Assembly: GCA_014859725.1 (NCBI GenBank)
Contig: JACUTQ010000004.1
Coordinates: forward strand, 1 to 41,962
Reading direction: 5' to 3'
Length of the DNA: 41,962 bases
Source of the DNA: Methanosarcinales archaeon
GTDB lineage: Archaea > Halobacteriota > Methanosarcinia > Methanosarcinales > Methanocomedenaceae
Shown: positions 1 through 41,962 of the stretch, piece by piece
Numbering within the stretch: the stretch's first letter is position 1
Layout of the letters: every line of letters begins with the position of its first letter
Position numbers and translations under genes: made by a program
Notes under the pieces: generated by a model
Told to the model about the DNA's origin: nothing
The model's database searches: none
What the model saw: only the letters and a program-made list of their open reading frames with translations

Positions 1-471
1 AGGAAACGATATGAAATAGTGATGAAAAAGATGGAGGAAATATTACAAAATCCCCATCATCTCACTTTCCGCAGGTATCTGAAATTTTTTAATAATTTTT
101 ACTGATAGTGGTTTTACATATCTCTAAAATATTATATTTATATTGTAAACTTATAGAAGACATGTTTTGAATATAGGATTTGCCAATTTCGGCAGAAAAA
201 TACATGCATCTTTTCGAACCATTTTTTCAAAAATTTAGAAAACCAGAATCATCCGACATAATTCAATGTTTTTAAAAAAGATTTGTTTTCAAAATATACC
301 TGCGGAATATAAGATCATTATAAGCCTCTAGCCCATGATATGAAACATTTACTACGAGTTCATATCGATAGTTCGTTTGTATTAGTCTTTTCTATTAATG
401 AAAATGATGAGATGGTTTTATTCGTAGATATTGATTATCATGATAAGATTTATGGATATTTAAAGGATTGA
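1..471 (+). pseudogene. RelE-like toxin gene interrupted by a MITE (5' end outside window)
   Basis: Two reading-frame pieces belong to one RelE/ParE-type mRNA interferase. Bases 1-60 encode a piece ending EILQNPHH, and bases 319-471 encode one starting YKPLAHDMKHLLRVHIDSSF, followed by a strand reading VLVFSINENDE and ending HDKIYGYLKD and a TGA stop. Spacing, the NP-H-Y-KPL transition, the RVHID strand and the terminal DIDYHDKIY block are characteristic of this toxin family. Removing bases 61-313 plus one copy of the ATCAT duplication joins the halves in frame. The gene therefore looks disrupted by insertion rather than by slow decay. The start codon and any antitoxin partner would lie left of the window. 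With the insertion, translation stops at the TGA at 103-105, so the product should be inactive. Confidence 0.8.
61..313. mobile_element. 253-bp MITE-like element with 18-bp terminal inverted repeats
   Basis: The left end (61-78, CTCACTTTCCGCAGGTAT) and the reverse complement of the right end (296-313, CTTATATTCCGCAGGTAT) match at 15 of 18 positions, with a perfect 12-bp core TTCCGCAGGTAT. The element is flanked by a 5-bp direct repeat ATCAT (56-60 and 314-318), as expected of a target-site duplication. It is AT-rich with no credible ORF, so it must have been moved in trans. Removing it restores the RelE frame. The transposase family is not identified. Confidence 0.8.
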
Positions 472-521
472 GTAGAGTACTATTCATCTGTCTTGATCCC
501 TAAATCATTAAAATGCGAAAT

Positions 522-890
522 TTAATTTTCTACAGAGAGCTGGTGCTCAGCCGCAATCGCCCGGGCTGTATCATAATCCCGGGAAAGTGGACTGGAATAG
601 ACGGCATCGACTGTCTTTTCAGAAGTATTGACTGCCAGTTCCTGCGCCTCAATAACACCAGTTGAATCAAGAGGAACATCAGCATTACCCTGCAAAATCC
701 CTAATACATTCCAGGAAGTTTGGCCATGGCGGACAAGAATTATCTTTGTTGGGACTGAACATTGGGAATCATCCCAATTTTCATTGCCATCATCAGCAAC
801 ATTGGAATTGCTTTTGATCAAACCTGGGGCGACAAAGATTGTAATGAATAGAACAAAAATTAATAGTAATGCTATTATTATTTTATTCAT
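522..890 (-). pseudogene. Histidine phosphatase (phosphoglycerate mutase-like) fragment, C-terminally truncated
   Basis: The encoded protein begins with a hydrophobic signal or anchor segment (MNKIIIALLLIFVLFITIF) and then carries the histidine phosphatase N-terminal motif ILVRHGQTSWN, followed by QGNADVPLDSTG and VYSSPLSRDYDTA. These are hallmarks of the phosphoglycerate mutase superfamily, whose catalytic His lies in RHG. Family members are usually about 200 residues and have a second catalytic His in the C-terminal half. Here the frame stops after about 120 residues, and nothing resembling the missing half lies downstream. I chose the Met at 890; an upstream in-frame Met at 911 adds only MELCRKY. 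The product is probably inactive. The hydrophobic N-terminus suggests the ancestor was exported or membrane-anchored. Its 3' end converges on the broken RelE gene. Confidence 0.6.
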
Positions 891-959
891 ATATTTTCGG
901 CACAGTTCCAAAATCCAGTTATTCCAACGAATATATCAGATGCAGATGCGATTACAAAT

Positions 960-1025
960 CCGTGTAAATCCGCGAAATCCGTGTCTTTTTATTTTTTCAG
1001 ACGCGGATTAACACTGATTTACACC
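960..1025. repeat. Imperfect inverted repeat, likely dispersed palindromic element
   Basis: Two arms of about 26 bp (960-985 and 1000-1025) surround a T-rich 14-base loop. Both read as variants of a GACNCGGATT...GATTTACAC pattern, and the left arm repeats the unit AAATCCG internally. The arms pair with one gap and several mismatches. The rest of 891-1267 shows no gene: it is AT-rich, with T-runs and a possible TTTAAC promoter-like element near 1240. The palindrome could act as a bidirectional terminator or be a short dispersed repeat. Confidence 0.45.
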
Positions 1026-1267
1026 AATTTCACCTAAAGTCGGTGTCTGAAAAATAACTGAAAAATGGGAAAGTGCCATATTTTCGCTCCCGTAATTTAT
1101 TGGTCAAATCTTACATAAATATTTCATTCGATGTTTTTTTACACGTTTTGCCTTTGCTATCAGGAAAAACGTCATATATGCGCTAAACATTAGAACCAAT
1201 TGCCGGTGGTGATATTATTAGCCGGGGTACACAAAATATTTAACCGCCTATAGCATCGGTGCCAGAA

Positions 1268-1585
1268 TTAAAATCCATACCTGGCAGTTGATGGTTCAAC
1301 AGGGAGTTTCACCCGTATGGTGAACCTGTATACTACCTTGCCGTCCTGCAATCTGAGATATTTTGTACTCTCTTTCTTGCTTCCTCCCAGTACTTTCATG
1401 ATCTTGGAAGAAATATGCCTGCCACTGTTCATGCTTGAAATGTATAGGTCAATCCCTTTTTTTACATCCAGGAATTCACAATCAGCATGACCGCTGTAGC
1501 GCTCAATGATGTTATATATCGACCTTGTCTCACTGTCCGTGATCTCCCTATCGGCTCGTATCTGCAGGATGGCATCGTGTCCCAT
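1268..1585 (-). pseudogene. NMD3-like fragment (middle domain only)
   Basis: The 105-residue frame contains DAILQIRADRE, CEFLDVKKGIDLYISS and KVVYRFTIRVKLP. This resembles the central domain of archaeal homologues of the ribosomal export adaptor NMD3. Intact archaeal NMD3 proteins are about 350 residues and start with CxxC zinc-binding repeats, which are absent here. The frame is closed upstream by the stop codon of the preceding gene, so no zinc-finger part exists in this frame. The C-terminal domain is also missing. It follows the sugar-dehydrogenase-like gene on the same strand by 40 bases. I read it as a relic or an isolated domain; the family assignment is from memory of motif patterns. 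Confidence 0.4.
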
Positions 1586-1624
1586 TGCCTTTTCAAATAC
1601 AGGGAACGACCAAATCAGTTTCGC

Positions 1625-2809
1625 TTACCCTTCGTAATAGATCCTGTAGATCCTGCCTGCATTATCATCACTGACCAGCAGCGAACCGTCCCCTGCAATT
1701 ATAATATCCACCGGCCTGCCCAGCACATTACCGTCCTGAAGCCATCCCGTTGCGAAATCATGTACTGAAAGGTCGTCCATATCTATCCTGACGATCTTGT
1801 AACCTGTAGGTACATTGCGGTTCCATGAACCGTGATATGCAACGAACAGATCGCCCCTGTATTCTTCCGGAAAATTGGAGCCATAATAGAATGCCAGTCC
1901 CAGCGGAGCAGAATGGGCCTGCAGATCCACCAAACTGGGAATCTCAAAAGGTTCCATGCATGGGTTTCTGATATACACATTCTTATCAAAATCCGTATCA
2001 TGGATATTCCTGCCGTAGCAAATGGGCCAGCCGTAGTTCTTGCCCTCTTCCACCAGGTTGATCTCGTCCGGGGGCAGGTCATCTCCAAGCCAGTCGCGGC
2101 CGTTCTCAGTAGCATACATCTTACCAGTCAGGGGATGGAATACAAATCCCACCGCATTCCTGAGTCCCCTGGCAAAGACCTGACACTCTGTGCCGTCAAG
2201 ATTGCATCGTGTAATGGCTGAGCGTCTTTCATCCTTTTCAATGCAGACATTACAGGACGAACCTGCACTCAAATACAGACTGTCATTATGGATCTTTACG
2301 GTCCTGGTAAAATGACCCCCTGCCGGCAGATCGTCAATAAGGATCTCCATAGTATCTCTATCAGCGACAAGATCACCATTTATGTCCAGTACCCTGACCA
2401 CCCGTTGCTCCTCAGCAATATAGAACCAGCCTTCATGGAAATCCAATCCATGCGGGTTGTTAAGATCATCGATGAATACTGCGGTTTCATCAGCCCGTTT
2501 ATCACCGTTAGTATCACGAAGGGCCAGAATCATGCCCTGCCTGGTAAGTGAAACAAAGAGCACGTCATCCTTGAGCATCATCATCCTTGTTGCAGCATTT
2601 GGCCCCGGATATGAGAGCAGACTGCTGCCAAGATCATCTGCATAAATTTCTATTTCGAAGCCAGGAGGTAAATCAATAACAGCGAGAGATGCGGAATCGA
2701 TTGACGGCCTGATACCCACAACGAGATATAGTGCTGCCAGGATTATTAATACTACTCCAATCGCACTGATAACTATCCATAATTTTTTTCTCAATCCCAC
2801 CTTTATCAT
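1625..2809 (-). CDS. Membrane-anchored PQQ-type sugar (sorbosone) dehydrogenase-like beta-propeller protein
   Basis: The 394-residue protein has one N-terminal transmembrane anchor (residues about 8-30, IVISAIGVVLIILAALYLVV) followed by an extracytoplasmic six-bladed propeller. Motifs typical of the aldose/sorbosone dehydrogenase family include LPPGFEIEIYADDL, GMILALRDTNGDKRAD, NNPHGLDFHEGWFYIAEE, GLRNAVGFVFHPLTGKMYATEN, PPDEINLVEEGKNYGWP, LGLAFY and FVAYHGSWNR. Proteins of this fold oxidise sugars with PQQ, or only bind ligands in archaea lacking PQQ. No PQQ synthesis gene is present here, so the substrate and cofactor are unknown. The Ca-binding-like DTNGDKRAD and DINGDLVADRD loops are notable. 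The length is normal for the family and the gene appears intact. Confidence 0.75.
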   Translation of the reverse strand: MIKVGLRKKLWIVISAIGVVLIILAALYLVVGIRPSIDSASLAVIDLPPGFEIEIYADDLGSSLLSYPGPNAATRMMMLKDDVLFVSLTRQGMILALRDTNGDKRADETAVFIDDLNNPHGLDFHEGWFYIAEEQRVVRVLDINGDLVADRDTMEILIDDLPAGGHFTRTVKIHNDSLYLSAGSSCNVCIEKDERRSAITRCNLDGTECQVFARGLRNAVGFVFHPLTGKMYATENGRDWLGDDLPPDEINLVEEGKNYGWPICYGRNIHDTDFDKNVYIRNPCMEPFEIPSLVDLQAHSAPLGLAFYYGSNFPEEYRGDLFVAYHGSWNRNVPTGYKIVRIDMDDLSVHDFATGWLQDGNVLGRPVDIIIAGDGSLLVSDDNAGRIYRIYYEG

Positions 2810-2913
2810 TTCGATAAACTCCCCCTATGTATTATGAGTTGATATATTCAAGGTGTAATATCTATTGGTTTTTTCTTTCCCCACACTAATGCCACCAGTT
2901 CCTCCATCTCCCA

Positions 2914-3390
2914 CTACAGATTGAAATTGTCAGCCTGATCAAATCCCTTTTCAAGATCCTCAAGCTTCATATAATGTGCAGCTCTCTGATCTACCCATGT
3001 ATGGAACACCTGGAACTTTATTTTTTTCAGCAATGACTTCTGCTGCACCACATCCATTACCACGATATCGCCTCCCGGTTTAAGGGTCCTGAACATCTCG
3101 GCCAGCACGAACATGGCATCTGTTTTGTGCCTGGCACGGTTCAACATCTCAACGGTAATATCGGTGCAAACCACATCAGCAGGCTTTAATATCTCTGCCA
3201 CATAACCGGTACCCGAAGCTATATCCAGTATACGCATTCCTTCCTTGATATCGATCTTTTCCCTCACCTGGCGTCTCATATGGTAATAGTATCCGAATAA
3301 TACCATACGTGCACTGGCATCATAGGCCGGCGCCAGGTTCCTGAAAAACCTGCGCCTCATCTTTGCCCTTTTAATTCTATCCAATTCCAC
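2914..3390 (-). CDS. Class I SAM-dependent methyltransferase (UbiE-like), probably degenerate
   Basis: The SAM-binding motif I is clear (MRILDIASGTGYVAEIL), followed by the acidic loop VVCTDITVEMLNRAR and the motif III region MFRTLKPGGDIVVMDV. Between ARHKTDA and MFVLAEMFRTL, however, about 35-45 residues usual in UbiE/COQ5 enzymes are missing, including the GDAxxLPF segment. The frame ends at a TAG (2914-2916), yet the same frame continues as WEMEELVALVWGKKKPI to a TGA at 2848-2850, and this resembles the normal family C-terminus (ALxxGxK). So the amber codon is either a nonsense mutation or, less likely, a pyrrolysine or readthrough codon. The gene lies 16 bases after the F390 synthetase-like gene and may be co-transcribed. 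Deletion plus amber favours a pseudogene. Confidence 0.6.
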   Translation of the reverse strand: MELDRIKRAKMRRRFFRNLAPAYDASARMVLFGYYYHMRRQVREKIDIKEGMRILDIASGTGYVAEILKPADVVCTDITVEMLNRARHKTDAMFVLAEMFRTLKPGGDIVVMDVVQQKSLLKKIKFQVFHTWVDQRAAHYMKLEDLEKGFDQADNFNL

Positions 3391-3406
3391 ACTCTCCTTA
3401 TCATCT

Positions 3407-4756
3407 TTATCGTCTATCTACCAAACGTTTCGGACGCCCCTTCAACTTATACATTTCCAGCCCTTTGGGACCTGTGAAATTGAATATGATCTTGAACGTC
3501 TCTTCGTCATGGATCTGAGCGAAGCCCGGTTTGAACCGGAAAAAGGCTTTCAGAAAATTCTCTTCTATTGCATTGTTATCACTTTGAACCGGGTCCAGAC
3601 ATTCCATACTTACCCGTAACGTAGTCTCACCTTCATCATCTCCCCCATAAAGGAAAGCCTCATATTCTCCGGTCAGGTACTCCATATTCTCCCTCTGGAA
3701 AACACCCCGTTCCACATCTACCTTATTGAATGGAAAACCTGAGACCCAGACTGTTTCTGCTTCCCTCTGCGGATTTTCGATCTTCATATGCGTTCTTCCG
3801 CAGGCACATTGTTTTCTGGATAATACCACAGTAGTATCCTCAGTGTCATAATTGAGGAGTAATGTCCCGCACTTTGCCCCTACAGGTAAAAGTGTGGTTA
3901 GCACTGCCCTGCCGCAGTCCCCATCTTGCACGAAACCACCCATCTGCGGATCATAAATATCCAGGTGCACCATATCTTCTGGCACGTGAAGACCGCTCAG
4001 GTCGGTACACTCACCGCACATCGTCCCTTCGGTGCTTCCATAGGTATTGTACACATCGCATCCCCAGATTTCTGCCAGGTACTGCCGCGACTCTTCTGCA
4101 AAGCTCTCTCCTCCAACAACAAGGCGTTCAATGCTGGATTCTTTTGGTGACATATGCTGTGCCTGCATCCTCCCTGCCAGTCTCAGCAGTTTGAACACAC
4201 TCCCCACGATAGCAGTGGGATGGTATGAAGTAATAACACGCACCGGGAAGGTACACTTGCCTTCAGGTATGATGGTCATGCCCAGCTCATGGGCCGAAGT
4301 GGTCATGGTGTTGGCACCCACATTCATCCCATATGATGCGCAGACCACGACTCTATCACCCTTGCCAAAGCCCTGCGAAGTAAATATTCTGGCATATTTT
4401 TCTGCATATCGCTGCCAATCATCCCAGGTTAGAAAAAAAGACTTCGGGGTCCCGCTGGTGCCAGATGTTTCATGGATCGTGTAGATATCCATCCAATCAG
4501 TACTCTTGAACTCAAAGTCCCGTGTTTCAGGCGGCTGATGCTCTCGAATGGTCTTACCCGATATGATGGGCAGTTCCAATAGATCCTCATGTGTCCGAAT
4601 ATCGGCCGCATGTATTCCATGCCTGCGAAACCAGCCTCTGTAGAACTCAGAATGTTCGGCTGCATAATCAACAGTATAGTCTATCCGCTCATCGACGAGA
4701 ACATCCAGGTCCCCACGTTCCATTGTTTCTAATTCTTCGTCCAGATACAATCTCAT
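3407..4756 (-). CDS. Coenzyme F390 synthetase / phenylacetate-CoA ligase-like adenylate-forming enzyme
   Basis: This is an ANL-superfamily adenylating enzyme of about 449 residues. It carries the phosphate-binding loop HETSGTSGTPKSFF, the aromatic motif DVYNTYGSTEGTMCGE and the DxxGRAVLT-type segment (GDCGRAVLTTLLPVG). Within the superfamily the short PaaK/FtsA type fits best. Coenzyme F390 synthetase adenylylates coenzyme F420 under oxidative stress in methanogens, which would suit an F420-using host, but a carboxylate substrate cannot be excluded. A CxC pair (KQCACGRTH) is visible. I prefer the start MRLYLDEELETM at 4756 because GTGGGG lies about 11 bases upstream and the family begins this way; longer starts (4765, 4843) are open. 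A TATA-like ATTTATAG lies upstream near 4800. Confidence 0.65.
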   Translation of the reverse strand: MRLYLDEELETMERGDLDVLVDERIDYTVDYAAEHSEFYRGWFRRHGIHAADIRTHEDLLELPIISGKTIREHQPPETRDFEFKSTDWMDIYTIHETSGTSGTPKSFFLTWDDWQRYAEKYARIFTSQGFGKGDRVVVCASYGMNVGANTMTTSAHELGMTIIPEGKCTFPVRVITSYHPTAIVGSVFKLLRLAGRMQAQHMSPKESSIERLVVGGESFAEESRQYLAEIWGCDVYNTYGSTEGTMCGECTDLSGLHVPEDMVHLDIYDPQMGGFVQDGDCGRAVLTTLLPVGAKCGTLLLNYDTEDTTVVLSRKQCACGRTHMKIENPQREAETVWVSGFPFNKVDVERGVFQRENMEYLTGEYEAFLYGGDDEGETTLRVSMECLDPVQSDNNAIEENFLKAFFRFKPGFAQIHDEETFKIIFNFTGPKGLEMYKLKGRPKRLVDRR

Positions 4757-4929
4757 ATTGTTCATTTCCCCACAATATAATTTGTTAACTTTATCTATAA
4801 ATAGATGTATACTATAAACAATTGGAGGTGAAATTGGCTTCATTCAGAAATAGTTATTATTAATATAAATAAAAACAGAACAGATATTTGGAGTTGATTT
4901 TACAACCTAATACAATCCGAGGGTATATT

Positions 4930-5313
4930 ATGGAAGATAAGAACATACGTAACATTAGTCTGGGTATAATCGTAATATCTTTATTGATTTTAATAGCATT
5001 GCTTGCCTCACCTCTTTTTGGTATTGGCCCATTTAACAAATCTCCTGCTTGTGACATTGGATTCCTGCATATAAAGATCATTGATGATAATGAAACTGAT
5101 ACCTTGAGTATGGTGGCCAGTGGAACCACGTCAAAGGTGGGTATGAAATTCTACGTAAACGATATTATGGTGGCAGAAAGAACTGTTGATCCAAAAGATG
5201 TGATAAAGATTCAGGGTGATTTCGGTGCTGTTGGTGAAACTGCTGATGTGGAAGTCATCACAAAATTTGATGTTTCTCTATATAAAGGGACAGTTACCAT
5301 CCAATCATCGTGA
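4930..5313 (+). CDS. Small membrane-anchored protein with extracytoplasmic domain, unknown function
   Basis: From Met 4930 (preceded by GAGGGT seven bases upstream) the product is 127 residues. A short charged N-terminus (MEDKNIRNISLG) precedes one hydrophobic segment (IIVISLLILIALLASPLFG). The rest is a soluble, beta-rich domain with many Val, Thr and Asp residues (VGMKFYVNDIMV, ADVEVITKFDVSLYKGTVTI). This is the layout of an N-terminally anchored secreted or pilin-like protein, but I see no type IV pilin cleavage motif and do not recognise the family. The gene stands alone between divergent and convergent neighbours. Confidence 0.6.
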   Translation: MEDKNIRNISLGIIVISLLILIALLASPLFGIGPFNKSPACDIGFLHIKIIDDNETDTLSMVASGTTSKVGMKFYVNDIMVAERTVDPKDVIKIQGDFGAVGETADVEVITKFDVSLYKGTVTIQSS

Positions 5314-5330
5314 ATTAACAATGTACTATC

Positions 5331-6662
5331 TCATCCCACAACCTTAAGGCCTGACACCTTTATGGTCGGGATTATGATAGTACCCAGTACTTTCACATCC
5401 CTTCCCGCACCATTTATGTTTTGCAGCAACTGAAACACGTTTCCAGTCAGCATCGCTGACTTTATCGGACTTCCAACTTCCCCGTCCTTTATCAAAAATG
5501 AATTTCTGGCCTCCACACTAAAATCCCCTGAAATAGGATTTGCAGTATGAGCACCTATTACTGAACCCACAAGTAAACCCTTTGGAGTTTCAGCAATCAC
5601 ATCACTGGGCGGGAATTCCAGTTTCATGTTGCGAATATTAATGGATGTGGTCTGTGCATAACTGTTCCTTACGGCATTACCAGTTGATTCCACTCCACCT
5701 TTACCTGCAGTATATGTATCGTACAGGTACGTGCAAAGCTCACCATTGCGAATAATATGGTTCTTTCTTGACGGCGTTCCTTCATAATCGGATTTGGCTG
5801 AACCGATACCTCCTTCCAGCATTCCATCATCCACGATGTCCAGCCCCTCAACAGTCAATTGACCTCCCATTTTGCCTGTTAGTGCTGAACGCCCTTTTTG
5901 GACATTATCAGCACTCAGGGAGGGTAATAAAGTACTCTCAAGTATATCTGCTATAGCACTGGGTTTTAAGAGCACCTCGGTCTCGCAGGTTTCTATCCCC
6001 ACACCATTAACTGAAGCTGCCGCCTGTCTGGCCGCTTCCTCCCCGATATGATAAAAATCAATATCCAGATTTCGTGAAATATCAAATTCGTAAGCGTTCG
6101 CCAGTCCATTACCCTCTCCGGACCTGCATTCCATATACCCGTCGATCCTGGTGGTCTTTTCTTTAACTTCCACACAACTGGTATTTAGTATGAGGTAATC
6201 AGAACTTGAACAGGTGAACTTTCCAGTGGTCGGAATGGCTTCTTCTGCAGAGACTGCCCCCTCTATCATACTGGTGGAAAGTTCGATACAGGTATCAATA
6301 TCCACACTCTCGATCCTGGGATCAAATATCCTGGCAACCTTTTTGTATGTGGAACCCCTGGCCAGTCCGGTCCATTCAGGGTCACTTGCCCGCACCTTTG
6401 CCGAGCTTACTGCAGCCCGGGCAGCATTCTCGATATGTAGGGGCATATTAGTTGAGGAAAAACCAATGGCACCACCTACAATGGCCTTGATACCCAAACC
6501 TCTGCTGTGGGTTTCCCTGGCGAGGTCGATCTTATCAAGCTGGATATCCACATGGATGCTCCTGGCTGATAGTCCGAATACCTCAACCTCATCGGCACCT
6601 GCCTGCCGGGCCGCTTTCAGCGCTTTTTCGGCCATATTATAGATTAGATTAATATCGCTCAT
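5331..6662 (-). CDS. pmbA: TldE/PmbA, non-catalytic partner of the TldD metalloprotease
   Basis: The 443-residue protein matches the TldE (PmbA) family: an N-terminal ADEVEVFGLSARSIHVDIQ segment, GLGIKAIVGGAIGFSST, and the C-terminal half with SYAQTTSIN, LLVGSVIGAHTANPISGDFSVEARN and KSAMLTGNVFQLLQNI. TldE lacks the zinc-binding HExxxH of TldD and forms a heterodimer with it. In bacteria the complex degrades unfolded peptides and matures some peptide products such as microcin B17; archaeal substrates are poorly known. The start codon overlaps the stop of tldD by 4 bases (ATGA), so the two are translationally coupled. Confidence 0.9.
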   Translation of the reverse strand: MSDINLIYNMAEKALKAARQAGADEVEVFGLSARSIHVDIQLDKIDLARETHSRGLGIKAIVGGAIGFSSTNMPLHIENAARAAVSSAKVRASDPEWTGLARGSTYKKVARIFDPRIESVDIDTCIELSTSMIEGAVSAEEAIPTTGKFTCSSSDYLILNTSCVEVKEKTTRIDGYMECRSGEGNGLANAYEFDISRNLDIDFYHIGEEAARQAAASVNGVGIETCETEVLLKPSAIADILESTLLPSLSADNVQKGRSALTGKMGGQLTVEGLDIVDDGMLEGGIGSAKSDYEGTPSRKNHIIRNGELCTYLYDTYTAGKGGVESTGNAVRNSYAQTTSINIRNMKLEFPPSDVIAETPKGLLVGSVIGAHTANPISGDFSVEARNSFLIKDGEVGSPIKSAMLTGNVFQLLQNINGAGRDVKVLGTIIIPTIKVSGLKVVG

Positions 6663-8002
6663 CCGCTGCCCCCTACCGTGGCTTCAGATATCAGAATGTG
6701 AGGCGATCCATCAGAAACGGATACTATCTGCCCGCCTTTTCCACATTGCCCTGAATTCATTTTCTTATCACCGGCAGCCAGCTTAACGTGCATCAGTATG
6801 TCAAGAATATGTCCTGACAATGAAACATCTCTGAGTGGCGCGGCCAGTTCACCGCTTTTTACCATAAATCCACGTTCCGCATTGAACTGGAACACACCCT
6901 CACCTGGATTTACCTGGCCCCCTCTGCTGCCAATCAGATAGATTCCGTCCTGCATTTCTTCAAGCATTTCCTCAAAATTCGAATCTCCGTTCTCGATATA
7001 TGTATTACTCATCCTGATAATTGGCCTGGACAATCCCTGGGACCTGGCATGTCCCGGCAGTCCGGTCCCTGGTATTTGGGCTGCTGTTTCCCTGGAATGC
7101 AGATATGATGTCAATATCCCATCCCTGATCAATGTAGTAGGAACTGATTCCACCCCTTCGTCGTCCACAGGGTAATAACCGAAACCGTGCATTGAAGGAT
7201 CGTCTATTACCGTCACACAGGGTGCTGCGATCTGGCTGCCAACCTTATCTGCCAGTATGGAATTGCCCTCGATCACGTGATCTGCTTCAACTGCATGACC
7301 CACAGCCTCGTGAATGAACACACCTGCCAGTTCCTGGTCGAGTATTACAGGCATTCTGCCCCCTTTTGGTACATTTGCTGACAACAGGTCCCTTGCTGTA
7401 TTGCCTGCCTTCTCAGCCAGCATCAGGGCATCATATCTGTCAAATAGTTCATAGCCACACACACCAAACCTGCTCTCCCTTCCTATCTGAAAAATTCCGT
7501 TTTGCGATGCTACAGCATTTACTGCAAAACCGGTCCTGACCAGGTTGTATTCAGTTTCGATACCTTCAGAATTGATATATTCCACATTTGTAAAGCTTTC
7601 AGAATAGACCACACTGGTACTGGTAATATCTTGTAACTTGGCCCTTTTATGAATCTCAAGTAACAGGCCAACCTTTTCCTCAATGGAAATATCACCTGGA
7701 TTTTTTTCCACTTTTGGAAGGTCATGTACTACCGAAGGCTCCACTGATGCCAGTTCAATATTTGCTCGTGGAGATTTCAGATGGGTGCGGCTGGCAAGCG
7801 TTACTGCTGATTCCAATATTTTACCGGCATCCTTCGGGTTATCTGAAGTAACAAGTGCCCATGATCCCCCAACCAGGGCCCTGGAGGCAGCACCCTGGTG
7901 AAAACTTTCTGAGATTTCATGGATCTCCCCGTTATCAATAAGTATTGAGAGTCCTGTGGTTCTTAGTATCCTGGTATCATAAAAATCAGTGTGCTGCGTC
8001 AA
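6659..8002 (-). CDS. tldD: TldD zinc metalloprotease
   Basis: The 447-residue protein carries the TldD zinc motif HEAVGH at residues 231-236 (ligands His231 and His236, general base Glu232). A C-terminal cysteine in SGQCGKGGQ matches the third-ligand position of the family. Other family blocks are GVEPxP-like ASVEPSVVHDLP, the GESRFGV region, and GRGGQVNPGEGVF-like SRGGQVNPGEGVFQF. It should form the active protease with the adjacent TldE. The start is TTG, preceded by GGCGGG seven bases upstream; the frame is closed on the 5' side by the stop of lonB, 15 bases away. lonB, tldD and tldE thus form a three-gene proteolysis operon. Confidence 0.9.
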   Translation of the reverse strand: MTQHTDFYDTRILRTTGLSILIDNGEIHEISESFHQGAASRALVGGSWALVTSDNPKDAGKILESAVTLASRTHLKSPRANIELASVEPSVVHDLPKVEKNPGDISIEEKVGLLLEIHKRAKLQDITSTSVVYSESFTNVEYINSEGIETEYNLVRTGFAVNAVASQNGIFQIGRESRFGVCGYELFDRYDALMLAEKAGNTARDLLSANVPKGGRMPVILDQELAGVFIHEAVGHAVEADHVIEGNSILADKVGSQIAAPCVTVIDDPSMHGFGYYPVDDEGVESVPTTLIRDGILTSYLHSRETAAQIPGTGLPGHARSQGLSRPIIRMSNTYIENGDSNFEEMLEEMQDGIYLIGSRGGQVNPGEGVFQFNAERGFMVKSGELAAPLRDVSLSGHILDILMHVKLAAGDKKMNSGQCGKGGQIVSVSDGSPHILISEATVGGSG

Positions 8003-8017
8003 TTCTATCCCGCCCGA

Positions 8018-9949
8018 TTAAGGTACTGGTGTGGGCGTGCTCGAAATATTATCCGAAAGGTTCAGACTCAGTAAAGGCACCTGGGCTGTTTTTTTGATCC
8101 TTTCGATCAGTTTTTTCTTTTCATCTCCAACTAGACTATTATCCAGCACTTCGGTGATATTGGAAACCGGGATAATTCTGATCTTATCCTTATATTCATC
8201 CTCGATCAGCACATCGCCCATATTTGATTTCGGAATGATCACTGTCTGGATCCCTGCCTGTGCCGCAGCCTCGATCTTATAGGTCACACCACCTACAGGC
8301 AGTACATCGCCCCTCACAGATAACGAACCTGTCATAGCCACTGTCTGATCCACTGGAATATTCTCAAATGCGGATAATACGGCTGTGGCAATACTTATGG
8401 ATGCACTGTCCCCTTCCACGCCCTCATATGTACCAATGAACTGGATATGAACATCCATGGTTGTGTTATCCTTACCGCTGACCTTTTTAATAAGGGCAGA
8501 TACGTTATCCACTGCTTCCCTGGCAATCTTCTTTAGCATGCCGGTAGCAATTATCCTGCCTTCTGAACTGGACTGGGCTGGTGTAACCTCTGCCATGATC
8601 GGCAGCACGATTCCTGAATCATTGCCCATGACAGCAAGACCATTGACCCTGCCAACAGTAGCACCTGTGCGTTCGAACATCTTGTAATCTTTTCTGTGTT
8701 CAAGGTACTGGTCGGTAAGCTGCTGTTCAACTGATCTGGCAATTACTTTAGCCTTTAATACGTGCTCTGCAAGGGTCAGTTCTGCTCCCTCGGCCCTCGC
8801 GATATCGCCTGCAACTCTAATAAGACCGCCCAGGTCCCTCAATTTCAATGTAAGATGGCCTTTCCTTCCAGCCCGACGCCTGGCTTCCCTGAGAATCTCT
8901 TGAATAGCAGTCTTATCGAAATGGGGGATTTTGCCATCCTTCTTAATTTCCTGTGCAATAAAGCGCACAAGCTTTCGCCTGTGGTCTGCTGTATCAGGAA
9001 TGGTGTCACTCATGTACACTTCATAACCGTAACCTTTAATCCTGGATCGCAATGCCGGATGCATACCTTTTAGAGCGTCCAGGTTTCCTGCCGTGACCAT
9101 AATGAAATCGCATGGAACAGGATCTGTCTTTACCATAGCACCTGACGATCGTTCACTCTGCCCTGTGATTGGAAATTCCCTCTCCTGCAGCGCAGTTAGC
9201 AGATTCTGTTGTGATTCCAGGCCAAGGGTATTTATCTCGTCAATGAACAGCACACCCTTATGTGCTTTCTGTATAGCTCCACCCTCCACTCTATCGTGGG
9301 CAGGGGTCTCAAGACCACCGCTCTGGAAGGGGTCATGTCTTACATCTCCCAGCAAGGCTCCTGCATGTGCACCAGTGGCATCCACATATGGCGCAATCTC
9401 TTTACCGGCATTTGAAACTAACATTTTGGGAATATATGTCTCTTCCTTTGGCATGAACTGACGCAGGACCATAAAGATCAATACTGCAGCTATTATACCC
9501 CATATCAATGCCTGGGTTAAGAATGAGTAGATAATAATCCCGAACACGAAAATCATAATAAACATGTTGCGGGCCTGCATCCGCTTTTTTGCCTCAAGTT
9601 TGTGGGCGTCCACGATCTCTTTACCTTTGCCGGCAGGGACTACCCTGATCTTTGGCGTATTGTTTTCCTCGGGATTATAGTAAACAAGTACATCCTGGAG
9701 TTCTTCCTTAGGCAAAAGCTCTGCCATAGCTTTGGCCAGCATGGACTTACCAGTGCCAGGGGTACCCAGCATCATCACATGTCTGCGCTGAGTTGCCGCT
9801 TTTTTTACAACTTCTACAGCATGTTCCTGCCCGATAACCTGATCGATCAACTGTTCAGGTACTTCCATTTCGGTAGTGGAGGAAATATCAAGCCCGCCAA
9901 GCAGGTCTTCTATATTTTCATTATTAGTATTTTCAATGCTCTCTGTCAC
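8018..9949 (-). CDS. lonB: Archaeal membrane-bound ATP-dependent protease LonB
   Basis: The 643-residue protein shows a Walker A loop GTPGTGKS at residues 62-69, two transmembrane helices at about 129-144 and 147-163 inserted in the AAA+ domain, and a Walker B strand KGVLFIDEIN at 231-240. The C-terminal protease domain has catalytic Ser515 (EGDSAS) and Lys558 (GVTYKIE). Insertion of the membrane anchor between Walker A and B and the Ser-Lys spacing of 43 are diagnostic of archaeal LonB. It degrades unfolded and regulatory proteins at the inner face of the membrane. The start is GTG with GGGG seven bases upstream. It leads the lonB-tldD-tldE operon and diverges from hmgA across about 176 bases of AT-rich promoter DNA. 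Confidence 0.95.
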   Translation of the reverse strand: MTESIENTNNENIEDLLGGLDISSTTEMEVPEQLIDQVIGQEHAVEVVKKAATQRRHVMMLGTPGTGKSMLAKAMAELLPKEELQDVLVYYNPEENNTPKIRVVPAGKGKEIVDAHKLEAKKRMQARNMFIMIFVFGIIIYSFLTQALIWGIIAAVLIFMVLRQFMPKEETYIPKMLVSNAGKEIAPYVDATGAHAGALLGDVRHDPFQSGGLETPAHDRVEGGAIQKAHKGVLFIDEINTLGLESQQNLLTALQEREFPITGQSERSSGAMVKTDPVPCDFIMVTAGNLDALKGMHPALRSRIKGYGYEVYMSDTIPDTADHRRKLVRFIAQEIKKDGKIPHFDKTAIQEILREARRRAGRKGHLTLKLRDLGGLIRVAGDIARAEGAELTLAEHVLKAKVIARSVEQQLTDQYLEHRKDYKMFERTGATVGRVNGLAVMGNDSGIVLPIMAEVTPAQSSSEGRIIATGMLKKIAREAVDNVSALIKKVSGKDNTTMDVHIQFIGTYEGVEGDSASISIATAVLSAFENIPVDQTVAMTGSLSVRGDVLPVGGVTYKIEAAAQAGIQTVIIPKSNMGDVLIEDEYKDKIRIIPVSNITEVLDNSLVGDEKKKLIERIKKTAQVPLLSLNLSDNISSTPTPVP

Positions 9950-10125
9950 AATATTCCCCTTATTATATAATTCAAAATATATAAATTTAATAACCTATTA
10001 ATATTATATATAGTTATCAGTTTATATGCTTATAAACTTATTTTGCCAGGAGTGCTATTTTCATTATTTTTTTACTCTATCCTTTTTCGCCAGAGTTAAA
10101 TATGTTACTGTAGAAAAATCCATCT

Positions 10126-11367
10126 ATGAACAGGGATTCGGGAATTACTAAAGAAGAAATTGTACAAAAAGTGATAAATGGTGAGATTAAATTCCACGAA
10201 ATTGACAAGTATATGAACATTAAAGACGCCGTAACATTACGAAAGACTGCTTTGGCAACTTTAACAGGAACGGAACTGGATAATATTGGTAAATTTTCTA
10301 TTGATGAGACAGAAGTATCAGGACATAATATTGAAAATATGGTTGGAGCGATCCAGATCCCTGTGGGTGTTGCAGGACCTGTTACCATCAATGGAGAATA
10401 TGCCATGGGAGATTTCTATCTACCCCTGGCCACAACAGAAGGTGCCCTTGTGGCCAGTTCTAACCGTGGTTGTTCGGTAATATCGGCCTCTGGGGGGGCA
10501 AGTGTAAGAATATTCCAGGATGTGATGACCCGTGCACCAGTATTCAAGGCCAGGGATGTGGTACAGGCCAGAGAATTTGTGGACTGGGTCAATGATCCCA
10601 GGCAATTTGAAGCCATGAAAGCCAGGGCTTCTGAAACTACCAGGTTCGGGGAACTGCTGAATATTGCGCCCTTTGTGGTGGGAAACAACATATATCTCAG
10701 GTTTGGTTTCGATACCAAGGACGCTATGGGTATGAATATGGTAACAATTGCATCCCAGGCCATTTCCAGTTTTATCACAGACCAATTTGATGTTGAACTT
10801 ATCTCCCTTTCAGGTAATATGTGCACTGATAAAAAACCCTCTGCCATTAACAATATTCTTGGCAGGGGGAAAACTGTAGTGTCCGAAGTGGTCATATCCA
10901 GAAACCTGGTAAGTACCAAACTCAAAACCACTCCTGATTCAATGGCAGAGGTCAATTACAAAAAGAACCTGTTAGGCTCAGCAAGGGCAGGGAGTACAGG
11001 TTTTAATGCTCACGTGGCAAATATTGTGGCAGCTATGTATCTAGCATGCGGTCAGGATGCAGCCCATGTGGTAGAGGCCAGCAGTGCCATAACCACCATG
11101 GAATTAACAAAGGAAGGGGACCTTCACTGTTGTGTCACTCTGCCCGCAATTCAGGTAGGAACCGTAGGAGGAGGCACAGGTATAGCTACCCAGCGTGAAT
11201 GTCTTGAAATATTAGGGGTAGCCGGAGCAGGAGATCCGCCGGGGACCAATGCTAAGAAATTAGCCGAGATTATTGGAGCGGCTGTGCTGGCAGGCGAAAT
11301 ATCATTAATCGGGGCCCAGGCAGCCGGACATCTGGCACGGGCACATCAACAACTGGGAAGGAAATGA
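10126..11367 (+). CDS. hmgA: Class I 3-hydroxy-3-methylglutaryl-CoA reductase
   Basis: The 413-residue protein has the full class I signature: ENMVGAIQIPVGVAGP, the catalytic Glu in TTEGALVAS, DAMGMNMVT, the catalytic Lys in GNMCTDKKPSAIN, the catalytic Asp in CGQDAAH, GTVGGGTG and the C-terminal catalytic His in GHLARAHQQLGR. The enzyme makes mevalonate with NAD(P)H for archaeal isoprenoid lipid synthesis. It lacks the eukaryotic membrane domain, as usual in archaea. No Shine-Dalgarno precedes the ATG. A TATA-like TTAAATAT lies about 30 bases upstream (near 10095), so the mRNA is probably nearly leaderless. It overlaps the next gene by 4 bases. Confidence 0.95.
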   Translation: MNRDSGITKEEIVQKVINGEIKFHEIDKYMNIKDAVTLRKTALATLTGTELDNIGKFSIDETEVSGHNIENMVGAIQIPVGVAGPVTINGEYAMGDFYLPLATTEGALVASSNRGCSVISASGGASVRIFQDVMTRAPVFKARDVVQAREFVDWVNDPRQFEAMKARASETTRFGELLNIAPFVVGNNIYLRFGFDTKDAMGMNMVTIASQAISSFITDQFDVELISLSGNMCTDKKPSAINNILGRGKTVVSEVVISRNLVSTKLKTTPDSMAEVNYKKNLLGSARAGSTGFNAHVANIVAAMYLACGQDAAHVVEASSAITTMELTKEGDLHCCVTLPAIQVGTVGGGTGIATQRECLEILGVAGAGDPPGTNAKKLAEIIGAAVLAGEISLIGAQAAGHLARAHQQLGRK

Positions 11368-12086
11368 GGAATAAAAGGATGGAAATGATTTTTTCAAAGT
11401 TTCAGATCGCTGATATAATTATTCGATCAAATAATATTAGCAGTTTCAGGTTTAAAAGACCACATGATTTTCAATACCTTCCAGGCCAATATATCATTGT
11501 TCAACTGGACCTTAACCACCAGATAGTCCGGAAAGCATTCTCTTTATCCAGCAGTCCTACTGAACAGGAATTTATTGAATTTACCAAGAAATTCACCGGA
11601 CACGAATTTTCAGAGGGGTTGAAAGCTCTGCAAGTGGGAGATTCTCTGAACCTGGAGGGGCCTTTCGGGTCTTTTACGCTAAAAGAAGATGAGAATAAGA
11701 TTGTCATGTTAGCTGGCGGGATTGGAGTAACCCCTTTTAGAAGCATGATTCGATATTCTATGGATAAAGGCATTGACAATGATATTGTAATGATATGCAG
11801 TAACAGGACAGAAGATGATATCATTTTCAAGGATGACTTCCAGGAAATGATTAAACAACACCCCAATTTTTCCATTGTCCTTACATGTACCAGGCCAACT
11901 AATAATTGGACAGGTATTTGCGGTAGGATCGATCGAAACATGATTGAAAGAGAAGTCCCTGATTTTCACGAAAGGTTGTTCTATATCTGCGGCCCGCCTG
12001 TTATGGTTAAAAGTATGAGAGAATTATTGAGATCAATGAAAATTCCTGATAATATGATATTATTTGAGGATTTTTTCGGATATTGA
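11364..12086 (+). CDS. Ferredoxin-NAD(P)+ reductase-type flavoprotein oxidoreductase
   Basis: The 240-residue protein has the two-domain ferredoxin reductase fold. The FAD domain shows PGQYIIVQ and RKAFSLSSSP (the usual RxYS is RKAFS here). The NAD(P) domain shows LAGGIGVTPFRSM and FYICGPPVMV. It ends in the typical EDFFGY. No [2Fe-2S] or b-type haem segment is fused, so it needs a separate electron acceptor. It is coupled to hmgA by an ATGA overlap and precedes a periplasmic-type molybdopterin lipoprotein. It could supply electrons to HMG-CoA reductase-linked steps or to the Mo protein through an intermediate, but neither link is shown. Starts at 11379 or 11385 are also possible. Confidence 0.8.
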   Translation: MRNKRMEMIFSKFQIADIIIRSNNISSFRFKRPHDFQYLPGQYIIVQLDLNHQIVRKAFSLSSSPTEQEFIEFTKKFTGHEFSEGLKALQVGDSLNLEGPFGSFTLKEDENKIVMLAGGIGVTPFRSMIRYSMDKGIDNDIVMICSNRTEDDIIFKDDFQEMIKQHPNFSIVLTCTRPTNNWTGICGRIDRNMIEREVPDFHERLFYICGPPVMVKSMRELLRSMKIPDNMILFEDFFGY

Positions 12087-12188
12087 TTTATTTTTGATAG
12101 AAAAGGTAAATTTTCGAGAGAAAAGATAATCCCCTTTGGAGTATGATAATTATTCAGGTAATAATTATTCATGGGAGAAGGGATCTCA

Positions 12189-12938
12189 ATGAAAGATAGC
12201 TATTTGATTTTGGTATGTATCATTACCACTGCAATCGTTTCCGGGTGTGTGTCAAATCTTGATGAGAGAGGTGATACCGTAGTTCCCGAATCTTCATCAA
12301 CTATGACTTTAGCAGAAAATGGGAGTGAAAACAAGATTGATATTCCCTGGGTAGAATTGCCTGATGATTTTAGAAAAGAGACAGAAAGCACGGAGTACCA
12401 GAATATAGAACTCACTCCCATTTTCAGGCAGGGCAACAATGCTATAAAAGGGACCCAACATATTGATGTGGAAACATACAAATTACAGATTGATGGACTG
12501 GTGGATAGACCAGTTTATTTTACCTACAATCAATTAATTGCATATCCTCCAACTTCAAAAGTGGTTTCACTGAATTGCGTGGAAGGGTGGAGTTTTACTG
12601 CAAAATGGACAGGAGTCCCATTAGAGACCTTACTGAATGTAACCGGGATCAAGGATAATGCTACTGAGGTAATTTTCTATTCCTCAGATGGTTATTCCAC
12701 ATCCCACAGCCTGACTTACCTTCCGGATAACAATATTATCTTAGCGTATAAGCTAAACGATGTGACCCTGCCTGATGAAAGGGGATTTCCTCTTCAATTG
12801 ATGGCTGAGGATAAATTCGGATATAAATGGGCCAAATGGATCATACGAATCGAACTGACAGATAAACCCTATGAAGGATACTGGGAGAGCAGAGGATATA
12901 GTAATAATGCTGAAGTTGGCGGGCCCGCTTTTGAATGA
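12189..12938 (+). CDS. Sulfite oxidase/MsrP (YedY)-like molybdopterin oxidoreductase lipoprotein
   Basis: The precursor starts MKDSYLILVCIITTAIVSGC: a signal peptide with lipobox IVSGC, so the mature protein is probably lipid-anchored outside the cell. The body matches the oxidoreductase molybdopterin-binding domain: TYKLQIDGLVDRPVYFTYNQ, the Mo-ligand cysteine in SLNCVEGWSFTAKWTGVPL, GYSTSHSLTYL, and FPLQLMAEDKFGYKWAKW. Family members reduce oxidised methionine or oxidise sulfite. It lacks the Mo-co dimerisation domain of true sulfite oxidases, so it is closer to MsrP. A longer start at 12171 adds six residues before the signal peptide and is less likely because GGGAGAAGG lies just before 12189. 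Confidence 0.8.
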   Translation: MKDSYLILVCIITTAIVSGCVSNLDERGDTVVPESSSTMTLAENGSENKIDIPWVELPDDFRKETESTEYQNIELTPIFRQGNNAIKGTQHIDVETYKLQIDGLVDRPVYFTYNQLIAYPPTSKVVSLNCVEGWSFTAKWTGVPLETLLNVTGIKDNATEVIFYSSDGYSTSHSLTYLPDNNIILAYKLNDVTLPDERGFPLQLMAEDKFGYKWAKWIIRIELTDKPYEGYWESRGYSNNAEVGGPAFE

Positions 12939-12963
12939 TGAGTAGACTTTTTAAAATAACTTA

Positions 12964-13872
12964 TTATATTTTTTGTATCTTTTCATTCTTCGATAACAGT
13001 GCCACACGGCTGAGTTCCACATCATCGAGAAGTTTGTAGTCCAGTTCCAGGGCCAGTTCGTTTGAGAACTGCAATATTTCCTGGTGTAGGGGCATAGCAC
13101 TTCGATCCAGGCGTTTACGGGAATATCCAAGATGCATATAAGATTTGATTTCCACAAAGTCAGGATTTGCTAACTCTATCAAACGCGCATAACCTGTCGT
13201 GTTAACAAAATTCTTACCTTTTGCCAGTGTTATTCTTATGGCAGTCCTGGCAGGATGATCGTGCAGGACTGCCAATGAATGCAATATCTTCTCCCACTGT
13301 TTTGCGTGGTTGGGATTGCAGCACTTCATATAGGTCTCTCTATCGGGAGCGTCCAGGCTCATATAAAGCTGGGTGGGCTTGATGTTTTCAATCACTTCAG
13401 GATTGGTACCGTTGGTGACCACAAAAGTAGTAAGTCCATGGTCCCTGAATTCATCAACAAGGTCAGGAAGATAAGGATATAATGTGGGTTCTCCTGCAAG
13501 GGATATGGCAGCATGTTTGGGTGCGAGCGATTCCTTCCATTTTTCAGGATCTGCCTTGTCCAATCCTCCATAACCTGACATCAGTCTTCGCTGTGCATGG
13601 ATGCAACCTTCCACAATTTCCTCAGGATTATCCCATACCCTGGGAACTTCCACAGGATGTTCCACGGGCCTCCAACAGTGTAGACAGGCCTGGTTGCATC
13701 CAAGAAATGGGGTCATCTGGATACAGCGGTGGGAATCGATACCATAAAATTTGGATTTATAGCAGCTGCCCTGCAGTTTTATGGATCTGCCTGACCAGAG
13801 GCAGGGCTTGACAGCGCTGTGACTGCCCACAATATGATACCCTTGTTTTTTGAATATATCAAAAGAGTTCAT
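12964..13872 (-). CDS. taw1: 4-demethylwyosine synthase (TYW1/Taw1), radical SAM
   Basis: From Met 13872 the product is about 302 residues. The radical SAM cluster motif CNQACLHCW (CxxxCxxC) follows HRCIQMTPFLG, and the family blocks KHAAISLAGEPTLYP, TTFVVTNGTNP and LYMSLDAPDRETY are present. Taw1 condenses pyruvate with N1-methylguanosine at position 37 of tRNA-Phe to make the tricyclic wyosine base, an archaeal and eukaryal pathway. Archaeal enzymes lack the eukaryotic flavodoxin domain, as here. The start at MNSFDIFKKQGY is chosen because AGGAC precedes it and because it follows the stop of the PolD gene by 13 bases, suggesting co-transcription. Confidence 0.9.
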   Translation of the reverse strand: MNSFDIFKKQGYHIVGSHSAVKPCLWSGRSIKLQGSCYKSKFYGIDSHRCIQMTPFLGCNQACLHCWRPVEHPVEVPRVWDNPEEIVEGCIHAQRRLMSGYGGLDKADPEKWKESLAPKHAAISLAGEPTLYPYLPDLVDEFRDHGLTTFVVTNGTNPEVIENIKPTQLYMSLDAPDRETYMKCCNPNHAKQWEKILHSLAVLHDHPARTAIRITLAKGKNFVNTTGYARLIELANPDFVEIKSYMHLGYSRKRLDRSAMPLHQEILQFSNELALELDYKLLDDVELSRVALLSKNEKIQKI

Positions 13873-13885
13873 TTGTCCTAAAGAT

Positions 13886-15385
13886 TCACTGAAATGAGAT
13901 AATATTTGTGTCCATAGTTGCAAGATCAACAATTGTGGCTTTGGCCGGGTCAGGCTGCAGGTTCATACGCCGCTGGAATTCTGTCTGGGACTGCCAGGTG
14001 CCGCTATTAACCAGTGTAACTCCCCGATAGGTGTTACAGCCTACTGTATGAACATGACCGCAGTGTAGAATATCAGGAGGTTTATCAATGACCAGATGGT
14101 CGTGTTTTTCTGGTGCAATAGATACCCGGCTGCCGTACATAGGTGAAAGATGACGTCTCCGCAACATCTCTATCATGGGTTTTGTAGGATCATCATATTT
14201 CATACCAGGTATGTTTGCCACAATATCATCCATGCTGCGGCCGTGATAGATCAGAATGCGGACCCCCTCAATTGAGATTACTGCCGGGTTACCCACAAAT
14301 ACCACATCTCTTTTGAACATCTTTTGTATCTTATCGTCGAAAGTGGGCTGTGGTTCGGCCTGGCGCACTGCGTCATGGTTGCCAGGAGATATTATAACTT
14401 TGATATTTTTTGGGATCAGGCTAATATATCCAGCAGCTGCCCTGTATTGTTCGTACACGTCACTTATAAGGAGTTCCTTTTCCTGGTCCGGGTATTTTCC
14501 AATACCGTCCACTAGATCTCCAGCAACTACCAGGTATTTGATATCTGTTATGTAACCATTATTTCCCACAGGGAATTTCAACCATTCAATAAAATCCAGC
14601 CATTTATCTTCCAGAAATGTGTTACTGCCCACATGCACATCAGAGATTAGCACAGCTTTGCCATTGCTGTTCTTCTCTCCCAGTACTTTATCTGTCCTCA
14701 TTGGAAGGTCAGGCCACATGATATTATTTACAAACAGCATGTCTCCATCATCGCTCAATGTACCTGTAACCCCTATCACTTCGTCCAGCATCACTTTCAT
14801 GGCATCATCAAAGAGGTTCTTGTTCTTTTTCAATACTATTGTTCTAAGCGATCCGCTGGTGTCTTCAATCTCAATAAATCTGTGACCGTTCTTAGAGGTA
14901 CGCAGATCAGATACCATTCCGATAACAGATACTTCCTCTCGACCTTCTACCAGGCCGGTTTTTCGTTTATTCAGGCTTTCTATGGGCCTGAAACCTACTC
15001 CGCGACCTCGCAACAGTTCGCTCAACCTGGAAAAACGGTCTCTGAAATAGTCCACAAATTCTTCATATTCACCGACACAGGTGGATTGGTCAGTAATATC
15101 AGAAAGAATGTCCATTTCACCGATCCACTCATCCTCATAATCGGGATCTTTATGAAATTGATTGATTTCAGATTCCGAAGGAGCCACACATTTATCTGTA
15201 AATCTTGAACCAATATGTTCCGGACCAACAACCAGTGTGGACTCATCCAATGATTCCAGGATCTTGTTGATAATAAGAGAATCGGGATCGTGCTCCATAA
15301 TTAACGATACAGCATCTGGATGAATCTGGTAACCGGCTTCTGCAAACTGTTCTACAATAAATGAAGTGTGATTTATTCTATCCAT
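13886..15385 (-). CDS. polB: DNA polymerase D small subunit DP1 (3'-5' exonuclease)
   Basis: About 499 residues from Met 15385. The N-terminal helical and OB-fold regions (VSVIGMVSDLRTSKNGHRFIEIED) precede a calcineurin-like phosphoesterase domain with the metal ligands in LISDVHVGS, VVAGDLVDG, ISPGNHD, YHGRSMDD and HCGHVHTVG, ending in LVNSGTWQSQTEFQRRMN. DP1 supplies the proofreading nuclease of the archaeal replicative polymerase D; the large subunit DP2 is not in this window. The annotated frame could begin at 15433 but MDRINHTSFIVEQF is the family-like start. Cdc6 and the origin lie within 2.5 kb, forming a replication neighbourhood. Confidence 0.93.
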   Translation of the reverse strand: MDRINHTSFIVEQFAEAGYQIHPDAVSLIMEHDPDSLIINKILESLDESTLVVGPEHIGSRFTDKCVAPSESEINQFHKDPDYEDEWIGEMDILSDITDQSTCVGEYEEFVDYFRDRFSRLSELLRGRGVGFRPIESLNKRKTGLVEGREEVSVIGMVSDLRTSKNGHRFIEIEDTSGSLRTIVLKKNKNLFDDAMKVMLDEVIGVTGTLSDDGDMLFVNNIMWPDLPMRTDKVLGEKNSNGKAVLISDVHVGSNTFLEDKWLDFIEWLKFPVGNNGYITDIKYLVVAGDLVDGIGKYPDQEKELLISDVYEQYRAAAGYISLIPKNIKVIISPGNHDAVRQAEPQPTFDDKIQKMFKRDVVFVGNPAVISIEGVRILIYHGRSMDDIVANIPGMKYDDPTKPMIEMLRRRHLSPMYGSRVSIAPEKHDHLVIDKPPDILHCGHVHTVGCNTYRGVTLVNSGTWQSQTEFQRRMNLQPDPAKATIVDLATMDTNIISFQ

Positions 15386-15435
15386 AAAATTCGCACAAAC
15401 TATTATCCCCTTACACGCAATAAATATTCGCACAT

Positions 15436-16035
15436 ATGGAACTTAAAGATAATGAAACGTTTTCCAAATTAAAACATTTATATAGAAGGTTCAAGACAAG
15501 TGAGAATTTTTTTGTTGAACTGACCCGGGATATGCTGTTCGTAGCAGCGGTCATATTAGCAGTAATGGTAGTTTCATATCTTACTCTTGGTGTTTTTGGA
15601 GTCCCTGCCGTTAGTGTTATATCTGGAAGTATGGACCCACATATGAAAAAAGGTGATCTGGTAATCTATCAAAATCCAGACAGGACTAATATAATAACTT
15701 ATCAGGATGGTGCTACCAGTGAGTACAAATCCTTTAGAAATTACGGAGACGTAATCCTGTACAATAAGAACGGTGATACCACTCAGATTCCCATCATCCA
15801 CAGGGCTATGTACTGGGTGGAGGTCGGAGAGCCTATGTGGAATGGAGGACCTGCAGCTCCTTATTCAGGCTATATAACAAAAGGGGATAATAACACAGTT
15901 AATGACCAGGCAATTCCAATAAGTGAGGGGCGTCCGATCAAAGAAGAATGGGTCATGGGTGTATCACGATGGAGAATACCATGGTTTGGATATCCTATAA
16001 TGATAAAAGAAGAGATTATCAAATTGATACGATAA
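15436..16035 (+). CDS. Signal peptidase I, archaeal/ER type
   Basis: The 199-residue protein has an N-terminal transmembrane segment (LFVAAVILAVMVVSYLTLGVF). The catalytic Ser is in VISGSMDPHMKKGDLV, the His box is IPIIHRAMY (His in place of the bacterial Lys), and the Asp box is YITKGDNNTVNDQ. This Ser-His-Asp arrangement is that of archaeal and ER Sec11 peptidases, which cleave signal peptides outside the membrane. It diverges from the PolD gene across about 50 bases, which must hold both promoters. Converges with cdc6, whose stop is 8 bases away. Confidence 0.9.
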   Translation: MELKDNETFSKLKHLYRRFKTSENFFVELTRDMLFVAAVILAVMVVSYLTLGVFGVPAVSVISGSMDPHMKKGDLVIYQNPDRTNIITYQDGATSEYKSFRNYGDVILYNKNGDTTQIPIIHRAMYWVEVGEPMWNGGPAAPYSGYITKGDNNTVNDQAIPISEGRPIKEEWVMGVSRWRIPWFGYPIMIKEEIIKLIR

Positions 16036-16043
16036 TATATTCC

Positions 16044-17306
16044 TCAGAACGTATTGACTAATAAGGACTGTGCACCAAAAGAGAGTTTGAAATCCTCAAG
16101 TGGTTTTATTCTATAATCTTCAAGTAAAACATACCTGGTATTATTAGGAAGGACGCTTAAAGAAATCTCCTTGGTGCGGCCGTATCGACCCTTGCTTACA
16201 ACAATGGCGTTGATTATACCCAGCATATCAAGTTCTGATATGAGATCTGTCACTCTGCGCTGGGTAAGGATATCTGCTCCAATTTCCTTACACATTTCCT
16301 TATAGATATTAAATACTTCACCGGTAGAGATATTATTATCCCGTTCTTTACTTAGCAATACCACACTTAACAGCACCAGTTTGGATTGAGTTGGAAGGGT
16401 TCGGACCACTTCGACAACCCTGTCAGACTCAATCTTTTCCTGAGCTTCTCTTACGTGTTTCTCCTCGACAACCGGAGACAAGGATCTCTCAGCTATCTCT
16501 CCTGATACTCTTAAGAAATCCAGGGCGCGTCTTGCATCTCCATGTTCCTGGGCTGCAAAAGCTGAACAAAGTCCGATTACAGATTGATCAAGGACATTTT
16601 CCTTAAACGCCATTTCAGCTCTTTTTTCTAAAATATCATAGATCTGTTCAGCATCATAAGGAGGAAAAATAACTTCTTCTTCCCCTAAAGAACTTTTTAC
16701 CCTTGGGTCCAAAAATTCAGTGAATTTCAGGTCATTGGATATTCCAATAATGCTTACCCTTGCATTTTTCAGATCCGCATTGATCCTGGAGAGATTATAC
16801 AATACATCATCTCCTTTTCTTACCAATTTGTCTATTTCATCCATAACTACGATGACTACCCTTTTTTCTGAATCAAGAGATTTTTTAAATTCTTCATATA
16901 CCTGGTCAGTGGGCCAGCCTGTCATAGGAACTTCTTTGCCAAGGTGTCTTGCAAGGGTTGCCAACAATCGATATTGAGTGTCTACTACTTCGCAGTTCAA
17001 ATAGAATAAAAAGCAGGGCATTTCATTATTCTCGCCTGTCTTTTCCAGTTCCTTACCCACGTATTTAACTACAGCAGTTTTTCCTGTTCCTGTTTTTCCA
17101 TAAATCAAGATATTAGAAGGTGTGTCTCCTCTAAGGGCTGCCACTAATATACTGGCAAGGGTCTTTATCTGATGATCTCTGTGAGGTAACTGACTTGGAG
17201 TATATGTAGGCCTGAGAACCTCTTTGTTCTTGAAAATTACTACATTATTTAGATAATCTTCGAATAAAGATTTTTTATCAGTTTTTTCTGTTTCTTTTTC
17301 TAACAT
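16044..17306 (-). CDS. cdc6: Orc1/Cdc6 replication initiator
   Basis: About 420 residues. Walker A is YGKTGTGKTA (near residues 70-78), Walker B is VVIVVMDEIDKLV, sensor 1 is IGISNDLKF, and the ORC-specific RVKSSLGEEEVIFPPYDAEQ is present. The C-terminal winged helix (residues about 315-400) includes DILTQRRVTDLISELDMLGII. Such proteins bind ORB repeats and load MCM. The gene lies directly beside an ORB-containing origin, the classic archaeal arrangement, suggesting autoregulated expression. ATG 17306 (GGGTG just upstream) is preferred to a GTG two codons earlier. Confidence 0.95.
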   Translation of the reverse strand: MLEKETEKTDKKSLFEDYLNNVVIFKNKEVLRPTYTPSQLPHRDHQIKTLASILVAALRGDTPSNILIYGKTGTGKTAVVKYVGKELEKTGENNEMPCFLFYLNCEVVDTQYRLLATLARHLGKEVPMTGWPTDQVYEEFKKSLDSEKRVVIVVMDEIDKLVRKGDDVLYNLSRINADLKNARVSIIGISNDLKFTEFLDPRVKSSLGEEEVIFPPYDAEQIYDILEKRAEMAFKENVLDQSVIGLCSAFAAQEHGDARRALDFLRVSGEIAERSLSPVVEEKHVREAQEKIESDRVVEVVRTLPTQSKLVLLSVVLLSKERDNNISTGEVFNIYKEMCKEIGADILTQRRVTDLISELDMLGIINAIVVSKGRYGRTKEISLSVLPNNTRYVLLEDYRIKPLEDFKLSFGAQSLLVNTF

Positions 17307-17433
17307 TAGCACACCCGTTATTATTAAAAAATTGCTGAAAATTATTGACCTTCCTCATAAATCATCACCCTGATATTTGAGTTAGAATCCTAATAGCTCC
17401 ATTGGAAGTATACCTTTTAAACGTTCTGGTCAC

Positions 17434-17455
17434 CACCCCCCAATTTCCTGTAGAA
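17434..17455 (-). repeat. ORB element 1 (degenerate)
   Basis: Reading on the minus strand the site is TTCTACAGGAAATTGGGGGG followed by TG. It keeps the GGAAA half and the G-string of the archaeal origin recognition box, with a changed left half (TTCTACAGG instead of TTCCAGTGG). Confidence 0.75.
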
Positions 17456-17563
17456 CTCTATATAAGATAGGTAGAAAAACAAACAGTATTCGAAATGATA
17501 TTCATTTTTTTTTTGATTGTATTTTTCTAAATGTTAATTTATTATCATGATGATTTCTTTCAT

Positions 17564-17587
17564 CACCCCCCCATTTCCACTGGAAAA
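17564..17587 (-). repeat. ORB element 2 (near-consensus)
   Basis: Minus-strand reading TTTTCCAGTGGAAATGGGGG continues with GGTG. It has the full dyad TTCCAGTGGAA plus the adjacent G-string, matching the archaeal ORB consensus closely. It is the strongest initiator site in the region. Confidence 0.9.
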
Positions 17588-17610
17588 TATAAATAGGACA
17601 GGGACCGTAT

Positions 17611-17627
17611 GATTTCCACTGGAGATT
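17611..17627. repeat. Mini-ORB
   Basis: GATTTCCACTGGAGATT contains the ORB dyad core (TTCCACTGGA) but no G-string, as in mini-ORBs. It sits 24 bases from ORB 2 at the edge of the AT-rich core. Confidence 0.7.
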
Positions 17628-17765
17628 TAAAATAAAAAATGACAGAAAGAATAACAAAAAATAAAAAATGAAAAATATATCATTTTTAGTTGGTAAATAA
17701 AATTATATAAACATTTCTATTTAGTGCTTAATAAATACAACTGCACAATTTCCCGATTTTTTTTT

Positions 17766-17794
17766 AATTTCCAATGGAAATCATGGGGATGGTG
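17766..17794 (+). repeat. ORB element 3, inverted relative to elements 1 and 2
   Basis: Plus-strand reading AATTTCCAATGGAAATCATG then GGGATGGTG: a TTCCAATGGAA dyad followed by a G-rich string. Its orientation opposes ORB 1 and 2, so the G-strings point away from the AT-rich core on both sides. Confidence 0.8.
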
Positions 17795-17826
17795 TAGTCC
17801 GAACTAATTAAACACGAAAAAATAAA

Positions 17827-18855
17827 TCAAACCTTTTCAAGTACACTGATCCTTCTTGTCAGACTCCGATGCACCCTTTGGGTATACACTTCACTCACCA
17901 CAAAACCAGAATCCTCTGCCCACTCCTCAATATTACATTCTGAAACCAACACAGCACGTCCGCCAAACCGCAGGATCCTGTATATTTCATTTAAAGAGTG
18001 CATCATCAATTGTTCAAGGGATTGCGCCTGTATGAGTGCGGAGCGTCCGTACGGCGGGTCGGTCAGTACAATATTAACACAATTATCTCTTATTGCCATG
18101 TCTCCTGCATCCTGTAGAAAGACAGAATAATTGACACCGTAAAAATCAAGGTTCAGCTTTGCACCATTAATGATCATCTTCTGTACATCGCACCCCACAG
18201 TCACTGCACCAATGAGTCCCGCCTCTATGATCAATCCACCTGTACCGCTATATGGGTCCAGAACAATATCATTTTGTCGTACACGAGCAATATTTACCAC
18301 AGCCCTCGCCAGCCTGGGCATTAAGACACCAGGGTAAAAGAAAGGCTTGTTCTGGGGATTGCGGGTTTCAAATACACTTCTATCAATGCATTCCAATACC
18401 TTTCCGAAGATACATTTACTATCTGAAATTATCGCTCGATATCTAATATCAGGGGCTTTTAGATTGGCTTTAAATCCTTTATCATAAAGAATTTTCCCAA
18501 TTCCACGCTCGATCTCTTCAGATGAAATATGACTCTTGTGCTTTATCTTCTTGGTCCTTATATTATATGTCCTGGAAATATGATCTTCAAACTCAATACC
18601 TTCAGCCATTTTTAGGATATCTGCAAATTCGGCACCTGAAATCCCAAGTACTTCGATAATATACCACGTCATGGCAAGTCGATTGGCCAGTGTATTCATT
18701 TGAGAAATAATAATTCCAGGGACTTCAATAACAAGAATCTGATCAAGTTGATAATATAAAGAAAAACCAACATTTTCGGCTTGTAAAACCCCGATTACCT
18801 CAGCAGCAGGGAGATCAGGATGTTCGCCAGACAGTTCAAAAGCTATTAAAGTCAT
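17827..18855 (-). CDS. tRNA (guanine10-N2)-methyltransferase, Trm11/TrmG10-like
   Basis: The 342-residue protein combines an N-terminal THUMP-like RNA-binding part (residues about 1-150, with RTYNIRTKKIKHK) and a Rossmann methyltransferase domain. Motif I is DIVLDPYSGTGGLIIEAGLIG, and the amino-methylating motif is NIVLTDPPYGRS. It is preceded by FFYPGVLMPRLARAVVNIA, as in archaeal G10 dimethyltransferases (TIGR01177 type). It should methylate N2 of G10 in tRNA. It lies 19 bases after truA on the same strand, giving a tRNA modification pair next to the origin. Confidence 0.88.
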   Translation of the reverse strand: MTLIAFELSGEHPDLPAAEVIGVLQAENVGFSLYYQLDQILVIEVPGIIISQMNTLANRLAMTWYIIEVLGISGAEFADILKMAEGIEFEDHISRTYNIRTKKIKHKSHISSEEIERGIGKILYDKGFKANLKAPDIRYRAIISDSKCIFGKVLECIDRSVFETRNPQNKPFFYPGVLMPRLARAVVNIARVRQNDIVLDPYSGTGGLIIEAGLIGAVTVGCDVQKMIINGAKLNLDFYGVNYSVFLQDAGDMAIRDNCVNIVLTDPPYGRSALIQAQSLEQLMMHSLNEIYRILRFGGRAVLVSECNIEEWAEDSGFVVSEVYTQRVHRSLTRRISVLEKV

Positions 18856-18874
18856 CTTTTAGATTGTTATGATA

Positions 18875-19687
18875 TTAGGATTGCATGTTCTTTATGAATT
18901 CATTGAATATTTTTGCATTTATTCCATACCAAATGTAATTTTCTAGCAGTCGTTTGGCAAAAATTTTTTTAGAATATGCATCATCTTCCCATGGTATATC
19001 AAAGCCATAGTTCACATTTTTAAGCAAAAGGCCGAATGCAGGTGCAGGTTCCAAACCCTCCTTGAACTCTTCAGGCTGCAGCATTTTCTCCAGCCATTCC
19101 ATATCCCTTACCTCATCACCTATCATCTGAATTGCAGTGACGATTTTTCTCACCATATGCCATAGAAAACTATTTGCTTCAATATCCAGGGTGACAAAAT
19201 CGTCGTCTAATCTGATGTCAATACGTTTAACCGTTCTTATAGTAGATTTATCCCCGTCCGAAGTGGCAAAATTGGAAAAGTCATGAGTGCCTTTAAGAAA
19301 TCTTGATGCTTTTCGTATCAAAGGGATATTTATGCACCCACACATGATATACCTGTACTCCCTGCTCAGAGCATGTCTTCTCGGATTAAAGTCATTCGCA
19401 ACTTCAGCCTTTGACCAAATCCATAGAGAGGGAGGCAATAAATTATTTATCACTCTTGGTATAGCCAATTTTGGATTGTCTGTATCAAAAGCTATCACTT
19501 GTCCCAGTGCATGAACACCTGTATCTGTTCGACCCGAAGCAATGTAGCGGGCACTTTTTGGATCTTTGATGATGTTAAGTTCTTCGAGAACCTTGAAAAG
19601 TTCATTCTCAACAGCATAGGCGTTTTTCTGGATATGGAATCCATGGTAATCAGTACCGATATACGCTACCTTCAAAGCAATTCTCAT
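18875..19687 (-). CDS. truA: tRNA pseudouridine synthase A
   Basis: The 270-residue protein has the TruA start (VAYIGTDYHGFHIQKN), the catalytic Asp in ASGRTDTGVHALGQV, NDFNPRRHALSREYRYI, and EANSFLWHMVRKIV. It isomerises uridines 38-40 in the tRNA anticodon arm. Size and motifs are normal. The gene is the first of a likely operon with the downstream G10 methyltransferase, separated by 19 bases. Confidence 0.93.
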   Translation of the reverse strand: MRIALKVAYIGTDYHGFHIQKNAYAVENELFKVLEELNIIKDPKSARYIASGRTDTGVHALGQVIAFDTDNPKLAIPRVINNLLPPSLWIWSKAEVANDFNPRRHALSREYRYIMCGCINIPLIRKASRFLKGTHDFSNFATSDGDKSTIRTVKRIDIRLDDDFVTLDIEANSFLWHMVRKIVTAIQMIGDEVRDMEWLEKMLQPEEFKEGLEPAPAFGLLLKNVNYGFDIPWEDDAYSKKIFAKRLLENYIWYGINAKIFNEFIKNMQS

Positions 19688-19743
19688 ACGATCAATCGAT
19701 GTGATTTAAGCTTATGTTATATTAAAATTAACTCAATAAATTC

Positions 19744-20460
19744 TTAATATCGTTTTTTTCTACTGCGAATATAATCAACAATTATTAGAGCACCGATTAT
19801 GAATACGCAACCAAACAAAAACCACAGGCCATTATCGAAAACAAATCCTGAATCTGCGGCTTTCTGGGCTTCTTGTGCAACTTCGGAAATTACCGCCCCG
19901 GTAGTATCATTTACCATCATCTTATTGGCAGTTTCATTTACAGCACTGCCAACACCATCTCCGGCATAATAGAAAACATTGGATACCATCTCATCTGATG
20001 ACATCCCTTCAAATTTTTTAGACATAATTGTATTATTTAATTTGAAATATGGACCTGTCAATAATTTAACAAGACCGGTAGCCAATATTGCAGCAAGGAA
20101 AACTCCGAGATATTTTTTCAGGATATCGACGATTGAACCATTATCTATTTTCTCGGGCACTACTACGATCAATTTACGAACAGGTGCATAAACCTTTACT
20201 TGCCTTCCTTTTTCGCTGTATTTTATACGTTCGATCTTTACAAGCCCTGCTTCTACGAGATTCTCCAGATTATATTTTATCGTGGTTAGTGGAGTATTTA
20301 ATTTATTGGCAATTTCAGATGCGCTCATTGAGTGCTCAGCCAGTAATTCCAATACTTCCCTGGCTGTGTCGTTGGTAATGACCTGTGTTATTTTCTTGGA
20401 GTCATCACCTAATGGCAGAACAAGGAATTTTTCACTGTTATTTATTTCATATTTTTCCAT
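19744..20460 (-). CDS. Membrane-anchored ArsR-like winged-helix regulator
   Basis: The 238-residue protein has an N-terminal winged helix (residues about 25-85: AREVLELLAEHSMSASEIAN, then LTTIKYNLENLVEAGLVKIE). Hydrophobic segments lie near residues 120-137 (LGVFLAAILATGLVKLL) and 210-230 (LWFLFGCVFIIGALIIVDYI), and a basic tail RSRKKRY follows. The region between them is probably extracytoplasmic, so the protein may sense an external or membrane signal and act on DNA from the membrane. This is a common archaeal layout with few characterised members. A TATA-like TATAAAAT about 25 bases upstream suggests a leaderless mRNA, and an inverted repeat beside it may be its own operator. Confidence 0.75.
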   Translation of the reverse strand: MEKYEINNSEKFLVLPLGDDSKKITQVITNDTAREVLELLAEHSMSASEIANKLNTPLTTIKYNLENLVEAGLVKIERIKYSEKGRQVKVYAPVRKLIVVVPEKIDNGSIVDILKKYLGVFLAAILATGLVKLLTGPYFKLNNTIMSKKFEGMSSDEMVSNVFYYAGDGVGSAVNETANKMMVNDTTGAVISEVAQEAQKAADSGFVFDNGLWFLFGCVFIIGALIIVDYIRSRKKRY

Positions 20461-20477
20461 GTTGCAAAGTAGGTCTC

Positions 20478-20523
20478 ATTTTATACAAATAAATAGCGTT
20501 AACTGCAAAATAGTTCGCAGTTA
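20478..20523 (-). promoter_or_regulatory. Promoter with adjacent inverted-repeat operator candidate for the HTH regulator
   Basis: On the minus strand TATAAAAT (20478-20486) lies at the right distance for initiation near the ATG at 20460. Immediately upstream is a perfect 7-bp inverted repeat, TAACTGC (20500-20506) and GCAGTTA (20517-20523), with a 10-base spacer. This is a plausible binding site for an ArsR-like dimer, possibly autoregulation. Confidence 0.45.
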
Positions 20524-20640
20524 TTGGCTTTTTGTATATGGTTGTATCTTTAAAAAATGCCTGCTGAATTGACTTCGTCTATTAATATTTTGATGTTCAG
20601 CAGCCCGTTTAATTATTCCATTCCAGAAAATATCTTCCAT
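20521..20640 (-). CDS. Hypothetical 39-residue basic protein with strong ribosome binding site
   Basis: An ATG at 20640 is preceded by GAGGTGATT six bases upstream, one of the best Shine-Dalgarno matches in the window. The peptide begins MEDIFWNGIIKRAAEHQNIN and continues with a basic part (RRSQFSRHFLKIQPY). It is too short for family assignment and may be a small DNA- or RNA-binding protein, or a leader peptide upstream of the HTH regulator that starts 60 bases downstream. The rest of 20641-20756 is the promoter region of the divergent synthase gene (TTTATATC near 20730). Confidence 0.45.
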   Translation of the reverse strand: MEDIFWNGIIKRAAEHQNINRRSQFSRHFLKIQPYTKSQ

Positions 20641-20756
20641 ATTTAATCACCTCGATTTGGAAAGCGATTGCTATAATTATTAACCAAAGCCAAGAGCAAG
20701 GTGAAAGTAATATATGAACTGTAACAAGCCTTTTATATCATAAACCAACTTTATAT

Positions 20757-22325
20757 TTGAGGTTTTTTATATGGAAGAATTTAAAGCGAGGGATCGTTTT
20801 CTATATCACTGAATCGATACGTGGCAAACATGTAACTATTTTTGATACAACCTTGCGAGATGGTGAACAGACCCCTGGCGTATCTCTTACTTTTGAGCAG
20901 AAAAATGAAATTGCGAGACAGCTTGACAAGCTGGGTGTAGATATCATTGAAGCCGGGTTCCCCATGTCATCAGATGGTGAAAAACAGAATGTATCAGAGA
21001 TCGCAAAGATGGGGCTGTCACTGGAAGTGTGTGGATTGTCAAGGGTAGTCCTGTCTGATATTGATGCATGTCTTGATTGCGAAGTGGATATGGTGCATAC
21101 TTTTGTGCCAACATCAGATATACAGCGTATTCACACCATCAAGAAGAGCAGAGAAGAAGTGCTTGATATGGCAGTTAAAGCTGTTGAATATATTAAAGAC
21201 CATGGTGCAAAGTGCATGTTCAGTGCTATGGACGCTACCCGTACAGATTTTGATTATCTTTTAGAGATTAACAAGGCAGTACAGGATGCAGGATGCGATG
21301 TTATTAATATACCTGATACAGTAGGTGTTATCGTACCATCTGGTATGAAGGACCTGATAAGTGAGATCCGAAAGGCCATTACCATAGATATAGACGTGCA
21401 CTGCCATAACGACTTCGGACTGGCAGTAGCCAACAGTCTTGCTGCAGTTGAAGGAGGTGGAGATCAGGTGCAGGTCACCATAAACGGTCTGGGAGAAAGA
21501 GCAGGCAATGCAGATCTGGGTGAGACTGTTATGAGCCTTCATAGTATCTATGGAGCAAAAACAAATATCAATACCGAGTACCTGGTTGAAACGTCAAGGA
21601 TGGTCGAGAGGTATACGGGAGTGAGAATCCCCCCCATCATGCCTATTGTGGGTGAAAATGCCTTTGCTCATGAAAGTGGTATCCATACTCATGGTGTTCT
21701 GACCCGGACTGATACTTTTGAGCCAGGTATCATGACACCGGAAATGGTAGGCCACAAACGAAGGATCGTATTAGGTAAACATGCAGGTAAGCATGCGGTT
21801 GGCCAATCCCTGAATGCTGCCGGTCTGGACCCTGACCCTGATCAATTGAATGAGATCATGTCAAGGATGAAAGATCTGAGCAATAAGGGTAAGAAGGTAA
21901 CAGATGCAGATCTGATAGCCATAGCTGAGGCCATTATGGGTAAAGTCAAAAAATCAGAAAGACCTATAGATCTTTTGGAGGTCTCGGTTATGACAGGTAA
22001 TTTAATAACCTCAACTGCTTCTGTAAAAGCCAGGGTCAGAGGGATTGAAAAGATAGAAGCATCAACCGGAGTAGGTCCTGTAGATGCAGCCTTGAATGCG
22101 GTACAGAAAATCATTGACGGGCATAAAACCATTAAACTCAGGGATTTCAAGATCGAAGCAATTTCGGGTGGTTCGGATGCTTTGGCTGAAGTTATCATCG
22201 GGGTTGAGGATGATAAGGGTCACATCATGACAGCCAGAGCCGCCAATGAAGATATTGTGATGGCATCAGTGGAAGCCCTTGTAACTGCAATGAATCATGT
22301 ACTCATGATGCCACACGATGACTGA
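20757..22325 (+). CDS. 2-isopropylmalate / (R)-citramalate synthase family enzyme
   Basis: The protein of about 520 residues has the family signature [16 protein letters not shown], the metal-binding [26 protein letters not shown] and [11 protein letters not shown]. It also has a C-terminal LeuA-type allosteric domain (residues about 390-515). Candidates are LeuA (leucine synthesis) and CimA (citramalate route to isoleucine); the regulatory domain argues against homocitrate synthase AksA but does not separate the two. The in-frame start is a TTG at 20757 without a good ribosome site. An ATG at 20771, eight bases after GAGGT, opens [10 protein letters not shown] in another frame; a one-base shift near the TTTT at 20797-20800 would join it to [13 protein letters not shown]. 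The true start is therefore uncertain. Overlaps the next gene by 8 bases. Confidence 0.88.
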
Positions 22326-23082
22326 TCCTGCGACATATATTCTTGACCTGGACGGTGTTGTATATCTCGGGAAAAATATTATTCCCAGAGCCGATGAGGC
22401 CATTGACCGTTTAAGGGATGCAGGCCACCGTGTGATCTTTCTGACAAACAACTCCACACGTTCGAGAGAATCAGTTGCCAATAAGCTGAAGAGTATGGGC
22501 ATCATGTGCGCCGGCAGTGATGTGATAACTTCAGCTTATGCTGCTTCTGTTTACATCAAAGAACAATATGGTCCGAGTACTGTCTATTGTATCGGAGAGC
22601 CTGGTCTTATCGAGGAACTGGAACAGGAAGGGCATACCATATCCCAACAGAACGTTGACCTGGTTGTGGTGGGTCTGGATAAGGAATTCACCTATCACAA
22701 GTTGGAACTTGGTCTGGACAACCTTAGAGCAGGGGCTGGATTTATAGCTACCAATACCGATGCCCTGCTGCCTACTGAATCCGGTTTTTTGCCAGGCGCA
22801 GGCAGTATGGTTGCTGCTCTAAAGGCTGCTTCCGGCAAAGACCCTATTGTGATAGGAAAACCCAATAAACCCATAATCGATGTGCTGCTAAATGAATATG
22901 GCCTGAAAAATGGAGAATGCGTGATGATAGGTGACCGGCTTGAAACAGATATTCTGGCAGGGATCAATGCAGGTATGAGGACCGTACTGGTCCTGACAGG
23001 ATCTTCCGGTATAGAGGACATTGAAATATCAGGGATACGACCTGATACTATCCTTGACAGTATCGTGGATCTTGGTCCCTAA
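22318..23082 (+). CDS. HAD-IIA family sugar/nucleotide phosphatase (NagD-like)
   Basis: The 254-residue protein has the HAD nucleophile motif [12 protein letters not shown], motif [15 protein letters not shown], Lys-containing motif [13 protein letters not shown] and motif [15 protein letters not shown]. The capping domain between motifs II and III is of the C2/NagD type. Such enzymes dephosphorylate small phosphorylated metabolites (4-nitrophenyl phosphate in assays); the natural substrate cannot be told. It is translationally coupled to the upstream synthase and overlaps the convergent desulforedoxin-like gene by 4 bases at the 3' end. Confidence 0.88.
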
Positions 23083-23213
23083 CGGCTCATGCGCTCTTTA
23101 TAGTATTCTTCCTTTGGTACCATTTCAAGATTGCAGCATATCAATGGATCGTTACCAGGAAACAGTATTTCGATCTCATTACCGCATATCTCGCATAAGT
23201 AGATATCGCCCAT
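23079..23213 (-). CDS. Desulforedoxin-like 44-residue iron-binding protein
   Basis: This short gene encodes MGDIYLCEICGNEIEILF, then PLICCNLEMVPKEEYYKERM and SR. The four cysteines (Cys7, Cys10, Cys26, Cys27) follow the CxxC...CC pattern of desulforedoxin and of the N-terminal domain of desulfoferrodoxin, which bind one iron in Fe(SCys)4 geometry. The superoxide reductase domain of desulfoferrodoxin is absent. A role in electron transfer or oxidative stress is likely, by family analogy. The ribosome site is weak. It is convergent with the HAD gene, and the IS element begins 138 bases upstream. Confidence 0.75.
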   Translation of the reverse strand: MGDIYLCEICGNEIEILFPGNDPLICCNLEMVPKEEYYKERMSR

Positions 23214-23350
23214 TTCAGTCAATTAATTCGTCCCCATTTGATAATTTATTTGATAATAGTATTCTATCGTGCTATTATTAATATTTTATTGAGTCCGGGA
23301 ATATCGTATTTAAGCTATGGGTAATGCTGAATTGTTATATCCTAAGGAGT

Positions 23351-24649
23351 TGCGCATAATTAAATTGAACAAATTTTATTATTTCGTGGACATATTTTGT
23401 AATTCCATTCACCATGGAAATCATCTTTTTCAATGTTCAATTCATCCATTTCTTTATCATAGATTTTAATTCCTGTTTGATATCCATTCCTATCTATCTC
23501 TGCACTTATTTTCAGACCTTTTTTTGTTGTAGTACTTCCTATTAAATTTACCATCACCTCATGACTCACTAATGGTTTTCCACGCCAGTTTTGTGTAATA
23601 TGGCAGAACATTCTATGTTCAATTTTGTTCCATTTGCTCGTACCTGGTGGAAAATGGCACACTGAAATCTTTAATTGAGTTTCATCAGCAAATTTTTGAA
23701 GTGATACCTTCCATAGTCGTGAACGACGGCCATTACTGCCACCACCATCAGCAATAATTAATAGACTATTTGCATTTGCATAACGCTGTACTCCCATCTT
23801 CCGCCACCAACGTCTTATAGTCTCACATGCAAATTCAGCAGTATCGTGATCTTTTCCAACGCTAACCCATCCCACATTATCCGTTATGTCATACACACCA
23901 TATGGGATGCCTTTCCCTAATGCTTTATCTTTAAAATCATAAACTTGAACCTCTTCAGGTTCGCCTTTTGGACGCCATTCCTGGCCAACATTCTTAAAGT
24001 CCCCAATAAGTTCCTTCTTTTTTGTATCTACTGAAATTACTGGTTGTCCTCGAGCCTGAAATTGCTTCGTCTTTGAATTTATGTATTCGAATTGTGCATC
24101 ACGATCTGGATGTGAGGCACCTTCTTTTGTTTTTCTGTTAGATTGAAGACTATAATCCAAATCATGAAGCAGTTGAGCAACTTTTCTATCACCGATTATA
24201 TGATTTTGTCTTTCAAGTTCTTCTGCCAATTTTCTTGTGCTTTTACAAGTCCATCGTAGTGGAGATTCTGGATCGCCACGAGTGGCAGGCTCAAGAAGCA
24301 TTTCCAAATCTTGTATTAATGTAGTATCTTTTTCAATGAGGGATTTACGTCCCCCTCCAGAACGTCGAATCTTCACAACTTCTAATTCTTTTCCCTCGAT
24401 TAGCTTATTTAACTCCTTCATAGCCCTGGTAATCGTAGTTCGCGATAATCCGGTAGCATTTGACACCTCTGATATACCACCCCACCCTATTGCTTTCGCC
24501 TCTATAGCAGCCCATATGCGGCATGTCCTCTCATCCAAGATATTTTTTAGCGGTTCGTATTTGCTTCTTATGATGTCTACGTTTGTCATATACTAACATA
24601 ATAATACGGCATCATATATTACTATAATTGTTCATGTTATTTATGCGCA
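23351..24649 (-). mobile_element. ISAzo13-like insertion sequence, 1.3 kb, apparently complete
   Basis: The transposase gene is flanked by terminal inverted repeats. The left end TGCGCATAATTAAATTGAAC (23351-23370) and the reverse complement of the right end TGCGCATAAATAACATGAAC match at most positions, followed by shared AA. Only a possible 2-bp GT duplication is visible at the junctions. The element sits 4 bases from the stop codon of the PAPS-reductase-like gene, so it did not break that gene but may have altered its terminator. Confidence 0.8.
23360..24589 (-). CDS. ISAzo13-family DDE transposase
   Basis: The 409-residue protein starts with an HTH region (ISEVSNATGLSRTTITRAMK, residues about 39-58) followed by RRSGGGRK and the DDE core. 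Catalytic acids are in PVISVDTKKKELIGDF, LLIIADGGGSNGRR and KWNKIEHRMFCHITQNW. The block QEWRPKGEPEEVQVYDF is typical of the ISAzo13 family. The frame is full length and undisrupted, so the element may be active. Stop and start lie 9 and 60 bases inside the terminal repeats. Confidence 0.92.
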   Translation of the reverse strand: MTNVDIIRSKYEPLKNILDERTCRIWAAIEAKAIGWGGISEVSNATGLSRTTITRAMKELNKLIEGKELEVVKIRRSGGGRKSLIEKDTTLIQDLEMLLEPATRGDPESPLRWTCKSTRKLAEELERQNHIIGDRKVAQLLHDLDYSLQSNRKTKEGASHPDRDAQFEYINSKTKQFQARGQPVISVDTKKKELIGDFKNVGQEWRPKGEPEEVQVYDFKDKALGKGIPYGVYDITDNVGWVSVGKDHDTAEFACETIRRWWRKMGVQRYANANSLLIIADGGGSNGRRSRLWKVSLQKFADETQLKISVCHFPPGTSKWNKIEHRMFCHITQNWRGKPLVSHEVMVNLIGSTTTKKGLKISAEIDRNGYQTGIKIYDKEMDELNIEKDDFHGEWNYKICPRNNKICSI

Positions 24650-24653
24650 GTTA

Positions 24654-26573
24654 CTAACTGCTCCCAGAACCCAGGTTCATCTTATCCAGATACCGTACAG
24701 CAACACAGACTTCAGTGCATTTACCGCATCTGTTACAATTGTCTGTCACTATAATAGATTTATCTTCAATTGTTATTGCATTTTCAGGACAGGCTTTCTC
24801 ACAGATCGCACATCCTGTACATCTGGCTGACCTGACAAGCTGCCGGATTGCAGAATTAAAAAGCCTGCCGGCCGTCTCTTCATCATGAGCATTGATCTGC
24901 AATGTCCCGTCTGTGTATAGCTTGATGCTTCCTTCAGGAGTCTGGCTGATCACCACCCCCAGGTCTTCTGAATAATGAACCTCCCCCACAATTTTCAATG
25001 TCTGTATTGCATTTTCTATTCTAATTCCTTTAACATTTCCTTCGATACTATAACCTCCGGCCTTGCAGGGTGAAATGCCAGATACAATTTTTATATTGAA
25101 AGCTTCAGGTTCTGCGTCTTTTGGCATTATTGAAATACCCAGTTGTTGGGCCAGCTGTTTCATCTTTGGCGGGTGATCACGCCAGCGCCAGAAACCATGC
25201 CTGATATATTCTTTAGAAAAGCCTTTTGATTCTGCCCATTCATGCAGGTAACTGTCCCATGTGCGGTACAGTTTTGGGTGTAATATTTCCATTCGTTTAT
25301 ATTCCGCTGTGAGCGCTGCCGGACACAGCCAGCAGCCGATGCGTTCGAATCCCTGGTCATATAAAGGATTATATTCCAGGCCCCGCCAATAAATATACAG
25401 CCATACCTCAATAGCCCTCCAGTCCTTGATCGGATAGATATTGACCTGGCCCGGTACAAATGGATTTTCCTCTTTGGGTGGGATCCGGGCCCTGGAAAAT
25501 GATTCAAATTTGCGCTTGCCGTCAATGGTCAGGAAATTCCCGCCTCCAGCAACCTGAGTGGCAGGGGACAGTTTACAGACTTTGCAGCACCACCGGTAAT
25601 CCTTGGCAGGGGGCCCGAAATCTGGAAGGTTCTGTTCGAAGGCATCTCGCGCATCCAGTTCTTCCAGCTTGATATTATTTTCAATGCAGAATTTCCGTGC
25701 ATATTCCACGGTTTCCGGGAATTCCAGACCCGTATTGATAAAGTACGCCCGGGGAGGTTTTTTCAGAGCGCTCATAGTCAGGTCAAGCACTGCAAGACTG
25801 TCCTTCCCGCCGCTGAATGAGACGTATACTGGTCTGCTGCGGAATTCTCTTTGGTTGGCCATGCCCCTGATGGTATTGATAGCATTCTTGCCCAGGTGTT
25901 TTATTGCAGGTTTGTTGGCCTTTATCACATCATCCATTGATGGTATTTTTTCGTGTAATCGGGATTTTGTACTGCCGATCTTCCTGATCCTGACCGCTGG
26001 AGTTTCGTCTTTTGCCATATCGTTAGAATTTAACAGAGCTGTTCCTACTCCTACCATGCTGCCCTTCCTGATTATGACATCATTACCCATCTTTATATCA
26101 TCTGAACAGGACACCACCAGATCTGACTTCACCGTCTTACCGCTTAAATGCCCCCTGATGTCTGACAGCTCAACTGTCCTTTGGTTGGTATATCCTGTAA
26201 GTATGGCAGCACCATCCATTGATAAGTCCAACTGCCAGTCCAGAATTTTCAGATCATACCGCACTATGCCAAGGATAAAACCGTCCAGTACCACCTGGTC
26301 GGTCTTGTCTTCCCCACCGATCTTATTAAGTAGAATTATCCTGTTGTCCAGGGGGTCAGTCCCGTATCGACTGATAAGCAGGTCATGAAGAATACTGCGT
26401 TCATAGGGTGAGCAGAACCTGATATCTCCCGGCAGCCCCAGGTTTATCTGTTTTCCTTTAGCATTGCAGATAGCACACTCATGACTGATCAATGGAAGAT
26501 TGCAATCTGAACACCAGAAGATGGATGCATTTTGGGTTGGTTTGATTTTTTTCTGTTTATAGGGTGTGGTCAT
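24654..26573 (-). CDS. PAPS reductase-family protein fused to PUA-like and 2[4Fe-4S] ferredoxin domains
   Basis: The 639-residue protein has an N-terminal zinc-ribbon-like part (WCSDCNLP...CAIC), a PUA-like domain (residues about 60-190) and a PP-loop ATPase domain with YVSFSGGKDSLAVLDL. Next comes a cysteine-rich stretch (YRWCCKVCKLSP, RIGCWLCPAAL). The C-terminus has a ferredoxin with CTGCAICEKACPENAI and CNRCGKCTEVC. This architecture recurs in methanogens as a 'PAPS reductase' protein of unsettled role; adenylyl-sulfate reduction or a thiolation reaction has been proposed for such PP-loop enzymes. The extra cysteines suggest an added Fe-S cluster near the active site. An ISAzo13-like element abuts the 3' end. 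A HAD phosphatase gene starts upstream on the same strand. Confidence 0.85.
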   Translation of the reverse strand: MTTPYKQKKIKPTQNASIFWCSDCNLPLISHECAICNAKGKQINLGLPGDIRFCSPYERSILHDLLISRYGTDPLDNRIILLNKIGGEDKTDQVVLDGFILGIVRYDLKILDWQLDLSMDGAAILTGYTNQRTVELSDIRGHLSGKTVKSDLVVSCSDDIKMGNDVIIRKGSMVGVGTALLNSNDMAKDETPAVRIRKIGSTKSRLHEKIPSMDDVIKANKPAIKHLGKNAINTIRGMANQREFRSRPVYVSFSGGKDSLAVLDLTMSALKKPPRAYFINTGLEFPETVEYARKFCIENNIKLEELDARDAFEQNLPDFGPPAKDYRWCCKVCKLSPATQVAGGGNFLTIDGKRKFESFSRARIPPKEENPFVPGQVNIYPIKDWRAIEVWLYIYWRGLEYNPLYDQGFERIGCWLCPAALTAEYKRMEILHPKLYRTWDSYLHEWAESKGFSKEYIRHGFWRWRDHPPKMKQLAQQLGISIMPKDAEPEAFNIKIVSGISPCKAGGYSIEGNVKGIRIENAIQTLKIVGEVHYSEDLGVVISQTPEGSIKLYTDGTLQINAHDEETAGRLFNSAIRQLVRSARCTGCAICEKACPENAITIEDKSIIVTDNCNRCGKCTEVCVAVRYLDKMNLGSGSS

Positions 26574-26610
26574 GATTTATGATTGATTAGATTTTTTTGT
26601 AATAATTAGT

Positions 26611-27258
26611 TCAGATAAGTACATGGTGTTTAAGATAATCAATAAGTGCAGCATGGTTCTCCAGAATAATATCAGCCTGTTCCAATTTTTGGGGCAGGAC
26701 ATGAACAGGTATGGCAATACAATACAAACCCGCCCTTTTAGCTGACTCCACACCCATTGGTGCATTTTCGATAACAATACATTCTTCTTTTTCAATACCC
26801 AGCATCTTCACTGCTTTGAGATATGGTTCAGGGGAGGGTTTACCTTCCCTGACATCTTCCCCGGCTACAACTATTTCAAATACGCCAGGGAAAAATCGGT
26901 CCATCAAATCCAGTACTTCTGTCCGGTCTGACCCTGAAACTACTCCAAGACGGTACTTCTTCTTCAGCAAATCAAGACATTCAGTAATACTTTCGAATGG
27001 CTTTGACTGGTTTTTCCTCCTGAAAAGCTCCCTCTTTTTTTGTGCAAGTTCATCAAATTCACTGATGTCCACAACTTTACCTGCCTTCCCGAACATCAGC
27101 CTGATCACACCTTCGTGGTTAGACCCTTCAATATTGTAGATATCCTGCCTGGTAATATTAACACCTTTTTCAGCAAGAACTTTTTTCCAGGCCTCAGCGT
27201 GGCAGGGCATGGAATCGATGAGAACGCCGTCCATATCAAATATTATTGCTTTTAGCAC
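26611..27258 (-). CDS. HAD-IA phosphatase (phosphoglycolate phosphatase/beta-phosphoglucomutase-like)
   Basis: The 215-residue protein starts with the nucleophile motif AIIFDMDGVLIDSMPCHAEAW. It has a helical C1 cap, motif II LGVVSGSDRTEV, motif III GEDVREGKPSPEPYLKA and motif IV CIVIENAPMGVESAKRAG. The EN (rather than GD) in motif IV resembles the beta-phosphoglucomutase branch. The exact phosphate substrate is unknown. The PAPS-reductase-like gene begins 37 bases downstream on the same strand, so they may be co-transcribed. Confidence 0.88.
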   Translation of the reverse strand: MLKAIIFDMDGVLIDSMPCHAEAWKKVLAEKGVNITRQDIYNIEGSNHEGVIRLMFGKAGKVVDISEFDELAQKKRELFRRKNQSKPFESITECLDLLKKKYRLGVVSGSDRTEVLDLMDRFFPGVFEIVVAGEDVREGKPSPEPYLKAVKMLGIEKEECIVIENAPMGVESAKRAGLYCIAIPVHVLPQKLEQADIILENHAALIDYLKHHVLI

Positions 27259-27358
27259 GAGATAGTATCATTCGTGAAACCTAATAAAATTACTGCGTCC
27301 ACTGTAGCCTAAAAAATATATATTTTGTTAGGATTTTTTGATTATTCGGTGCTGAATT

Positions 27359-27516
27359 ATGTCAGAAAAAAAGAATGTTCCGGATGTCCTGAAGGTGAAC
27401 GGACTGCCAGAAAGGTCATAAAGTTTAAAGGGGACGTAGAAAAACTTACTGAAAGTAGTAAGGAAAGCAGACGTAAGGAACTTGCAGACGATTTCCTGCG
27501 ATCCGGAGGATACTGA
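27359..27516 (+). CDS. Small CxxC protein with probable one-base frameshift
   Basis: A frame ending at 27516 encodes KECSGCPEGERTARKVIKF and then a charged helix (VEKLTESSKESRRKELADDF). In that frame only a TTG (27325) or GTG (27349) start is available. The nearby ATG at 27359, correctly placed below a TATA-like AAAATATATATTTT (27311-27324), opens MSEKKN in another frame that stops after 20 codons. Adding one A to the seven-A run at 27366-27372 gives a continuous 52-residue protein MSEKKECSGCPEGERTARKV and so on. The CxxC pair suggests metal binding or a redox role. Function unknown. Confidence 0.45.
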
Positions 27517-27534
27517 CAGTTGGGATGATCAATT

Positions 27535-28161
27535 CTAATATCCCGTCTCATTCCGGGCGATTTCTAAAATATCTCCTGCACAGCTCATAATATGTATGGC
27601 AAAATCTTCTTTATTATTATATGCATGTTCCAAGCCTTCGGAGACCTTATGGGAATATTCAAAATCCTTGATATAGTTCTCATCGATTATTTCAGCTGAT
27701 ACAAAAAATTTTTTAATCCCTGATATCAGGCATTGGTGACCAATAGCACGATACCCTTTACTAAATAATAAGGCATTGAAAGAGTGTTGCAGCGAATAAT
27801 GTCCCTGGATCGTGGCCCATTTGAATATCTTTTCTGCTGCTGAGCGCTCAGAGGTTTCTAGATCATATTCTGCCTCCTTCAGTTCTCCTGAGATATTTTC
27901 AGGGTCAATTTCTATCTTGATAATAGTGCCATCTTCAATGCATTGTTCAAACTGGTCCATTATTTCTCCGCCGTTAGCCTTGAATTTTTTATTAATCATG
28001 CTGTACTGGTGGGTGCCCACCTGCCAGAACATAATAAGCAGTTCACAAATGTTCTTCAAATAGTACTCATCATATTCCCTTAAATATATTGTCTCCCATT
28101 GCTTAAGAGTAAAAGTCTTTTCAGGTGTTGTTGCCTCCACATCAGCCTGGATTGAAAACAA
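27535..28161 (-). CDS. HEPN-like domain protein, 208 residues
   Basis: The C-terminal half (residues about 105-205) looks like a HEPN four-helix domain: SAAEKIFKWATIQGHYSLQH, FNALLFSKGYRAIGHQCLI, then YSHKVSEGLEHAYNNKEDF and a final helix. The R-x3-H spacing in YRAIGH differs from the RNase-active Rx4-6H motif, so catalysis is doubtful. The N-terminal half is acidic and not recognised. HEPN proteins often pair with MNT nucleotidyltransferases, but no partner is adjacent. The longest frame starts with TTG at 28161; a GTG at 28140 is an alternative. The true start is uncertain. It is convergent with the small CxxC gene. Confidence 0.55.
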   Translation of the reverse strand: MFSIQADVEATTPEKTFTLKQWETIYLREYDEYYLKNICELLIMFWQVGTHQYSMINKKFKANGGEIMDQFEQCIEDGTIIKIEIDPENISGELKEAEYDLETSERSAAEKIFKWATIQGHYSLQHSFNALLFSKGYRAIGHQCLISGIKKFFVSAEIIDENYIKDFEYSHKVSEGLEHAYNNKEDFAIHIMSCAGDILEIARNETGY

Positions 28162-28328
28162 TATCTATTCATGCTCTTTTTCAGGGAGGAGTGGCACAAT
28201 ATCAAGAAAATCGTTTGATGCGATAAATGCCAAAATAACTGGATTTTGAAACTGTGCTATAAGGGAGATGACATTACAGTTAGTGTAAGAACAACACTTT
28301 TTTAACAACCTACATCATCCATAAAATA

Positions 28329-28514
28329 ATGTCAGAGGATTTAAGTGGTGAAGCATGGCAGCTTCTTGAAAAAGCAAATTCACAGATTGGGCGTGGTCTA
28401 TACACAGACGCCCTTGCCACCCTCGCAAAAGCCGGGCAGCTTGCCCATAAGGCAAAAGCGCCGGATGTCCAGTCTGCTGTATTGGGGACAACTGTGAGAC
28501 TCTGGGAGAATTAG
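28329..28514 (+). CDS. Hypothetical 61-residue helical protein (single TPR-like hairpin)
   Basis: The peptide reads as two amphipathic helices (EAWQLLEKANSQIGRGLYTD, then ALATLAKAGQLAHKA) with the A-G/Y pattern of a single tetratricopeptide hairpin. No Shine-Dalgarno precedes the ATG, and a TTTTTTAA element about 25-30 bases upstream suggests a leaderless mRNA. No family recognised. The codon usage and composition look protein-like, and the frame is uninterrupted. Confidence 0.45.
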   Translation: MSEDLSGEAWQLLEKANSQIGRGLYTDALATLAKAGQLAHKAKAPDVQSAVLGTTVRLWEN

Positions 28515-28551
28515 AGATATAACCTATAACCTACCTCCATTGTTGATCGGT

Positions 28552-28764
28552 TTAAGCCCTCCACTGGTCCATTAACCTCTTCAGATTAAGATTCTGATCA
28601 AGTGCTTGACACTATCAACATTAATATCCCTACCAACAAAAGAGCTTCTACTATCTCTGGGTTTGAAGTTGGTAATGTGTCGATAGAGTATCTGCTTTTT
28701 AGTTCCTTGAAAATCAATTCAATAGAGATCCAGTTAACATTATTTATCATGAATATTTATTCTC
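28552..28764 (-). pseudogene. Relic of an IS4-type transposase C-terminus, frameshifted
   Basis: The minus strand encodes NWISIELIFKELKSRYSIDT followed by LPTSNPEIVEALLLVGILML, strongly resembling the C-terminal part of IS4-family DDE transposases (ELLFKELKSRY, SNPEIVEA). The frame stops at 28598-28600, but a neighbouring frame continues as ALDQNLNLKRLMDQWRA to 28552, which fits the same protein after a one-base shift. The N-terminal two-thirds is missing. This relic occupies most of the 28515-28770 gap. Bases 28818-28982 (+) could encode a 54-residue peptide (MNLIEEIRFIYKELKG...) but it overlaps the promoter of the next operon and I do not call it. Confidence 0.65.
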
Positions 28765-28964
28765 TTGATAATATATATTCGAAAAGTATATAATTAAGTA
28801 GACCGGAATTATATATAATGAATTTAATTGAGGAGATTAGATTTATATATAAAGAATTGAAAGGAATTCAATATTTTAACAAAGTGTTGGGTCCGGTCGG
28901 AGAAAATCGCTTGCCTGAATATATTTTTTTCATTTTCAGGTTAGTCCCATTTTTCACAAATAAA

Positions 28965-28980
28965 TCGAAATGTTTAAATT
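28965..28980 (+). promoter_or_regulatory. Likely promoter of the hdr/fdh operon (BRE/TATA)
   Basis: CGAAATGTTTAAATT combines an A-rich BRE-like element with TTTAAATT about 40 bases before the GTG start at 29019, predicting transcription from about 29000. Just upstream CCTGAA (28914-28919) and TTCAGG (28935-28940) form a short inverted repeat that could be a regulator site. Confidence 0.4.
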
Positions 28981-29018
28981 GAATCTTATTAAGCTAAACG
29001 TCAAAAAGATATGTGTAG

Positions 29019-30071
29019 GTGAGTAGTACGTCGTCAAATATGCAGCTTTGCTACCAATGTGGTAAGTGTACTGCCATTTGTCCAGTTAGAAGAGTCATAA
29101 AGACTTCCCCCAGAAATACCATATACCAATCTAATGTATATAGGACAGGTTCCGATGATATCTGGAACTGTCTTACATGCAATTTATGCTATGATGGATG
29201 TCCTCAGGGCGTGAACTATCCCGAATTCGTCAGGGAAGAACGTGAGGGTAAACAAAATGGTGATCTGGTCCATAAGGGAGTATTTACAGCTTTATCTGAA
29301 CTAATGGTAGACCTGAATAAGAGTAGAACCAGCCTGGAAGAGGCAGGAAACCCCGATTCCAAGATCGGTTATTATCCTGGATGTCTTGATTTTCATAATA
29401 TGTTCTATAACCTGGATGTGGATTTCAGATCTATCGCAGATTCATCCATGAAACTGCTTGATAAGATGGGGAAGGATCCAAAGCTCCTGCAGATGAAATG
29501 CTGCGGCCATGACCAATTGTGGCAGGGAGATAAAGAGACATTTGAAAAATTAAAGGAACAAAATATCAAACTTATCGAAGACAGCGGTATCGAGACCCTT
29601 GTCACTTCGTGTGCCGAATGCTACCGCACACTGAGCCAGGATTATGATCTGCCTATTGAAGTAGTCCATATCAGCCAGCTTTTGAATGATGCTGATCTGG
29701 GTATTGATTCCGGGATAAATGTTACATACCATGATGCATGCAGGCTGGGCCGGCACATGGGAGAATATGAGGCTCCACGAAATGCCCTGGCCTCTGCAGG
29801 GGCAAAGGTCAATGAAATGACACATAATAAAGAGAATGCCTGGTGCTGTGGTGTTTCGTCAGGTATGAACTGTAACGATAAGAGCAAGGCCCTGCGCAAG
29901 GCAAGACTGGACGAGGCTGCGGCCACCGGGGCAGAAGTGCTTATTACCTCGTGTCCCAAGTGCCTGGCACATCTGACCTGCATGAAGAATGAGCAGGAAT
30001 CTGTTGAACATTACGATTTTGAGATCAAGGATATGGCAGTATTCCTTGCCGAGCAGCTGGAGGGTGAATAA
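29019..30071 (+). CDS. HdrD-like protein: HdrC-type 2[4Fe-4S] domain fused to two CCG domains
   Basis: Of about 350 residues, the N-terminal part has two [4Fe-4S] motifs (CYQCGKCTAICP, CLTCNLCYDGCP). The rest has two cysteine-rich CCG domains: PGCLDF...CCGHDQL...SCAECY and DACRLGRH...CCGVSSG...SCPKC. This HdrC-HdrB fusion order is that of HdrD, GlpC and related subunits; CCG domains hold the noncubane clusters that reduce disulfides. It opens the operon and is separate from the hdrC and hdrB genes that follow, so the cluster encodes two potential disulfide-reducing modules. The start is GTG 29019 or ATG 29040. A membrane cytochrome partner (HdrE) is not present, which suggests a soluble role. 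Confidence 0.85.
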   Translation: MSSTSSNMQLCYQCGKCTAICPVRRVIKTSPRNTIYQSNVYRTGSDDIWNCLTCNLCYDGCPQGVNYPEFVREEREGKQNGDLVHKGVFTALSELMVDLNKSRTSLEEAGNPDSKIGYYPGCLDFHNMFYNLDVDFRSIADSSMKLLDKMGKDPKLLQMKCCGHDQLWQGDKETFEKLKEQNIKLIEDSGIETLVTSCAECYRTLSQDYDLPIEVVHISQLLNDADLGIDSGINVTYHDACRLGRHMGEYEAPRNALASAGAKVNEMTHNKENAWCCGVSSGMNCNDKSKALRKARLDEAAATGAEVLITSCPKCLAHLTCMKNEQESVEHYDFEIKDMAVFLAEQLEGE

Positions 30072-30072
30072 T

Positions 30073-30606
30073 ATGAGTGAAGTTATTAAGGCAAGTAATC
30101 TGGATCCCACCTTCAGGCAGGAAGTCTTTGAAGAACCAGGGGCAGAGAAGATCACTCTGTGTTTCAACTGTACAGGCTGCACCTCCGGATGTCCCATGGC
30201 AGAGCAGGAACCTGAGTATAATATACGCAAATTCCTGAGAATGGCTAACCTGGGCATGAAGGACGAGCTGTTGAACAGCCCGTATATCTGGTACTGTACC
30301 ACATGCTATAAATGTCAGGAACGGTGCCCTCAGGGTGTGCAGAATGTGGATGCCCTGCTCAAGATACGTACCATTGCGGTCCATGACGGCATCATACTGG
30401 GTCCCCATAAGAAGGTGGGCCAGATCGTGATAAAGCTGGGACATGCAGTACCCATTAATGACGATACAAAAGAGAAGAGGAAGAAACTGGGACTTGATGA
30501 GTTGCCTCCCACTGTACACAGGTTCCCTGACGCTTTAGACGAGGTCAAGAAGTTGATGCAAATTGTAGGATTTGATAAGATCGTGGCAGAGGAGGCTGAA
30601 AAATGA
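30073..30606 (+). CDS. hdrC: Heterodisulfide reductase subunit C
   Basis: The 177-residue protein has the two HdrC cluster motifs, CFNCTGCTSGCP and CTTCYKCQERCPQG, and the helical linker between them (YNIRKFLRMANLGM). HdrC passes electrons from HdrA to the catalytic HdrB. The ATG at 30073 is preceded by GGAGGGTGA six bases upstream, which settles the start within a longer open frame. It begins 1 base after the stop of the HdrD-like gene and overlaps hdrB by 4 bases. Confidence 0.92.
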   Translation: MSEVIKASNLDPTFRQEVFEEPGAEKITLCFNCTGCTSGCPMAEQEPEYNIRKFLRMANLGMKDELLNSPYIWYCTTCYKCQERCPQGVQNVDALLKIRTIAVHDGIILGPHKKVGQIVIKLGHAVPINDDTKEKRKKLGLDELPPTVHRFPDALDEVKKLMQIVGFDKIVAEEAEK

Positions 30607-31496
30607 CCAAATTATCATTTTTCCTGGGCTGCATAGCCCCCAATAGATATCCTGGTATCGAAGCCTCCACCAAGAAGACGTTGAATAAATTGGGCATTGA
30701 ACTGGAGGACCTGGAAGGTGCTTCATGCTGTCCTGCTCCGGGAGTGTTCCGGTCCTTTGACAAGAACACCTGGCTCTCACTGGCATCCAGGAACATCACA
30801 CTTTCGGAAGCCATGGGTGACGATATCCTGACAGTCTGCAACGGTTGTTTCGGCTCCCTGACAGATGCCAATAATGTACTGAAAGAAGATGCAGAGCTAA
30901 AAGCCGAGGTCAACAAGATACTGGCCCAGATCGGTAAGGAATTCAAAGGCACACAGGATGTGCGCCATATTGTTGAATACCTCTACCAGGAAGTGGGACC
31001 AGAAAAGATAAAGGAAGCAGTGACCAACCCGCTGGACCTTAGAGTGGCAGTGCATTACGGATGCCACCTTGTTAAACCAAGCAAGGAGCGGCATCTTGGA
31101 TCTGTGGAGAAACCCACGTTCTTTGACGAACTGGTGGAAGCAACAGGGGCCACTTCAGTGGACTATGAGGATAAGATGGCTTGCTGCGGAGCCGGTGGTG
31201 GTGCCAGGACTGCGGTGATAGATACCACCCTGAAACTTGTTGACAAAAAACTTGATAATATGGAAGCAGCCAATGTGGACTGCGTAGTGGATGCATGTCC
31301 ATTCTGCCATTTGCAGTTTGATGTGGGCCAGACAGAGATTAAGAAAAAATTTGAAAAGGAACACGGTATGCCTGTGCTGCACTATTCGCAGCTGCTGGGA
31401 CTTGCCATGGGTTTTACCCCTGAGGAACTGGGTATCGACCAGAACTTTGTGGAAAATAGTAAATTTATTGAAAAAATCAGAGGTGGTGCGAAATGA
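30603..31496 (+). CDS. hdrB: Heterodisulfide reductase subunit B (catalytic, two noncubane clusters)
   Basis: The 297-residue protein contains two CCG motifs: FLGCIAPN...GASCCPAPG...CNGCF and HYGCH...MACCGAGGG...CPFC. These bind the paired noncubane [4Fe-4S] clusters that cleave CoM-S-S-CoB in methanogens. It has normal length and intact cysteine motifs, so it should be active. Start overlaps hdrC and the stop overlaps the double hdrA, both through ATGA. Confidence 0.93.
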   Translation: MTKLSFFLGCIAPNRYPGIEASTKKTLNKLGIELEDLEGASCCPAPGVFRSFDKNTWLSLASRNITLSEAMGDDILTVCNGCFGSLTDANNVLKEDAELKAEVNKILAQIGKEFKGTQDVRHIVEYLYQEVGPEKIKEAVTNPLDLRVAVHYGCHLVKPSKERHLGSVEKPTFFDELVEATGATSVDYEDKMACCGAGGGARTAVIDTTLKLVDKKLDNMEAANVDCVVDACPFCHLQFDVGQTEIKKKFEKEHGMPVLHYSQLLGLAMGFTPEELGIDQNFVENSKFIEKIRGGAK

Positions 31497-34400
31497 GCAA
31501 ACTAGTAGGTGCTGTGGCAGTGGCCGGCGGAGGTATAGCTGGTATCCAGAGCGCCATTGATCTGGCCAACAGCGGTCTGAAGGTGTATCTGATCGAGAAA
31601 GGTACCACCGTAGGCGGCAAGATGGCACAGCTGGACAAGACATTCCCCACGCTGGATTGTGCCATGTGTACGCTCTCCCCGAAACTGGCTGATGTGGCCC
31701 GGCACCCCAACATAGAATTACTAACCTACAGCGAGATCACCGGAATCGAAGGCGAAGCCGGAGATTTTACTGTCAGGGTGAAGAAGAAGGCAAGGTACGT
31801 GGACCCTGAGAAATGTACGGCATGCGAACTCTGTGTATCTAAATGCCCGGCCAAGGTACCTAATGAATATAATGAAGGCCAGGGTATGAGAAAAGCCATT
31901 TACCTGGCATTCCCCCAGGCTGTACCCAGGGTGTTCACAATTGATGCAGAACACTGTATATATCTGACAAAGGGTAAGTGCGGCAATTGCGCCAAGGTGT
32001 GCGAGAATGATGCCATCAATTATGAGGATAAGGACGAGGAGATCGAAATCAATGTGGGCAGTGTTATTCTCAATTCAGGGTTTGAGCCCTTTGACGCTTC
32101 CCAATTAGAACAATACAGGCTGGATCACCCCAATGTGGTCACTTCCCTGGAGTTCGAGAGGCAGTTGAGTTCATCCGGACCCTACGAGGGTCATGTGACC
32201 CTGGCAGACGGGACACACCCGAAGAAGATCGCATGGATACAGTGTATTGGCTCACGCAGTCCCGAGATCGGGCGCAAGAACTGCAGCAGTGTGTGCTGCA
32301 TGTATGCCACCAAGGAAGCCATGGTTGCCATGGAGCATGATCCTGAGCTTGAGACAACCATATTCAATATCGATGTGCGAGCCTTTGGCAAAGGATTCGA
32401 GGAATTCTACCAAAAAGCAGATAAGGAGAAAGGCATACGCTATATCCGATCCCGACCTTCTGGCGTTGAAGTGGATCCACTGACCGATAAACTCTCATTG
32501 AAATATGAGGTGGAAGGGAACGGTATCAATCAGGAAGAGTTTGATATGGTAGTGCTGTCCATAGGCCTGACACCGTCTGAGAGCAGCAAAAAACTGGCAG
32601 AGATCGCAAAGATTGAAATGGATGATATGGGCTTTGTCAAGACCAAGATCGACAGTCCCCTGGAGACAAACAGGCCCGGTATCTTTGTGAGCGGTGCCAT
32701 CCAGGGTCCCAAGGATATTCCTGATACCGTGGCAGACGCCAGCGGGGCAGCCAGCAAGGCATCCTCACTGTTGTCCAGTGAACGGGGTACTCTTGTTACC
32801 GAGAGGGAGTATCCGCCAGAGAAGAATATTGGCGATGAAGTGCGGACAGGTGTTTTGGTCTGCCGCTGCGGTATCAATATCGGCAGTATCGTTGACGTAC
32901 CTGATGTGGTAGAGTATGTCAAGACACTGCCGGGTGTGGTGTTCGCTAAGGAAGAGGTGTATGCCTGCAGTACTGACAGTCTGGCTGGTATTGCTGATAT
33001 GGTAAAGGAACATGACCTGAACCGCGTGGTTGTGGCATCGTGTACGCCCAGGACACATGAGCCCCTGTTCCAGGACACATTAATGGAAGCGGGGCTTAAT
33101 CCGTATCTGTTCGAACTGGCAAATATCAGGGAACACTGCAGCTGGGTACATCAGAACGAAAAGGAAAAGGCCACCCAAAAGGCAAAGGATATTATCAGGA
33201 TGAGCACGGCCAGGGCGAACCTGACCCAACCGTTGTACACGCAGAAGGTGGAATTCAATAAGGATGCGCTGGTACTGGGCGGCGGGATCGCCGGCATGAC
33301 AGCGGCCCTGGACATTGCAGATAAGGGTTTCAATGTCACTCTGGTTGAGAAAGGACCAGAGCTTGGCGGGCTGCTTAAAACATATACCAGACTGCAGGAC
33401 GGCCGTACTACAAAAGAGATATTAGATCCTATAATTGAGCGGGTGGAATCCCATCCAAATATCAATGTTTTAAAGGACGCCGAACTGGTGGAACTGGAAG
33501 GTTCCATGGGTAATTTCACAGGAAAGATCAAAGGTGTCAATGTGGAGGAAGAGATTCAGTCCGGTGTGGCTGTGATAGCTACCGGCACCACTGAACTGAA
33601 ACCGGAAGGATACTTCTCATATGGGAAGTTCCCCAATATTATGACCGAGAGCGAACTTGAACAGAAGCTGGAAGAAGGTGTGGATGCCAGGAATATAGTG
33701 ATCATCCAGTGTGCCGGCGGGCGCAATGATGATCGGCCCTATTGTTCCAGAGCATGCTGTACCGTGGCCATGAAGAATGCTATTCGACTCAAGGAAGAAG
33801 ATCCTGATAGGAACGTGTACGTATTATACAGGGATATCAGGACATACGGCAAATGGGAAGAGCTATACACCAGAGCCAGGGAACTGGGCGTGGTGTTCAT
33901 GCGCTATACCCAGGACCGGGAGCCCCAGGTCGAAGAAAAGACAATTACCGTATATGATCACCTGCTGGATATGGAATTCGAGATCGACTACGACCTTGCT
34001 GTACTTAGTGCGCCTATGGTGCCGCCAGAGACTAACGAGACCCTGGCGCCCCTGTTCAAGGTGCCGCTGGACGCTAACAGGTTCTTCCTGGAAGCGCATA
34101 TCAAGTTGCGGCCCGTGGATTTTGCAACGGACGGCGTGTTCCTGTGCGGAACGGCCCAGGCACCAAAACTGGTGGATGAGGCTGTGTCCCAGGCATCAGC
34201 TGCCGCATCCCGGGCCACCACTATACTTTCAAGGGACTATCTTGAGACTATTGGCAATGTGTCTGTGGTTGACCCAGAACTATGCATCGGTTGCGGCCGC
34301 TGTACACTGGTATGCCCGTTCAATGCGCCTGAGCTTAAAGAGATCGTGGTTGAGACCGAGGAGATCATTTATACTACGAAGAAGAGTGAGATCAATCCTA

Positions 34401-34522
34401 CCCTGTGCAAGGGCTGCGGGTCCTGTGCTGCCGAGTGTCCCACAGGGGCAATCACTCCCAAGCACTTCACCTCACCCCAGATCATGGCTGTGATCAAAGC
34501 ATACGGGGAGGGGATACAATGA
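31493..34522 (+). CDS. hdrA: Double HdrA: two HdrA modules fused in one 1009-residue protein
   Basis: The first module (residues 1-435) is an FAD domain (VAGGGIAGIQ) carrying the usual GKMAQLDKTFPTLDC segment and an inserted ferredoxin (CTACELCVSKCP at 108-119, with a second set near 155-170). Residues 452-580 are an HdrA N-terminal domain (VCRCGINIGS, VVASCTPRTHEPLF, EHCSWVHQNE). A second FAD domain follows (VLGGGIAGMT at 594-603), but it lacks the inserted ferredoxin and the KMAQLDKTFP motif. The C-terminus carries two [4Fe-4S] motifs (CIGCGRCTLVCP at 931, CKGCGSCAAECP at 972). HdrA normally dimerises, and its FAD bifurcates electrons. The fusion gives an asymmetric pseudo-dimer in which only one half has the full set of clusters. 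Overlaps hdrB and mvhD by 4 bases. Confidence 0.92.
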   Translation: MSKLVGAVAVAGGGIAGIQSAIDLANSGLKVYLIEKGTTVGGKMAQLDKTFPTLDCAMCTLSPKLADVARHPNIELLTYSEITGIEGEAGDFTVRVKKKARYVDPEKCTACELCVSKCPAKVPNEYNEGQGMRKAIYLAFPQAVPRVFTIDAEHCIYLTKGKCGNCAKVCENDAINYEDKDEEIEINVGSVILNSGFEPFDASQLEQYRLDHPNVVTSLEFERQLSSSGPYEGHVTLADGTHPKKIAWIQCIGSRSPEIGRKNCSSVCCMYATKEAMVAMEHDPELETTIFNIDVRAFGKGFEEFYQKADKEKGIRYIRSRPSGVEVDPLTDKLSLKYEVEGNGINQEEFDMVVLSIGLTPSESSKKLAEIAKIEMDDMGFVKTKIDSPLETNRPGIFVSGAIQGPKDIPDTVADASGAASKASSLLSSERGTLVTEREYPPEKNIGDEVRTGVLVCRCGINIGSIVDVPDVVEYVKTLPGVVFAKEEVYACSTDSLAGIADMVKEHDLNRVVVASCTPRTHEPLFQDTLMEAGLNPYLFELANIREHCSWVHQNEKEKATQKAKDIIRMSTARANLTQPLYTQKVEFNKDALVLGGGIAGMTAALDIADKGFNVTLVEKGPELGGLLKTYTRLQDGRTTKEILDPIIERVESHPNINVLKDAELVELEGSMGNFTGKIKGVNVEEEIQSGVAVIATGTTELKPEGYFSYGKFPNIMTESELEQKLEEGVDARNIVIIQCAGGRNDDRPYCSRACCTVAMKNAIRLKEEDPDRNVYVLYRDIRTYGKWEELYTRARELGVVFMRYTQDREPQVEEKTITVYDHLLDMEFEIDYDLAVLSAPMVPPETNETLAPLFKVPLDANRFFLEAHIKLRPVDFATDGVFLCGTAQAPKLVDEAVSQASAAASRATTILSRDYLETIGNVSVVDPELCIGCGRCTLVCPFNAPELKEIVVETEEIIYTTKKSEINPTLCKGCGSCAAECPTGAITPKHFTSPQIMAVIKAYGEGIQ

Positions 34523-34938
34523 GCGAATTCGAACCAGATATACTTACCTTCTGCTGCAACTGGTGCAGCTATGCCGGGGCCGACCTGGCAGGCGTGTCCA
34601 GGCTGCAGTACCCTGCTAATAACAGGATTGTCAGGGTAATGTGCAGCAGCAGGATCGAACCATCCTTTATCCTGGAAGCGTTGAGAGAAGGCACAGACGG
34701 TATCCTGGTAACAGGATGCCATATTGGGGACTGCCACTATATTGAGGGCAATGTCCATACTGATGAGAGGATGAAGGAAATGGTAGATGCATTGGAACAT
34801 CTGGGACTTGACGGTCGATTGCACCTGGAATGGGTGTCTGCCGCAGAGGGGAAGAAGTTCCAGGAAACACTAATCGGTTTTGTAGAAAAAATAAAGGCTT
34901 TAGGTCCCAGTCCATTAAAAAAAGGGGTGGATGATTAA
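34519..34938 (+). CDS. mvhD: MvhD-like [2Fe-2S] electron-transfer subunit, copy 1
   Basis: The 139-residue protein has the MvhD signature FCCNWCSYAGAD, RVMCSSRIEPSFILEAL, and VTGCHIGDCHYIEGN, ending LGPSPLKK. MvhD brings electrons from a hydrogenase or formate dehydrogenase to HdrA. The ATG overlaps the stop of the double HdrA gene. No hydrogenase large or small subunit lies in the window, so its donor is more likely the FdhB/FrhB and Mo-protein pair downstream. Confidence 0.93.
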   Translation: MSEFEPDILTFCCNWCSYAGADLAGVSRLQYPANNRIVRVMCSSRIEPSFILEALREGTDGILVTGCHIGDCHYIEGNVHTDERMKEMVDALEHLGLDGRLHLEWVSAAEGKKFQETLIGFVEKIKALGPSPLKKGVDD

Positions 34939-36925
34939 TATGACAGAACAAGAAGCAGTAACTGAAAATATAGAGGCAGAGGAACCCAGAATAGGGGCTT
35001 TCATCTGCGAATGCGGTGTGAACATAGGAGGTGCAGTGGACTGCCAGGCTGTGGCAGATTATATTAGCACCCTGCCTAATGTGACCACTGCGGTTGTTAA
35101 TAAATACACATGCAGCGATGCCGGACAGGCAGAGATCAAGAATGCGATCAAGGAACTTGATCTGAACAGGGTGCTGGTAGCATCATGTACGCCCAAGACC
35201 CATGAGCCCATATTCAGGGCATGCGTGGAAGAGGCCGGATTGAACCCATACCTGTTCGAGTTTGTGAACATCAGGGAGCACTGCAGCTGGATACATATGT
35301 GGGAGAAGGAAGATGCAACCCACAAGGCCAAGGAACTGGTGCGCATGGGCGTGGCCAGGGCTGCAAAGCTTGAACCCTTGCAGTCCAGTGAAGTACCTGT
35401 GACAAATAAGGCGCTGGTCATCGGGGCCGGGGTTACAGGTATGCAGGCGGCACTGGATATCGGTGATATGGGATTCCAGGTGTATCTTGTGGAACAGGGA
35501 CCTTCCATCGGCGGTAAGATGGCACAGCTGGATAAGACCTTCCCCACCAACGATTGCAGTATCTGTATCCTGGGTCCAAAGATGGTGGAAGTGGCCCGTA
35601 ATCCTAATATCGAGATCATGAGCTACTCGGAAGTTGTAGAAGTAGACGGTTATGTGGGTAATTTCAAAGTGAAGGTGAAACACAAACCCAGGTACCTCAA
35701 TATTGAAGATTGCAGTGGATGCGGATTGTGCACTGAAAAGTGCCCGATCGAGGTGCCCTATACCGAGTTCAATGAAGGTATCGGAACTCGAAAAGCCATC
35801 TACGTGCCTTTCCCCCAGGCAGTACCTTTGCGGGCTTTGGTGGACAAATCTGTGTGCATCGATTGTGGAGCTTGCATCAAGGCTTGTGAGCGCGGCGCCA
35901 TTGATATGGAACAGGAAGAGACGTTCTCTGAACTGGATGTAGGCGTGATAATTGTAGCTGCGGGTTACGATGTATATGACCCCGAACCAAAGCACGAATA
36001 CGGGTTCGGATTATACGATAATGTGATCACTACCATGGAGTTCGAGCGGCTCATCAATGCCAGCGGACCAACCATGGGTAAAGTGGTCAGGCCTTCTGAT
36101 GTGCAGCCGCCCAAGCGCATCGGGTTTGTACAATGTGTGGGCAGCAGGGATAAGAACTCCAATATATATTGTTCCAGTTTCTGCTGCATGGCTTCCCTGA
36201 AGAATGCCCAGTTGATCAAGGAAAAATATCCTGACACTGAAGTATATATCATGTATATGGATATGAGAACGCCTTTCAGGATGTATGAGGAGTTCTATAA
36301 CAGGGCTAGGGATTCTGGTATCAAGTTCATCAGGGGTAAACCGGCAGAGGTTACCGAGGATGAGAATAAAAATATCATTGCCAGGGTAGAGGATACCCTG
36401 ACAGGTGAGATCGTGAACCTGGAACTGGACCTGATGGTATTGAGCGTAGGTGCGGTGTCTCCCGAGAGTACCGAGACCATACGGCAGATATTAAAAGTGA
36501 GCAGGGCCGCGGACGGGTTCATGATGGAAGCTCATCCAAAGTTGAAACCTGTGGACACTACACTGGATGGCATCTTTATCGGTGGCATGACCCAGGGACC
36601 AAAGGATATTCCGTATTCCATTTCACAGGGTAGTGCATGTGCAGCCAGAGCAACGCGGTTTTTGGCACAGGGCAAGGCGCTGACCGAGGGTATTACCGTA
36701 AAAGTGGACGAGGATATCTGTGTGGACTGCGGTGTGTGCGTACCCATGTGTCCATTCCAGGCTTTGTCTTTAGAGGACGGGAAGTTGAATATTCTCTCAG
36801 CCCTGTGCAAGGGCTGCGGTACGTGCGCCGTCGCCTGTCCGACAGGGGCATTGCAGCAAAGTCATTTCAAGAATGACCAGCTTCTGGCACAGGTTAAGAA
36901 CGTATTCGCCTACGGGGAGGTATGA
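34931..36925 (+). CDS. hdrA: Heterodisulfide reductase subunit A, second copy (single-module)
   Basis: About 664 residues with the standard HdrA order: N-terminal cluster domain (FICECGVNIGG, VASCTPKTHEPIF, EHCSWIHMWEK), and an FAD domain (VIGAGVTGMQ, GGKMAQLDKTFPTNDCSIC). It has an inserted ferredoxin (CSGCGLCTEKCP, CIDCGACIKACE) and a C-terminal ferredoxin (CVDCGVCVPMCPF, CKGCGTCAVACPTGA). All cluster motifs are intact. The ATG at 34940 (MTEQEAV) lies 9 bases after GGGGTGG and is probably the true start; 34931 is an alternative overlapping mvhD. It may pair with the double HdrA to build the bifurcating core. Confidence 0.93.
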   Translation: MINMTEQEAVTENIEAEEPRIGAFICECGVNIGGAVDCQAVADYISTLPNVTTAVVNKYTCSDAGQAEIKNAIKELDLNRVLVASCTPKTHEPIFRACVEEAGLNPYLFEFVNIREHCSWIHMWEKEDATHKAKELVRMGVARAAKLEPLQSSEVPVTNKALVIGAGVTGMQAALDIGDMGFQVYLVEQGPSIGGKMAQLDKTFPTNDCSICILGPKMVEVARNPNIEIMSYSEVVEVDGYVGNFKVKVKHKPRYLNIEDCSGCGLCTEKCPIEVPYTEFNEGIGTRKAIYVPFPQAVPLRALVDKSVCIDCGACIKACERGAIDMEQEETFSELDVGVIIVAAGYDVYDPEPKHEYGFGLYDNVITTMEFERLINASGPTMGKVVRPSDVQPPKRIGFVQCVGSRDKNSNIYCSSFCCMASLKNAQLIKEKYPDTEVYIMYMDMRTPFRMYEEFYNRARDSGIKFIRGKPAEVTEDENKNIIARVEDTLTGEIVNLELDLMVLSVGAVSPESTETIRQILKVSRAADGFMMEAHPKLKPVDTTLDGIFIGGMTQGPKDIPYSISQGSACAARATRFLAQGKALTEGITVKVDEDICVDCGVCVPMCPFQALSLEDGKLNILSALCKGCGTCAVACPTGALQQSHFKNDQLLAQVKNVFAYGEV

Positions 36926-37356
36926 TCATGCCTGAAACTGAATGGGAACCAAAGATCGTGGCCTTCTGTTGCAACTGGTGCAGTTATGGCGGTGCAGATA
37001 CGGCCGGCATGGGCAGGTTCCAGCAGCCTGCATCCACCCGTGTTATACGGGTCATGTGTTCTGGACGTATTGATCCCCTGCATGTGTTCAATGCCTTTTT
37101 AGAGGGTGCGGATGCAGTGCTGGTTACAGGTTGCCACCTGGGCGACTGCCACTATGTGAATGGTAATGAAAAAGCCGAGTTAAAATACCAGTTCCTGGAA
37201 GAGATGGTGCATGAACTGGGACTGGAACCTGACAGGTTGCACCTGAACTGGATATCTGCCAGTGAGGGCGAGAGGTTCGCTAATTTCATCAATGATGTCA
37301 CAGCTAAGGTGAAGGAACTGGGACCAAGTCCCTTAAAACCAGCAGGGGTGAGCTAA
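36922..37356 (+). CDS. mvhD: MvhD-like [2Fe-2S] electron-transfer subunit, copy 2
   Basis: The 144-residue protein shares the MvhD motifs of copy 1: FCCNWCSYGGAD, RVMCSGRIDPLHVFNAF, VTGCHLGDCHYVNGN, LGPSPLKP. The two copies are clearly related but diverged throughout, so this is an old duplication rather than a recent one. It directly follows its own hdrA, mirroring the first hdrA-mvhD pair. GGGGAGGT sits 7 bases before ATG 36928, which is probably the true start; ATG 36922 overlaps the upstream stop. Confidence 0.93.
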   Translation: MIMPETEWEPKIVAFCCNWCSYGGADTAGMGRFQQPASTRVIRVMCSGRIDPLHVFNAFLEGADAVLVTGCHLGDCHYVNGNEKAELKYQFLEEMVHELGLEPDRLHLNWISASEGERFANFINDVTAKVKELGPSPLKPAGVS

Positions 37357-38508
37357 ATGGTTGCAGTAGGTGATATGTTAGTGGGATATGCCACTGACGA
37401 AGATGTGCGAAAGCGCGGTGCTTCAGGCGGACTGGTTACTGCCGTACTGGCTGCAGCCCTGGAAAAAGGATTGGTTGAGGACGTGGTTGTCATGAAACAT
37501 ATCAATGAGTTTGAAGCAGTGCCTATTATTACTGATGATGTTGATGAGGTGCTGGCATCCACAGGCAGTCTTCATTCAGTACCTGTGAATCTGGCCAAGT
37601 ATGCTAAGGGCCGCAAGGTGGCAATGCCTGCTAAACCTTGTGATGCACAGGCTGTTATTGAACAGAGCAAGCGCAATATGATCGATCTGGATACTACCTA
37701 TATCGTGGGATTGAACTGCGGTGGCAGCATGCATCCGGTTGTTACCAAGAAGATGCTGGCCGAGATGTATGATATTGACCCTGATGATGTAGTCGGGGAA
37801 GAGATCGAAAAGGGAAAATTGATATTTAAGACAAAGGACGGCCAGGAGAAGGGTATTCCCATTGATGAACTGGAGGAAGCAGGTTTTGGACGGCGGGAAA
37901 GCTGCCGGTTTTGTACTATCAAAATACCGGTAAATGCTGATCTTGCCTGTGGAAACTGGGGCGTGATCGGGGATCTGGCTGGCAGTGCAACATTCTGTCA
38001 GGTGATGAACGATAAGGGTGTAAAACTTCTGGAGAACGCTATTGATGCGGGCCGTATCGAAGTGCAGCCTGCCAGTGATAAGGCAATTGCAATTCGCGAG
38101 AAGGTGAATAATGCAATGGTGAACCTGGGTAATACCCTGGAAGAGAAGATAATAACCGAGATACCTGATGAAGAACGACTGCAATATTATCTGGGCCAGA
38201 TGGAGAACTGTATTGACTGCGGTGCTTGTAAGGAAGTGTGTCCTGTATGCTCCTGCGATGAGGATTCAAAATGTACTATGTTCCATTCCCTGGCAGATGA
38301 TTACAAGATGAGCATGTACCACTTGGTGAGATTGCTGCACCTGACTGATAGCTGTATCGCATGCGGCCAGTGCAGTGATGTGTGTCCTTCTGATATTCCC
38401 ATAACTATACTGCAGAGCAGGTTTGCTATTCCTGCGCAGCGTAAACGCAATTACCAGCCCGGGATGAATCTTGATCGTCCCCCCTTCTTCGAGGTGATGG
38501 TAAAATGA
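37357..38508 (+). CDS. fdhB: FdhB/FrhB-family F420-oxidoreductase subunit
   Basis: The 383-residue protein has the family N-terminus [35 protein letters not shown], the [10 protein letters not shown] motif, [20 protein letters not shown], and a C-terminal ferredoxin with [14 protein letters not shown] and [14 protein letters not shown]. The length and C-terminal clusters fit FdhB of F420-dependent formate dehydrogenase better than the shorter FrhB. It should bind FAD and exchange electrons with F420. It starts on the base after the mvhD stop and overlaps the Mo protein by 4 bases. Confidence 0.9.
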
Positions 38509-39956
38509 AAGGAATGATCTATCAGACCGTTTGTCCGGGCTGCAATATTGGCTGCGGGCTGTATATTAGAGAAGACGATGAAGGCACTGTTTCCGTGGAT
38601 TTCATGAAGAGCAGTCCTGCTAACTTAGGTAAACTGTGCAGGTTCGGGATGCAGCTCCCCCACCACTACTCAAAAGCCATCAGCATGGTGGACAGTGTGG
38701 AAGCCAGTATCGAGGATGCAGTACAGGCAGCTTCCGGTAAGCTGAAGGGAGCCAAGGATGTTGCCATGCTCTCTGTGGGTGCCACTACCAGTGAGGAACA
38801 CCTGGCATTTACCAGGGTTGCAGATGCGTTGGGTACAGTGGTGCATACAGGCATGGGAACTTATGCCGAACTGCCTCCTGAATGCCACGCTGCAGTAGGA
38901 CAGGGTATTCCTCTGGAAGATGTAGAGCAGGCCGGCAAGATCGCATTGTTCATTGACCCATATACACAGTATCCGCTGATCATGAGGCGCCTTTTAGCTG
39001 CTAAACGAAATGGCGCCTCCATTATAGCTGTGGGACCAAAAAAGATCAAACTTGCAGATGAGACAAAGCACATCGGGCCTGACCAGTACGAGAGTGAACT
39101 GGGGCTTGACAGTGACTCCATGATCATCGCAGACGTGCATCCCCATTCAGACCCTGAGCATGTGAAACATCTGCTCAATCTGGCACTGATGACTGGTGCA
39201 AGGATAATGTTCATGAAGCCTTTTGTTGACTCGACAGGTGTACACCTGATAAGCAAGGGTACGGGCCAGAAGGGACTGCAGGAGATCATGGACGGTATCA
39301 ATGAAGGCAGCATCAAGACACTTGTGACCCTGGATAGCGATCCTATTGAACTCATGCCCAATGGGGCAGAAGATATCTTGAAAAAGCTGGACAATCTGAT
39401 CGTGATCAGTTCCAGGAACAGCCCTGTGACAAAATTGGCACATATTGTGATAGGCACAGAACCACTGTACGCAAAGGCAGGAAGTTTCATGAATACTGAA
39501 GGCCAGGTGCTCAAGAACAGCGGTGAGGGCACTGTTGGGGTCGATGCCCTTTCAACAATTGCCCAAAACCTGGGTGGGGAAGCATTTGACTGCCAGAGCC
39601 TGCACACCCATGTACTGGAGAACGTGGTAAAGGAGTACACAGGACCCAAGTACAAGAAGCTGTCATGCAAGATCATCGAGACTGCACCTGAGGAAGGCAA
39701 GGGTAACCTGATCAATGTGTACAATCCGTTCATGTGGTTCGACCAACCCGATGATAACGACTTTGTGATGGTGAATATGAACACAGTGAAAAGCCTTGGC
39801 CTGCGAAAAGGCGGCATGATCGCACTGACCTCCAACGGAGGTACTTTGAAGATGAGATATGCTGTTGCTGAGGTACCGGACGGATTGATGTTGACCAACA
39901 AAAAACTACCTATAGCCACTGGTACATGTACTGTGGTGACAGCGGAGGGATGTTAA
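38505..39956 (+). CDS. Short FdhA/FwdB-like molybdopterin (Mo/W) oxidoreductase subunit
   Basis: The 483-residue protein has the N-terminal [4Fe-4S] motif of this superfamily, Cys10-x2-Cys13-x3-Cys17-x27-Cys45, though the Lys that usually follows the fourth Cys is Arg (LCRFG). Cys127-His128 in ELPPECHAAVG sits where formate dehydrogenases have the metal-binding Sec/Cys followed by His. A C-terminal molybdopterin-binding part is present (FVMVNMNTVKSLGLRKGGMI). FdhA of methanogens is usually near 680 residues, so about 200 residues of the middle are absent and the size approaches FwdB/FmdB. Together with FdhB it could be a formate dehydrogenase, or have another substrate, or be a structural relic. 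Gene order suggests it feeds the Hdr/MvhD core. Confidence 0.78.
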   Translation: MKGMIYQTVCPGCNIGCGLYIREDDEGTVSVDFMKSSPANLGKLCRFGMQLPHHYSKAISMVDSVEASIEDAVQAASGKLKGAKDVAMLSVGATTSEEHLAFTRVADALGTVVHTGMGTYAELPPECHAAVGQGIPLEDVEQAGKIALFIDPYTQYPLIMRRLLAAKRNGASIIAVGPKKIKLADETKHIGPDQYESELGLDSDSMIIADVHPHSDPEHVKHLLNLALMTGARIMFMKPFVDSTGVHLISKGTGQKGLQEIMDGINEGSIKTLVTLDSDPIELMPNGAEDILKKLDNLIVISSRNSPVTKLAHIVIGTEPLYAKAGSFMNTEGQVLKNSGEGTVGVDALSTIAQNLGGEAFDCQSLHTHVLENVVKEYTGPKYKKLSCKIIETAPEEGKGNLINVYNPFMWFDQPDDNDFVMVNMNTVKSLGLRKGGMIALTSNGGTLKMRYAVAEVPDGLMLTNKKLPIATGTCTVVTAEGC

Positions 39957-39957
39957 C

Positions 39958-40146
39958 ATGGTTGAACTTGATAAAGAACAGGAAAAAGCGTTCGTGGATG
40001 AGCTGATGGAATCAAATGAGCTAAAAGGGGCCACAAAGAAGCGGCTGATCAAATTCCTGGGCAACAAGTACGACTGGGACAAGCAAAAGGTCCAGTTCAG
40101 GCTGACCAGGGCGCTGATTGCCGAGCGATACGCTGCCAGTCATTAG
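39958..40146 (+). CDS. Conserved-looking 62-residue protein closing the hdr/fdh operon
   Basis: A small, highly charged, helical protein (MVELDKEQEKAFVDELMESN, later KKRLIKFLGNKYDWDKQKVQ) with no cysteines. It starts 1 base after the Mo protein stop, with GGAGGG 6-7 bases upstream, so it is certainly part of the operon and translated. The pattern of two helices joined by a GNKYDWDK turn resembles a small winged or adaptor domain, but I do not recognise it. It may be an assembly factor or stabilising subunit of the complex. Confidence 0.65.
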   Translation: MVELDKEQEKAFVDELMESNELKGATKKRLIKFLGNKYDWDKQKVQFRLTRALIAERYAASH

Positions 40147-40157
40147 TAAATACATCT

Positions 40158-40175
40158 GGGGGAGTATACTCCCCC
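40158..40175. terminator. Perfect palindrome after the hdr/fdh operon
   Basis: GGGGGAGTATACTCCCCC is an 18-base perfect palindrome 12 bases after the last stop codon. It is GC-rich at both ends and sits where the operon should end. There is no long T-run after it, so it may protect the 3' end or act as a regulator site instead of a classical terminator. Confidence 0.6.
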
Positions 40176-40205
40176 TAAAGCAAGAAAGATTAAGGAAAAT
40201 GTTTA

Positions 40206-40258
40206 GTTACCAGCATTGATAACAATTAAATATGATTTGTTACTAATGTTGATAACAA
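40206..40258. repeat. Pair of 20-bp direct repeats, operator candidate
   Basis: GTTACCAGCATTGATAACAA (40206-40225) and GTTACTAATGTTGATAACAA (40239-40258) match at 16 of 20 positions and are 33 bases apart start to start (about three helical turns). Each is itself a loose palindrome (GTTA...TAAC). They lie about 85 bases before the next gene, just upstream of a TTTAAG element (40263-40268), so they probably bind a regulator of the accessory genes to the right. Confidence 0.55.
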
Positions 40259-40341
40259 AAACATTTAAGCTGTATTCAAAATTAGTTCTCAAAACCATTA
40301 TATTCTAAGATTATTAATATTAAACCATGGAGGGATTATGA

Positions 40342-40674
40342 ATGGAAGTAAATACTTCTACAGGAGTAATTCTAAAATTAGTAGAATTTCTAAAAGAAAT
40401 ACATTCGAAAGAATTACTTGAAATTACAAAAAAATTAAAGGAAACATTCGAGATTCAATTATATGCCTATAAAGTAGATTATACTGGAAAAATCAATTCT
40501 GCAGATTATTGGAATGATATTTCTTTATTGGCCTCAAGTGATTTAATTAAATTAACTGGAGATAATCCAAAATTATCTATAACCGATCGAGGTTTAAATA
40601 CAATACAAGAACTAGAATTAGAATTACCTACTCAGATTAATGAAGTACTACCACAAATATCCCAGAGAGGCTAG
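40342..40674 (+). CDS. Hypothetical 110-residue protein, winged-helix-like
   Basis: The protein begins MEVNTSTGVILKLVEFLKEI and ends with an acidic tail. The middle (YWNDISLLASSDLIKLTGDN, PKLSITDRGLNTIQELE) resembles the recognition helix and wing of small archaeal winged-helix proteins, where 'L-S-ITDRG' often occurs. It could be the regulator that binds the direct repeats just upstream. GGAGGG lies 10 bases before ATG. Composition is far more AT-rich than in the hdr operon, suggesting transfer. It is closely followed by the membrane-protein gene and the HD-domain gene. Confidence 0.5.
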   Translation: MEVNTSTGVILKLVEFLKEIHSKELLEITKKLKETFEIQLYAYKVDYTGKINSADYWNDISLLASSDLIKLTGDNPKLSITDRGLNTIQELELELPTQINEVLPQISQRG

Positions 40675-40676
40675 GT

Positions 40677-41123
40677 TTGCAATTGTTTTTAAAGAAATGT
40701 ATTCAAAGGAATTACTTGAAATTAACAATTAAGTGGTATAGATTTTCTAATAATTGGGCAGTATTTATTCCAATATCAGCTATAATCCTAACATTAATTT
40801 TAGCTATCTTAACTGTACCTATTCAAATAAAAATAGCCCTTTGGATAGTTGTCATGCTTTATTTATTAGTCATAGATCAAATATTTTATTTAACATTGTG
40901 TGATGTTGTTAAGGAAAATATAAATAAAGGAAATTATGATGAAATTATAACTAAAATAATATCATTTTTAATTGAAATTAATATTTCTGGTAAAATTAGC
41001 GTGAATAAAGATGAAATCTTTAAAAATGTTTGTAATAAAAATTTTGGTAATGTATCTAGATTGGAATCCAAAAAAATTAATTGTATCCTTCATTTACTGA
41101 AAAGACAACATTATTTACAATAA
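40677..41123 (+). CDS. Hypothetical membrane protein, two transmembrane helices
   Basis: The clear part of this protein has two hydrophobic segments (WAVFIPISAIILTLILAILT and IALWIVVMLYLLVIDQIFYL) followed by a soluble C-terminal domain of about 70 residues (VKENINKGNYDEIITKIISF...). The frame opens with TTG at 40677 without a good ribosome site. In a second frame ATG 40697 gives MYSKELLEINN and stops; removing one T near 40728 joins this to KWYRFSNNWAVF, which reads like a natural N-terminus. The segment encoding KEMYSKELLEIN duplicates part of the preceding gene. No family recognised. Confidence 0.45.
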   Translation: MQLFLKKCIQRNYLKLTIKWYRFSNNWAVFIPISAIILTLILAILTVPIQIKIALWIVVMLYLLVIDQIFYLTLCDVVKENINKGNYDEIITKIISFLIEINISGKISVNKDEIFKNVCNKNFGNVSRLESKKINCILHLLKRQHYLQ

Positions 41124-41146
41124 TCTAAAACATGGGGTGGATGTAT

Positions 41147-41962
41147 ATGACTGAATATAATTTTGATAAGAAACTCACAGAATTGGCTTCAAAAGCAAAG
41201 GATGAATATATATTATCAAAAATAAATAAGGAAACAAGAGTACCCACTAGAGATTTTTCAAAAGAGGATTTGGAGGCTCTCCTAGATTCTTTTATAAGTA
41301 GATACGATATATCTCTAGATAAATTCGACTCAACTAAAAAAACCAAAATAATACTACCGATTTATTCACAAATTGAATTAGAACCAAAATTATCTTACAT
41401 GTTTTATACACCTTATATTCAAAGAATGGCTTTTATAAAACAGCTTTCATTTTCTTACATGACATATCCTGGTGCGTTACATTCTCGTATTGAACATTCA
41501 TTGGGAGTATCGCATTTAATTGGTGTATTTTGTAATTTTTTACAAAAACATGATTCAAATTTAAATCAGGAAATTATTATATCTGCTAAAATAGCAGGTC
41601 TGCTTCATGATGCAGGCCATGGTCCTTGTGGACACTCTCTAGAACTATTAAAATCTTGTATTTCTCCAAAAAAGGGACAAGGAGATTTTCGAAAGCTAGA
41701 TAAGCTTTTGATATGTGATGAATTAAATAATAATAATTCAAATATAAGAAGAGCATTAGATAATATAGAAGTAGATTACAAGTTTATTGAACAATTATTG
41801 GGTTGTAATGAAGGAATTAATAATCAATTAATATACCTAACAGACCTTTTTGATTCTGCAATTGATGCAGATAGATTAGATTATTTGGCAAGGGATGCTA
41901 ATCATACATGGAAGGTGTCAATACATCGTGAACAAAAAAAGCTCGAAAAAGCTCAATACATC
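41147..41962 (+). CDS. HD-domain phosphohydrolase, dGTPase/SAMHD1-like (3' end outside window)
   Basis: The open frame runs off the right edge (272 codons seen). After an N-terminal region of about 75 residues it contains the COG1078-type signature: QRMAFIKQLSFSYMTYPGAL, HSRIEHSLGVSHL (His ligand), AGLLHDAGHGPCGHSLE (HD metal site) and LTDLFDSAIDADRLDYLARD (last Asp ligand). Enzymes of this kind hydrolyse dNTPs or nucleotide second messengers, and several act in antiviral defence. GGGGTGG lies 6 bases before ATG 41147, which decides the start over ATG 41141. It is the third gene of an AT-rich accessory group, so defence or stress signalling is a reasonable but unproven guess. Confidence 0.8.
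   Translation, partial: MTEYNFDKKLTELASKAKDEYILSKINKETRVPTRDFSKEDLEALLDSFISRYDISLDKFDSTKKTKIILPIYSQIELEPKLSYMFYTPYIQRMAFIKQLSFSYMTYPGALHSRIEHSLGVSHLIGVFCNFLQKHDSNLNQEIIISAKIAGLLHDAGHGPCGHSLELLKSCISPKKGQGDFRKLDKLLICDELNNNNSNIRRALDNIEVDYKFIEQLLGCNEGINNQLIYLTDLFDSAIDADRLDYLARDANHTWKVSIHREQKKLEKAQYI

Follow-up and report, generated by a model that had tools for sequence, protein, structure and literature searches.

The window analysed here, 41,962 nucleotides long, is the entire contig G000:C4 of a Methanosarcinales archaeon, and at its right end an hdr-type operon (50% GC) precedes three open reading frames (ORFs) that run in the same direction. ORF1 (40342..40674, + strand) encodes a small winged-helix-like protein of 110 aa, ORF2 (40677..41123, + strand) begins with TTG and encodes a membrane protein of 148 aa, and the 5' part of a third gene (41147..41908, + strand; about 254 codons) encodes a SAMHD1-like HD phosphohydrolase. 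The end of a mobile element (41909..41962) sits inside this HD gene, and the contig terminates within the element. An earlier note, made from the letters of this DNA, had described three same-strand genes with short gaps and foreign-looking composition. The ORF coordinates bear this out, neighbouring genes being separated by 2 and 8 bases (the latter counted to the listed HD start at 41132), and GC is 0.276 in ORF1, 0.219 in ORF2 and 0.292 in the HD gene, compared to 0.499 in the preceding operon gene. The HD gene has candidate starts at 41132 and 41147 (MTEYNFDKKL); the latter is more likely on sequence comparison, since it is aligned with the start of the HD gene of the archaeon GB37, described below.

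A terminator-like scan revealed a perfect hairpin, GGGGGAGTATACTCCCCC (40158..40175), where the hdr-type operon gives way to the cassette; it is a probable transcription boundary. Upstream of ORF1 on the + strand are two similar 20-base sites, GTTACCAGCATTGATAACAA (40206..40225) and, 33 bp past it, GTTACTAATGTTGATAACAA (40239..40258). Both are weak candidates that may serve as an ORF1 operator; a pair of 20-mers as alike was found in 6 of 200 order-1 Markov resamplings, only slightly beyond chance. The hdr-type operon is closed by a 62-aa small protein (39958-40146) with weak VF530 and linker-histone matches. In addition, a 34-base stretch of ORF1 (40393-40426) reappears near the start of ORF2 (40691-40724) with 88% identity and in another frame, perhaps as the result of a small duplication.

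The last 54 bases of the window (41909-41962) open with TGGAAGGTGTCAATACATCGTGAAC. The same terminus, starting with TGGAA, abuts different flanks at several contig ends in the sister genomes G003 and G011, where its copies carry two further copies of a 15-base box, and a variant of the terminus abuts unrelated sequence within the window genome (G000) too. Because these bases come from the end of a mobile element, the final ~18 residues of the listed ORF do not belong to the HD protein, whose frame breaks off after about residue 259 (254 when counting begins at 41147). A search for the C-terminal half elsewhere in this assembly was empty, which is not proof of its absence. Since the element interrupts the HD frame, the window copy of the cassette is probably inactive. 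An element end with repeated CAATACATCGTGAAC boxes also breaks contigs C107, C117, C193 and C215 of G003 and C619 of G011, members of the same archaeal family. A search of G003 and G011 for an IS21 IstB gene yielded neither such a gene nor an element to which this end could be assigned.

The HD protein of the window matches Pfam PF01966 (E 2e-5), is 72% identical to the 532-aa HD protein of GB37 and carries the catalytic motifs EH, HDxGHGPxGH and DxDRxDY. Four archaeal HD proteins, which we describe as one subfamily, have invariant H, HD, H, H and D residues within the motifs EH or CH, HDxxHxPxGH and DxDRxDY, and their metal and catalytic H...HD...D residues align with those of SAMHD1, the best solved relative (E 2e-35; the others are bacterial dNTPases). 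With the SAMHD1 residue numbering placed on the HD alignment, equivalents of Q149, R164, H167, H206/D207, H210, H215, D311, R366 and Y374 are kept. All three full-length relatives retain the R366 and Y374 equivalents, which contact the triphosphate and gate deoxy-sugars; the window copy ends upstream of this region. D137 and R145, guanine (GTP) allosteric residues of SAMHD1 itself and not of all superfamily members, are replaced in the profile alignment. The SAMHD1-like assignment of the earlier note agrees with the conserved motifs and with this alignment; the placement among SAMHD1-like dNTPases holds on sequence grounds, and dNTP hydrolysis is the predicted activity because the catalytic and deoxy-sugar gate residues are retained.

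Full-length members are 520-545 aa long, with a long divergent N-terminus. In a tree of 42 HD proteins, the four cassette proteins form one clade (SH-aLRT 100) on a long branch, separate from the common archaeal enzymes of 395-430 aa and 600-640 aa, the deep branching order being unreadable because this is a quick tree with long branches. Grouping with housekeeping enzymes had been named in the earlier note as evidence against its reading, and the HD protein instead occupies a clade of its own. The HD gene is under purifying selection (dN/dS 0.15, window versus GB37). Structure prediction gave unusable models for both the HD protein (mean pLDDT 45) and ORF1 (mean pLDDT 47) because the alignments are thin.

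The hydropathy profile of ORF2 displays two strong hydrophobic segments (residues 29-47 and 48-66), as expected from the earlier description of a two-helix membrane protein, and the predicted transmembrane helices are followed by a C-terminal tail of about 75 aa. This tail is predicted to be cytosolic because the N-terminus is basic and because of the positive-inside rule. The sequence of ORF2 is poorly conserved (E 0.003 between the window and Archaeoglobus sp. JdFR-27); its relatives agree in position, size and the two hydrophobic segments, and a short YDEI motif is common to the window and JdFR-27 proteins. ORF1 has 36% identity over 94 aa to its JdFR-27 counterpart (E 1e-17), a match to that of Candidatus Methanoperedens BLZ2 (E 1e-7) and 60% identity over 83 aa to a GB37 remnant. 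ORF1 is under purifying selection, with a dN/dS of 0.12 between the window and GB37 that was estimated from only 72 codons with near-saturated synonymous sites. No family in Pfam, NCBIfam or PADLOC covers ORF1 or ORF2; ORF1 has a weak Pfam match to DUF4364, and a Panacea (SocA, DUF4065) domain gave no Pfam match in ORF1 or its relatives.

The HD subfamily is found in four archaeal genomes: the window genome, Methanoperedenaceae archaeon GB37 (GoM-Arc1; G018), BLZ2 (G056) and JdFR-27. A profile search recovered the first three from 238 genomes of the class, with E-values of 1e-154 or better for members versus 1e-36 for the next matches, and the subfamily was found in one of 59 genomes of the class of JdFR-27. 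Both BLZ2 (112, 165 and 545 aa) and JdFR-27 (141, 162 and 522 aa) hold ORF1, the membrane protein and the HD gene in the same order and on the same strand. In GB37, the HD gene is intact (532 aa), and ORF1 and ORF2 are decayed and split over two places. The fragment before the HD gene consists of the C-terminal end of ORF2 (49% identity to the C-terminal 43 aa of the window protein) fused to transposase-like sequence, and about 128 kb away lie a relative of ORF1 and the first part of ORF2 (41% identity over 59 aa), with broken reading frames. DNA similarity to the window cassette follows the same division, from ORF1 to the ORF2 start at one place and from the ORF2 end to the HD gene at the other (69% over 277 bases and 76% over 864 bases, together most of the cassette). 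From the trios of BLZ2 and JdFR-27 and the remnants of GB37, it follows that ORF1 and ORF2 are, or once were, present in all four genomes that carry the HD gene. Across 394 genomes of the phylum, ORF1 finds strong matches only where the HD gene is present as well; there are also two weak matches (E 2e-5 and 3e-4), and in the genomes concerned the search found no member of the HD subfamily. The earlier note had set failure of the three genes to co-occur elsewhere as a test of refutation, and their joint presence in BLZ2 and JdFR-27, split and decayed in GB37, speaks for its grouping. The trio is a real conserved unit, rare and horizontally spread, that recurs among a few unrelated archaea. The intact HD gene of GB37, next to decayed ORF1 and ORF2, indicates that the three genes need not act together.

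The low GC content of the cassette is a feature of the other copies too (0.30 in BLZ2 versus about 0.44 around it; 0.32-0.36 in GB37 versus 0.50), and in JdFR-27 it is part of a 16-kb stretch with a GC of 0.29-0.38 compared to 0.41-0.45 elsewhere. Only the JdFR-27 copy has a defence-like neighbourhood, which includes Nmad2 (nucleotide modification), a radical SAM gene and, some 2 kb upstream of the trio, a nucleotidyltransferase/HepT pair (MntA/HepT; PADLOC PDC-S09, Pfam HepT-like). Around the BLZ2, GB37 and window copies lie ordinary metabolic genes or IS debris, and no defence genes stand out beside the BLZ2 and GB37 copies or on the left side of the window in ORF lists that were read and partly scanned. 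The defence role proposed in the earlier note has only indirect support, from sporadic spread, AT-rich islands and the MntA/HepT and Nmad2 genes of JdFR-27; the other loci show no clear defence neighbours. The radical SAM gene adjoining the JdFR-27 cassette (L077:1385-2706) has a DUF6375 partner and matches viperin and MoaA profiles below their cut-offs; viperin itself was rejected, as the score of 71 of 180 bits is far under the cut-off.

We found no described counterpart of the three-gene unit in the libraries and literature searched. SAMHD1 and the bacterial HD dNTP triphosphohydrolases (PDB 4bzc, 2o6i, 2hek, 2q14) share with the cassette protein the HD core, the catalytic and deoxy-sugar gate residues and the length (520-545 aa), whereas the cassette protein lacks D137 and R145, has a divergent long N-terminus, forms its own clade and is accompanied by relatives of ORF1 and ORF2. 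The anti-phage dGTPase system is a stand-alone gene. Like the cassette HD protein, this dGTPase (NCBIfam NF041026; PADLOC dGTPase) is an accessory, sporadic HD nucleotide hydrolase; the cassette proteins score 14-27 bits against NF041026 (cut-off 400) and 16-32 against TIGR01353 (cut-off 152), and their matches to the NCBIfam and PADLOC dGTPase models are limited to the HD motif. Clover, which consists of the dGTPase CloA and the nucleotidyltransferase CloB, also places an HD dNTPase effector within a multi-gene cassette (PMC12265719). In contrast to Clover, the cassette has membrane and winged-helix-like proteins in place of a CloB-type nucleotidyltransferase: none lies between or directly beside the BLZ2 or GB37 genes, and JdFR-27 has only the MntA/HepT pair. 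The words "transmembrane" and "archaea" are both absent from the text of the Clover paper (PMC12265719).

In three further archaeal HD clades (L061, L067, L071, L088, L090-L093 and L031), the gene immediately upstream of a SAMHD1-like HD gene encodes a small protein of 113-227 aa, in several cases with a GPYS motif. This pairing is recurrent, and a small protein with an HD protein may be a general arrangement. The cassette is set apart from these pairs by its intervening membrane gene, and the HD clades differ. We rejected homology of ORF1 to these partners, to which profile comparison showed no detectable similarity.

Most likely, the cassette represents a variant of defence by dNTP depletion, the defence role itself being something we infer. 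As a tentative reading, with slightly less than an even chance of being right, we propose a horizontally transferred defence cassette in which a SAMHD1-type dNTPase that lowers dNTPs is combined with a membrane partner and a DNA-binding-like regulator. The catalytic residues and relatives of the HD protein suggest that, once switched on, it would lower dNTPs and so starve a replicating virus or plasmid. That the guanine site has been lost suggests a trigger other than that of SAMHD1. ORF2 would be a membrane-anchored partner with both ends probably in the cytosol, which might either report the state of the membrane or of infection to the HD enzyme or serve as a second effector, and ORF1, small and DNA-binding-like, could regulate the operon. 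We are more doubtful of a bolder form of this proposal, namely an undescribed archaeal immune system of membrane-coupled dNTP depletion in which the two-helix protein controls, or is controlled by, the SAMHD1-like dNTPase under a dedicated winged-helix regulator.

The same genes might instead form a toxin-antitoxin-like unit, in which the HD protein, the two-helix protein or both are toxic and are directly neutralised by the small upstream protein. We consider this unlikely, although the small protein is the first gene of the operon, the three other archaeal HD clades have small upstream partners, one such partner family weakly matches a DNA ADP-ribosyl glycohydrolase chain (DarG-type antitoxin; E 0.03) and an MntA/HepT pair lies near the JdFR-27 copy. 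The intact HD frame of GB37, beside broken ORF1 and ORF2, would be unexpected for a toxin without its antitoxin and counts against a strict toxin-antitoxin pair, and ORF1 matches neither a Pfam antitoxin family nor, detectably, the other HD partners. A nucleotide-signalling unit is rather improbable. Here the two-helix protein would be gated by a special nucleotide, which the HD protein would degrade or remodel instead of acting on bulk dNTPs, much as cyclic nucleotides are used in defence systems with 2TM effectors. Such a unit would fit the pairing of the HD protein with a cytosolic-tailed membrane protein in every complete copy and a control that differs from that of SAMHD1, as the D137 and R145 equivalents are not kept; however, the cassette has no cyclase or other signal-making gene, and all three full-length HD proteins keep the Y374-type deoxy-sugar gate. 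SAMHD1-like HD enzymes are common housekeeping proteins, with at least one in 58 of 60 relatives, which could point to a housekeeping role here too, with a lineage-specific enzyme for dNTP sanitation, a regulator and a membrane gene that is unrelated to them. Occurrence in only four genomes, foreign composition, a separate clade and constant partners make this very improbable.

Animals (SAMHD1) and bacteria both use HD enzymes to deplete dNTPs in defence. If archaea have a conserved form of this strategy that is tied to a fixed membrane partner, it would bring in a layer of control undescribed in the literature searched. The hosts are archaea that oxidise methane and ethane, in which defence has received little study, and the complete copies of BLZ2 and JdFR-27 make the system directly testable.

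Scans of viral contigs with the HD and ORF1 alignments, and searches of phage and plasmid collections, returned no copy of the cassette. Matches by tblastn to plasmids and phages (Klebsiella prophage, Labrenzia, Sinorhizobium, Bacteroides, Thermomicrobium) were rejected as members of other HD clades, and the neighbourhoods inspected around plasmid and phage HD matches contained no ORF1 or ORF2. The Klebsiella prophage record holds a 510-aa HD protein of another clade (L042:2415-3947) that lies outside the integrase and is possibly host flank. Furthermore, Labrenzia and Sinorhizobium plasmids (L100:3788-7407 and L101:3626-7413) carry a recurrent operon of a radical SAM protein, a 3'-5' exonuclease, an AAA ATPase and an HD protein, and the Sinorhizobium copy adjoins a DncV-like cyclase and a ThiF gene in a CBASS-like arrangement.
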